From contig JACZKQ010000073.1 in assembly GCA_014859965.1 (NCBI GenBank), positions 1-44,017 of the forward strand: DNA of 44,017 nucleotides, given 5' to 3'. The notes beneath the pieces are model-generated. The model did no database searches, was not told the origin of the DNA, and saw only the letters and a program-made list of their open reading frames with translations. Shown here piece after piece: positions 1 through 44,017 of this stretch. This DNA comes from Phycisphaerae bacterium (lineage in GTDB: Bacteria > Planctomycetota > Phycisphaerae > Sedimentisphaerales > Anaerohalosphaeraceae). A program made the position numbers and the translations under genes. The number at the start of each line of letters is the position of its first letter. The stretch's first letter is position 1.

Positions 1-1727
<1,727 letters not shown>

Positions 1728-1798
1728 CTTGCATTATCTCCTTTTGATCAGTTAGCGAACCTCGGGGAAAGGTTGCCACCCTTACCGTGGCGGGCGGG

Positions 1799-1827
1799 AT
1801 TAGAGCATATTTGCCGGGGCATGTCAA
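1799..1827 (-). promoter_or_regulatory. sigma70-type promoter for carB
   Basis: Read on the minus strand, TTGACA (1827-1822) is followed after 17 bases by TCTAAT (1804-1799). Transcription would start near 1792, leaving a leader of about 65 nt before carB. I see no attenuator or PyrR-type hairpin in that leader. Confidence 0.6.
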
Positions 1828-1843
1828 CGTCAATTCGCGAAGG

Positions 1844-1865
1844 GCGGCATTCTTAAGGATGCCGC
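1844..1865 (-). terminator. Hairpin after the beta-propeller gene, possible terminator
   Basis: A perfect 7-bp inverted repeat (GCGGCAT / ATGCCGC, 8-base loop) begins 12 bases after the stop of the 1877-3160 gene. No T-run follows on the minus strand, so it may instead be an mRNA-stabilising end or a weak terminator. Confidence 0.3.
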
Positions 1866-1876
1866 AGGCCGACGCG

Positions 1877-3160
1877 TCAGGGTCGCTTCAGGTCGTAGCA
1901 AAACAAGGTGTCGTGATAGCGGAGATAGAGCCTCCCGTCGAGAATAACCGGGTGGGCCCACGCGTCCTTGACCTTCTTTTCGGTGAGCGAAAAGCGGCCT
2001 TTGATGTTAAGGGCGCCTTTTGCAGGTTCTATAAGGCCGACCTGGCCGCTCTCGTCGAGAATGTAGAGGCGGTTATCGGCGTACAAGGCGGTGCCGGTGG
2101 TGAAGTCCTTGAGTTCGGCGAGGGTTTCGCCCGTTGGCCAGTCGACGGCAAACCACCATTTGGGAGCATTATAGCCGGCTGCATACAGAACGTTGTCTAC
2201 GAGTAGAGAGCAGCCGGTGACGGTGTCGAGAGGGCATGTCCAGAGGTGCTGGGCGGTGAAGGCGTCGTCGGTGGGCGTGAGATTGTAGCGTCGGCCGAGT
2301 TCGGCGTAGGGAGTGACATAATATATTGCGCCGTCGTTGTATGCTGGAATGGAGATATTTGTGCCGAAGCGGTTCTTGAGGGGCACGGTCCATAAAAGTC
2401 GGCCGGTTTCGGCATCGACACCGAAGCCGAAAGAGGCGGAACAGTTGGAGATGACACGGCGGCCCGCGTGTTCGAAGAGGATGGGGGAACAGTGGGACGT
2501 CTTTTCTTCGGGCAGCGGCGGTGTGGTCCACAGGACGCGGCCGGTGTTCTTGTCGAGAGCGGCCATGAGGGCCTTTGGGCCGGCGGGGGTAACGATGAGA
2601 CGGGGTCCGTCGACGAGGAGGCATTCGCTGAGTGCCCAAGTGATGTTCTTGGCGTCGAAATGTTCGAGGATGTTGAGGGCCCAGAGTTCGCCGCCGGTAG
2701 CGGCGTCGAGACAGGCAACGCGGCCATGGGCGTTCATGTGGTAGACTTTGCCTTCAGAAAAGGTGCAGGTTGCGCGTGCGCCGGGGTAAGGGTTCTTCCA
2801 GGCGTTTCCGTTTTGGACTTGCCAGAGGGGCTTGCCGTTTGTGTCGAATGCAAAGATAACGAGCTTGCCGTCTGCGTCGCCGGTGATGTAGAGGCGGCTG
2901 TCGACAATGATGGGGGAGGACCAGCCGCGGCCGATGCCGTCAATTTTCCAAAGGAGCGGGGGGCCTTCGGCGGGCCAGGTCTGGAGGAGGCCGGTTTCGG
3001 TACTGACGGCGTCGCGCCTGGGGCCCCGCCATTGAGGCCAGCCGGATTCGGGCGAGGCAATGAGGCTTCCGCCGACAACGGGGGCCGCAATTATGCCGGC
3101 GGCAATAAGCATTAGTGAAAGTAACAGTTGGATGTTAAAGGATAGCTTGCGGGTTCTCAT
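1877..3160 (-). CDS. Secreted PQQ-like beta-propeller protein
   Basis: A 427-residue protein with a hydrophobic signal segment (about 9-28), then the planctomycete-typical motif WPQWRGPRRD (41-50). It continues with at least six beta-propeller blades carrying the PQQ-type signature, for example FDTNGKPLWQ, LDAATGGELWAL, LDKNTGRVLWTT and VDAETGRLLWTV. The family (PQQ-like/BamB-like repeats) usually scaffolds protein contacts, and only some members bind PQQ. No alcohol dehydrogenase active site was recognised, so an enzyme function is not claimed. Expected location is periplasmic or surface. Its ATG overlaps the stop of the upstream PspA gene (ATGA), so the two are probably translationally coupled and this is the last gene of the PspA/flotillin/AAA cassette. 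Its exact role is unknown. Confidence 0.88.
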   Translation of the reverse strand: MRTRKLSFNIQLLLSLMLIAAGIIAAPVVGGSLIASPESGWPQWRGPRRDAVSTETGLLQTWPAEGPPLLWKIDGIGRGWSSPIIVDSRLYITGDADGKLVIFAFDTNGKPLWQVQNGNAWKNPYPGARATCTFSEGKVYHMNAHGRVACLDAATGGELWALNILEHFDAKNITWALSECLLVDGPRLIVTPAGPKALMAALDKNTGRVLWTTPPLPEEKTSHCSPILFEHAGRRVISNCSASFGFGVDAETGRLLWTVPLKNRFGTNISIPAYNDGAIYYVTPYAELGRRYNLTPTDDAFTAQHLWTCPLDTVTGCSLLVDNVLYAAGYNAPKWWFAVDWPTGETLAELKDFTTGTALYADNRLYILDESGQVGLIEPAKGALNIKGRFSLTEKKVKDAWAHPVILDGRLYLRYHDTLFCYDLKRP

Positions 3161-3861
3161 GCGAGGGCCTCTCGGTCGGGGTTGTGGGATGATTCGTATC
3201 TTTCCTTCAGTTGGGCAAGGCGCAAATCAACCTCGGCGTCATGGAGTTTGCGGTCCAGGTCGCGGTCGTCGAGCGTCAGGTCCAGGCTGTGCAGGTGATT
3301 TCCGGCTTCGATCTCGGCTTCGGCGCGGTCGATGTTAATTTCCATGCGGGCGACCGTTTCAAGAATGTCGTCGCCGGGCGTCACATGGACGGTTCCTTTC
3401 GGGTTAATCGTTTTCTGCAGTTCAATGCGGCGGCACCGGGCGAGAATCTCCCTTTTTCGAGTTTTGACGTCTTTGAGGTTCTCCTGTAACTGTATGCGAA
3501 CGTGGCGGGCGTTCAGCCAGGCGGTGTGCGCGGCCTCCAGCGCGCCGCGCAGGCGGTGGTTGTTTTCCTCGGCGTCGACCAGGGCGGCAACGGCGCGGCG
3601 GGCGGTGTCCATGTCCTCGGCGCGGATGGCATTTTGGGCGCCGGTTTCAAGGCGCAGGGCTCGGCCGGCGGCCTCATCGATGCGTCGCTGGGCGCCTCGC
3701 GTGGCGGCCATGGCTTTGGCCTCGGCATTGGCGGCCTCTTCAACTTTCTGCGCCATCTCCTTTTCGAGCTGCGGCAGTATGTGTTCGGGCTTCTCGACGG
3801 CGTCGAGGAACGCCTCGATGCGCGCCTTGGTGATGCGTTTAAGTTCTGCGATCCGTCCCAT
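3157..3861 (-). CDS. PspA/IM30 family protein (third paralogue)
   Basis: A 234-residue, almost wholly helical protein with the PspA/IM30 layout: a short N-terminal amphipathic helix (MGRIAELKRITKARIEAFLDAVEKP, seen in residues 1-25), then long charged coiled-coil helices to about residue 150, a linker with TPGDD, and a C-terminal helix ending LHDAEVDLRLAQLKERY. PspA proteins bind stressed inner membrane and assemble into ESCRT-III-like polymers. Length fits the family (about 220-230). It lies 34 bases after the giant AAA+ ATPase gene and overlaps the beta-propeller gene by ATGA. The start at 3861 was chosen because it gives the canonical PspA N-terminus; its ribosome site is weak. It is clearly diverged from the two paralogues at 11992-13408. 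Confidence 0.88.
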   Translation of the reverse strand: MGRIAELKRITKARIEAFLDAVEKPEHILPQLEKEMAQKVEEAANAEAKAMAATRGAQRRIDEAAGRALRLETGAQNAIRAEDMDTARRAVAALVDAEENNHRLRGALEAAHTAWLNARHVRIQLQENLKDVKTRKREILARCRRIELQKTINPKGTVHVTPGDDILETVARMEINIDRAEAEIEAGNHLHSLDLTLDDRDLDRKLHDAEVDLRLAQLKERYESSHNPDREALA

Positions 3862-3895
3862 GGTATTAGGGCTGAGCCCTTACTCCGGAATTATT

Positions 3896-6800
3896 TCAGT
3901 TGTCTGGTCCGGTACGTTTGCGCGTCGGCTGCTGTTCGTCGCTATTCGGATCCGGCGGCTCGGCGGGTATGGGCTCGTACTTGTTGCGGAGGGCCTCAAT
4001 GAGTCTTGTGTAGCCGTCGACCATGCCCTGAAAACGTTTGACGAGGTGCTTGAGATAGGTCTTGCGGTCGGCGTCGCTACGGTGTACGGGGATAAGCCAT
4101 GTTTCCATCGTCCTGAATTGCTCTTCGAGGATGCCGACGAGCATTTGGGTGTTCTTGTTGTTGCGGCGGGCGTCCAGTGTTTGTTCTTGCTCTTGTGTGG
4201 CGGCGCGGCTGTCCTTGAGGGCGGCGATAACCTCGGCCAGGCGGTCAAGCACCTGGCGGCCGATGATCTCGACTGCGTCAGGTTCGGCGCTTCGGGCTTC
4301 TTGTTCGTTCCGGCGCTGAGCCGTCGCGATTCCGCCCGCGAGGACATCCTTGATACCGTCAAGGCCGGCGCTGAAGGCGTTGAGCTGGCCGATGATCCTG
4401 CCGACCTTGTCGTCGGAGTCGCCGCCAAGGAGGAGGTTGCGGGTGAATGTCTTCTTGATTTCGTTGAAGCGTTTGGCCTGCTCAGGGGTAAGTCGGCCGA
4501 TGAGTTCTCGGAACTTGAGCATGTTGGCTTCGGCGCCGGTGGTGAGGGTCTGGGCGTCCTGCTCGTAGCTGGAGGTGATGAGTGTCCAGAGTTCGTGATC
4601 GTTCATAACGGGCAGGACGCGGGCGGCGATTCGGTTCATGTTACGGTAGGAGCCTTGGAGCAAGAAGGGCGGCTCGGTGCGGTATGCGTCAGCCTGGCCG
4701 GCGGAGGCGATGTATTGCTGGTTGACCTTGAGGAGCACCTCGCGGACGACAAAGAGTTTTTTCATCGCGGCTACGTATTCATCGAGTTCGTCGGCGGAAT
4801 AGTTGCCTTCGAATTCGACGTCTTCCTGTCGGCCGGTTTCTGCGATCTTCATGACGGTCTGAACGTCGCGGCTGCTGCGGTTGGCAAGCGTCTGAAGGAT
4901 GGGGTTGGCGGTGAGGCAGTTTTCGACATAGCTTGAGACGAACTCGTCACGGTTGTCGCCCACGATGTCGCCGATGTTGTAGGTGTCGGCGCGGTTGCTG
5001 AGCATGTCGGGGATCTTGAATTTCTCGCCGCTTTCGGTGTAAGGGTTGCCGGCCATGACGACGCAGACGCGCTTGCCGCGGAGGTCGTAGGTGCGGGGCC
5101 GCCCGGCGAAGACGCCCTCGACGCGGCGCTGGGCGTCGCAGAGGGAGATGAACTTCTGAAGAAATTCAGGGTTGGTATGCTGGATATCGTCGACGTAGAT
5201 CATGGCGTTGTCGCCCATTTCAAAGGCGAGGTTAAGCTTATTCAGTTCCTCCCGGGCGGCGGCATTCGGCGCTGTGGCCGGGTCAATGGAGGTGACGTGG
5301 TTTCCGAGAGAGGGGCCGTTGATCTTCATGAAGGTCAGGCCGAGGCGATTGGCGATGTATTCCATGAGCGTGGTTTTGCCGTAGCCCGGGGGGCTGATCA
5401 GCAGCAGCAGGCCCTGTGTGTCGGTGCGCTTGGTTTCATCGGCCGAGCCGATCTGTTTGGCGAGGTTGTCACCGATGAGCGGCAGGAAGACCTTGTCGAT
5501 GAGGCGGTTGCGGACGAAGGTGGAGAGCACGCGGGGCTTGAACTCGTCAAGGCGGAGGCGGTCGGCGTATTGCTCGATGAGCGTTTGTTTGACGCGGCGG
5601 TATGCGAGGAAGCGGGGGACGACGTGCCGGGCGTGGCGGGTGAGGCGGGCCATGAAGTCGCAGTAGTTGAGGTCAATGCCGGCCTGGACGATTCGCGGGT
5701 GCGAGCCCACCATGTCGGTGAGTTGCTGTTCGATGGCTTTGTCGATGACCGGGCGGGATTTCGCCTGCTCGTCGAGCATAAGGACGGCGACTTCATCGGC
5801 GTATTCGATTTTCGAGCCGTCGGCGGCTTTGCGGAGGAAGGCGCGGGCCCAGTCGGTCATGAGGCGGTAACGACCGAGGGCGTCGCCTGTCAGGGCCGTG
5901 TCGATCGCGCCGAAATGCCGGACGAAACGGTGTTTTCGGATATGGTCATGGAGGGCCGTGCGGATGTCGGCTGCGATGCGGCTGACGATGAAGCCGGAGT
6001 CATTTTGACTGGCCAGTTCGTGGAAGAGGTATGTGGCGGCGGGGTCGATCCACGCGGGTTCAAATAGTTGAGTCGCGTTGACGAAAGCGGTGAGCATGTC
6101 GGTGAGTTGGCGGACGTAGGTGCTTTCGACAGCGCTATCGTCGAAGAGTTCGCGAATCCGGCCGGCGCCGGCGATGCGGGCGGCAATGCGTGTTTTGGCG
6201 TCGGCGTCGTCGGAGAGGCTCCAGAAGGCGGCGGCGAGAGCGCGGGCCTGCGTGGGATAGCGCAAGAGGCCGATTTCGGATTGCATTTGTACGAGGGCAT
6301 GGAGAATCGCAGCGGCGTCGTGGTCGTGGACGCCTTTGACGTAGCCTTCGTCGTATCGCGGGCCCATGAATACCTGAACCTGGCGAAGGACCTCTTTGAA
6401 TTCGGCGGCCGCCAAGGCGTGCTTATCGACGGACGCGTCGCCGAGCATGATGTAGGCGAGGTATTCGGCGCGATAGACGTCAGGGCTTTCTGACGGCAGT
6501 TCGAGGTCCCATGTGTCGCGGGCGGCGAGCATGGTTTCGTCGGTGATGGCCTCGAAGAAGCCTGTGCCGGTGAGATGGTAGAACATCTTGTCGTCGCGGC
6601 GGACGATTGTGCCTTCGAGGGGCTGACGGTTTACGCGGAAGCGGTGGCGGCCGAGGCGGATGATATCGTCGCCGTCGGAGAAGAGGGCCTGGCGGTCCTT
6701 GAGCTGGCGGACGGCGTCCTGGTGGAGGGTCTTGAGGCGCGTCTTGACGTCTTCGGCCTTCACGGAATCGCCGAGGGCCAGCAGTTGGTCGACGGTGTCG

Positions 6801-9229
6801 CGGATGCGCTGGACCATGAGATCGGAGGCGAAGTAGCCGTTGATCTCGTTAATATCCGTGAAGCTGCGGAGGCGGTTTTCGATGCCCTTGAGGACGCGCT
6901 GGCCGGCGGCCATGAGGGCGGAGGCCCGCTGGTTACGGCGCGTGACAAGCTGGACTTTGCGGCTTTCGAAGGCGTTGTAGAGTTCTTCGCGTTTTTCGGT
7001 GAGCCGGCCGATGAATGCGTCAAAATCGGCGAAGCGGCCCTCCAGCGTCTCCAGTTGAACGGTGACTTTGGTGAGATATTCGTCACATTTTTCCGGCGTG
7101 TCGCAGACGTCAAGGTAGTTTATGACGGACTGGTCGATGAGCTTGATCTGGGCAGCGAATTCGGCGCGGCCTTCGATGGCGCCGAGTTCATTAGTGCGGT
7201 TTTTGAGAGCACTGCGGACCTGGTTGAGTCGGGAATAGACCAGCGAGATATTGTCAACAACCGCAACAGTCTGGGTGGCGTCGTCGATCTTGAGATTGCT
7301 GACGATCTCGGTGAGCATCTCGAGTTGAATCGCCGTCTCGTCCACGTGCTGCGCGAGTTCTTTGGCTTCGGCGACCTTTTGTGTCTGATCGACCTGCGAG
7401 GCCTGTTCGTCGATGCGGTCTTTGTAGGGGGCGAGCGCCTCGGGATCGAGCAGAAATTCGATGCAGAGAGAACTGAGGCGGTCGGAGTGTTCGGCGACTT
7501 CGGTTTCGAGTTTTTCGATTGCGTCGAGGGCGGCATAGCGGAGGTCTTTGAGGGAGACAATGCGGCCGCGGAGGGCTCGCAGTTGGGCAAGGGGCCGGAC
7601 GTAGGCGTCTATGTTGTTCAGGGCCTCGTAATCGATGGCGGCGATACTCTCATGGACCTGGCGGGCGGCGGCTTCGATCTCACTGCGAGTATTGCGCCGG
7701 GTGCGGACGACTTTTTCAAATTCCTCGATCGCGGCGGCGGCGGCGGTGTGGATACCGGCCAGCGGTTCAGCAAGGTTGAAGGTGTCAACTTCCCCGAGCC
7801 AGAAATAACTGTCGCAGATGTCCTGGGCTTTGCGGGTGATGTCGACGTACAGGTTGGCGTAGGATTCATCCTTCGCCAGCAGGCTGAGCAGTTCGGTGCA
7901 TTCGGCCATGCAGCGGACGATAGGGGTGTTGCCGATCTTGTAGAGCGGGGCGTTTTTGTGGACCTCGATAGCGTGGTCGGGTCCGTAATAAGGAGTGCTC
8001 CAGATTTGCACGGCATGGTGCTTCTGGGGCTGATTGCCGGCTCGGAGGCATATGAGCGTGCCGTCCTCGAAGAGTGACCAGCCGTTGCACACCAGAGGCG
8101 TGCTCATTTGCTGTTCGATAAGATTATAGGGCAGCAGGACGTAGACGCCATTGGGGTGATTGTAGAACACGTAGAGGAAGTCTTCGCCGTTGGGGGAGGT
8201 CATGCGTTTTTCGAAGACCATCTCGGCCATGTTGGTTTCGAACTGTTTAATTTCGCCCGTTTGCAGATAATAGCCGCGGGGAAAGACAAGGCCCTGGCCT
8301 TCGGGCAGAAGGACGCAGGCATCTTTGATGGAGTCGATGCGGACCGCGCGTCGGGTCTTTTCGCTGTAAAGGATGTAGCGGAAAAGCTGCTCCTGGTAGG
8401 GGCGGATCTTGAGGACAATAATGTTGCCGACGATGGCGTAGTAGATTTCGGCGTCGTTGAGCGTCTGGTCGGGGTTGTCGACGGGTTCGTCGTAGATGCC
8501 CTGGCCGGTCTCGGTGTTGTCTTCGATTTTGATGGTGAGGTCGCCGCCGACGGTTTCAACGAAGATACGCTCTTCGATGGAGACGTGGGGGTTGAGGCCG
8601 TGGCGGTGCATGTCCTGGGTGGTGCGCTTCCACTCGAACTGGTGCTGGGCGGGATAGACGAATTCGTGGTCGCTTCGGTTATCGAGATAGCGGAGGCCGT
8701 CCCCGGTCATGAGCCATTTGAAGGTCTTGACGTCCGTGGTGCTCTTGCCTGTCTGGAAGACCATGAACAGGTGCGGGCCGATGATGGCGAACTTGGCGAA
8801 AGTCGTGTGGCGGTAGTACTTGAAGAGGTTCTTGAAGTCGGCGATAAAGCGTTCGTCTTCGATCAGATCGAGGGCGCATTCGACGAAAAGGCCGTCCTGA
8901 AGTCGGTAGACGGAGAAAACGTCGGCGAGGGTTGTTTCGGTGCGGAGGCCGACGAAGACGTTGTAGCCGAAAATAAAACGGTCGTCGACGGGAATCATGT
9001 CGCGGGGGACGCAGTTGTTCTGCGTCGTGACGCGCTCACCGGCGATGAGACGCGATTCGACCGCGCCGAAGACGTCCTTGCGGGCGGCGTTCAAGCGGGT
9101 CATGCGGTCGCGGAGCAGGCCGCCGTGGGTGTCGAGGCGTTTACGAATGACCTCATAGGCGCCGCCCTGAAGCGGGGTGTCCGGGGCGTTTTCGGTCTTG
9201 CCGTTGGCTGTTTTGCTGTTCTCCACCAT
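3896..9229 (-). CDS. Giant AAA+ ATPase with DUF3686-type N-terminus ('DNA repair ATPase')
   Basis: A 1777-residue protein of the DUF3686-containing family that databases name 'DNA repair ATPase'; that name rests on similarity, not on proof. The N-terminal ~480 residues are rich in beta strand. A long charged, coiled-coil-prone stretch follows (about 490-845), then a helical region (850-1250) and one AAA+ module. The Walker A is SPPGYGKTT (Lys1285), with Ser in place of the usual first Gly. The Walker B is MIYVDDIQ (Asp1347/Asp1348), and the sensor-1 Asn is in MAGNP (Asn1395), followed by a likely arginine-finger segment (DMLSNRADTYN). The C-terminal ~270 residues are helical and charged, ending in a polar tail. 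It sits between a flotillin and a PspA gene, so a membrane-associated remodelling or repair role is more likely here than DNA repair (inference). No signal peptide or membrane segment is seen. Confidence 0.85.
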   Translation of the reverse strand: MVENSKTANGKTENAPDTPLQGGAYEVIRKRLDTHGGLLRDRMTRLNAARKDVFGAVESRLIAGERVTTQNNCVPRDMIPVDDRFIFGYNVFVGLRTETTLADVFSVYRLQDGLFVECALDLIEDERFIADFKNLFKYYRHTTFAKFAIIGPHLFMVFQTGKSTTDVKTFKWLMTGDGLRYLDNRSDHEFVYPAQHQFEWKRTTQDMHRHGLNPHVSIEERIFVETVGGDLTIKIEDNTETGQGIYDEPVDNPDQTLNDAEIYYAIVGNIIVLKIRPYQEQLFRYILYSEKTRRAVRIDSIKDACVLLPEGQGLVFPRGYYLQTGEIKQFETNMAEMVFEKRMTSPNGEDFLYVFYNHPNGVYVLLPYNLIEQQMSTPLVCNGWSLFEDGTLICLRAGNQPQKHHAVQIWSTPYYGPDHAIEVHKNAPLYKIGNTPIVRCMAECTELLSLLAKDESYANLYVDITRKAQDICDSYFWLGEVDTFNLAEPLAGIHTAAAAAIEEFEKVVRTRRNTRSEIEAAARQVHESIAAIDYEALNNIDAYVRPLAQLRALRGRIVSLKDLRYAALDAIEKLETEVAEHSDRLSSLCIEFLLDPEALAPYKDRIDEQASQVDQTQKVAEAKELAQHVDETAIQLEMLTEIVSNLKIDDATQTVAVVDNISLVYSRLNQVRSALKNRTNELGAIEGRAEFAAQIKLIDQSVINYLDVCDTPEKCDEYLTKVTVQLETLEGRFADFDAFIGRLTEKREELYNAFESRKVQLVTRRNQRASALMAAGQRVLKGIENRLRSFTDINEINGYFASDLMVQRIRDTVDQLLALGDSVKAEDVKTRLKTLHQDAVRQLKDRQALFSDGDDIIRLGRHRFRVNRQPLEGTIVRRDDKMFYHLTGTGFFEAITDETMLAARDTWDLELPSESPDVYRAEYLAYIMLGDASVDKHALAAAEFKEVLRQVQVFMGPRYDEGYVKGVHDHDAAAILHALVQMQSEIGLLRYPTQARALAAAFWSLSDDADAKTRIAARIAGAGRIRELFDDSAVESTYVRQLTDMLTAFVNATQLFEPAWIDPAATYLFHELASQNDSGFIVSRIAADIRTALHDHIRKHRFVRHFGAIDTALTGDALGRYRLMTDWARAFLRKAADGSKIEYADEVAVLMLDEQAKSRPVIDKAIEQQLTDMVGSHPRIVQAGIDLNYCDFMARLTRHARHVVPRFLAYRRVKQTLIEQYADRLRLDEFKPRVLSTFVRNRLIDKVFLPLIGDNLAKQIGSADETKRTDTQGLLLLISPPGYGKTTLMEYIANRLGLTFMKINGPSLGNHVTSIDPATAPNAAAREELNKLNLAFEMGDNAMIYVDDIQHTNPEFLQKFISLCDAQRRVEGVFAGRPRTYDLRGKRVCVVMAGNPYTESGEKFKIPDMLSNRADTYNIGDIVGDNRDEFVSSYVENCLTANPILQTLANRSSRDVQTVMKIAETGRQEDVEFEGNYSADELDEYVAAMKKLFVVREVLLKVNQQYIASAGQADAYRTEPPFLLQGSYRNMNRIAARVLPVMNDHELWTLITSSYEQDAQTLTTGAEANMLKFRELIGRLTPEQAKRFNEIKKTFTRNLLLGGDSDDKVGRIIGQLNAFSAGLDGIKDVLAGGIATAQRRNEQEARSAEPDAVEIIGRQVLDRLAEVIAALKDSRAATQEQEQTLDARRNNKNTQMLVGILEEQFRTMETWLIPVHRSDADRKTYLKHLVKRFQGMVDGYTRLIEALRNKYEPIPAEPPDPNSDEQQPTRKRTGPDN

Positions 9230-9339
9230 GGTCGGGCTTCTCTGTATTATACGGCTGGATGCCGCGGCGGCCGCGCGGGATCGCTCTGCAGTGGGCTTTG
9301 CGGTCGCGCGCGGCGCGGCTTTTCATCATCAATTTCAGA

Positions 9340-11334
9340 TTACTTTTCGGTAAGGAGCTTGTCGGCCTTCATGTCGGCGATGCCCAATTCCTTGGCCGCA
9401 TGAAGTATACGGCTCAAGGTGCCCTTTTGCTCGGTATCGGCATCAGCCATGAGCCGCATGACGAGGGCACTGACAGACAGGTTCTTGACATCCTCCGACG
9501 AAACACCGAACTGGGAGATGAACCGGCGGATGTTTTCACGATTCAGTTCGGCATCGCCGCCGAGCAGCGTGTCCTTGATGCCGGTGAGGGCGCTGCTGTT
9601 GTCGATCATACGGTCGACGGCCTTGCCGGTCGTGATGGAGTTGACCAGCCGGTTGAAGAAGTTGTTGTCGCCGCCCACGATGTCGATGCGGGCGCTCTTA
9701 AGAGCCTCGCCGACGATCTTCGCCTGTTCGGCCGCGATGTCCTTCTGTATGTTGATGCCCGCCAGTTCCACTTCCTTGTCCTTGTTAATGCGGATCTTGA
9801 ACTCCTCGTGCCCCTTGCCGACGGCGTCGAAGATCTTCATGGCCTCGGCCTTGTCGCGGATGCCGTCGGCCTCGGCATGGTATTTCAGTTCCATGACCTT
9901 GGCCTCAGCAGTGCCCTGTTTTTCGAGGGCGACGGCCTTGGCCTCCATGACTTCGGCTTCGGCGGTGCCTTCGACGGCGTGTTCCTTGACACCTGCTTCA
10001 GCGAGCGTCTTCTTGGCCTCTGCGTTTCGCCCGGCGGCCTCAAGGTTGGCCTGGGCCTCGATAATCTGCTGTTCGGCGTAAAATTCGGTCGCCTTCTTGG
10101 CGGCCTCGGCGGCCTTGATGTCCTTGACCAGGGCCTGCTCGGCCTGTTCTTCGGCTTCGGTGATGGCGACCTTCTTTTGACGGTCGGCCCCGGCGAATGC
10201 GCGGGTGTCCTTGATGCGTTCTTCTTCCAGGACGACGGTCTTCTCGACGGTCACGCGCTCGCGGATGACAGCCTGCAGTTCCTTCTTCTGGCCTTCGATG
10301 ACTTTGTCTTTTTCGACCTGGGCGACGGTGACCAGCCGCTCGCGCTCGGTGGCCTCCAGGCCGCGGTCCCGTTCCACCCGCTCGACCTCGACGGCCTCTG
10401 TGCGCTCCTTATTCTTGGCGGCGACGATGATCTGCCGCAGCTTGTTCTCTTCGGCCACTGCGACCTCCTCGTCGGCGGCGATGCGGGCCTTTTCAGATTT
10501 TTCTCGCTGCTCGGCCTGGACGCGCTTGGTCTCGGCCTCTTCTCGGGCCTGAACGCTGGCGACCTCCCGTTTCTGCTTGGCGTCGGCCTCGGCTAATTGA
10601 CGATTGAGTTCGAGAATCGCCTCCTGGGCCTCGACGTTCTGCTTCGTGATGGTCATGTCCTTTTCTCGCTCGCGGGCGTTGGCTAATTCGAACTGTATGG
10701 CCGTCAGGACGGTGATCTTCTTGATACCCTCGGCGTCCAGGATGTTGTCGGGGCTGAGGAGCTTTTTGTCAGTCTGCTCAAGGTAATCGATGGCGGCGTC
10801 TTCGAGGACATAGCCGTTAAGGTCCGTGCCGATGATGTGGAGAATTTCCTCCTTGAACTTGACGCGTTCGACGTACAACTCGGCGAAATCGAACTGCTTA
10901 CCGATAGTCTTCAATGCCTCGGAGAACTTGGCGTCGAAGAGTTCATAGAGCGCCCGCTCGTCGCTGGCCCGCACGCAGCCGAGAGCCTGGGCGACCTTCT
11001 TGACATCATCGGAGGTGTTATTGACGCGGACAAAGAAGGCCACCTTGATGTCCGCGCGGAGGTTGTCGCGACAAATCAGACCCTGAGAGCCGTGACGGTC
11101 GATTTCGATCCGCTTAACCGAGACATCCATGTACTCGACGCGATGCAGGACCGGCAGCACGATCTTGCCGGAGAAACTCACCTGCGTGCCTCCGAACCCG
11201 TTTCGGATAAGCGCCTGACCCTGGGCAACTTTGCGATAACACTTGACGATCATCGCAAAAAGGGCGAAGACAAGTATAATCGCGCCAATAAGCATGGCCA
11301 TGCCGAGTTCATTGAAAGGAACCGCTGCTAACAT
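9340..11334 (-). CDS. Flotillin-like SPFH/Band 7 protein (YqiK type)
   Basis: A 664-residue flotillin. One membrane segment lies at about 11-31, followed by an SPFH/Band 7 domain (about 34-210; KVAQGQALIRNGFGG is a typical YqiK-type entry). A very long Glu/Ala/Lys-rich coiled coil runs to about residue 560 with repeated AEA/KAEA motifs, and a C-terminal helical tail ends in KADKLLTEK. Flotillins form large oligomeric rings on the inner membrane and organise membrane microdomains. The gene starts 3 bases after the stop of the YqiJ/NfeD-like gene, with its ribosome site (GGAGGATTAAGAA) overlapping that stop, so the two are tightly coupled, as in yqiJ-yqiK of other bacteria. The ATPase gene follows 110 bases downstream. 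Confidence 0.93.
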   Translation of the reverse strand: MLAAVPFNELGMAMLIGAIILVFALFAMIVKCYRKVAQGQALIRNGFGGTQVSFSGKIVLPVLHRVEYMDVSVKRIEIDRHGSQGLICRDNLRADIKVAFFVRVNNTSDDVKKVAQALGCVRASDERALYELFDAKFSEALKTIGKQFDFAELYVERVKFKEEILHIIGTDLNGYVLEDAAIDYLEQTDKKLLSPDNILDAEGIKKITVLTAIQFELANAREREKDMTITKQNVEAQEAILELNRQLAEADAKQKREVASVQAREEAETKRVQAEQREKSEKARIAADEEVAVAEENKLRQIIVAAKNKERTEAVEVERVERDRGLEATERERLVTVAQVEKDKVIEGQKKELQAVIRERVTVEKTVVLEEERIKDTRAFAGADRQKKVAITEAEEQAEQALVKDIKAAEAAKKATEFYAEQQIIEAQANLEAAGRNAEAKKTLAEAGVKEHAVEGTAEAEVMEAKAVALEKQGTAEAKVMELKYHAEADGIRDKAEAMKIFDAVGKGHEEFKIRINKDKEVELAGINIQKDIAAEQAKIVGEALKSARIDIVGGDNNFFNRLVNSITTGKAVDRMIDNSSALTGIKDTLLGGDAELNRENIRRFISQFGVSSEDVKNLSVSALVMRLMADADTEQKGTLSRILHAAKELGIADMKADKLLTEK

Positions 11335-11337
11335 TTC

Positions 11338-11979
11338 TTAATCCTCCAGATTTACCGGTGCAATAATGTGCACGCCCTTCTTTTCATCTTTTCCGATGAC
11401 GACGGCTTCGTCTCCTTTCTGGAAGACATGATCGCTGTCGGCAACAACATTCAGTAATATAGGCGCCCCGCTGGTGGGCACTTCCGCCTGGCCCATTTTG
11501 GCTGAGACCTGGGTGGTGGTTACTTTACAGATGCGCCCGATGACGTCCGCCGGGGCATTGGGATCCTTCTTAAGAGCCATAAACAACCTCGCCAAAGGTG
11601 TGCAGATGATCCTGCATATCAACGGGGATACGACCAGGTTGCCCGCGGCGATGGGCAGGCCCAGAACAAGCGACCCGGATGGATTCAAATAGCCGTTGGC
11701 TATTATCGAAATGACCCAGAGGCACATTGCAAATATACTCAAGAGGATCATAATAGGGATCTTGCCGAGATAAAAGAAGGCAAGCATCCCGTCCAGAACG
11801 CCGACCGAAACATCCAGGTCACTGCCCAGATCGGCGTCTATATCGGTGTCAATGTCGAAGTCGAGGAAGTCAAGGTCCAGTGTTCCGAGGATCACCATCA
11901 GCCAATAGCACACCATCATGGCGAGAAGAATGGTTGCGCCAAAATTGGCGGGCATCAGGGACATTTGCAGAAGTTCCAC
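11338..11979 (-). CDS. YqiJ/NfeD-like membrane protein with OB-fold tail
   Basis: A 213-residue inner-membrane protein. Hydrophobic segments lie at about 13-32, 66-94 and 102-128, followed by a cytoplasmic OB-like beta domain (about 143-208: VIGRICKVTT ... VFQKGDEAVVIGKD). This is the NfeD/YqiJ layout, the usual partner of flotillins. A striking loop at 34-56 holds ten aspartates in 23 residues (alternating DxD pattern), possibly a metal-binding or highly charged extracytoplasmic loop. The start is a GTG at 11979, chosen because AAGGAG precedes it by 8 bases; the gene begins 12 bases after PspA paralogue 2. NfeD-type proteins that lack the ClpP-like protease part, as here, are thought to bind or anchor the flotillin ring. 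Confidence 0.85.
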   Translation of the reverse strand: MELLQMSLMPANFGATILLAMMVCYWLMVILGTLDLDFLDFDIDTDIDADLGSDLDVSVGVLDGMLAFFYLGKIPIMILLSIFAMCLWVISIIANGYLNPSGSLVLGLPIAAGNLVVSPLICRIICTPLARLFMALKKDPNAPADVIGRICKVTTTQVSAKMGQAEVPTSGAPILLNVVADSDHVFQKGDEAVVIGKDEKKGVHIIAPVNLED

Positions 11980-11991
11980 CGCATCTTCTCC

Positions 11992-12669
11992 TTATCCGGC
12001 TTTGCCCTGGTTCAGACGTTCACGGATTTCCGCTAATTCAGCCTCGACCTGCATGTCGCGGGCCTGTTGTGCGAGTTCGATCTCGTTCAGGGCGTCACCG
12101 CGGAGTTCCTGGTTGATCTGCACCTCGGCTTCGGACTGGAGGACCTGGTCTTCGAGCCTGTCGAAGGTGACGCCGTCCGGATTCAGCGATACGGCCCGGC
12201 TAAGGTGCTTGTCGAAGGCTTTCTGGGCTTCGGCGGTGCGCTTGCGGGCCTTGAGGTCCTCAAATTTGAGTTTCGCGGCCTTCAGTTGCTCCTGCAGATT
12301 GATCATGTTGCCGCGAAGCATGTCATAGGTCTGCCGGCCGCGGTCCAGGCCAGGCTTCAGCTGCGCGATCCGCTCGGCCATCCGGACCTTTTCGGCCACC
12401 GCCTTTCGGGCGGCCGTCTCGTCGCCGGCCTTGAGGGCCGCTTCGGCACGCGCGGTGAATTCCGCCTGCTGCTGCTGAAGATGCTGCATCTCGGTTTCGA
12501 GCCGTCGGAAAGTCGCCCCGTAGGTGGCGGCACTTTCCCGCCCTTCGAGCAGGGTTTCTTCGAGTTCCTTGATCTTCGAGGTCAGTTCCTGCTCGGCAGG
12601 CTCGGCCTTGTCAAGCAGCCAGTTGACGTTCGCCCTGGCGATGCGCTGGATGCGTTCGAAAATGGACAT
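11992..12669 (-). CDS. PspA/IM30 family protein (second paralogue)
   Basis: A 225-residue helical protein. It has the PspA N-terminal amphipathic helix (MSIFERIQRIARANVNWLLD), then an all-helical coiled-coil body with Glu/Gln/Ala-rich heptads (AETEMQHLQQQQAEF region, about 60-75), and a C-terminal helix with VEAELAEIRERL. The family is the ESCRT-III-like, membrane-binding phage-shock protein A. An excellent ribosome site (GAGGAG) precedes the ATG at 12669. It lies 58 bases after paralogue 1 and 12 bases before the NfeD-like gene. The N-terminus differs from paralogue 1 (WLLDKAEPAEQ against FLDRAEDPEV), so the pair are old duplicates rather than a recent tandem copy. Confidence 0.9.
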   Translation of the reverse strand: MSIFERIQRIARANVNWLLDKAEPAEQELTSKIKELEETLLEGRESAATYGATFRRLETEMQHLQQQQAEFTARAEAALKAGDETAARKAVAEKVRMAERIAQLKPGLDRGRQTYDMLRGNMINLQEQLKAAKLKFEDLKARKRTAEAQKAFDKHLSRAVSLNPDGVTFDRLEDQVLQSEAEVQINQELRGDALNEIELAQQARDMQVEAELAEIRERLNQGKAG

Positions 12670-12727
12670 CTTATCTGCTCCTCTCTGCCGTCAAGTTGAT
12701 CGGCCGAAACGCCCTGATCAGCGGTTC

Positions 12728-13408
12728 TCAGCCCGCAACACTCTGGCGAATCTGTGACAAACGTGTTTCGACTTCGCTGTCGTGGTCCAGTTCACGCAGC
12801 CGTCGTTCGAGACTTGGGCTTCCATTGGAGGTCCCGGTCAAACTCGCCTGAATTTCCAGTTCCGCCTCGGCCTGTTCCACGCCCGCTTCGAGTCGCGCGA
12901 CGGCGTCCAGAATGCTGTCGGTGGAGCCGGCCGAGCCGAGAACAGTGCGCTGGATTTTTTTCTGCGTTTTGGCCACGCGGGCCCGCGTCAGAATATCTTC
13001 CTTTCGCGTGCGAAGCTCCTCAAGCTGCTGCTGAATGCGCCGGCGTGCGGCGTTGGCGTGGTCCAGCGAGTCGGTCGCCGAGTCGACGTTCTGTTGCGCT
13101 GCGGCGAGATTCTTCTCGGCATCGATCTGTGCCTCGACGGACATACGGGCGGTTTCTTCGTCGCCTTTCTTCAGCGACTGGGCAGCGCCCCGTCCGAAGC
13201 GGTCGACCTTCTCCTGCTGTCGCTTGAGGTCGCGCTGGGCGGCCTTGAGGGCGGCTGACGCCTTGGCTTCGGCTTCCGTCGCGGCCTTGAGCTGCTTGTC
13301 CATTTCTTCGATGAGCACCGGGAAAATAACTTCGGGATCCTCGGCGCGGTCAAGGAATGTTTCGATGCGGCCTACGGTGATTCTGTGGATACGTTTGAAA
13401 AGACCCAT
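12728..13408 (-). CDS. PspA/IM30 family protein (first paralogue, promoter-proximal)
   Basis: A 226-residue PspA/IM30 protein with the canonical N-terminus MGLFKRIHRITVGRIETFLD followed by RAEDPEVIFP, long coiled-coil helices, and the tail LERRLRELDHDSEVETRL. The open frame extends 27 codons upstream, but the ATG at 13408 has a strong ribosome site (AGGAAGGAGT, 5-7 bases away) and gives the family N-terminus, so I chose it. It is the first gene of the minus-strand cassette, with a promoter candidate at 13552-13580. As a family it binds anionic or damaged membrane through helix 0 and polymerises. The other two PspA genes of the cassette suggest hetero-polymers. Confidence 0.92.
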   Translation of the reverse strand: MGLFKRIHRITVGRIETFLDRAEDPEVIFPVLIEEMDKQLKAATEAEAKASAALKAAQRDLKRQQEKVDRFGRGAAQSLKKGDEETARMSVEAQIDAEKNLAAAQQNVDSATDSLDHANAARRRIQQQLEELRTRKEDILTRARVAKTQKKIQRTVLGSAGSTDSILDAVARLEAGVEQAEAELEIQASLTGTSNGSPSLERRLRELDHDSEVETRLSQIRQSVAG

Positions 13409-13551
13409 ATTGATACTCCTTCCTGTTAGGCTTCCGGCTGGGCCGGAATGACCGACGACGGCCGGCATGGGTGCCGGTCTGATCGTCATGCGTAGCCGGC
13501 CAACTCCGCCCTACACAGACGGCACCGGATACGTCCAGAATATCGTATATT

Positions 13552-13580
13552 GTGATAGCATCCCGTCCGATAATTGTCAA
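13552..13580 (-). promoter_or_regulatory. sigma70-type promoter candidate for the PspA/flotillin/AAA cassette
   Basis: On the minus strand TTGACA (13580-13575) is followed after 17 bases by TATCAC (13557-13552). The -35 box is perfect and the -10 is weak, as in regulated promoters. The leader to pspA paralogue 1 would be about 135 nt. I did not find a convincing sigma54 (GG-N10-GC) site. Confidence 0.45.
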
Positions 13581-13824
13581 GAAAATTCCCGCTAATAGGG
13601 AAAAATTTTCGACCTCGCAGGCATTTTATCGTGTTGCCCGCCTTTTCCACAGAAAAAGACGTTGCCCCGAGGCCTTTGTGACATCTTTATTTTTCGGTTT
13701 GCAGAATATTCCGAGTTTTGGCAGTCTAAGCCGCTATCATATGGATCACGGCTCTATGTCCACGACATGGTCGGCGCGAACATGCGGGCGGCAATTAATT
13801 TTTCAAAAAAAAAGCCGCGTCGGC

Positions 13825-13852
13825 TTGACTTTGCGAATGGCCGTGCTATACT
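13825..13852 (+). promoter_or_regulatory. sigma70-type promoter for the gntR-ABC operon
   Basis: TTGACT (13825-13830), a 16-base spacer and TATACT (13847-13852) form a strong match. The expected transcription start is near 13859, leaving about 50 nt of leader that contains the repeated sites at 13866-13892. Confidence 0.65.
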
Positions 13853-13865
13853 TGTGATAGATGGC

Positions 13866-13892
13866 ATAGTACAAATGGCAAGAATAGTACAA
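13866..13892 (+). promoter_or_regulatory. Candidate operator: two direct repeats ATAGTACAA
   Basis: The 9-mer ATAGTACAA occurs at 13866-13874 and again at 13884-13892, an 18-base period, just after the -10 box of the gntR promoter. The position suits self-repression by the GntR/YtrA-type regulator encoded next. Each copy contains the palindrome GTAC. The binding is inference. Confidence 0.4.
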
Positions 13893-13909
13893 TCCGAAGG
13901 GTTGGGCTC

Positions 13910-14314
13910 ATGCAGATAACCATCGATCACGGCTCCGACCGGGCCGTTTACCAGCAGATCATGGATCAAGTCAAGCGAGATATTGCAATGGGGCGATTGA
14001 AGACAGGCCAGCGGCTGCCCACGGTGCGGGAGTTGTCGGCGACGCTGGTCATCAACCCGAACACCATAGCCAAAGCTTACCGGCAGCTCGAACAGGACGG
14101 CATTATTGTGACGCGGCCGGGCGCGGGGACCTTCGCGGCCGAATTGTCGAGTCATCTGAGCCGTACGGTCCGCCGCCGGATACTCCATGAGCAATTAGAA
14201 CTTCTGGTGGTCGAGGCGGTCCACATGCAGATCGACAGTGAGACGCTGCGGGAATGGTTCGAAGGCACGCTGAAACGATTCAGATTCGACGAGAAAGGGC
14301 AGGCTGATGAGTGA
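13910..14314 (+). CDS. GntR-family (YtrA-type) transcriptional regulator
   Basis: A 134-residue regulator. A winged helix-turn-helix of the GntR family fills residues 12-75 (VYQQIMDQVKRDIAMGRL, then GQRLPTVRELS, NPNTIAKAYRQLEQDGII and RPGAGTFA). Only a short helical tail of about 55 residues follows, so there is no FCD or UTRA ligand domain. That is the YtrA subfamily, whose members usually repress an adjacent ABC transporter operon and respond to cell-envelope stress. It overlaps the ABC ATPase gene by 8 bases (ATGAGTGA). The ribosome site is weak. Direct repeats just upstream are a likely operator. Confidence 0.92.
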   Translation: MQITIDHGSDRAVYQQIMDQVKRDIAMGRLKTGQRLPTVRELSATLVINPNTIAKAYRQLEQDGIIVTRPGAGTFAAELSSHLSRTVRRRILHEQLELLVVEAVHMQIDSETLREWFEGTLKRFRFDEKGQADE

Positions 14315-15209
14315 CATTGCGATCGAAGTCAGGGATCTGGTGAAATACTACGGCGGGCGATGCGTACTGGATGGGATCAATCTTAAGATTCATCGGGGCT
14401 GTATCTACGGCTTGTTGGGCCGCAACGGCATCGGCAAGACCACCCTGATCCGCATCCTGTTGGGGCAGGAGCCGGCCAGCCGCGGCAGGACATTCGTCCT
14501 AGGGACCGAATCGATGCAGCTCGGCGCTCGCCAGCGCGGGTGCATCGGCTACGTCGCCGAGGGGCATCATCTCCTTCAGCACTACCGGGTGGGTCCTCTG
14601 GTCCAATTGTGCCGCAAGCTGTCGCGGCAATGGAATCAGTCGTTTTTCGACAAGCTCAACGAAACGTTCCGGCTGCCGATGGACCGGCGCGTGCGAGAGT
14701 TGTCCACCGGCATGAGAGCGCAGCTCAACCTGGCGCTGGCGATGGCCATTGAGCCGGAGGTCCTCATCCTGGACGATCCGACGCTCGGGCTGGATACCGT
14801 CGCACGGCGGCAGTTTCTTGAACTGGCGATCGATGTGATCCAGCGGGAGGGGCGGACCATCCTGTTCAGCTCGCATATTCTCAGCGATGTCGAGCGCATT
14901 GCCGACCGCATCGGGGTGCTGGCGGGGGGCAAACTGGTCGTCGATTGTTCTCTGGAGGAACTCAAGCAGCGCATCCGCAAGATGCAGATCGTGTTTGCCG
15001 ACCGGCCGCCTGACGACCTGCCCTTGACTGGTATTATACGGCAGCAGCGGTCCGGCAATGAAATGGTGATTACTGTGGCCAACTGGAACGCCGCCAAACG
15101 CGCGATGGTCGACACGTTCGGGCCCCGGCATGTCGCGGAGATCCCGATGACGCTGGAAGATCTGTTTATCGAGTGCACCAATCCGGTTCGAATGGCAACG
15201 GGGATATGA
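14307..15209 (+). CDS. ABC transporter ATP-binding protein (YtrB/CcmA-like)
   Basis: A 300-residue ABC ATPase. It has Walker A GRNGIGKT (38-45), a Q-loop with Glu in place of Gln (GYVAEG, 81-86), signature LSTGM (132-136), Walker B VLILDDP (152-158) and an H-loop His in FSSHILSD. Asp replaces the usual catalytic Glu after Walker B (LDDPTLGLD); this is seen in other YtrB-type ATPases and should weaken hydrolysis rather than abolish it (family knowledge plus inference). The last ~80 residues form an extra C-terminal domain. It is encoded between the GntR regulator (8-base overlap) and a permease, so it powers that permease. The substrate is unknown. Confidence 0.93.
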   Translation: MSDIAIEVRDLVKYYGGRCVLDGINLKIHRGCIYGLLGRNGIGKTTLIRILLGQEPASRGRTFVLGTESMQLGARQRGCIGYVAEGHHLLQHYRVGPLVQLCRKLSRQWNQSFFDKLNETFRLPMDRRVRELSTGMRAQLNLALAMAIEPEVLILDDPTLGLDTVARRQFLELAIDVIQREGRTILFSSHILSDVERIADRIGVLAGGKLVVDCSLEELKQRIRKMQIVFADRPPDDLPLTGIIRQQRSGNEMVITVANWNAAKRAMVDTFGPRHVAEIPMTLEDLFIECTNPVRMATGI

Positions 15210-15225
15210 GGGAAAGGAGACAACC

Positions 15226-15843
15226 ATGTGGACGCTGATCAAACGTGAAATCGACGACTGCCGCGTGTTTTTCGTCGCGGGGGTTGCACATGCGGTGTTT
15301 GTGATTCTGGTGCTGATTTCGTCACTTTCCGGCGGCCTGAATATCGGGGCGGGGGCAGGCCCTTTGTTTCTTCTCGTCGGCATGCTGCTGTTTTGCGGCA
15401 TGGGCGCCGGCCAGATGTACATGGACAGGACACGGGGCATCTCGTGCTTTCTCTCGACTTTGTCGGTGACGCGAGGGGCGATCTTTACGGCACGGGTGAT
15501 TACAGGGGTGCTGCTGATTCTCGTGACGCTTGTGCCGATGGCGGCAGGGGGGGTGATTGTTCTTAAGGTGGTCTTGCAGCCGATTCCCGCGTACCAGACG
15601 ATGTTTCTGGATATCGCACGGACCGTGTTCTTGCTGAGCCTGGCGTGCTATTCCTTGGGTCTATTGACGGGCTGGGCCCCGGGCCGGGTTATCCCGACGC
15701 TGGGCGGTGCGACTCTGACCTTTATTCTCATGCCGATCGTCATCATCAAAGGCTTCGGCGTCGAAACCGCGGCGATTCTGGTGCTGCTGACTGTTGCAGC
15801 ACTGCTTCGAAGCCGACAGCATTTTGTCTCAACATCCTTTTAA
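15226..15843 (+). CDS. ABC transporter permease, six predicted membrane segments
   Basis: A 205-residue very hydrophobic protein with about six membrane helices (roughly 20-40, 42-64, 85-110, 125-145, 150-172 and 180-198). This is the size and pattern of ABC-2-like permeases paired with YtrB-type ATPases. The ATG at 15226 has a strong ribosome site (GGAAAGGAGA) 16 bases after the ATPase stop. No sequence motif names the substrate. The next gene starts 10 bases after its stop. Confidence 0.8.
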   Translation: MWTLIKREIDDCRVFFVAGVAHAVFVILVLISSLSGGLNIGAGAGPLFLLVGMLLFCGMGAGQMYMDRTRGISCFLSTLSVTRGAIFTARVITGVLLILVTLVPMAAGGVIVLKVVLQPIPAYQTMFLDIARTVFLLSLACYSLGLLTGWAPGRVIPTLGGATLTFILMPIVIIKGFGVETAAILVLLTVAALLRSRQHFVSTSF

Positions 15844-15853
15844 GGAGTGCATT

Positions 15854-17638
15854 ATGAGTGCCTCACGAAGCTATCCGGTCCGTGTAATGACGATGGGGGT
15901 CATTGTCCTGTTGCTGGTGAGCCTTGGCTTATACTGGGGCCGGTTCGTGTGCAAGATAGCCTTGGGCAATGTCACGCCCTACGCCAACCGCCGGGTTCGG
16001 GTGGAGCCGTGCGCGCTGGCGCCCGTGACTGAGACAGAGCCCAACGCGGCGAGCCCGTCACGCATTTCGGCCGATGTAAACCCGACGCGCGTGCCCTGGT
16101 TAGGAGTTGCCGATTATTTCAGTACACATCTGCCGCTTGGGGCCAATTCCGGCGTCTTTCAGCACCTCCGCGGGGAGGAGACCCTTTGTACGTACTTCGA
16201 CCCTCAGAGCGGCAAAATCGTGCAGTATAAGATCTATCAGGAAGACGAAAAAGAGCAGGAGCAGGGCAGTCTCTGGGTCAAGGAATCGCTGCTGTTTGTC
16301 GGGCCCGAAGGCATTTCTGTAGTCGACAGCGCCGACACGGGCCGCTTCGTTGCGCCGTTGGTGGCATTCGACGTTTTCAGTAACGCATCACTTGTAATCT
16401 ACGACACAGAGCTGCAGCGTTTCTTTCGAGGGGACCTCGAAGCCCGACGGATCACCCCAGCGCCCGCCGAATCGTCAGCCGAGATGGGGCGGATTGTCGC
16501 CATCGGACAACTTCAGAAAAATGCGGAGCTTCTGGACCTGGGCTGGACGCCGCCGTTGAGACCCGCCACAGACCAGGAGCGGCAATCCCGGGCGAGAGAC
16601 CTCGTGACGGGCAACCTGCTGCCGCTTGCACGGCTGTCCAGGGACCCCGGTGAGTTCATTCTGGTGCTGGATGACTCCGGCTGCATCTACAAGCTCGAGC
16701 GTGAAACGCTGGCTTTCGCGGGAGTGGCCGGATATCTGCCCACCGCCCCGGAATACGGCATCTCAGAGGACGATATCGCCCGCCCGCGCGACCTGCTGGC
16801 TTACCATGTCGCAGCGGCGGCCTTCGACCCGGACAACACCCACAGAGGCCTTTACGTGGCGACGCTTTCCCGGGACGGTACGGGTGCAACGCTGGCGGTC
16901 TTTGACGCTGACGGTGAAATGATTCGCCGTGACGTAACCATGGCAGCCAGTGTGCGGCGTCGCATGGAGCAAAGCGAAGCCGACGTGCCCGGCAGCGGTC
17001 TGCTGGATGCGGACATCATCGCCCGGGCACGGACGCACAAGACGTTTTTTGAAATGGCCTGGGGTCCGGCCCTGGTGGGCATTACATACCTCCTGGAAAA
17101 TCTTCAGCCGCCGGTATTTAGCGTCGCATCGTATTTTACGGCAGCATCCATTGGGGCCGAAGCGGGTAACCGTAATCTGTTGCTCCTGCCCGATTCATTT
17201 GCAGGCATGCTGGGTCGTAAGCACCAGCAGCGTCGGATACAACGGATGGCGATCCTGATGCTGATGATTTCGCCGTCACTTGTGCTGGCGGGATTGCTGG
17301 CGATGGCGGTCAAGGGCGATGCGACGGCGATTGGGCTCTCGGACCGGGCTGTCAAGTACTGGACAGCCGGGACGCTGGCGTTCGGTCTCTGTGCCTACTT
17401 GACCTGGCGACTTAACCGACCCGGGGAGAAACTGGTAACATGCGTTAACTGCGGCAGGGGGCGCAGGCCGGATATGGAGAAATGCCACCGGTGCGGCAGT
17501 GCGTGGGAAGTGGCTGAACTAAACGCTCCGAGCTGGCGGGTCTTCGACAACCATGCCGCCGAATCGTGCGGACATACCGCGATGCTCCCGCCCCATACGG
17601 AGAATGCCGCAGATGAGGCGAAAGAGGAGACCCCATAA
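15854..17638 (+). CDS. Large membrane protein with C-terminal zinc ribbon, unknown function
   Basis: A 594-residue protein I do not recognise. The open frame reaches back to 15794, but the ATG at 15854 follows AAGGAGTG by 4-5 bases and was chosen. One membrane segment lies near the N-terminus (about 10-28). A large region of about 400 residues follows, with beta-rich, propeller-like stretches (FILVLDDSGCIYKLERETL; LYVATLSRDGTGATLAVFDADG), probably extracytoplasmic. Two membrane segments lie at about 466-488 and 502-520, and then a four-cysteine zinc ribbon (CVNC ... CHRC, about 529-546), probably cytoplasmic. Its close spacing to the permease makes it part of the gntR-ABC operon, perhaps a sensor or accessory subunit of the transporter (inference). 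Confidence 0.8.
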   Translation: MSASRSYPVRVMTMGVIVLLLVSLGLYWGRFVCKIALGNVTPYANRRVRVEPCALAPVTETEPNAASPSRISADVNPTRVPWLGVADYFSTHLPLGANSGVFQHLRGEETLCTYFDPQSGKIVQYKIYQEDEKEQEQGSLWVKESLLFVGPEGISVVDSADTGRFVAPLVAFDVFSNASLVIYDTELQRFFRGDLEARRITPAPAESSAEMGRIVAIGQLQKNAELLDLGWTPPLRPATDQERQSRARDLVTGNLLPLARLSRDPGEFILVLDDSGCIYKLERETLAFAGVAGYLPTAPEYGISEDDIARPRDLLAYHVAAAAFDPDNTHRGLYVATLSRDGTGATLAVFDADGEMIRRDVTMAASVRRRMEQSEADVPGSGLLDADIIARARTHKTFFEMAWGPALVGITYLLENLQPPVFSVASYFTAASIGAEAGNRNLLLLPDSFAGMLGRKHQQRRIQRMAILMLMISPSLVLAGLLAMAVKGDATAIGLSDRAVKYWTAGTLAFGLCAYLTWRLNRPGEKLVTCVNCGRGRRPDMEKCHRCGSAWEVAELNAPSWRVFDNHAAESCGHTAMLPPHTENAADEAKEETP

Positions 17639-17769
17639 GCCGGCGATGCACAAACACAAAGCGGCGATGCGAAATCGTGAAAGATCAGTTTCCATGAGGC
17701 GATTTGGAACCGATGTGGCGGCATTTCCGCTTCTTCGTCGTCTCATCGCATAAAAAATCAGGTGCGTGA

Positions 17770-17798
17770 TTGACATCCCGGTGCGAGGGGCCTATTAT
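17770..17798 (+). promoter_or_regulatory. sigma70-type promoter for kdsB-pyrG
   Basis: TTGACA (17770-17775), a 17-base spacer and TATTAT (17793-17798). The leader to the kdsB GTG would be about 55 nt. The short stretch before it (17639-17769) shows no gene. Confidence 0.65.
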
Positions 17799-17858
17799 GT
17801 CCAGGCAGTGGTTTTCAGGGAGAATGATTAACCCAGGTCGCTGCAAGGAAGAATTTGA

Positions 17859-18602
17859 GTGAAGGTTATCGTCGTAATACCCGCTCGGTACGGTTCAAGT
17901 CGCTTCGAGGGGAAGGTTCTCGCCAAAGATACGGGCAAATACCTTGTGCAGCATACCTATGAACGCGCCCTGTGTGCAAAGAACGTCGCAAGAGTTCTGG
18001 TCGCCACAGACTGCGACGCCGTGATGCGTGCATGCGCCGGATTCGGGGCAGAGTGTGTGATGACCTCGGCGGCCCACGAAAGCGGAACCGACCGGATTGC
18101 GGAGGCCGTATCCGATATTGAAGCGGATGTGATCGTGAATCTTCAGGCCGATGAGCCCGAAATCGATCCGCGGAACATCGAGACTGTGGCGTCGCTGCTG
18201 TGGGAGCAGCCGGAGGCAAATATGGCCACTCTGGTCGCCCGGTTCGATCGTCATGAGGAGATCGCCGATCCGAACGTGGTTAAGGTGGTGGTAGACGAGC
18301 GGGGCAGGGCGATATACTTTTCCCGCTCTGTCATTCCGTACGACCGTCAGGCCGCCGGTGCGGGCGACACGTCGCACTATCTGCGGCATATGGGCATTTA
18401 TGCCTTTCGAAAGGCGTTTCTGGCGACATTCACGCAACTGGAGCCGGGCGTTCTCGAGCGGATAGAGAAGCTCGAACAACTCCGCGCCATTGAGCGTGGT
18501 TATTCGATAGTCACGGGAAAGGTGGCCTGCACATGGGAGGGCATCGACACCCCGCAACAATATCAAGCGTTTGTGAAGCGGTATCTGGCGGGACAGCGGT
18601 AA
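17859..18602 (+). CDS. kdsB: 3-deoxy-manno-octulosonate (Kdo) cytidylyltransferase
   Basis: KdsB activates Kdo with CTP to CMP-Kdo for the inner core of lipopolysaccharide, in the cytoplasm. The 247-residue protein has the nucleotide-binding start IPARYGSSRFEGKVLA (7-22; family IPARYxSSRxPGKxL), VLVATDC, the HESGTDRIAE motif, VNLQADEPEI (family VNxQGDEP, Gly to Ala here), and the C-terminal HMGIYAF and LEQLR motifs. Length matches the family. The start is a GTG at 17859 with AAGGAAG 8-10 bases upstream; no in-frame ATG fits the N-terminal motif. pyrG, which makes its substrate CTP, follows 69 bases downstream without an obvious terminator, so the two are probably one operon. It implies a Gram-negative outer membrane with Kdo. 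Confidence 0.95.
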   Translation: MKVIVVIPARYGSSRFEGKVLAKDTGKYLVQHTYERALCAKNVARVLVATDCDAVMRACAGFGAECVMTSAAHESGTDRIAEAVSDIEADVIVNLQADEPEIDPRNIETVASLLWEQPEANMATLVARFDRHEEIADPNVVKVVVDERGRAIYFSRSVIPYDRQAAGAGDTSHYLRHMGIYAFRKAFLATFTQLEPGVLERIEKLEQLRAIERGYSIVTGKVACTWEGIDTPQQYQAFVKRYLAGQR

Positions 18603-18671
18603 CGGAGTTATGCTTGCCGCCCAGACAGAGATTTAGATATTGGTACGTAGTTGAGAGGCAAGGCCCGGGTT

Positions 18672-20438
18672 ATGGTGGATAGCAAGGATTTGTTGGCCAG
18701 CGTAAGCGATGTTTCGACGGAAACGGAGTACTTTTCGCCGATACCAAACGGCTACCGCAAAGGAAAGACCCGGTATGTCATCGTGATGGGCACGGTCATG
18801 AGCGGCCTGGGCAAGGGGATATTCTCGTCCTGTCTGGCGAAGCTGCTGCAGGACAAGGGCCTTAAGGTGACGCCGATCAAGCTGGAGGGGTATCTTAACA
18901 TCGACTCGGGAACTCTTAATCCGTTCCGCCACGGCGAGGTGTTCGTACTCGACGACGGTATGGAATGCGACATGGACCTTGGCACCTACGAGCGAATGCT
19001 CGACCAGAACCTCAGCCGGGCCAATTTCTCGACCAGCGGTCAGCTCTATCAGTCGGTTCTGGACAAGGAGCGGCAGGGCGACTACCTGGGCCGGGACGTT
19101 CAGATGATTCCGCATGTCACCGGCGAGGTCAAGCTCAAGTTGCGGCGGCTGGCTATGGAAAGCAATGCCGACGTCGTGTTTGTGGAGATCGGCGGTACGG
19201 TCGGTGACCTCGAAAATGCCTTTTACATAGAAGCGATGCGCGAACTGGCGTACGAGGAGGGGCCGGACAGCTGCTGCTTCGTGGGTCTGACCTATATTCT
19301 GGAGCCCAAAGCACTGGGAGAACAGAAATCCAAGGCGGCTCAATTAGGCATCAAACAGTTGATGCAAATGGGTATACAGCCCGATATCATAGCCTGCCGG
19401 GCCGAAAGCCGTGTCAGCGAACAGGTCCGACAGAAAATCAGCGTCTTTAGTAATGTTCCGTTCGAGCGGGTCTTCAGCATGCACGATTCGGCGAGCATCT
19501 ATACCATTCCCGCGATGCTGCGGGATTGCGGGCTGGATTTCGAGGTGCTTCGGCTGCTGAAAATAGAAGATCGGATCAACCTCCGCCACGAACGCGCCGA
19601 GTGGGCGCGATGGTGCGATTTCACCGACAAGATCGGCAAGGAGAAGTACACGGTCACGATCGGCATCACCGGCAAGTATACCTCCGTTCGCGACAGCTAT
19701 GCGTCGATTCTGCACGCGCTGGAGCACAGCGGAATCGCACTGAGCGCCAGGGTCAAGATCAAATGGATCGAAACCACCGGCGTGACCGACAAGAACGTCA
19801 GCGCGCATCTCCGGGACGTCGAAGGGATCATAGTGCCGGGCGGATTCGGGGTGCGGGGCGTAGAGGGCAAGATTGCCTGTATTCGCTACGCCCGCGAAAA
19901 CAACGTGCCGTATCTCGGGCTGTGTCTCGGCTTCCAGATGGCGGTGATTGAGTTCGCCCGCGACGTGTGCGGGCTTGGGCAGGCCAACAGCACCGAGAGC
20001 GATCCGGGCTGTTGCGAGCCGGTTATCGACATGCTGCCGGAGCAGAAGAAAATCGAAGGCCTGGGCGGTAACATGCGGCTGGGAGGAAGGGATGTCGAAC
20101 TGAAATCCGGCACCATTGCCTGGAAGCTGTTCGAAGAAAAAACGCAGACGCGGATGAGATTTCGGCACCGTTACGAGGTGGATCCGCGGTATGTCGCGGT
20201 GCTGGAGCGGCACGGCATGGTATTTTCCGGCAAGGCGCCGGACCATCCAATCATGCAAATACTGGAGATTCCGGGGCATCCGTTCTTCATGGGGACGCAG
20301 GCCCATCCGTGCTTAACGTCGCGGCCGCTGCGGCCGCAGCCGATGTTTGTAGCTCTGGTCGCCTCGGCAATGCGCCGCCGCTATCCTGATGAACATTTGT
20401 GCGATTGCGTCGAGGCATCGCAAAAGGTCCGAACCTGA
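18672..20438 (+). CDS. pyrG: CTP synthase, divergent form
   Basis: CTP synthase turns UTP into CTP using ATP and glutamine nitrogen. The 588-residue protein has a synthetase domain (P-loop MGTVMSGLGKGI with Lys48, LDDGMECDMDLG, VEIGGTVGD) and a C-terminal class I glutamine amidotransferase domain with nucleophile Cys418 (GLCLGFQ) and His545. The usual catalytic Glu two residues after the His (HPE) is Cys547 here (QAHPCLTSRPLRP). Other family motifs are also shifted: KLEGYLNIDSGT where KxDPYxNxDxGT is usual, and MGTVMSG where TGGVVSS is usual. There is a ~37-residue N-terminal extension. A TTG at 18651 is possible, but it lacks a ribosome site; the ATG at 18672 has GAGAGG upstream, though at a long spacing. 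It lies 69 bases after kdsB. Confidence 0.93.
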   Translation: MVDSKDLLASVSDVSTETEYFSPIPNGYRKGKTRYVIVMGTVMSGLGKGIFSSCLAKLLQDKGLKVTPIKLEGYLNIDSGTLNPFRHGEVFVLDDGMECDMDLGTYERMLDQNLSRANFSTSGQLYQSVLDKERQGDYLGRDVQMIPHVTGEVKLKLRRLAMESNADVVFVEIGGTVGDLENAFYIEAMRELAYEEGPDSCCFVGLTYILEPKALGEQKSKAAQLGIKQLMQMGIQPDIIACRAESRVSEQVRQKISVFSNVPFERVFSMHDSASIYTIPAMLRDCGLDFEVLRLLKIEDRINLRHERAEWARWCDFTDKIGKEKYTVTIGITGKYTSVRDSYASILHALEHSGIALSARVKIKWIETTGVTDKNVSAHLRDVEGIIVPGGFGVRGVEGKIACIRYARENNVPYLGLCLGFQMAVIEFARDVCGLGQANSTESDPGCCEPVIDMLPEQKKIEGLGGNMRLGGRDVELKSGTIAWKLFEEKTQTRMRFRHRYEVDPRYVAVLERHGMVFSGKAPDHPIMQILEIPGHPFFMGTQAHPCLTSRPLRPQPMFVALVASAMRRRYPDEHLCDCVEASQKVRT

Positions 20439-20447
20439 GCGGTCCCA

Positions 20448-20825
20448 TTAGTCCGCGGGTTTCGACGCCGCGAGCCTGGCTTCGAGTTCTGCGATGCGCG
20501 CCTTCAGTTGCTTGTTTTCTTCAGCAAGCGCCTCAGCCTGTTTGCCGCTTTCGGCAAGGTGCTGCATCATCTGAAGCATCGTAGAGCCTGTCTGCTCCTG
20601 TCCCTTGGTCATTTCCTGCTTGCACTCTTCGACCCGCTGCTTCTGCTTTTCGACTTCCTTGTCGCGTTCTTCAATTTGCTTCTTCAACGCGATGTTCTCA
20701 TCAGCGACCAGCCTGGCCCTTCGCATGCTCGATGCGTCGGCGGCTTCTTCCTGGCAACCGGAAAAAACGGCGCCGGCGGCTAACACAATGGCCGTTGCCA
20801 ATAGTGAAATCACGGTTTTTTTCAT
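20448..20825 (-). CDS. Small coiled-coil lipoprotein
   Basis: A 125-residue predicted lipoprotein. It has a basic N-terminus, a hydrophobic segment (5-20) and a lipobox FSGC with Cys24, then a highly charged heptad-rich coiled coil (about 38-118; KKQIEERDKEVEKQKQRVEE, then ENKQLKARIAELEARL). No enzyme motif is seen. In size it resembles small coiled-coil outer-membrane lipoproteins such as Lpp, but the sequence does not identify it. It converges on pyrG with only 9 bases between the stops. An AAAGGAAAC ribosome site precedes the ATG, and a strong promoter lies at 20878-20905. Confidence 0.85.
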   Translation of the reverse strand: MKKTVISLLATAIVLAAGAVFSGCQEEAADASSMRRARLVADENIALKKQIEERDKEVEKQKQRVEECKQEMTKGQEQTGSTMLQMMQHLAESGKQAEALAEENKQLKARIAELEARLAASKPAD

Positions 20826-20877
20826 AAGAGTGTTTCCTTTAAAGCCTTACATTCTGAATCGCGCCGTCCACAATACA

Positions 20878-20905
20878 AGTATAATGGCAACTTCACTTTT
20901 GTCAA
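20878..20905 (-). promoter_or_regulatory. sigma70-type promoter for the coiled-coil lipoprotein
   Basis: On the minus strand TTGACA (20905-20900), a 16-base spacer and TATACT (20883-20878). The start point would be near 20871, giving a leader of about 45 nt. This suggests strong expression. Confidence 0.7.
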
Positions 20906-21142
20906 CAGGCTACTGTGATTTGCCCGCATGTTGCACACGGCCATCCCCGCTGGGCGGCGGCTTAAGGCGGCTTGTTGAGCCGGGGGAGGGGGCTGCAAAT
21001 GTGCAATAAAAAAAAAGAAGGTTCTGCCGTGGCAGGAGAACCTTCTTTTGAGCGAATACCACCAGCTAATTCAATCTTCCGAACAGGCCTGAGTCGACCC
21101 GGTCGGTCCCGACCTCTTGCGGGCCGGGGGCCAATGAATCAA
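20906..21142. other. Intergenic stretch between lipoprotein and H1-like gene
   Basis: No gene is supported here. The only clear element is the terminator at 21008-21049. The part at 20935-21000 is rich in GGC/CCG with small inverted repeats but no clear structure. Confidence 0.6.
21008..21049 (-). terminator. Rho-independent terminator of the H1-like gene
   Basis: A perfect 13-bp inverted repeat (arms 21013-21025 and 21037-21049; core AGAAGGTTCT / AGAACCTTCT, 11-base loop). On the minus strand it is followed by an uninterrupted T-run (plus-strand A-run 21008-21016). It lies about 95 bases after the stop of the H1-like gene, the only minus-strand gene just upstream. Confidence 0.8.
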
Positions 21143-21256
21143 CTATTTTTTCTTCTTGGCTTTCTTTTTCGCCTTCGGGGCAGCTTTCTTGGTGGCCTTC
21201 TTCTTCGCTACTTTCTTGTTCGCTTTCTTCGTAGCAGCTTTTTTCTTCTTCGCCAT
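21143..21256 (-). CDS. Histone H1-like lysine/alanine-rich small protein (37 residues)
   Basis: A 37-codon gene. The product starts MAKKKKAATKKANKK and ends KAKKKAKKKK. By my count it has 22 Lys, 9 Ala, 2 Thr, and one each of Met, Asn, Val and Pro. The composition is that of bacterial H1-like or Hc1-type DNA-binding tails, so nucleoid or RNA binding is likely (inference). The evidence that it is real is a near-perfect ribosome site AAAGGAGGTGA 8 bases before the ATG at 21256, a proper TAG stop at 21145-21143, mixed Lys codons (AAG and AAA) rather than a simple repeat, and a strong terminator downstream in the same orientation. No confident promoter was found, although the AT-rich region above 21256 is a likely place. 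Confidence 0.8.
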   Translation of the reverse strand: MAKKKKAATKKANKKVAKKKATKKAAPKAKKKAKKKK

Positions 21257-21727
21257 TGTGTTATCACCTCCTTTCGGCTTTTCACAAATGAAAACATCAA
21301 CGTATCGAAAGACCTGCTTCGTAACTTTCTTTAGTACACATGTTTATCGTCAAACGCCAGAAAAATAATTCATTTTTTTTTGTGTTCCATGGTTTCCCTG
21401 GGTGCCCTCAATGATACGGGAACGCCAAAACCGGCGCCGCTCATGTCTTGGCAAACAAACGCAATACCCGCGCGAGGCGAAATCGCGTGTTTGCGGCTTT
21501 ATCTCAAACGGCTGTCTCGTTGCGTTATACTGCAGTTTCAGGCATGCGGCCTTTTGGGGCCATTAGCACTGCCGTGCAAGGCGCGGCTCGCTTATGCGAA
21601 GACACGCGGGCTGCAATCGCACATTTTGAAACGCGGAAAATATTTTTACAAAAAATAGAAAAATGCGCATGTGTGTGATAATATTTTCATGTGAAACCAC
21701 AAGTTTGTGTGGATTACCTGCAATGCC
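21257..21727. other. Intergenic region upstream of H1-like gene and nadD
   Basis: About 470 bases between the divergent H1-like gene and nadD. It is AT-rich near 21280-21380 and 21640-21700. Two overlapping frames of about 75-92 codons cross it on the plus strand, but neither has a ribosome site or familiar sequence, so no gene is called. I see no known RNA family here. Confidence 0.55.
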
Positions 21728-22339
21728 ATGAGACAGCGACAACTACTTTTCGGCGGAACCTTCGATCCGGTTCACGCGGGCCACATCGCGGTGGCGGAAT
21801 TCGCGGCGGCACAGCTTCGCGCGGACGATGTTGTTTTCATTCCTGCGAAACGGTCGCCGCACAAACATGTCGATCCCGTCGCCTCGGGCGATCAGCGCCT
21901 CGCGATGCTGCGTCTGGCGACGGCGGGGCGCAAGCGCTTCGAGGTGAGCGACTGTGAGCTGCGTCGCGAAGAGCCAAGCTATACGCTCGACACGGTGCTG
22001 TACTTCCGCCGGCGATTCGCCAGCGAGGCGGAACTCTTCTGGCTCATCGGCGCCGACATGGTAAGAGACCTTGCCAAGTGGTACCGTGTCCGTGAGCTGC
22101 TCGATGCCTGTACGCTGTGTGTCATGCACCGGGGCGGATACCCGCCGCCGAAACTTGACGGGTTGGAGACGCTGGGCGCAGAGAGGCTGGCCAGACTTCG
22201 AGCCAATGTGCTCGAAACCCCATCTGTCGACATAAGCAGTAGTGAAATACGGTGTAAAGTGGCTTCCGGGGAGGATGTTACCGGACTGTTGTGCCCGGCC
22301 GTGTTGGATTATATCAAAAAAAACGGCCTCTACCGTTGA
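21728..22339 (+). CDS. nadD: Nicotinate-nucleotide adenylyltransferase
   Basis: NadD joins ATP and nicotinate mononucleotide to make deamido-NAD in NAD synthesis. The 203-residue protein has the nucleotidyltransferase motif GGTFDPVHAGH near the N-terminus, IPAKRSPHK, the LIGADMVRDL segment and the C-terminal SSSEIR motif (family SxTxxR/ISSTxIR). Size is normal. A GTG at 21707 would add seven residues, but the ATG at 21728 puts the family motif at the usual place (MRQRQLLFGGTF). The ribosome site is weak with either start. It is followed by a possible terminator and then by a strong separate promoter, so it seems to be transcribed alone. Confidence 0.95.
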   Translation: MRQRQLLFGGTFDPVHAGHIAVAEFAAAQLRADDVVFIPAKRSPHKHVDPVASGDQRLAMLRLATAGRKRFEVSDCELRREEPSYTLDTVLYFRRRFASEAELFWLIGADMVRDLAKWYRVRELLDACTLCVMHRGGYPPPKLDGLETLGAERLARLRANVLETPSVDISSSEIRCKVASGEDVTGLLCPAVLDYIKKNGLYR

Positions 22340-22376
22340 AAAAACCTGCTGCAACGGCCTTTCCGAGGGGGTTTTT
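22333..22376 (+). terminator. Possible terminator after nadD
   Basis: Two competing inverted repeats (CCGTTG/CAACGG, and AAAAACC/GGTTTTT) cover the nadD stop and end in a T5 run at 22372-22376. The stems are short and the loop of the second is long, so this is tentative. Confidence 0.3.
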
Positions 22377-22378
22377 AA

Positions 22379-22406
22379 TTGACAACTGAGGTATGAAAAC
22401 TATAAT
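22379..22406 (+). promoter_or_regulatory. Consensus sigma70-type promoter
   Basis: TTGACA (22379-22384), a 16-base spacer and TATAAT (22401-22406) are both perfect consensus boxes. The start point would be near 22413, giving a leader of about 100 nt to the HEAT-like gene. Confidence 0.75.
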
Positions 22407-22515
22407 AGATATCAGGGAATTGCAGGGTTCTCAGGAAAGAGGGTACAGCGTTCTGATCCGAATGTGCACCAGGGCGGCTCTGTTGTCACGGTAAGACTGT
22501 TTTGGGAGTTTTTCT

Positions 22516-24285
22516 ATGTTTGACAAGAAAAGTATGATTGCATTCCTGGCGGTCGTCATTTGCTTTTCGGGGGTCGGTATCGGCCAGAGCCTCGAGGACA
22601 ATTGGGACGATTTTCTTCACTATACGGCAATCGGCCGCCTGGATTTGGCGACAGGGTACGGCGAAGCTATTATTGCCGCTTCGCCGGATCCGCTGAAGCT
22701 TTTGGCGTTGTCCGAGTCCAATCCCAACGGCTACAGCATACTGCTGAGAATGAACGCCACCAGTGCTGAACTCAAGGATGTCAGCGGCAAAATACTTGGG
22801 ATTATTGAAGAGGGGCGTTTCATTCGCCGCACCGATCCGCGGATTATTATCCAGGAAATCCAGCGGTTGAGCACGACGATCCGCGGCCGTATCGCCGCCG
22901 AGCAGCGTCTCAAGAATGCCGGCGAGTACGCGGTTCCTTACATGCTTGCCGCCATGGCCGACCCGGATCGCAAGACCGAGTTCGCCAACATCACCGGAGC
23001 CCTTCCGAAGATCGGGCGCGATGCCGTGCGTCCGCTGGTTGCCGCGCTGCAGATGAACAATGTGGGGGTCAAGGCCGAGGTCATCAGGGCTCTCGGCGAG
23101 ATCGGTTACATGCAGTCGGCCGGCTATCTCAAATTCGTCATGGAGAATGACGAATCCGGGTTGTTGCGGCAATTGGCCGGCAAGGCCATCGAAAAAATAG
23201 ACCCGGCGGCTCTCAAGGTGCCGGCCGCGCAGCTTCTTTTCCGGCTGGCGGAAAGTTACTACGATCATGCCGAATCGGTGGCTCCGGCAGCGGAATACGA
23301 CTTTGCAAATATCTGGTTCTGGGATGCCGCCGCGGGCAAACTTGTCTGCCAAAAGGTGGATAAAAGCTGCTTCAACGAGTTGATGGCCATGCGGTCATGC
23401 GAATGGGCTCTTAAGGCCGACCCGCATACCGGCAGCGCCATCGCCCTGTGGTTAGCGGCCTTCTTCAAGGCCGAAGGAACGGGAGTCGCCCAGCCGGCAT
23501 ACTTCGGCCAGGGCCATGCCGACGCCATGACCTATGCTACGACCGCCGGGCCCGAGTATCTTCATGAAGGACTCGACCGAGCGCTGCGTGACAAGGACGC
23601 TTATGTGTCGTTGGGGCTCGTGGAGGCCCTTGCAGCCAACGCCGGCGAAAAATCTCTTCTCTATCGCATCGGCACCGAACAGCCGCTGGTCAAGGCCCTG
23701 AGTTTCGAAGATCGCATGGTGCGTTACAGCGCCGCCATTGCCATCGGTCAGGCCGGTCCCAACGGCGAATTTGTGGGCAGCAGCCTCATCATCCAAAATC
23801 TCGCCGAAGCCATCGGCGCCGGCGGACGCGCGGAACTGGGCGATGCCCTGGCCGACGTCTACGAACTGCGGGCCATCCAGGTCATGCTGAAACTGGCCAC
23901 GACGCGCAATCCGGTGGTTGATGTATCTCAGGCCCGCGACGCCCTCATCGCAGCGACGTCCAATCGCCGCGCGGAGATGCAGACGCTGGCCGGCGAGGTG
24001 CTCGCGCGGCTTGCCAGCCCGGACGCCCAGCGCGCGATTGCCGATATGGCGATGAGCGAGAGCAACAGCAAGGCCGTACGGATCGCCGCATTCGCCGCCC
24101 TGTCCGTTTCCGCCAAGCTCAATGCACGGCAGCTGACCGAAGAGCAGATCGACGCCATGTACGAGCTGATCGGTTCCGATTCGGCGGACCCGGATCTCCG
24201 CAGCGCCGCCGCAAGTGCATATGGGGCCTTGAACCTGCCGAGCAAGCGCGTCAAAGACCTCATCCTGGATCAGGCGAAAAGTTAG
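22516..24285 (+). CDS. Secreted HEAT-repeat-like protein
   Basis: A 589-residue protein with an N-terminal signal segment (about 7-23, ending near GIGQS). Many helical pairs follow that look like HEAT/PBS-lyase-type repeats, for example YMLAAMADPDRKTEFANI, RPLVAALQMNNVGVKAEV with IRALGEIGY, and AIADMAMSESNSKAVR with IAAFAALSV. Such alpha-solenoids bind proteins or ligands; no catalytic motif is seen. Expected location is periplasmic. A perfect consensus promoter stands about 110 bases upstream and GGGAG precedes the ATG, so it should be well expressed. The atp operon begins 137 bases downstream, but I see no evidence that the two act together. Function unknown. Confidence 0.85.
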   Translation: MFDKKSMIAFLAVVICFSGVGIGQSLEDNWDDFLHYTAIGRLDLATGYGEAIIAASPDPLKLLALSESNPNGYSILLRMNATSAELKDVSGKILGIIEEGRFIRRTDPRIIIQEIQRLSTTIRGRIAAEQRLKNAGEYAVPYMLAAMADPDRKTEFANITGALPKIGRDAVRPLVAALQMNNVGVKAEVIRALGEIGYMQSAGYLKFVMENDESGLLRQLAGKAIEKIDPAALKVPAAQLLFRLAESYYDHAESVAPAAEYDFANIWFWDAAAGKLVCQKVDKSCFNELMAMRSCEWALKADPHTGSAIALWLAAFFKAEGTGVAQPAYFGQGHADAMTYATTAGPEYLHEGLDRALRDKDAYVSLGLVEALAANAGEKSLLYRIGTEQPLVKALSFEDRMVRYSAAIAIGQAGPNGEFVGSSLIIQNLAEAIGAGGRAELGDALADVYELRAIQVMLKLATTRNPVVDVSQARDALIAATSNRRAEMQTLAGEVLARLASPDAQRAIADMAMSESNSKAVRIAAFAALSVSAKLNARQLTEEQIDAMYELIGSDSADPDLRSAAASAYGALNLPSKRVKDLILDQAKS

Positions 24286-24304
24286 AATTTGCCGGCCGGT
24301 CGAA

Positions 24305-24327
24305 TTTCGCCTTGCTTTTTGGCGAAA
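24305..24327 (+). terminator. Hairpin between the HEAT-like gene and the atp operon
   Basis: A perfect 7-bp inverted repeat TTTCGCC/GGCGAAA with a 9-base loop that ends in T5. There is no T-run after the second arm, so termination is uncertain. No clear promoter for atpZ was found in 24328-24422. Confidence 0.3.
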
Positions 24328-24422
24328 ACTGCCGAAGATACCAGCAACCGCCGGCGATTACATTGGACAGGACCGGTTTTGGTTAAGCCCCTCTGCCAGG
24401 GCGCCAGGATGGGTTTGCTGGA

Positions 24423-24665
24423 ATGGAGTCGCCGGGCGAATTGAACGAGCAAGAAGACAAGAAGCGGCGTGACGACAATACCGGACGCAGCGGTTTAAGA
24501 TGGATGGGCGCCGGCATCGAGTTCTGTGCGGTGATAGCAATTTTCTGCTATTTCGGCTATAAACTGGATATCTATTTCGGTACGGGCCCGTTTTTACTTT
24601 TGACGGGCTTTTTTATTGGCTTCGTAGGCATGGTTTACCTGTTTTACAAGGACTCCAGGGATTAG
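24423..24665 (+). CDS. atpZ: AtpZ/AtpI family protein of the ATP synthase operon
   Basis: An 80-residue protein with a charged N-terminus (ESPGELNEQEDKKRRDD) and two membrane segments (about 32-48 and 52-72), with the family motif GYKLDIYFGTGPF between them. AtpZ/AtpI proteins help assembly of the c-ring or carry magnesium/calcium, and are typically the first gene of atp operons, as here. It lies 32 bases before atpB. There is only one such gene; the common atpZ-atpI pair is not seen. Confidence 0.85.
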   Translation: MESPGELNEQEDKKRRDDNTGRSGLRWMGAGIEFCAVIAIFCYFGYKLDIYFGTGPFLLLTGFFIGFVGMVYLFYKDSRD

Positions 24666-24697
24666 ACGTGCCGGGCTGATTTCGAGGAAAGTCGGAC

Positions 24698-25504
24698 ATG
24701 TTCAATTTAGCCAGCGGATTACTGGCTGAGGTGAATCCTCTTGAAGAAGTCGTGGTGAAGGAACTGTTCAGCTTTGAACTGTTCGGCGCACGCGTTGTCT
24801 TCAGCAATCACATGTTCATGGTCAGCCTGGGGGCCTTGCTGCTGATGATCTTTCTGCCTCTGGCGCTTCGGGGCAAAGGGCTTATCCGGCGGGGTTTCGG
24901 CAACCTCATTGAGGCGACCTGTTTGTTTATCAGGGAAGATGTCGCCCGGCCATTTCTCGGCGACAGCACCGACAAGCACATCGGCTTTCTCTGGACGCTT
25001 TTTTTCTTCATTTTGACGCTGAATCTTCTTGGCATGGTCCCCCTGGCGGGGATCATCTATTTACTCACCGGCAAGCCGAATCACCTGGGAGGTGCTGCGA
25101 CGGCGAATATCTGGGTTGTGGGCTCGCTGGCACTGCTGGCGTTTCTGGCCATTCATGTGGGCGGCATTCGCGAGCAGGGACTGGCGCATTATCTCAAAAA
25201 TTTCATTCCCAAGGTTCCCTGGCCGATGGCGCCGTTTATTTATATGATGGAAATCATCGGTGCGCTGGTCAAGCCCGTGTCGCTGACGGTCAGGTTGTTT
25301 GCCAATATCTTCGCGGGACACATCCTGGTGGCCACGCTGTTTCTGTTTATTGTGATTTTTAAGAACTATGCAGTTTCCGGACTGACCGTTACGGCGGTGG
25401 TCGCCGCATCGCTGCTGGAGTTGCTGGTGGCTTTTTTGCAGGCGTACATATTCACGTTCTTGTCGGCTATTTTCATGGGGTTGGCAATTCATCCGGAACA
25501 TTAG
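24698..25504 (+). CDS. atpB: ATP synthase Fo subunit a
   Basis: Subunit a forms the ion half-channels next to the c-ring. The 268-residue protein has about five or six membrane helices and the essential arginine, Arg199, in SLTVRLFANIFAGH. The last helix ends in the usual short tail (IHPEH). The N-terminal ~30 residues before the first helix are typical. GAGGAAA precedes the ATG at 24698. It follows atpZ and precedes atpE in the normal operon order. Confidence 0.96.
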   Translation: MFNLASGLLAEVNPLEEVVVKELFSFELFGARVVFSNHMFMVSLGALLLMIFLPLALRGKGLIRRGFGNLIEATCLFIREDVARPFLGDSTDKHIGFLWTLFFFILTLNLLGMVPLAGIIYLLTGKPNHLGGAATANIWVVGSLALLAFLAIHVGGIREQGLAHYLKNFIPKVPWPMAPFIYMMEIIGALVKPVSLTVRLFANIFAGHILVATLFLFIVIFKNYAVSGLTVTAVVAASLLELLVAFLQAYIFTFLSAIFMGLAIHPEH

Positions 25505-25578
25505 ATGACTTTAGAAATGCCGCTTAGGCGGCAAGTCAATACAGGGCGTATTTTAATGGAATTGGAGGTTTGCTTGCA

Positions 25579-25896
25579 ATGTTGGATTTGATGGGCGGTA
25601 TTCTGGCGGCGGCGGCCGAGGCGCCGGCGGCGGTGACGGAAACGGCCGCTGCGGTCGTTTCTCACTGGAACGTGCTGGGCGTCGTAGGCGCGGTGCTCGG
25701 CGCCGGGATTATTGTGTTCGGGGCCGCGATGGGAATCGGCAGGATCGCCTCCTGCGCTTGTGAAGCCATCGCACGTCAGCCGGAAGCGGGCGGACGTATT
25801 TTCACCACGATGCTCCTGGCGTCGGCACTGATCGAAGGCGGCATGCTGCTCGCCCTGATCATCTGCTTCCTTGCCATGTGGCGGCTTTCGCAGTGA
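25579..25896 (+). CDS. atpE: ATP synthase Fo subunit c
   Basis: Subunit c forms the rotating membrane ring. The 105-residue protein (the family is often 75-90) has two membrane helices (about 32-58 and 75-100) joined by the conserved ARQP loop (65-68). The ion-binding Glu is Glu86 (ALIEGG). The Na+-type pattern (Gln in helix 1 and Ser after the Glu) is missing, so protons are the likely coupling ion. The extra ~28 Ala-rich N-terminal residues could be a cleaved signal sequence. Two cysteines (59 and 61, SCAC) near the loop are unusual. The ATG at 25579 was chosen over TTG at 25570 because GGAGG lies 10 bases before it. Confidence 0.93.
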   Translation: MLDLMGGILAAAAEAPAAVTETAAAVVSHWNVLGVVGAVLGAGIIVFGAAMGIGRIASCACEAIARQPEAGGRIFTTMLLASALIEGGMLLALIICFLAMWRLSQ

Positions 25897-25910
25897 GAGA
25901 GGTCTGACCG

Positions 25911-26546
25911 ATGCGGTTGGGAATAATAGCGATACTGATGCTGCTGTCGTGTGCCTGTGCGACCGTTCTTGGTGCGCCCGAATCGGCTGCGCAAGAGGAA
26001 CTGAGTCCGTTCTCAGGCACCCTGGGCGACGCGATATGGACAGTGCTGGCGTTTCTAATCCTGCTTTTTGTGCTGTGGAAATTTGCATGGAAGCGGATTC
26101 TGGAGGGCCTCACGGCCAGGGAGATCTATATCGGCAAACAGATTCGAGAGGCCGAAGAGACAAAGAAGGATGCGCAAATTGTCCTTTCGCAGTACCAGGA
26201 CAAACTCAACGCCGTCGAAAAAGAAGGGCGGCTGATTGTGGATGCGCGAACCCGGGAAGCCGAAAAAGAAGCCCGCCGCATATTGGATGACGCCAAGAAG
26301 GATGCTGAAACACTGCGGCTGCGACAGGAAATGGATATGGAACGGGCTCGAAGGCAGGCGGAATCTGAACTTCTCGATCAGGCCGGCGGGATCGTGCTGC
26401 AACTGGGCGAGGAAATACTGGAGCGTTCTCTGCAGGATGGGGACCACCAGAAGTTCGTCGACCAGGCCATAGCCAGACTCAAGCACACGGCGGCCCAGGA
26501 CGCCATACCAGGCGCCCGATCCGGTCGCGGCGGCGAGGGAAAGTAA
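25911..26546 (+). CDS. atpF: ATP synthase Fo subunit b
   Basis: Subunit b is the peripheral stalk that holds F1 against subunit a. The 211-residue protein is longer than the usual ~160. It has an N-terminal signal-like segment (1-21, with LLSCAC), a spacer, the membrane helix (about 40-60, DAIWTVLAFLILLFVLWKF), then a long charged coiled coil (ILEGLTAREIYIGKQIREAE onwards) and a polar C-terminal tail rich in Gly/Arg. The extra N-terminal segment suggests export and cleavage, or lipidation at Cys14. GAGAGAGG precedes the ATG, and atpE ends 14 bases before. Confidence 0.92.
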   Translation: MRLGIIAILMLLSCACATVLGAPESAAQEELSPFSGTLGDAIWTVLAFLILLFVLWKFAWKRILEGLTAREIYIGKQIREAEETKKDAQIVLSQYQDKLNAVEKEGRLIVDARTREAEKEARRILDDAKKDAETLRLRQEMDMERARRQAESELLDQAGGIVLQLGEEILERSLQDGDHQKFVDQAIARLKHTAAQDAIPGARSGRGGEGK

Positions 26547-26580
26547 TGCAATGCAGGCATGAGACAGTCGGGCGGGTCGA

Positions 26581-27162
26581 ATGAGTCAGTCGCGCAGATA
26601 TATTGTCCGCGAGATTTACAGTGAGGTGCTGTTTGACCTGGCAGAACAAGGCGGTGATATTAACACCGTTCAGGAAGAATTGGCTGTCGTACGCCAGATT
26701 TTCAGACACGAGCCGGAATTCGCGGCTCTGTTGAGCTCCGAGGTGATCAAGGGCGAGGAAAAGATCGCTGTCATTCGGCGCGTATTCGAAGGGCGGCTGT
26801 CGGAACTGACGATTCATTTTCTGGGCGTGCTGGCGCGGCGCGGGCGTATGGGATTCCTTGCGGGCATCAGCGACCGGTTCGAGACGCTTGCCGATGAATA
26901 CCACCATCGCCAGCCGGTGGAAGTCACCGTCGCCAAACAGCCGGATGCCGCGTTCATTGAAAAGCTGAAGGCCGATTTGGCTACGGCGCTCAACAGCGAA
27001 GTGAAGCTGTCGGTCAAGGTCGATCCCGGCCTGATCGGCGGTGTGGTCATTCGTAAAGACGACGTGATGATCGACAGTTCAGTGCGATCGTCGCTGGAGC
27101 ACGCCGTCAAAACCATCGTGAACACAATGAAGGAAAAGGAACGCAACAAGGCCGCCCGGTAA
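26581..27162 (+). CDS. atpH: ATP synthase F1 subunit delta
   Basis: Delta (OSCP) joins the b stalk to the top of F1. The 193-residue protein has the N-terminal six-helix domain (RYIVREIYSEVLFDLAEQGG start; FLGVLARRGRMGFLAGI in the middle) and the C-terminal beta/alpha segment with the family motif VDPGLIGGVVIRKDDVMIDSSV, followed by a short helix. Length is slightly above the family's ~180. It starts 34 bases after atpF and ends 82 bases before atpA. Confidence 0.93.
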   Translation: MSQSRRYIVREIYSEVLFDLAEQGGDINTVQEELAVVRQIFRHEPEFAALLSSEVIKGEEKIAVIRRVFEGRLSELTIHFLGVLARRGRMGFLAGISDRFETLADEYHHRQPVEVTVAKQPDAAFIEKLKADLATALNSEVKLSVKVDPGLIGGVVIRKDDVMIDSSVRSSLEHAVKTIVNTMKEKERNKAAR

Positions 27163-27244
27163 AAACGGTCGTGTATCGGCCATGGGATAAAAGCCTGGGC
27201 CGGAGCGGACGTACGGCTTTGCGTCACTATATGGAAACGGTTCG

Positions 27245-28768
27245 ATGAAGTTCGACGTCAGTGAAATCAGCACCCTGATTAAACAGGAGATCAGCCGGTA
27301 TAAAAGCCAGGTTGACGTGGCCCGCGTGGGGCGTGTTCTTGAGGTGGGCGACGGCATCGCTCGCATTTACGGTCTCGATAACGCCATGGCCGGCGAGATG
27401 ATCGAGTTCGAGGGGGGCGTTGTCGGCGAGGTGTTCAATCTGGAGGAGGAAAGCGTCGGCGCCGTCATCTACGGCGATTACCGCAAAGTGACGGAATCCT
27501 CGCTGGTGCGATCCTCCGGAACGGTCCTCACCGTGCCCGTGGGATTCGGACTGATCGGTCGGGTTTTGAACGCCCTTTGCGTGCCCATCGACGGTGGTCC
27601 TCCCTTGGAAGCAGAGGCGCGGCGGCTCGTGGAGAGTCCATCGCCCGGCATTGCCGACCGCCAGCCCGTCAGCGATCCGCTGTCTACAGGCATTAAGAGC
27701 ATCGATTCGATGATTCCCGTCGGCAAGGGGCAGCGAGAACTGATCATCGGCGACCGCAAGACCGGCAAGACGGCGCTTGCGCTGGATACGATCATTAACC
27801 AGAAGGGCCGCAAAGTCATCTGTGTTTACGTGGCAATCGGCCAGAAGGAGTCGACCGTTGCCGAAGTTGTGCAAACGCTCCGGAAACATGGGTCGATGGA
27901 GCACACGGTTGTTATCGGCGCCTCGGCGTCCGATTCGGCGGCCATGCAGTTTGTTGCGCCCTATGCGGGCACCGCGGTGGCCGAGTATCTCATGTACGAA
28001 CACGGAATGGATACGCTGTGCGTTTATGACGACCTCAGCAAGCACGCGATCGCATATCGCGAGCTGAGCCTGCTGCTGCGTCGCCCGCCCGGCCGAGAGG
28101 CCTATCCAGGCGACATCTTCTACCTGCACAGTCGTTTGCTTGAACGCAGCGCCAGGGTGACCGCCGCGCGGGGCGGCGGCTCATTGACGGCCCTGCCTAT
28201 CGTCGAGACCTTGGAAGGGCAGGTCAGCGCCTACATCCCGACCAATATCATTTCCATTACCGACGGCCAGATATACCTCGATCGTGAGCTGTTCCTTTCC
28301 GGCGTTCGGCCTGCCGTGGATGTGGGCATCAGCGTCAGCCGCGTCGGCGGCAAGGCCCAGCCGCCGGCCATGTACAAGGTCGCCCCGAAACTGCGGCTCG
28401 ATCTGGCCGCGTTCCGGGAAATGCAGGATTTTGCGCGACTGGGCACCGAATTGGATCCGACTGCGCAGAAGCAGCTCGACCTGGGCTATCGCATGGTCGA
28501 AGTGCTCAAGCAGCGGCAGTTCGCTCCTTTGTCGGTCGGCGAGCAGGTTGTCAGCATCCTGGCCGGTTCGACGGGCATGCTCGACGATGTGGAGGTGGCG
28601 TCCGTCGCTCACTTCATCAGCGAACTTCTGGCATGGCTCCGTTTGGAAGCGCCGGAGTACATCGACCAGATAGACCAGACGCTCGATCTCACCGACGAGC
28701 ACAGTGAAGAACTCAAAGAGGCGGTCGATGCGTTCAAGACCCTATACAAGTTTTCATTTGGGGGATAA
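27245..28768 (+). CDS. atpA: ATP synthase F1 subunit alpha
   Basis: Alpha carries the non-catalytic nucleotide sites and the arginine finger for the beta sites. The 507-residue protein has the N-terminal beta barrel, P-loop GDRKTGKTA (about 168-176), the alpha signature PGREAYPGDIFYLHSRLLER, and arginine finger Arg366 in GISVSRVGG. The C-terminal helical domain is complete (FGG end). This is a normal full-length alpha. The ribosome site is weak. The gap to atpG is 47 bases. Confidence 0.98.
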   Translation: MKFDVSEISTLIKQEISRYKSQVDVARVGRVLEVGDGIARIYGLDNAMAGEMIEFEGGVVGEVFNLEEESVGAVIYGDYRKVTESSLVRSSGTVLTVPVGFGLIGRVLNALCVPIDGGPPLEAEARRLVESPSPGIADRQPVSDPLSTGIKSIDSMIPVGKGQRELIIGDRKTGKTALALDTIINQKGRKVICVYVAIGQKESTVAEVVQTLRKHGSMEHTVVIGASASDSAAMQFVAPYAGTAVAEYLMYEHGMDTLCVYDDLSKHAIAYRELSLLLRRPPGREAYPGDIFYLHSRLLERSARVTAARGGGSLTALPIVETLEGQVSAYIPTNIISITDGQIYLDRELFLSGVRPAVDVGISVSRVGGKAQPPAMYKVAPKLRLDLAAFREMQDFARLGTELDPTAQKQLDLGYRMVEVLKQRQFAPLSVGEQVVSILAGSTGMLDDVEVASVAHFISELLAWLRLEAPEYIDQIDQTLDLTDEHSEELKEAVDAFKTLYKFSFGG

Positions 28769-28815
28769 ATAGAGGTGGCGACGAAGCGTATGCTGTTTGG
28801 AGCAAGGAAAGCCTG

Positions 28816-29709
28816 ATGGCAGGAACGCGTCAGATTCTGCAGCGCCGTGAGGCGGCCGAGAATATCGGCAAAGTCACCCACACGATGGAGACGGTCAGCG
28901 CGGTGCGTTATCGCCAGTACTACCGCCGCTGGGTCGAGAGCCTGGAGTTCTATGATGCGCTGGCGCAGTTGGCGTATCTGATGGTCGCCGCCGAGCAGAC
29001 GATCGAACACCCGCTGATGCTGGCCAACAAATCCGACTGTCAGGCCGTCATCGTGACCGGAAGCAATCGCGGCCTGTGCGGCGCCTATAATTCCAATTTG
29101 ATCAAACTGCTCGAGGTCCATCGCAAGATGGCCGGCCGGTTCGGCAAGCGTCTGAAAGTATACGCGCAGGGCAACAAAATTCTCGGCCATTTAGCCGCGC
29201 GGGGCATCGAGACGGAAAGAGTCTACCATGAATTCGACGAAATGCCGACGTCGGACCAGGTGCGGGATATGGCCGACGATTTCATCGCCCAGTACCGGCA
29301 GGGGGCTATTGGGCGTCTCAGCGTTGTCTACACGCGGTTCTTTTCGCCCGCCAACCAGAAGGCGCAGACGCTGACGATCCTGCCGGTGTCCGATCTTATC
29401 GATGACCTGACGACGCGGGCGACGGTGATCTGGCCTTGGGAACTGGGCTTCGAGGACTTTTTGTTGAGTCCGTCGGCCCGTGAGCTTTTTGACGGTTTGG
29501 CGACCATGATCATCCGAACGGCGCTCTCGGGGTGCTTTCTGGACGCGGCCCTGAGCGAACACCTCCAACGGGTCATCGCCATGCGGAGCGCTACAGACAA
29601 CGCCGGCGATATGATTCGGGACCTGACCAAACACTACAACAGGGCCCGGCAGGGCCGGATCACGGAGGAACTGCTGGACATTATCGGCGGCGTCGAGGCA
29701 ATGCAATAG
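28816..29709 (+). CDS. atpG: ATP synthase F1 subunit gamma
   Basis: Gamma is the central rotor shaft. The 297-residue protein has the N-terminal helix (RQILQRREAAENIGKVTHTME), the core with VTGSNRGLCGAYNSNLIK, and the C-terminal signature RVIAMRSATDNAGDMI, ending GRITEELLDIIGGVEAM. These match the two long helices and the GLCG-type motif of the family. No chloroplast-type cysteine switch insert is seen. AAGGAAAG precedes the ATG at 28816. It lies 47 bases after atpA and 78 bases before atpD. Confidence 0.95.
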   Translation: MAGTRQILQRREAAENIGKVTHTMETVSAVRYRQYYRRWVESLEFYDALAQLAYLMVAAEQTIEHPLMLANKSDCQAVIVTGSNRGLCGAYNSNLIKLLEVHRKMAGRFGKRLKVYAQGNKILGHLAARGIETERVYHEFDEMPTSDQVRDMADDFIAQYRQGAIGRLSVVYTRFFSPANQKAQTLTILPVSDLIDDLTTRATVIWPWELGFEDFLLSPSARELFDGLATMIIRTALSGCFLDAALSEHLQRVIAMRSATDNAGDMIRDLTKHYNRARQGRITEELLDIIGGVEAMQ

Positions 29710-29778
29710 CAACAAAATATTCGAATCCGCGGCGTGGGCCGCATCATCTGCGGCGATGGCCGCATTTATAAGGGTTGA

Positions 29779-31203
<1,425 letters not shown>

Positions 31204-31230
31204 GCCGCGTGCGCGGAATTGAGCCGAACC

Positions 31231-31665
31231 ATGGTGCGAATCTCGATGGGTGTATTTCGATGCGTGTTGCTCACGCCGGCCGGCAAGGTGCTGGACTGCC
31301 GCATGGGGTCTCTTGTGCTGCCTGCCCACGACGGCATGCTCGGTGTCCTGCGCAATCATGCGCCCATGCTTTGTAAACTCGGCGTTGGTATCATGGAAGT
31401 CCGTGATATCCCGGACCGCAAAGATGCTTTTTTCCTGATCGACGGCGGCTTCGCCAGGATCAGCCTGAATCTGGTCACCGTGCTGACCTATGACGTGACG
31501 ACGTTTGAGGGAATGGCTCCGGATGCCGCCGAGCATCTGGTTTCCCGAGCGAAGAGCGTTATAGTCGGCGGCGATTATATCCGTCAAACCGAGCAGATGG
31601 AGGTGGACAGGGCTCGACTGCTGGTTAGAATGGGCGAACTGGCAGGGGTGATGCCCGGCGATTAG
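31231..31665 (+). CDS. atpC: ATP synthase F1 subunit epsilon
   Basis: Epsilon sits at the foot of the rotor and can inhibit ATP hydrolysis. The 144-residue protein has the N-terminal beta sandwich (VLLTPAGKVLDCRMGSLVLP, then GMLGVLRNHAPM, FFLIDGGFARI and VTVLTYDV) and a short C-terminal helical region. The frame opens at a TTG (31219), but the ATG at 31231 is more plausible; an ATG at 31246 is also possible. No clear ribosome site is seen, so translation may be coupled to atpD. It ends the operon. I see no strong terminator before the next gene. Confidence 0.9.
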   Translation: MVRISMGVFRCVLLTPAGKVLDCRMGSLVLPAHDGMLGVLRNHAPMLCKLGVGIMEVRDIPDRKDAFFLIDGGFARISLNLVTVLTYDVTTFEGMAPDAAEHLVSRAKSVIVGGDYIRQTEQMEVDRARLLVRMGELAGVMPGD

Positions 31666-31745
31666 GCCCCGCCGATGGATTTTGCGGCCTCTAACGATTT
31701 TAGGGGCTTTGTTCCTCTCAAGGCAAGAACACGGGGCGATTTTAG

Positions 31746-31774
31746 TTGCTTTTTGGGCATAATGAGGTTATCAT
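31746..31774 (+). promoter_or_regulatory. Promoter candidate for the 98-residue unknown protein
   Basis: TTGCTT (31746-31751), a 17-base spacer and TATCAT (31769-31774). It matches the consensus moderately and ends 20 bases before the ATG, a short leader. Confidence 0.4.
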
Positions 31775-31794
31775 AAACACTAACGAGGTTTCTG

Positions 31795-32091
31795 ATGGCC
31801 AACGTATCCCAAGACCGTAAAAATCACGAAGATTCGCCGGTCGATTCGGCGGTGGCGGACTACGTCAGAACTCTCGATGACGAACACAAGATGTTGGTGG
31901 TCCTGAAATCGCAGCTTTACGGCGGCGAATGGGAGGCCATGCTGGATGACTTAAAGAATCGTCTGGCCGGAAAACCCTACATATTCAAGCTGACCAACCG
32001 CATCCGGGACGATGTGGAGCGGATTAGGGAGATGAGGGAGTTTGAGAACGCACATGGGATCGATCTGGCCGACTACGTGACCTTGTCCTGA
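31795..32091 (+). CDS. Small soluble protein of unknown function
   Basis: A 98-residue protein I do not recognise. It is charged and helical, with no signal or membrane segment. The body (YVRTLDDEHKMLVVLKSQLY, then WEAMLDDLKNRLAGKPYIF and NRIRDDVERIREMREFENAH) could form a small helical bundle. Gene-like features are a clean ATG with a GAGG ribosome site, a promoter candidate, and a length free of stop codons on the coding strand in a tight space between atpC and the beta-propeller gene. The next gene starts 54 bases later, possibly in the same operon. Confidence 0.7.
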   Translation: MANVSQDRKNHEDSPVDSAVADYVRTLDDEHKMLVVLKSQLYGGEWEAMLDDLKNRLAGKPYIFKLTNRIRDDVERIREMREFENAHGIDLADYVTLS

Positions 32092-32145
32092 GGCGATCCC
32101 GGAAAGACGGCAGGGGTCTTTGTGATGAAATTCCGAGGTGCAATC

Positions 32146-33246
32146 ATGGTGCGAAACGTTGTGATGTGTGTGATCGTGCTGCTGGCGGCGGCGACGACCG
32201 TTGGGGCGGCGAAGACCGGTCTGCTCGTGGAACCTGCGCTGCTGGATCCAGCCGGATTGGAACCGGCATGGCAGGTCAATCTGCCCATGCAGAACGCCGA
32301 GGCGGTCGAGCGAATGTACGTGTTCGATGCATATCTTTACGTGCTGACAACTCACAACTACTTGTATGTGATCGACATCGAAAAACAGGCGTTCCGATTC
32401 GGCGTGCAGTTGGCATTGCGCGGCCTGCCCGTCCGTCCGCCGCTTCTCCGCGACGCGCAGTTGTGGTTCATTGTGGGCAGTGAACTTATTGTGGTCGACC
32501 CCAAAGCAGGCGGTATCGATTTCAAAAAGCAGCTCAAGCACATAGGACGCACGGCCATCGGCACGCCGGACGCCAATAGCCGGCGGCTGTTTGTGGCGGG
32601 CTCGGACAAGCGGCTCCATTCCATCGTCCTGGATGGGTATTGGCAGGATTTCATGGCCGCCGCCGAGGATGGCGCCCAGGTCAATTCCGTGGTGGCCAGT
32701 GACGAGTACGTTGTTTTCACCACCGAATCGGGTCATGTCATCAGCATCTGGCCCGACCAGGCGAAGAAACGCTGGACCTATGATGTGGTCGGAAGGATCA
32801 ACGCCCCGATCGTCCGGCAGGGTGAGTGGCTGTATGTCGGCACAGATAATGCCAAACTCTACAAACTGAACGTCCGCAGCGGCCGAAGCGCATGGACGGA
32901 TGCCTTCCACGCCGGCGCACCCCTCGAAAAATCCGTTTCCCCCGGCAAACAAGTCGTGTACCAGAGCGCCGAAGACAAGGGGGTTTATGCCGTCGATAAG
33001 CAGACCGGAAAGAGCATCTGGAACGTTCCCGCGGGAATTGACGTGCTGACGGAAATCGGGTCGCATGCCTATGTCTATGCCAAGCCCGGCGTGCTGGTGG
33101 TCATGGACAACAGCAAGGGCGGACAACGGTACTCCGTCAATTTTGCAACTGTGAAAAAGTACGCTGTCGATATGACGGCCGCTTGCCTCTATGTGGCTGA
33201 CTTGCAGGGGCGGGTGCTGTGCATCAAACAGAAGAGTCGGCGGTAG
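32146..33246 (+). CDS. Secreted PQQ-like beta-propeller protein (second in the window)
   Basis: A 366-residue exported protein. The signal segment is MVRNVVMCVIVLLAAATTVG. Propeller blades with the PQQ-like signature follow, for example YLYVIDIEKQAFRF, LIVVDPKAGGIDF, WLYVGTDNAKLYKLNVRSGR, GVYAVDKQTGKSIWNV and CLYVADLQGRVLCI. The start at 32146 was chosen for the GAGGTG ribosome site 5 bases upstream and the signal peptide; starts at 32122 or 32125 would add 7-8 residues. It is not close in sequence to the propeller at 1877-3160 and lacks the WPQWRGP motif. It has no PQQ dehydrogenase active site that I recognise, so a binding or scaffold role is more likely. Confidence 0.85.
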   Translation: MVRNVVMCVIVLLAAATTVGAAKTGLLVEPALLDPAGLEPAWQVNLPMQNAEAVERMYVFDAYLYVLTTHNYLYVIDIEKQAFRFGVQLALRGLPVRPPLLRDAQLWFIVGSELIVVDPKAGGIDFKKQLKHIGRTAIGTPDANSRRLFVAGSDKRLHSIVLDGYWQDFMAAAEDGAQVNSVVASDEYVVFTTESGHVISIWPDQAKKRWTYDVVGRINAPIVRQGEWLYVGTDNAKLYKLNVRSGRSAWTDAFHAGAPLEKSVSPGKQVVYQSAEDKGVYAVDKQTGKSIWNVPAGIDVLTEIGSHAYVYAKPGVLVVMDNSKGGQRYSVNFATVKKYAVDMTAACLYVADLQGRVLCIKQKSRR

Positions 33247-33352
33247 GGCAATCCGCCGTATGCCGGCGATGAGATCCATCTCGCCGGGTGATGCCCATAT
33301 ATGAGGGCTCACGACTTAATGGAATGACAATTTTGTAAGGAGGCACGAAGAA

Positions 33353-34963
33353 ATGGATGTCAAAATCCGTACGGCGCTGGTGAGTGTATCGAACAAGGAC
33401 GGGATCCTCGAATTCGCAAAACAGCTCAGCGGGATGGGGGTCAAAATCATCAGTACGGGGGGCACCGCGAGGGCACTGGCTGAAGCCGGTATCGACGTGG
33501 TGAGCATCGATGCGGTGACTGGTTTTCCCGAGATGATGGACGGCCGGGTCAAGACGCTGCATCCGAAGATTCACGGCGGCTTGCTGGCACTTCGTGACAA
33601 AGCCGATCATGCCGCCGCCCTGAAGGAGCACAACATCGAGCCCATCGATCTGGTGTGCGTCAATCTCTATCCCTTCGAACAGACCGTCGCTAAAGCCGGC
33701 TGCACATTCGAGGAGGCGATTGAAAACATCGATATAGGCGGCCCGAGCATGGTCCGCTCCGCCTCCAAGAACCACAAATATGTCACTGTGGTGACAAGTC
33801 CCGCCCAGTACGGCCGGGTCATCGAGGAAATGCGGGCAAAGAACGGCGCCGTCGGCGAGGCGCTTCGCAAAGACTGTGCCCGCGTGGCCTTCGGGTTGAC
33901 GGCCGCCTACGACGCGGCCATATCGAAGTATCTCAACGGTCAGGCCGGCGTCCACTATCCCGAGCGCATCTCTCTGGCCGTGACCAAGCAGGCCGATCTG
34001 CGATACGGCGAGAACCCGCATCAGACGGCGGCGTTTTACACATTGCCGCCAAGCGGCGAGACCAGCGTCGGCAGTGCCGCGATGCTGGAGGGCGGCTCGG
34101 CGATCAGCTTCAACAATCTGCTCGACGTCAACGCCGCCTTCGAACTGGCCAAGGAATTCGCCGAACCCGCCGCCGTGGTCGTCAAGCATCTCAATCCCTG
34201 TGGCTGTGCCATCGACGACGATATCCGCACCGCCTACGAAAAGGCCTACCTGGGCGACGTAGTCAGCGCATTCGGCGGTATAGTCGCCCTCAATCGAAAG
34301 GTGGATGTCAAGCTGGCCGAGACGATCATGGAGTCGTACAGCCTCTTTGGCAAGGCCGCCGGCGCCGCGGGGTTCTTTGCCGAAGTGATCATCGCGCCGC
34401 AGTTCGACGCCGAGGCCGTCAAGGCGATCCGGACGATGAAGGAATGGGGCCAGCGCGTACGCTTGATGGCGACAGGGCCCATTGATCGCACCAGAATCGA
34501 CCGTACCGAATTCGACGTTCGCTGCATCGTCGGCGGACTGCTCCTGCAGGAGCGCGACCTCGTCGGGTGGGAGCCCGATCTGTTGGAATATCCCACAAAA
34601 GTCAAACCCACGCCTGAGCAGCTCGAAGACCTGCGCATTGCGTGGCTGACAGCCAAACACGTCAAGAGCAATACCATCACACTGGTCAGCGGCCGAAAGC
34701 TCGTTGGGGTCGGGGCCGGGCAGATGAACCGCGTCGAATCCGGCTTCATCGCCTTCAAGAATGCCGGCGCCGCCGCCAAAGGCGCCGCCATGGGCTCTGA
34801 CGCATTTTTCCCCTTCCCGGACAATGTTGTCAATGCAGGCAAAGCCGGCATCGCCTGCATCGTTCAGCCCGGCGGCTCCAAGAAGGACGACGAAACCATC
34901 GCCGCCGCCGATGCCGCAGGCATCGCCATGGTCTTCGCCAAAAAACGGCACTTCAAACATTAA
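33353..34963 (+). CDS. purH: Bifunctional AICAR formyltransferase / IMP cyclohydrolase
   Basis: PurH does the last two steps of IMP synthesis. The 536-residue protein has the N-terminal MGS-like cyclohydrolase domain (ISTGGTARAL; VTGFPEMMDGRVKTLHPKIHGGLL) and the C-terminal transformylase domain with the catalytic Lys-His pair in VVKHLNPCG, the AFGGIVALN motif, and the GSDAFFPFPDNV and QPGGSKKDDE segments. Both active sites look intact. Length is normal. TAAGGAGG lies 9 bases before the ATG. It is followed by a hairpin shared with the convergent metK gene. Confidence 0.97.
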   Translation: MDVKIRTALVSVSNKDGILEFAKQLSGMGVKIISTGGTARALAEAGIDVVSIDAVTGFPEMMDGRVKTLHPKIHGGLLALRDKADHAAALKEHNIEPIDLVCVNLYPFEQTVAKAGCTFEEAIENIDIGGPSMVRSASKNHKYVTVVTSPAQYGRVIEEMRAKNGAVGEALRKDCARVAFGLTAAYDAAISKYLNGQAGVHYPERISLAVTKQADLRYGENPHQTAAFYTLPPSGETSVGSAAMLEGGSAISFNNLLDVNAAFELAKEFAEPAAVVVKHLNPCGCAIDDDIRTAYEKAYLGDVVSAFGGIVALNRKVDVKLAETIMESYSLFGKAAGAAGFFAEVIIAPQFDAEAVKAIRTMKEWGQRVRLMATGPIDRTRIDRTEFDVRCIVGGLLLQERDLVGWEPDLLEYPTKVKPTPEQLEDLRIAWLTAKHVKSNTITLVSGRKLVGVGAGQMNRVESGFIAFKNAGAAAKGAAMGSDAFFPFPDNVVNAGKAGIACIVQPGGSKKDDETIAAADAAGIAMVFAKKRHFKH

Positions 34964-34989
34964 GCGAGGGCGTCGGGCTACAACGAAAC

Positions 34990-35022
34990 AAAAAAATGGG
35001 CGACCCCTCGGGGTCGCCCATT
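34990..35022 (-). terminator. Terminator between purH and metK
   Basis: An inverted repeat with 13-bp arms (34995-35007 and 35010-35022; core GGGCGACCCC / GGGGTCGCCC) and a tiny loop. On the minus strand it is followed by a T7 run (A-run 34990-34996), so it is a good Rho-independent terminator for metK. It may also work less well for purH. Confidence 0.8.
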
Positions 35023-35055
35023 CAGTATCTGCTCGTAACGCGGTTCTGCGTCCCG

Positions 35056-36267
35056 TTATTTCCTTGCCTTAAGACCGGCGGCCTTTCGCAGAGTGTCCGC
35101 CATGTCCGTCTTCTCCCATGTGAAGTCCGGCAAATTGCGGCCGAAATGACCGTTGCGGGCGGTCTCAACATAAACGGGCCGCTGAAGGTTTAGATGCTGA
35201 ATCATGCCCTTGGGTGTCAGCGGGAAATGCTTTAGCACCAACTCCTCGATCAGCACTTCGTCAATCTTTGCTGTCCCTTCCGTATCCACCAGTACAGACA
35301 GCGGATCGGCAATGCCGATCGCGTAGGACAACTGCACTTCGCAGGCGTCGGCCAGCCCGGCGGCCACAATGTTCTTGGCGACATAACGGGCCATATAGCT
35401 GGCGGTCCGATCGACCTTCGACGGATCCTTGCCGCTGAAAGCGCCGCCGCCGTGGCTTCCCCGTCCGCCGTACGTATCGACGATGATTTTTCTGCCGGTC
35501 ACACCGCAATCACCTTTGGGGCCGCCCACCACGAACCTGCCCGTGGGGTTGACATGAATCACAATCTTGGAGTCCACAAGCTTCTTTGGCAGCACGGGTA
35601 GGATCACCTTCTCGATGATCTCCTTTTTGATCGTTGCGTGCTTGACATGGGGTGCATGCTGGGTGCTTATCAACACGGTGTGGATGCGCTTGGGTTTGCC
35701 GTCGTCGCCGTATTCGACGGTGACCTGGCTCTTGCCGTCCGGGCGCAGCCAGTTGATCTTGCCGGTCTCCCTCATGCGAGTCAGGCGGTCGGTTAATTTG
35801 TGGGCCAAATAAATCGGCATTGGCATAAGGCTGGGCGTTTCCGTGCAGGCAAAGCCGAACATCAGGCCCTGGTCGCCGGCGCCCTGTTCTCTATGCAGGC
35901 CCGTGCCTTCGGTTACGCCCTGCGAAATGTCCGGGCTCTGATGTCCGAGCGCCACAAGAACCGCGCAGTTTTCAAAATCGAATCCGATATGCGGGTCGGT
36001 ATACCCAATCCGTTTGATTGTGGCCCGAACGATCGCCGGGATATCTACAATTGCATGGCTCGTAATCTCGCCGGCGATGACCACCAGACCGGTCGACACT
36101 AATGTTTCACAGGCCACGCGGCTGGTGGGGTCCTGCGCGATCATCGCGTCCAGAATGGAATCGGAAATCTGATCGGCGACTTTGTCGGGATGCCCTATAG
36201 TAACGGATTCGCTGGTGAACAGATGCCCCCGGCCGTCAAGCCGTTTTCCAGAAGCCCTTTGTGTCAT
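35056..36267 (-). CDS. metK: S-adenosylmethionine synthetase
   Basis: MetK makes SAM from methionine and ATP. The 403-residue protein has [16 protein letters not shown] (GHPDK at 25-29), the [10 protein letters not shown] motif, and the glycine-rich signature [20 protein letters not shown], then NIVAAGLA. Both classic MetK signatures are present. The ATG at 36267 has an AAAAGGAGA ribosome site. A near-consensus promoter lies at 36313-36340, so the leader is only about 40 nt, too short for a SAM riboswitch. Confidence 0.98.
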
Positions 36268-36312
36268 TAGACTATCTCCTTTTCGTGTCGTGCTTACGTT
36301 TGAAAAAAGCGT

Positions 36313-36340
36313 ACTATAGCGGCTTTGCAGGGCCTGTCAA
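36313..36340 (-). promoter_or_regulatory. sigma70-type promoter for metK
   Basis: On the minus strand TTGACA (36340-36335), a 16-base spacer and TATAGT (36318-36313). The expected start point is near 36306. Confidence 0.65.
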
Positions 36341-36390
36341 ACGTTTAAACCGGGCGGTGCGCCTAAGTGAAGAAATACTGCCCCCGCCAA

Positions 36391-37593
36391 TTACTTGTTC
36401 GGCTGCTCGTTGAGACGCCAATCGTACTTGCGAAATTCGACCGTGAATGGCTGAGTTTCCAGGTACTGTGCATCGGCGGCGCTGACGCGCGTGATGATAA
36501 AGTTGAGATAGGCTTGGATAGGCTGCGGTTTATCACGAAATTTCCGAATGTCCCCGTATGCCGCGACGAAATCCTGCTTATACCAGTTGAAGATGTCGGC
36601 CAGATAGGCTTTTTGGGCGACGCGGTCAATCTCGAATCCGCGCGGGTCTGCAAGGAACTTGCGCGACTGGTCATCCAGTTGCTCATCGATCCTGTCGGGC
36701 AGGTAGGGCTCATTCCGCAGCATCGCACCGCCCATCGAAGCATAACTCAGGGCCAGGCATACCCGCGGGTCTTTGAACCGCCCCAGGAGCATTTCCCGCT
36801 CGATCTCCCGAAGCGTGTACTGAAGGCCCATGACACTGAAGTATTGCTTCGTCCATGCGTCCCGGATATGAACAATGCTGTTCTTGGGATAGTTCAGTAT
36901 CACCTTGCTCCAACTGGGCTCGATGGGATAATTGTCGATAACAATTTTCAGGGTGAAAATATTGTAGGCGTTTAGCCAGAAGGCGATCTTTTCATTGCGG
37001 CCCCACGGCAGATACTCTTGCGGATTCACGTTCTCGAATTCGCGAACGATGCCGTAAAGCTCTCCTCGTTTTCGCCGCAGCGTGGTATAGTCCACATTGC
37101 CGTGTCCATCGACATAGGTGTTCAGGAGCTCTTTGCACGCGGCATAAATCCGCGGGCCGACCCGTTCCGGATCGGATGTCGGCTCAAGTTCATTGGACGG
37201 CTCGTCCTTTTGCGCCGAGACCGCTTCATGTGCACTTTCTTCGGCCGCCGCTGGGGTCTGGTCGGTCGATGGAACGATGGGAATGTCTGCGCTTGTCACC
37301 ATCTCGGGGTCCGCGGACTCTTCCCCTTTCACCGGCGCCTGCAAGGTGTCCGATTCTTCGGTATCGCCAAGATCATCAGTCTCTTCCGTGGCCGGCTGCG
37401 GGGTCAACTCGGCGGCGTTCGCCGCATCGCCGGCAACGGCGAAAACACCCTCCGTGCTTTCCGCGGGCTCCACGGCCGACCCGGTCGTGCTTTCAATGCG
37501 GTCCTCGTGCATGACATGGGCATTCTGCTCCTTCGGCTGGCAGCCAAGGCAGGCCGTCATGACGATAGCTGTCATAAGCAATGGATAATTCAT
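36391..37593 (-). CDS. DUF547 domain protein, probable lipoprotein
   Basis: A 400-residue exported protein. A short signal segment (MNYPLLMTAIVMTACLGC) carries two candidate lipid-attachment cysteines (15 and 18). A Glu/Ala/Pro/Thr-rich linker of about 130 residues follows, then a DUF547 domain (about 170-395) with NEKIAFWLNAYNIFTLKIV, LREIEREMLLGRFKDPRV and YLNFI. In many DUF547 proteins the segment after the HFALNCA-like strand has a conserved Cys-Pro (SCPPL); here it reads YASMGGAML, so the cysteine is missing. DUF547 function is unknown. The frame extends to 37698, but the ATG at 37593 gives the lipoprotein signal; 37617 is another option. No clear promoter was found. Confidence 0.8.
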   Translation of the reverse strand: MNYPLLMTAIVMTACLGCQPKEQNAHVMHEDRIESTTGSAVEPAESTEGVFAVAGDAANAAELTPQPATEETDDLGDTEESDTLQAPVKGEESADPEMVTSADIPIVPSTDQTPAAAEESAHEAVSAQKDEPSNELEPTSDPERVGPRIYAACKELLNTYVDGHGNVDYTTLRRKRGELYGIVREFENVNPQEYLPWGRNEKIAFWLNAYNIFTLKIVIDNYPIEPSWSKVILNYPKNSIVHIRDAWTKQYFSVMGLQYTLREIEREMLLGRFKDPRVCLALSYASMGGAMLRNEPYLPDRIDEQLDDQSRKFLADPRGFEIDRVAQKAYLADIFNWYKQDFVAAYGDIRKFRDKPQPIQAYLNFIITRVSAADAQYLETQPFTVEFRKYDWRLNEQPNK

Positions 37594-37860
37594 TCTCTTT
37601 TCGTGGTCCGTTCTCATGAACTCAGGGTGAACAGGGTACCATTTTTTCGCGGTTTTTGAAAGAATATTCCACACGCACTCGTTCATCGTGCACACCATCC
37701 GGCCAGACGGCTCGCGCAGGCCCGCCTGAAGCTACTGTACTGCGTCCATAATCCGTAGGTTCATTGCCAGGCATCCGAAGTCTTGTGCAGCCCGTGGGCG
37801 CAAAGCTTACTTCGGCAAAGCGGCCGGGCGGCATAACTTCGCTCCGATTCGTTGCGGGCC

Positions 37861-37891
37861 AAGCGGCTGCTGTCTCTTCGGCGGCTTTTTT
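37861..37891 (+). terminator. Possible Rho-independent terminator in an intergenic region
   Basis: AAGC/GCTT and GCTG/CGGC pairs form an interrupted 8-bp stem (one G-G mismatch, one G-T pair), directly followed by T6 at 37886-37891. It points to the end of a plus-strand transcript that is not a known gene. Confidence 0.35.
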
Positions 37892-37963
37892 ATGAGACGT
37901 TCATTGCTCCGCAGACGTGGATGCCGGCTTTTGCCGACAGCGGCGGCGGGGGCATGAATTGGC

Positions 37964-37992
37964 TTGACTTACAGCGGGTAATCCGGTATCCT
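37964..37992 (+). promoter_or_regulatory. sigma70-type promoter for the 38048 gene
   Basis: TTGACT (37964-37969), a 17-base spacer and TATCCT (37987-37992). The start point would be near 38000, downstream of the ATG at 37994. This supports the ATG at 38048 as the true start. Confidence 0.55.
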
Positions 37993-38047
37993 CATGGGTA
38001 GTTATTATCGATTATGGTTCGCTGTCACAGTTTTGGGAAACCACGCA

Positions 38048-39199
38048 ATGGTGTGTAAAAAAATTCGTCTGTTCACATGCGTACTTGTCGGTATTTTCTC
38101 GCCCGTTTGTGGCGTTTATGCTCTGGATTCAACTCAAATTGAGGCGGTCCGGAGCCGAACTTTACAATCCAAGAGCGCCCTTAGCCCGGCCGACGAGGCG
38201 GTGGTCGATAAGTTTGTACGCGACGGTCTGACGGAGTTACGCTTTGAAGAGGACGCATGGCGTGCCGTCGATGCTCGTGAGGCGCTTCTTGCCCAGAAGG
38301 GGGGGGCCGAGATGAGCCCTTACGCTGCCGCTTTTGCCAGCGCCGTTGCCGAGCACCTGAAGGTCGCCTTTGAGGATGCGGCAAGGTTGCAGCAACCCCG
38401 TCGCCAACGTATGACGCTGAGTCTCATGATCATTGCCGCCCGCCTGCAGACGCCGGAACTGGTCCCGTTTGGCCTGGCCAAACTCGCAGACTCGGATCCG
38501 ACCATCCAGTATTGGGCCGTCAAGACCGTCACGAACCCGGGCGTCGCCGCACAATTGACCTCGCAGATTGTGGGAGATGAGGACCTTACGCGCAGCATCA
38601 TCAATCGCCTCGATCAGGTGGTCGGCGAGACCATGGTTCCCGAGACAATGCGCATGGTTGTCGAATTTGCCGACCGGGTGGGTACGGCCGAAGGCCGTGT
38701 CCTTGTAAACAAAATCGCCGACCTGAGGTTGCGCCAATATGCCAACTGGACCGTCAAGTACGAACTGCTCGAAATGCCGATTCTGACATCCCTTGGCAAG
38801 CAGATCGTGGCCGAAACGTCGGATACCCGCAGGGCCGATCTGTTACGCCGGTTCGCCCAGTTGTATTCCTATGTGATCGAGCGTTTCGTTCTCAGCGCCG
38901 ACGTGCTCGATGAGAAGCAGAAGCAGCAGTTGGTCTCGGTGATTGCCGAAGTCGAGAACGGGGCGGTAACGGAGTTGTTCGGCCGTCCTCAGAATCGAAT
39001 CCGAAAGGCCCTCGAAGGTAATAAACCCTCTGTCCTGGAGGCTGAGCGACAGATACTGCTGGGCGGCCCCACGCAGGCCGGCCAGTTGGCAGGCAAGTTT
39101 ACTTACGACTACGGCAAGGCCGGTGGGTCCGTTATAACGGAACCGCTGCGTCTCAAGGCCCCGGTGTCGGCCAATAAACAATCCAGCGAACAGCCTTGA
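38048..39199 (+). CDS. Exported helical protein of unknown function
   Basis: A 383-residue protein I do not recognise. It has a signal segment (MVCKKIRLFTCVLVGIFSPVCG, seen in residues 1-22), then an almost all-helical body. One segment, PFGLAKLADSDPTIQYWAVK, resembles a HEAT repeat, so a short alpha-solenoid is possible. The C-terminus is polar (SANKQSSEQP). The frame opens at 37994, but that ATG lies upstream of the likely transcription start; the ATG at 38048 has GGGAAA 8 bases before it and starts a clean signal peptide. It is followed after about 290 bases by the peptide transporter genes. Confidence 0.75.
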   Translation: MVCKKIRLFTCVLVGIFSPVCGVYALDSTQIEAVRSRTLQSKSALSPADEAVVDKFVRDGLTELRFEEDAWRAVDAREALLAQKGGAEMSPYAAAFASAVAEHLKVAFEDAARLQQPRRQRMTLSLMIIAARLQTPELVPFGLAKLADSDPTIQYWAVKTVTNPGVAAQLTSQIVGDEDLTRSIINRLDQVVGETMVPETMRMVVEFADRVGTAEGRVLVNKIADLRLRQYANWTVKYELLEMPILTSLGKQIVAETSDTRRADLLRRFAQLYSYVIERFVLSADVLDEKQKQQLVSVIAEVENGAVTELFGRPQNRIRKALEGNKPSVLEAERQILLGGPTQAGQLAGKFTYDYGKAGGSVITEPLRLKAPVSANKQSSEQP

Positions 39200-39493
39200 T
39201 GAAATAGTTGTGCCTGTTGCATAGAAACAGGCGAGATGCAGGCGAGTGCGCGTTTTTATTGGACACTCTTACATTTACCTTTCTCCTCCTTTGGTGCGCT
39301 CACATTGTCACTCGTTTTTTGACGCGCATTTTTATGCCCCTTCATGCTTTTTTCATTGACTCCTCCGCCCGAAACTGCTTGATTGGGGCGACGCCGATCC
39401 GTCGGCGCAGTCAGGAACGGATTCTGACATTGTGATCGGAAGCATTGCTGAAGATGATTGTTTGGGGGGGATCAAGAATGGAGATTTGATAAC
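39200..39493. other. Intergenic region before the peptide transporter operon
   Basis: About 290 bases, T-rich on the plus strand around 39255-39360. One 75-codon frame crosses it, but it lacks a ribosome site and looks non-coding. No clear promoter stands out, though TTGACG (39318-39323) and TTGACT (39357-39362) are possible -35 boxes without good -10 boxes. Confidence 0.5.
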
Positions 39494-41233
39494 ATGTATA
39501 GACCATCTGTACTTCGTCTGGTGGGGATCCTTCTGGCGATCCCGCTGATCCTTACAGGATGTCGCAAGCCGCCCGCAGAATACGATCCGACCATGGATCC
39601 GCTTGTTAATCCCCCGGCCATGTTTGCGCCTCCGCCGACCGACGCACAGGATATTGACACAGAGCAGACTCTTTTCCTGCAGCTTGACGGCAGCCCAAAT
39701 ACGCTCAACCCGCTCTTCGCCAGTTCCGCTTACGAAGGCACCGTTCAAGACGTGCTGTACACCGGTCCGTTCACATTCGACAAAGATATGAATTGGATGC
39801 TCAACGAAGAGATGGTCGAATCGTTCGAGGAATCCGATGACCATACGACTTTCATTCTCAAAATCAAGGATGGCCTGACCTGGCACGACGGCCATCCGCT
39901 CACCGCCGACGACATTGTCTTCTCCTGGCAGCAGATACGCGACCCCGATGTTCCCTGCCCGGCGCAGAAACCCGGCGTCGAGCCGATCACCGAATGCGTC
40001 GCCCTTGACAGGCTCACCGTCAAATATGTACAGCCCGAGCCGCTGGCGACGCGGCTTTGGAATCTCCTGTTCCCTGTGATCCCAAAACACATTTACGAAA
40101 AACACAAGCAGGATCATCCCGACCTGAACACCGGCGACTACTATGTGACCCAGGCCCGAAACCCGGTCGGCAGCGGCCCATATCGGTTTGTCGAATGGAA
40201 GGAAAACGACAAAATTGTCGTCGAACGATGGGAGGGCTACAAGGGGCGAAAGCCTTATTTTAAGCGCATCATTTTCCGCATCATTCCGGACACAAATATG
40301 ACCCTGCTGGCCTTTCAGAAGGGCCAGGTCCATGCCGTTGAGCGGCTCAGCGCCCAGCAATTCGCCCGCGAAACGAACACCCGGTCATTTGCTGAAGCGG
40401 GCTATAAGGCATGGGGAACGCAATGGCAGTTCGCGTATATCGGCTGGAACATGGATGGCAGTAATCCCTTCTTCGCCGACGTCAGGGTGCGCAAGGCCAT
40501 GACGCATTCGCTTAACGTCGATCTGATCCTCAAGAAAATCTTCTATAACCTGGCGGGACCCTGTCACGGTGTCTATCACCCCGATTCGTGGATGTACAAT
40601 CCGGAGGTGACGCTGTTGGGCTACGATCTTCAGAAAGCCGCGGCACTGCTGGATGAGGCGGGCTGGGTGGTCAATCCCCAGGACGGTTGGCGCTCTAAGA
40701 GCATCGCCGACAAAAATGTGCGTTTCGACTTTACTCTTCTGATACCGCAGGGGTCACCGACTGCCCCGCAGATCGCCGCGATTCTCCAGCAGGACCTCAA
40801 AAAGATCGGTGTCGAAATGAAAACCCGGACGCTCGAGTGGTCGTCTTTCCTGAAAAGCGTTCGCGAGCATGAGTTTCAGGCTTCAACCGCAGCCTGGGGC
40901 ACCGGCACGGATCCGGATACGGGCTGGAATCTCTGGCGCACCGAGCAGTACGATATCGGCCGCAACTACATCGGTTACTCCAATCCGCGCATCGATGAAC
41001 TCTTCGCCGCCGGCCGACGCGAGTTTGACTTCGAAAAGAGGCGGACAATCTATCAGGAAATCCACAAAATCCTGTACGACGATCAGCCCTACACATGGAT
41101 TTACGACCGGCCGCTCCTTTCGGCGATCAACAAGAACATCTCAGGCGTACAGTTCAGTCCGAGAGGGCTTTATGGGTTCTATCCGGGCTTTTACAATTGG
41201 TGGATGCCGAGTGCCGTTCAGGTCCGGCCCTGA
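39494..41233 (+). CDS. Peptide ABC transporter substrate-binding lipoprotein (OppA/DppA family)
   Basis: A 579-residue lipoprotein with signal and lipobox LILTGC (Cys23). The extracellular solute-binding family 5 domain follows, with typical motifs: LTWHDGHPLTADDIVFSWQQI, NPVGSGPYRFVEW, VRKAMTHSLNVDLI, and a C-terminal GFYNWWMP. It catches oligopeptides outside the inner membrane and passes them to the permeases encoded next. The ATG at 39494 was chosen over 39458 because it starts the lipoprotein signal, and GGAG lies 10 bases upstream. It is longer than DppA (about 535 residues). oppB follows after 14 bases. Confidence 0.95.
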   Translation: MYRPSVLRLVGILLAIPLILTGCRKPPAEYDPTMDPLVNPPAMFAPPPTDAQDIDTEQTLFLQLDGSPNTLNPLFASSAYEGTVQDVLYTGPFTFDKDMNWMLNEEMVESFEESDDHTTFILKIKDGLTWHDGHPLTADDIVFSWQQIRDPDVPCPAQKPGVEPITECVALDRLTVKYVQPEPLATRLWNLLFPVIPKHIYEKHKQDHPDLNTGDYYVTQARNPVGSGPYRFVEWKENDKIVVERWEGYKGRKPYFKRIIFRIIPDTNMTLLAFQKGQVHAVERLSAQQFARETNTRSFAEAGYKAWGTQWQFAYIGWNMDGSNPFFADVRVRKAMTHSLNVDLILKKIFYNLAGPCHGVYHPDSWMYNPEVTLLGYDLQKAAALLDEAGWVVNPQDGWRSKSIADKNVRFDFTLLIPQGSPTAPQIAAILQQDLKKIGVEMKTRTLEWSSFLKSVREHEFQASTAAWGTGTDPDTGWNLWRTEQYDIGRNYIGYSNPRIDELFAAGRREFDFEKRRTIYQEIHKILYDDQPYTWIYDRPLLSAINKNISGVQFSPRGLYGFYPGFYNWWMPSAVQVRP

Positions 41234-41247
41234 TACAGGATGTGGAC

Positions 41248-42228
41248 ATGCTTGGGTATATAATACGACGACTGCTGCTTGCGATTCCCACGCTGCTGGG
41301 AATCACGGTGGTTACATTCTGCGTAATCAACCTGGCTCCGGGTGATCCCGCCGAACTACAGACGCAGGGTATTATGGACAGCAAGGTCTCGATACGCGTC
41401 TATGAAGACCTTCGCCAGTATTATGGACTTGACGAGCCGGTTTTGAAGCGGTACGGCCAGTGGCTCGGACGTCTGGCCCGCTTGGATTTCGGCCCGTCGA
41501 TGTCTACTGACCGCCGGCCTGTGTGGGACAAGATCCGCGAGCGCCTGTGGCCCACGATGTCGCTGGCGCTGCTGTCTCTGGGCATCAGCCTGGCGGTGGC
41601 GATCCCCATCGGCATCTACTCGGCCGCCCGGCAAAACCGCTGGTTCGATACCGTCAGCAGCACCGTCCTCTATGCGCTCTATTCAATTCCCAGTTACGTC
41701 ATGGCCGTGCCCCTTATACTGCTCGTCGCCATCCAGTGGAACTGGCTGCCGTTTCAGGGCATGAAATCCGACGACTACGCACAACTGACCGCGCTGGGCA
41801 AGATGGCCGATCTCGTCAAGCACTACACCCTCATCACCTTCTGCTTCACTTATGGTGCGCTGGCTTACTACGCCCGCTTCGTGCGGCAGAACATGCTTGA
41901 GGTGCTGCGGCAGGATTACGTCCGCACCGCTCGGGCCAAGGGCCTCACCGAAAGGCACGTGATCATGCGTCACGGTTTTCGCAACGCCCTTGTTCCGGTG
42001 ATGACGCTTTGCGGGCTTCTTCTGCCGGCCATCATCGGAGGTTCGGTCATTCTCGAGGTCATGTTCAACTGGCCCGGCATGGGACGGCTGTTCTTCGAAA
42101 GCATGATGAGCCGCGATTACCCGACGATCATGGCGTTGACTTTCATCACGGCTTGTCTCGTTCTCCTGGGCACGCTCCTGGCCGACCTGAGCTATCCCCT
42201 CGTGGACCCGAGGATTGCCTATGACTGA
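41248..42228 (+). CDS. oppB: Peptide ABC transporter permease, OppB/DppB type
   Basis: A 326-residue inner-membrane permease with six predicted helices. The N-terminus (MLGYIIRRLLLAIPTLLGITVVTF in residues 1-24) and the APGDP motif are typical of OppB/DppB. The EAA-like loop RTARAKGLTERHVIMRHGFRN contacts the ATPases. It ends with YPLVDPRI, as in the family. The frame extends to 41095 inside the upstream gene, but the ATG at 41248 with AGGATGTGG before it gives the family start. It overlaps the oppC start by 8 bases. Confidence 0.95.
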   Translation: MLGYIIRRLLLAIPTLLGITVVTFCVINLAPGDPAELQTQGIMDSKVSIRVYEDLRQYYGLDEPVLKRYGQWLGRLARLDFGPSMSTDRRPVWDKIRERLWPTMSLALLSLGISLAVAIPIGIYSAARQNRWFDTVSSTVLYALYSIPSYVMAVPLILLVAIQWNWLPFQGMKSDDYAQLTALGKMADLVKHYTLITFCFTYGALAYYARFVRQNMLEVLRQDYVRTARAKGLTERHVIMRHGFRNALVPVMTLCGLLLPAIIGGSVILEVMFNWPGMGRLFFESMMSRDYPTIMALTFITACLVLLGTLLADLSYPLVDPRIAYD

Positions 42229-43288
42229 GCCGACGATCACACAGCCCCAGGCACCGGTTCGCTCCGAAGGCTATTGGCGCACGGTCTGGCGAAATGTCCG
42301 CCGCAACCGCCGCGGCATGGCCGGCCTCATTGTCATCGGCCTGATGCTTGCCGTCTGGATATTCAGTCCGCTCCTGGCGACCAATCAGCCGATCGTCTGC
42401 AGATACGAAGGCCGCTGGTACTTTCCCGCGGTCGTAGAGGTGTTCCAGGCCCGCCGCACCGGCCCGCAGTGGATCAACAAAGCCCGGCCCTTCAATCTGC
42501 CGCAATTTGACGCCAAAGAACAACTCGATCCCGACGATTTCGCGATTTGGCCGCTCATTCGGTGGCATGAATACGAGCAGAGCAGCGACTTTCTCCAGCC
42601 GCCGTCGAGCCGGCACTGGCTGGGCACGGACGAACTCGGACGCGATGTGGCCGCTCGAATGATCCACGGCACCGCCGTTTCGGTCAAAGTCGGTTTCGTC
42701 TCCATGGGCATCGCCGCCCTGATCGGCATCGTCCTCGGCGGCCTTGCGGGATATTGGGGCGGATTCGTCGACATGGTCATCAGCCGCATTATCGAGATCG
42801 TTATCTGCTTTCCCGTGTTTTTCCTCATTCTCGCGATAATGGTCTGGCTGGAGCCGAATATTCTCAACGTCATGATTGTCATCGGTCTGACCCGCTGGAC
42901 GGGCATTGCCCGGTATACGCGCGGCGAATTCATGCGCATCAAAGGCCAGGATTACGTCGTCGCCGCCCACTGCCTGGGCATTGGGCACGGCCGCATCATG
43001 TTCCGCCACATCCTGCCGAATGCACTGGCCCCCGTTCTGGTCAGCATCACCTTCGGCATCGCCAACGCCGTCCTCGTTGAGGCCGGGCTGAGCTGGTTGG
43101 GTTTTGGCGTCCAGTCCCCGGATCCTTCCTGGGGCAACATTCTCCGCACAGCCTATGATTCGCTCAATGTCGCCCCGCACCTGGTCTATCCTCCGTGCAT
43201 CGCGATCTTCCTGGCGGTGTTGGCCTACAATCTTCTCGGCGACGCGCTGCGCGACGCCATCGACCCGCGGCTGAGGGGCACCACATGA
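42221..43288 (+). CDS. oppC: Peptide ABC transporter permease, OppC type (YejE-like)
   Basis: A 355-residue permease. After helix 1 (about 36-52) an insert of about 70 residues contains [11 protein letters not shown], like YejE of the microcin C/peptide transporter, where the matching text is RYDGSWYFP. The core follows: [12 protein letters not shown], five more helices, and the EAA loop [22 protein letters not shown]. The C-terminus [14 protein letters not shown] is typical. The ATG at 42221 overlaps oppB (8 bases), and the gene ends in an ATGA overlap with the ATPase gene. The insert suggests a YejABE-like subgroup, which takes longer peptides (inference). Confidence 0.94.
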
Positions 43289-44017
43289 GGATAAAGAACA
43301 AAGACGTCCTGCTTTCGATACGCAATCTGACGGTCAGCTTCCACACCGAAGCCGGCGAAGTTCGCGCCGTCAATGACGTCAACTTCGACATCGGCAAGGC
43401 CAAAACCGTCGCACTCGTCGGCGAAAGCGGTTGCGGCAAGAGCGTCACCGCCCTGTCGATACTGCGACTGATACCCGATCCGCCGGGAAAAATCACCCGC
43501 GGCCGGGCATGGTTCAGACGCCAGGACCTGCTCAACGCAAAAGACAGCCGCATGCGGAAGGTCCGCGGCAATGACATTGCCATGATTTTTCAGGAGCCGA
43601 TGACCAGCCTCAACCCCGTCTATACCGTCGGCCGGCAGATCGTCGAGGTCATCGAACTGCACCAGAACATGAAAAAAACCGAAGCATGGGGGCATGCCAT
43701 TGAGATGCTGCGGCTCGTGGGCATCGCCGATCCCGAGCGGCGGGTAAAAGAGTATCCTCACCAGATGAGCGGCGGCATGCGCCAGCGGGTCATGATCGCC
43801 ATGGCACTGGCCTGCAATCCGGAAATCCTGATCGCCGATGAGCCCACGACAGCCCTGGATGTGACGATCCAGGCTCAGATCCTGGATCTCATGCTTGCGC
43901 TGCGTGAAAAGATGGGAACCGCCATCCTCATGATCACCCACGATCTGGGGGTTATCGCCGAGACCGCCCAGCGCGTGGTCGTCTTTTATGCCGGTAAAGT
44001 TATGGAGAGCGGAGATG
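43285..44017 (+). CDS. oppD: Peptide ABC transporter ATP-binding protein OppD, cut by window edge
   Basis: The frame starts at an ATGA overlap with oppC and stays open to the window end (244 codons). It is an ABC ATPase of the peptide/nickel family. It has Walker A GESGCGKS (46-53), Q-loop Gln103 in [11 protein letters not shown] (the peptide-transporter signature), signature MSGGM (161-165), Walker B ILIADEP (181-187) and the H-loop His219 in ITHDLG. The rest, including the C-terminal oligopeptide/dipeptide tail, lies beyond the window. Whether it is fused to a second ATPase, as in YejF, cannot be seen. Confidence 0.95.

What the first reader, a model, noticed from the sequence alone, without database searches (positions are those of the whole stretch)
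1877..13408. Three PspA/IM30 paralogues, NfeD-like protein, flotillin, giant AAA+ ATPase and beta-propeller in one cassette: a possible ESCRT-III/Vps4-like machine
Seven minus-strand genes run in order pspA1-pspA2-yqiJ/nfeD-flotillin-DUF3686 AAA+-pspA3-propeller, with gaps of 3 to 110 bases and one ATGA overlap. PspA/IM30 proteins are established ESCRT-III superfamily members, and eukaryotic ESCRT-III is remodelled by a AAA+ ATPase (Vps4). PspA-flotillin and YqiJ-YqiK pairings are known from other bacteria. Three PspA paralogues sharing an operon with a 1777-residue AAA+ protein suggest a multi-subunit polymer with a dedicated remodelling ATPase. The Vps4-like role is inference.
Basis: partly seen in the sequence, partly recalled or inferred. 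Interest (0 to 1): 0.8.

Follow-up and report, generated by a model that had tools for sequence, protein, structure and literature searches.

The report
Three-PspA flotillin-ATPase membrane operon
A group of related bacteria carries a conserved six-gene operon that joins three anciently separated PspA proteins (bacterial relatives of the ESCRT-III membrane-shaping proteins) to a flotillin scaffold and a giant ATPase; the flotillin-ATPase core is widespread and already described, but the three-PspA version looks like an undescribed variant that could test whether bacteria build mixed ESCRT-III-type polymers.

Summary
Observation confirmed: seven tightly spaced minus-strand genes, three of them PspA_IM30. 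Relatives show that six form the unit (pspA1-pspA2-yqiJ-flotillin-ATPase-pspA3); the end propeller occurs only in this genome. In 68 DUF3686 genomes from several phyla a flotillin gene lies directly upstream in every case and yqiJ in 62 of 65 with sequence; PspA lies nearby in only 14. The core is therefore YqiJ-flotillin-ATPase, with PspA an add-on. Ravi et al. 2024 already described such operons (with one CesT/Tir-linked PspA) and suggested an ESCRT analogy, so the general idea is not new. New here: pspA1, pspA2 and pspA3 are three ancient orthologous groups, kept in the same order in four families across at least two orders, never found here without this operon, and distinct from the CesT-linked PspA lineage, which these genomes lack. 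Membrane-inserting helix strength grades pspA2 > pspA1 > pspA3, suggesting specialised subunits. The ATPase is active-looking AAA+ but fails Vps4-family tests (no MIT, no Vps4_C, no Vps4 in sequence hits), and it persists in genomes without PspA. Best reading: a flotillin-scaffolded membrane-stress module recruiting a composite PspA polymer; the ATPase's primary client is probably flotillin. New variant of a known kind; mechanism untested.

The parts
12728..13408 (-). pspA1, 226 aa, first gene; ATG at 13408 preceded by AGGAAGGAG (a longer in-frame ORF starts at 13489)
   Evidence: Pfam PspA_IM30 5e-23; Shine-Dalgarno-like upstream; orthologous group 93/78
11992..12669 (-). pspA2, 225 aa; strongest amphipathic N-terminal helix of the three
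   Evidence: Pfam 4e-27; orthologous group 100/100; hydrophobic moment 0.60
11338..11979 (-). yqiJ/DUF1449/YuaF-like membrane protein, 213 aa, hydrophobic N-terminal half and soluble C-terminal (NfeD-type) domain
   Evidence: YqiJ_N 1.4e-4, just below cut-off; hydrophobic segments; upstream of flotillin in 62 of 65 loci
9340..11334 (-). flotillin (SPFH + long coiled coil), 664 aa, one N-terminal hydrophobic segment
   Evidence: 41% over 586 aa to a Band_7 protein; directly upstream of the DUF3686 ATPase in 68 of 68 loci
3896..9229 (-). DUF3686/DUF7902/AAA+ giant ATPase, 1777 aa: beta-rich N-terminal domain, coiled coil, C-terminal AAA+ module (aa ~1240-1400)
   Evidence: Pfam; invariant SPPGYGKT Walker A, DD Walker B, MAGNPYT sensor-1-like, NR near a predicted arginine-finger position across 21 diverse homologues
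3157..3861 (-). pspA3, 234 aa, downstream of the ATPase; weak N-terminal amphipathic helix
   Evidence: Pfam 8e-14; orthologous group 99/96, sister of pspA1; moment 0.21
1877..3160 (-). exported/anchored PQQ-like (BamB-type) beta-propeller, 427 aa; translationally coupled here by ATGA but not conserved
   Evidence: PQQ_2 4e-29; no homologue at the other loci
13490..13909 (.). intergenic region between the operon and a divergent GntR-family regulator; presumed promoter region
   Evidence: gene layout; GntR 1.2e-17 at 13910-14314

Best explanation
This is a clade-specific, three-PspA version of the known YqiJ-flotillin-DUF3686 ATPase operon, a cytoplasmic-membrane maintenance or envelope-stress module. 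Shown: gene content, conserved order, ancient separation and joint inheritance of pspA1/2/3 with the flotillin-ATPase core, intact AAA+ motifs. Inferred: YqiJ and flotillin build a membrane-anchored scaffold; the giant ATPase docks on that scaffold through its propeller-like and coiled-coil N-terminus and uses ATP to remodel or extract scaffold subunits; the three PspA proteins assemble at that site as a composite ESCRT-III-type polymer, with PspA2 (strongest membrane helix) as main membrane binder and PspA1/PspA3 as weaker-binding, modulating subunits. Whether the ATPase also takes PspA as substrate is open.
For: Flotillin directly upstream of DUF3686 in 68/68 genomes of several phyla, yqiJ in 62/65. 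pspA1-pspA2-yqiJ-flotillin-ATPase-pspA3 recurs with the same order in G142, G382 (over two contigs), G632 (pspA3 at contig end), G662, G504, G491 and G712, in four families. Each PspA is one orthologous group (93/78, 100/100, 99/96) and the ATPases of these genomes form one clade (SH-aLRT 100) in which the 3 PspA-less members are nested, suggesting losses. No DUF3686-negative genome among 382 of the class has three PspA genes, against 9 of 15 positives (counting G632, whose third is cut by a contig end; p 8e-15, not corrected for kinship); in the two order-level exceptions, G714 and G732, the contig ends inside flotillin before the ATPase. The helix strength ranks the same way across orthologues: pspA2 0.50-0.63, pspA1 0.35-0.42, pspA3 0.19-0.42. 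Literature: an SPFH protein recruits PspA to the membrane in B. subtilis (PMC8581546); PspA remodels membranes (PMC11746142).
Against: No interaction, expression or phenotype data. The structure models were poor (pLDDT 51 and 57), so docking and ATPase type rest on sequence. pspA3 is unlinked in G371 and all PspA genes are gone in at least six relatives with an intact core, so the PspA trio is not essential to the core. A helical hydrophobic moment is a weak proxy for membrane binding, and pspA1/pspA3 moments are not above shuffled helices individually.
Confidence: 0.5

Rival explanations
1. Vps4-like machine: the DUF3686 ATPase's main job is to extract PspA subunits and turn over a composite PspA polymer, as Vps4 does for ESCRT-III.
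For: Co-inheritance of three PspA paralogues with one ATPase. PspA joins this ATPase's neighbourhood in unrelated lineages with different PspA clades: CesT-linked PspA in Hymenobacter and pQBR103, the trio here, another clade in G027. Ravi et al. proposed ESCRT analogues (PMC11237479).
Against: Only 14 of 68 DUF3686 loci have PspA nearby; 9 of 39 DUF3686 genomes of the phylum set have no PspA_IM30 hit anywhere. No MIT or Vps4_C domain; no Vps4 among listed PDB sequence matches, which cover little more than the Walker A region. The PspAs end close to the core with no conserved C-terminal tail that could carry a MIM-like motif.
Confidence: 0.25
2. Flotillin remodeller with PspA only co-regulated: the ATPase acts on the YqiJ-flotillin scaffold, and the PspA proteins are independent membrane-repair effectors induced by the same stress.
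For: Universal flotillin-ATPase linkage and persistence without PspA; multiple PspA copies per genome are common in bacteria (PMC9239133).
Against: The trio never occurs without the core here, and pspA3 sits beyond the ATPase gene in conserved order, which is more than shared regulation needs.
Confidence: 0.35
3. The three PspAs are redundant dosage or regulatory copies rather than subunits of one polymer.
For: Paralogous PspA/PspC copies are frequent; pspA3 evolves fast (branches 0.4-0.9).
Against: All three groups predate the split of families and are retained as distinct orthologues with different N-terminal helices.
Confidence: 0.15
4. DNA-repair ATPase, as the Pfam description and many annotations say.
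For: Database name only.
Against: Linked to membrane proteins in every genome looked at.
Confidence: 0.03

Closest known systems
CesT/Tir-PspA + band-7/flotillin + propeller/coiled-coil AAA+ ATPase + YqiJ/YuaF operon (Ravi et al. 2024, PMC11237479)
   Same: [quoted passage not shown] ESCRT analogy already proposed.
   Different: Here three PspA paralogues of a separate lineage replace one CesT-linked PspA; no CesT_Tir_1 gene in any of 12 trio-bearing genomes; no phospholipase D gene among the operon genes.
Pseudomonas aeruginosa bacABCDEF (PMC10948618)
   Same: Six-gene operon with a PspA homologue (BacB), shown by RT-PCR; linked to biofilm formation. That BacC-F are YqiJ, flotillin, ATPase and phospholipase D is my recollection, not tested here.
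   Different: Has a YjfI/CesT-like BacA and one PspA.
B. subtilis pspA-ydjGHI (PMC8581546)
   Same: PspA recruited to the membrane by an SPFH protein with membrane-integral partners.
   Different: One PspA, no giant ATPase, different membrane partners.
ESCRT-III / Vps4 (eukaryotes, archaea)
   Same: PspA belongs to the ESCRT-III superfamily; several paralogous subunits plus an AAA+ ATPase.
   Different: The ATPase is not of the Vps4 family; no MIT domain; a flotillin scaffold is central.

Membership tests
PspA/IM30 (ESCRT-III superfamily) | PspA_IM30 profile over most of the protein, above the curated cut-off | tested here: met
   All three: 52-96 bits against 33.9
PspA/IM30 (ESCRT-III superfamily) | N-terminal amphipathic membrane helix alpha0 | tested here: inconclusive
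   Clear in PspA2, moderate in PspA1, weak in PspA3
PspA/IM30 (ESCRT-III superfamily) | Assembly into rods or rings that remodel membranes | not testable with these tools
   needs purified protein
DUF3686 ATPase | PF12458 plus intact C-terminal AAA+ motifs | tested here: met
   608.7 bits; invariant Walker A and DD Walker B in 21 homologues
Vps4 | N-terminal MIT domain and Vps4_C oligomerisation domain | tested here: not met
   Neither in the Pfam scan
Vps4 | Closest sequence relatives are Vps4 / meiotic-clade AAA proteins | tested here: not met
   Listed PDB matches are p97/Cdc48, NVL/Rix7, AFG2, NSF, RuvB, mostly over the Walker A region; no Vps4
Vps4 | AAA fold of the classical clade by structure | tested here: inconclusive
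   Model pLDDT 51; FtsH, spastin, Rix7, RuvB all match weakly
Vps4 | ATP-dependent disassembly of ESCRT-III polymer | not testable with these tools
   needs biochemistry
CesT/Tir-PspA-flotillin-AAA-YqiJ operon (Ravi) | flotillin + YqiJ + DUF3686-type AAA in one operon | tested here: met
CesT/Tir-PspA-flotillin-AAA-YqiJ operon (Ravi) | CesT/Tir-PspA dyad | tested here: not met
   No CesT_Tir_1 in the genome or in 11 other trio genomes; PspA trio is a separate clade from the CesT-linked PspAs. DUF2170/YjfI was not searched genome-wide
Flotillin (SPFH) | SPFH/Band_7 domain followed by coiled coil | tested here: met
   Via 41% identity over 586 aa to a Band_7-positive homologue; no direct Pfam hit

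The most novel reading that the evidence does not exclude
A bacterial composite ESCRT-III system: three dedicated, functionally distinct PspA subunits form one mixed polymer on a flotillin platform and are remodelled by a dedicated non-Vps4 AAA+ ATPase, so subunit specialisation and ATPase-driven polymer turnover would have arisen in bacteria independently of archaeal/eukaryotic Vps4.
Probability: 0.22. Interest if true: 0.85.

Novelty: new variant of a known kind. Interest (0 to 1): 0.52.

Why it matters
Bacterial PspA/Vipp1 are studied as homopolymers without a dedicated remodelling ATPase. An operon that keeps three ancient PspA paralogues with one AAA+ protein and a flotillin makes two open questions directly testable: do bacteria build composite ESCRT-III-type polymers, and can a non-Vps4 ATPase drive their turnover? 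It also gives the DUF3686 'DNA repair ATPase' family an invariant genetic partner, flotillin, that points to membrane biology.

Tried and rejected
Vps4 membership: rejected on domain content and sequence matches. Viral-contig scan for the ATPase to deepen the alignment: no relatives. Named-genome scan: only two Verrucomicrobiota relatives. Naming the phylum by a 16S pattern: none found in the assembly. A 598-aa classical AAA ATPase next to the triad in some genomes looked like a Vps4 candidate; apart from weak generic AAA matches it is absent from the window's genome and from the trio genomes searched, and the apparent copy in G142 is FtsH-like. The helical protein beside it is not demonstrably PspA-like (hhalign probability 1%). 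Defence-system reading: only borderline PADLOC hits. One search failed through wrong coordinates; one search timed out and was redone.
Full report
What is there. The window (contig C141 of a 5.28 Mb, 99%-complete assembly) holds seven minus-strand genes at 13408-1877 with gaps 58, 12, 3, 110, 34 and -4 bases. Pfam gives PspA_IM30 for three, DUF3686 + DUF7902 + AAA for the 1777-aa protein, a borderline YqiJ_N for the membrane protein and a PQQ/BamB-like propeller for the last. The flotillin has no Pfam hit but is 41% identical over 586 aa to a Band_7-positive homologue on plasmid pQBR103. The genome has no other PspA_IM30 or DUF3686 gene. The operon starts next to a divergent GntR-family regulator and ABC transporter. 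The organism's phylum is not named by the tools; I suspect a Planctomycetota/PVC bacterium from gene content, unverified.

Which genes belong together. I fetched the surroundings of DUF3686 genes from 68 genomes: the window's phylum sample, its class and order, two Verrucomicrobiota contigs and 11 plasmid-collection records from Bacteroidota, Actinomycetota, Deinococcota and Pseudomonadota. A flotillin gene lies directly upstream of the ATPase in all 68 and yqiJ upstream of flotillin in 62 of the 65 where the contig reaches. PspA is nearby in 14. The propeller gene is found nowhere else. So the ancestral unit is yqiJ-flotillin-ATPase; PspA is an addition.

The three-PspA variant. pspA1-pspA2-yqiJ-flotillin-ATPase-pspA3 recurs in G142, G382 (over two contigs), G632 (pspA3 at the contig end), G662, G504, G712 and, outside the order, G491; G617 fits it over two contigs; G371 keeps pspA3 unlinked; G714 and G732 show pspA1-pspA2-yqiJ-flotillin and then the contig ends. 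In a 48-row tree each PspA position is one orthologous group (93/78, 100/100, 99/96), with pspA1 and pspA3 as sisters, so the duplications predate the split of families f1, f2, f93 and f111. The ATPases of these genomes also form one clade (SH-aLRT 100), in which the PspA-less G478, G534 and G576 are nested, suggesting loss. Among 397 genomes of the class, three PspA genes occur in 9 of 15 DUF3686-positive genomes (counting G632, whose third is cut by a contig end) and in none of 382 negative ones (p 8e-15 by Fisher, without correction for kinship). In the window's family, PspA above cut-off and DUF3686 were present or absent together in all 27 genomes listed in that sample (6 with both, 21 with neither); the fuller order census adds one genome, G723, with an ordinary PspA and no DUF3686.

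Differences between the three. The predicted N-terminal helix is strongly amphipathic in PspA2 orthologues (moment 0.50-0.63), intermediate in PspA1 (0.35-0.42) and weak in PspA3 (0.19-0.42, one row with a mis-picked start). This is a hint of division of labour, as with ESCRT-III subunits, not proof.

The ATPase. Walker A (SPPGYGKT), Walker B (DD), a sensor-1-like MAGNPYT and an NR motif are invariant or nearly so across 21 diverse homologues, so it is probably an active AAA+ enzyme. Nothing marks it as Vps4: no MIT or Vps4_C, and the listed PDB sequence matches are to p97, Rix7/NVL, AFG2, NSF and RuvB, mostly around Walker A. Structure models were too poor to place it. It also exists in genomes with no detectable PspA (9 of 39).

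How it most likely works. Shown: composition, order, co-inheritance, intact motifs. Inferred: YqiJ and flotillin form a membrane scaffold; the ATPase works on it; in this clade a composite PspA polymer is assembled there, in line with SPFH-dependent PspA recruitment in B. subtilis (PMC8581546) and membrane remodelling by PspA (PMC11746142). Whether the ATPase pulls on PspA is undecided; I give about 25% to a mainly PspA-directed, Vps4-like role.

Against what is known. Ravi et al. 2024 (PMC11237479) describe operons joining a CesT/Tir-PspA dyad with a TM-band-7-flotillin protein, an AAA+ ATPase fused to coiled coil and propeller repeats, and YqiJ/YuaF, note PspA-less short versions, and propose ESCRT-like roles. 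The Hymenobacter plasmid copy (CesT-PspA-DUF1449-flotillin-ATPase) fits that description. The P. aeruginosa bac operon is probably a studied relative (PMC10948618); its later genes were not checked here. The present operon differs: its PspAs are a separate lineage, there are three, and no CesT_Tir_1 gene exists in any of 12 trio-bearing genomes, whereas in G130, G017 and G036 CesT sits beside a PspA elsewhere in the genome. PspA proteins from at least three different clades have joined this ATPase's neighbourhood, which argues for a functional link. No paper in the library contains 'DUF3686' and I found none describing the three-PspA arrangement, within an open-access library and a handful of searches. 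Verdict: real, a new variant of a known kind, interesting mainly as a test bed for composite bacterial ESCRT-III polymers.

Noticed in passing
L047 8063-10928; L049 1-2350; L053 3795-6629; L063 7437-10090; L072 2148-4770; L088 2317-5204; L038 1072-3588: Near the yqiJ-flotillin-ATPase triad several other genomes carry a second pair: a helical coiled-coil protein (in L038 a true PspA_IM30 protein) plus a ~600-aa classical AAA ATPase with RRPGR motif, resembling the PspA-linked AAA protein mentioned by Ravi et al. It is a better Vps4-like candidate by sequence; apart from weak generic AAA matches it is absent from the window's genome.
   Followed up: partly
G048, G069, G137, G181, G194, G227, G238, G024, G266 (family f30), e.g. 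L108, L109: Conserved short PspA-like proteins that match only positions ~3-140 of the 220-position PspA profile (open frames ~183-205 aa), a possible half-length ESCRT-III-type family.
   Followed up: no
window 13910-15843 (+): GntR-family regulator (e.g. YtrA-like) overlapping an ABC ATPase and a membrane protein, divergent from the pspA operon; could be its regulator or an envelope-stress transporter.
   Followed up: no
L089 7700-8275: G632 carries a truncated second flotillin ORF (191 aa) between yqiJ and the full-length flotillin.
   Followed up: no
L077 986-6110 (pQBR103): On this plasmid the flotillin-ATPase triad follows a YjfI-PspA-DUF2491-DUF350-DUF1190-glutathionylspermidine synthase cluster: two of Ravi's operon types side by side on a mobile element.
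   Followed up: no
window 3896-9229: DUF3686 is labelled 'ATPase involved in DNA repair' in Pfam and 'DNA repair ATPase' in annotations; the invariant flotillin linkage suggests the name is misleading.
   Followed up: partly
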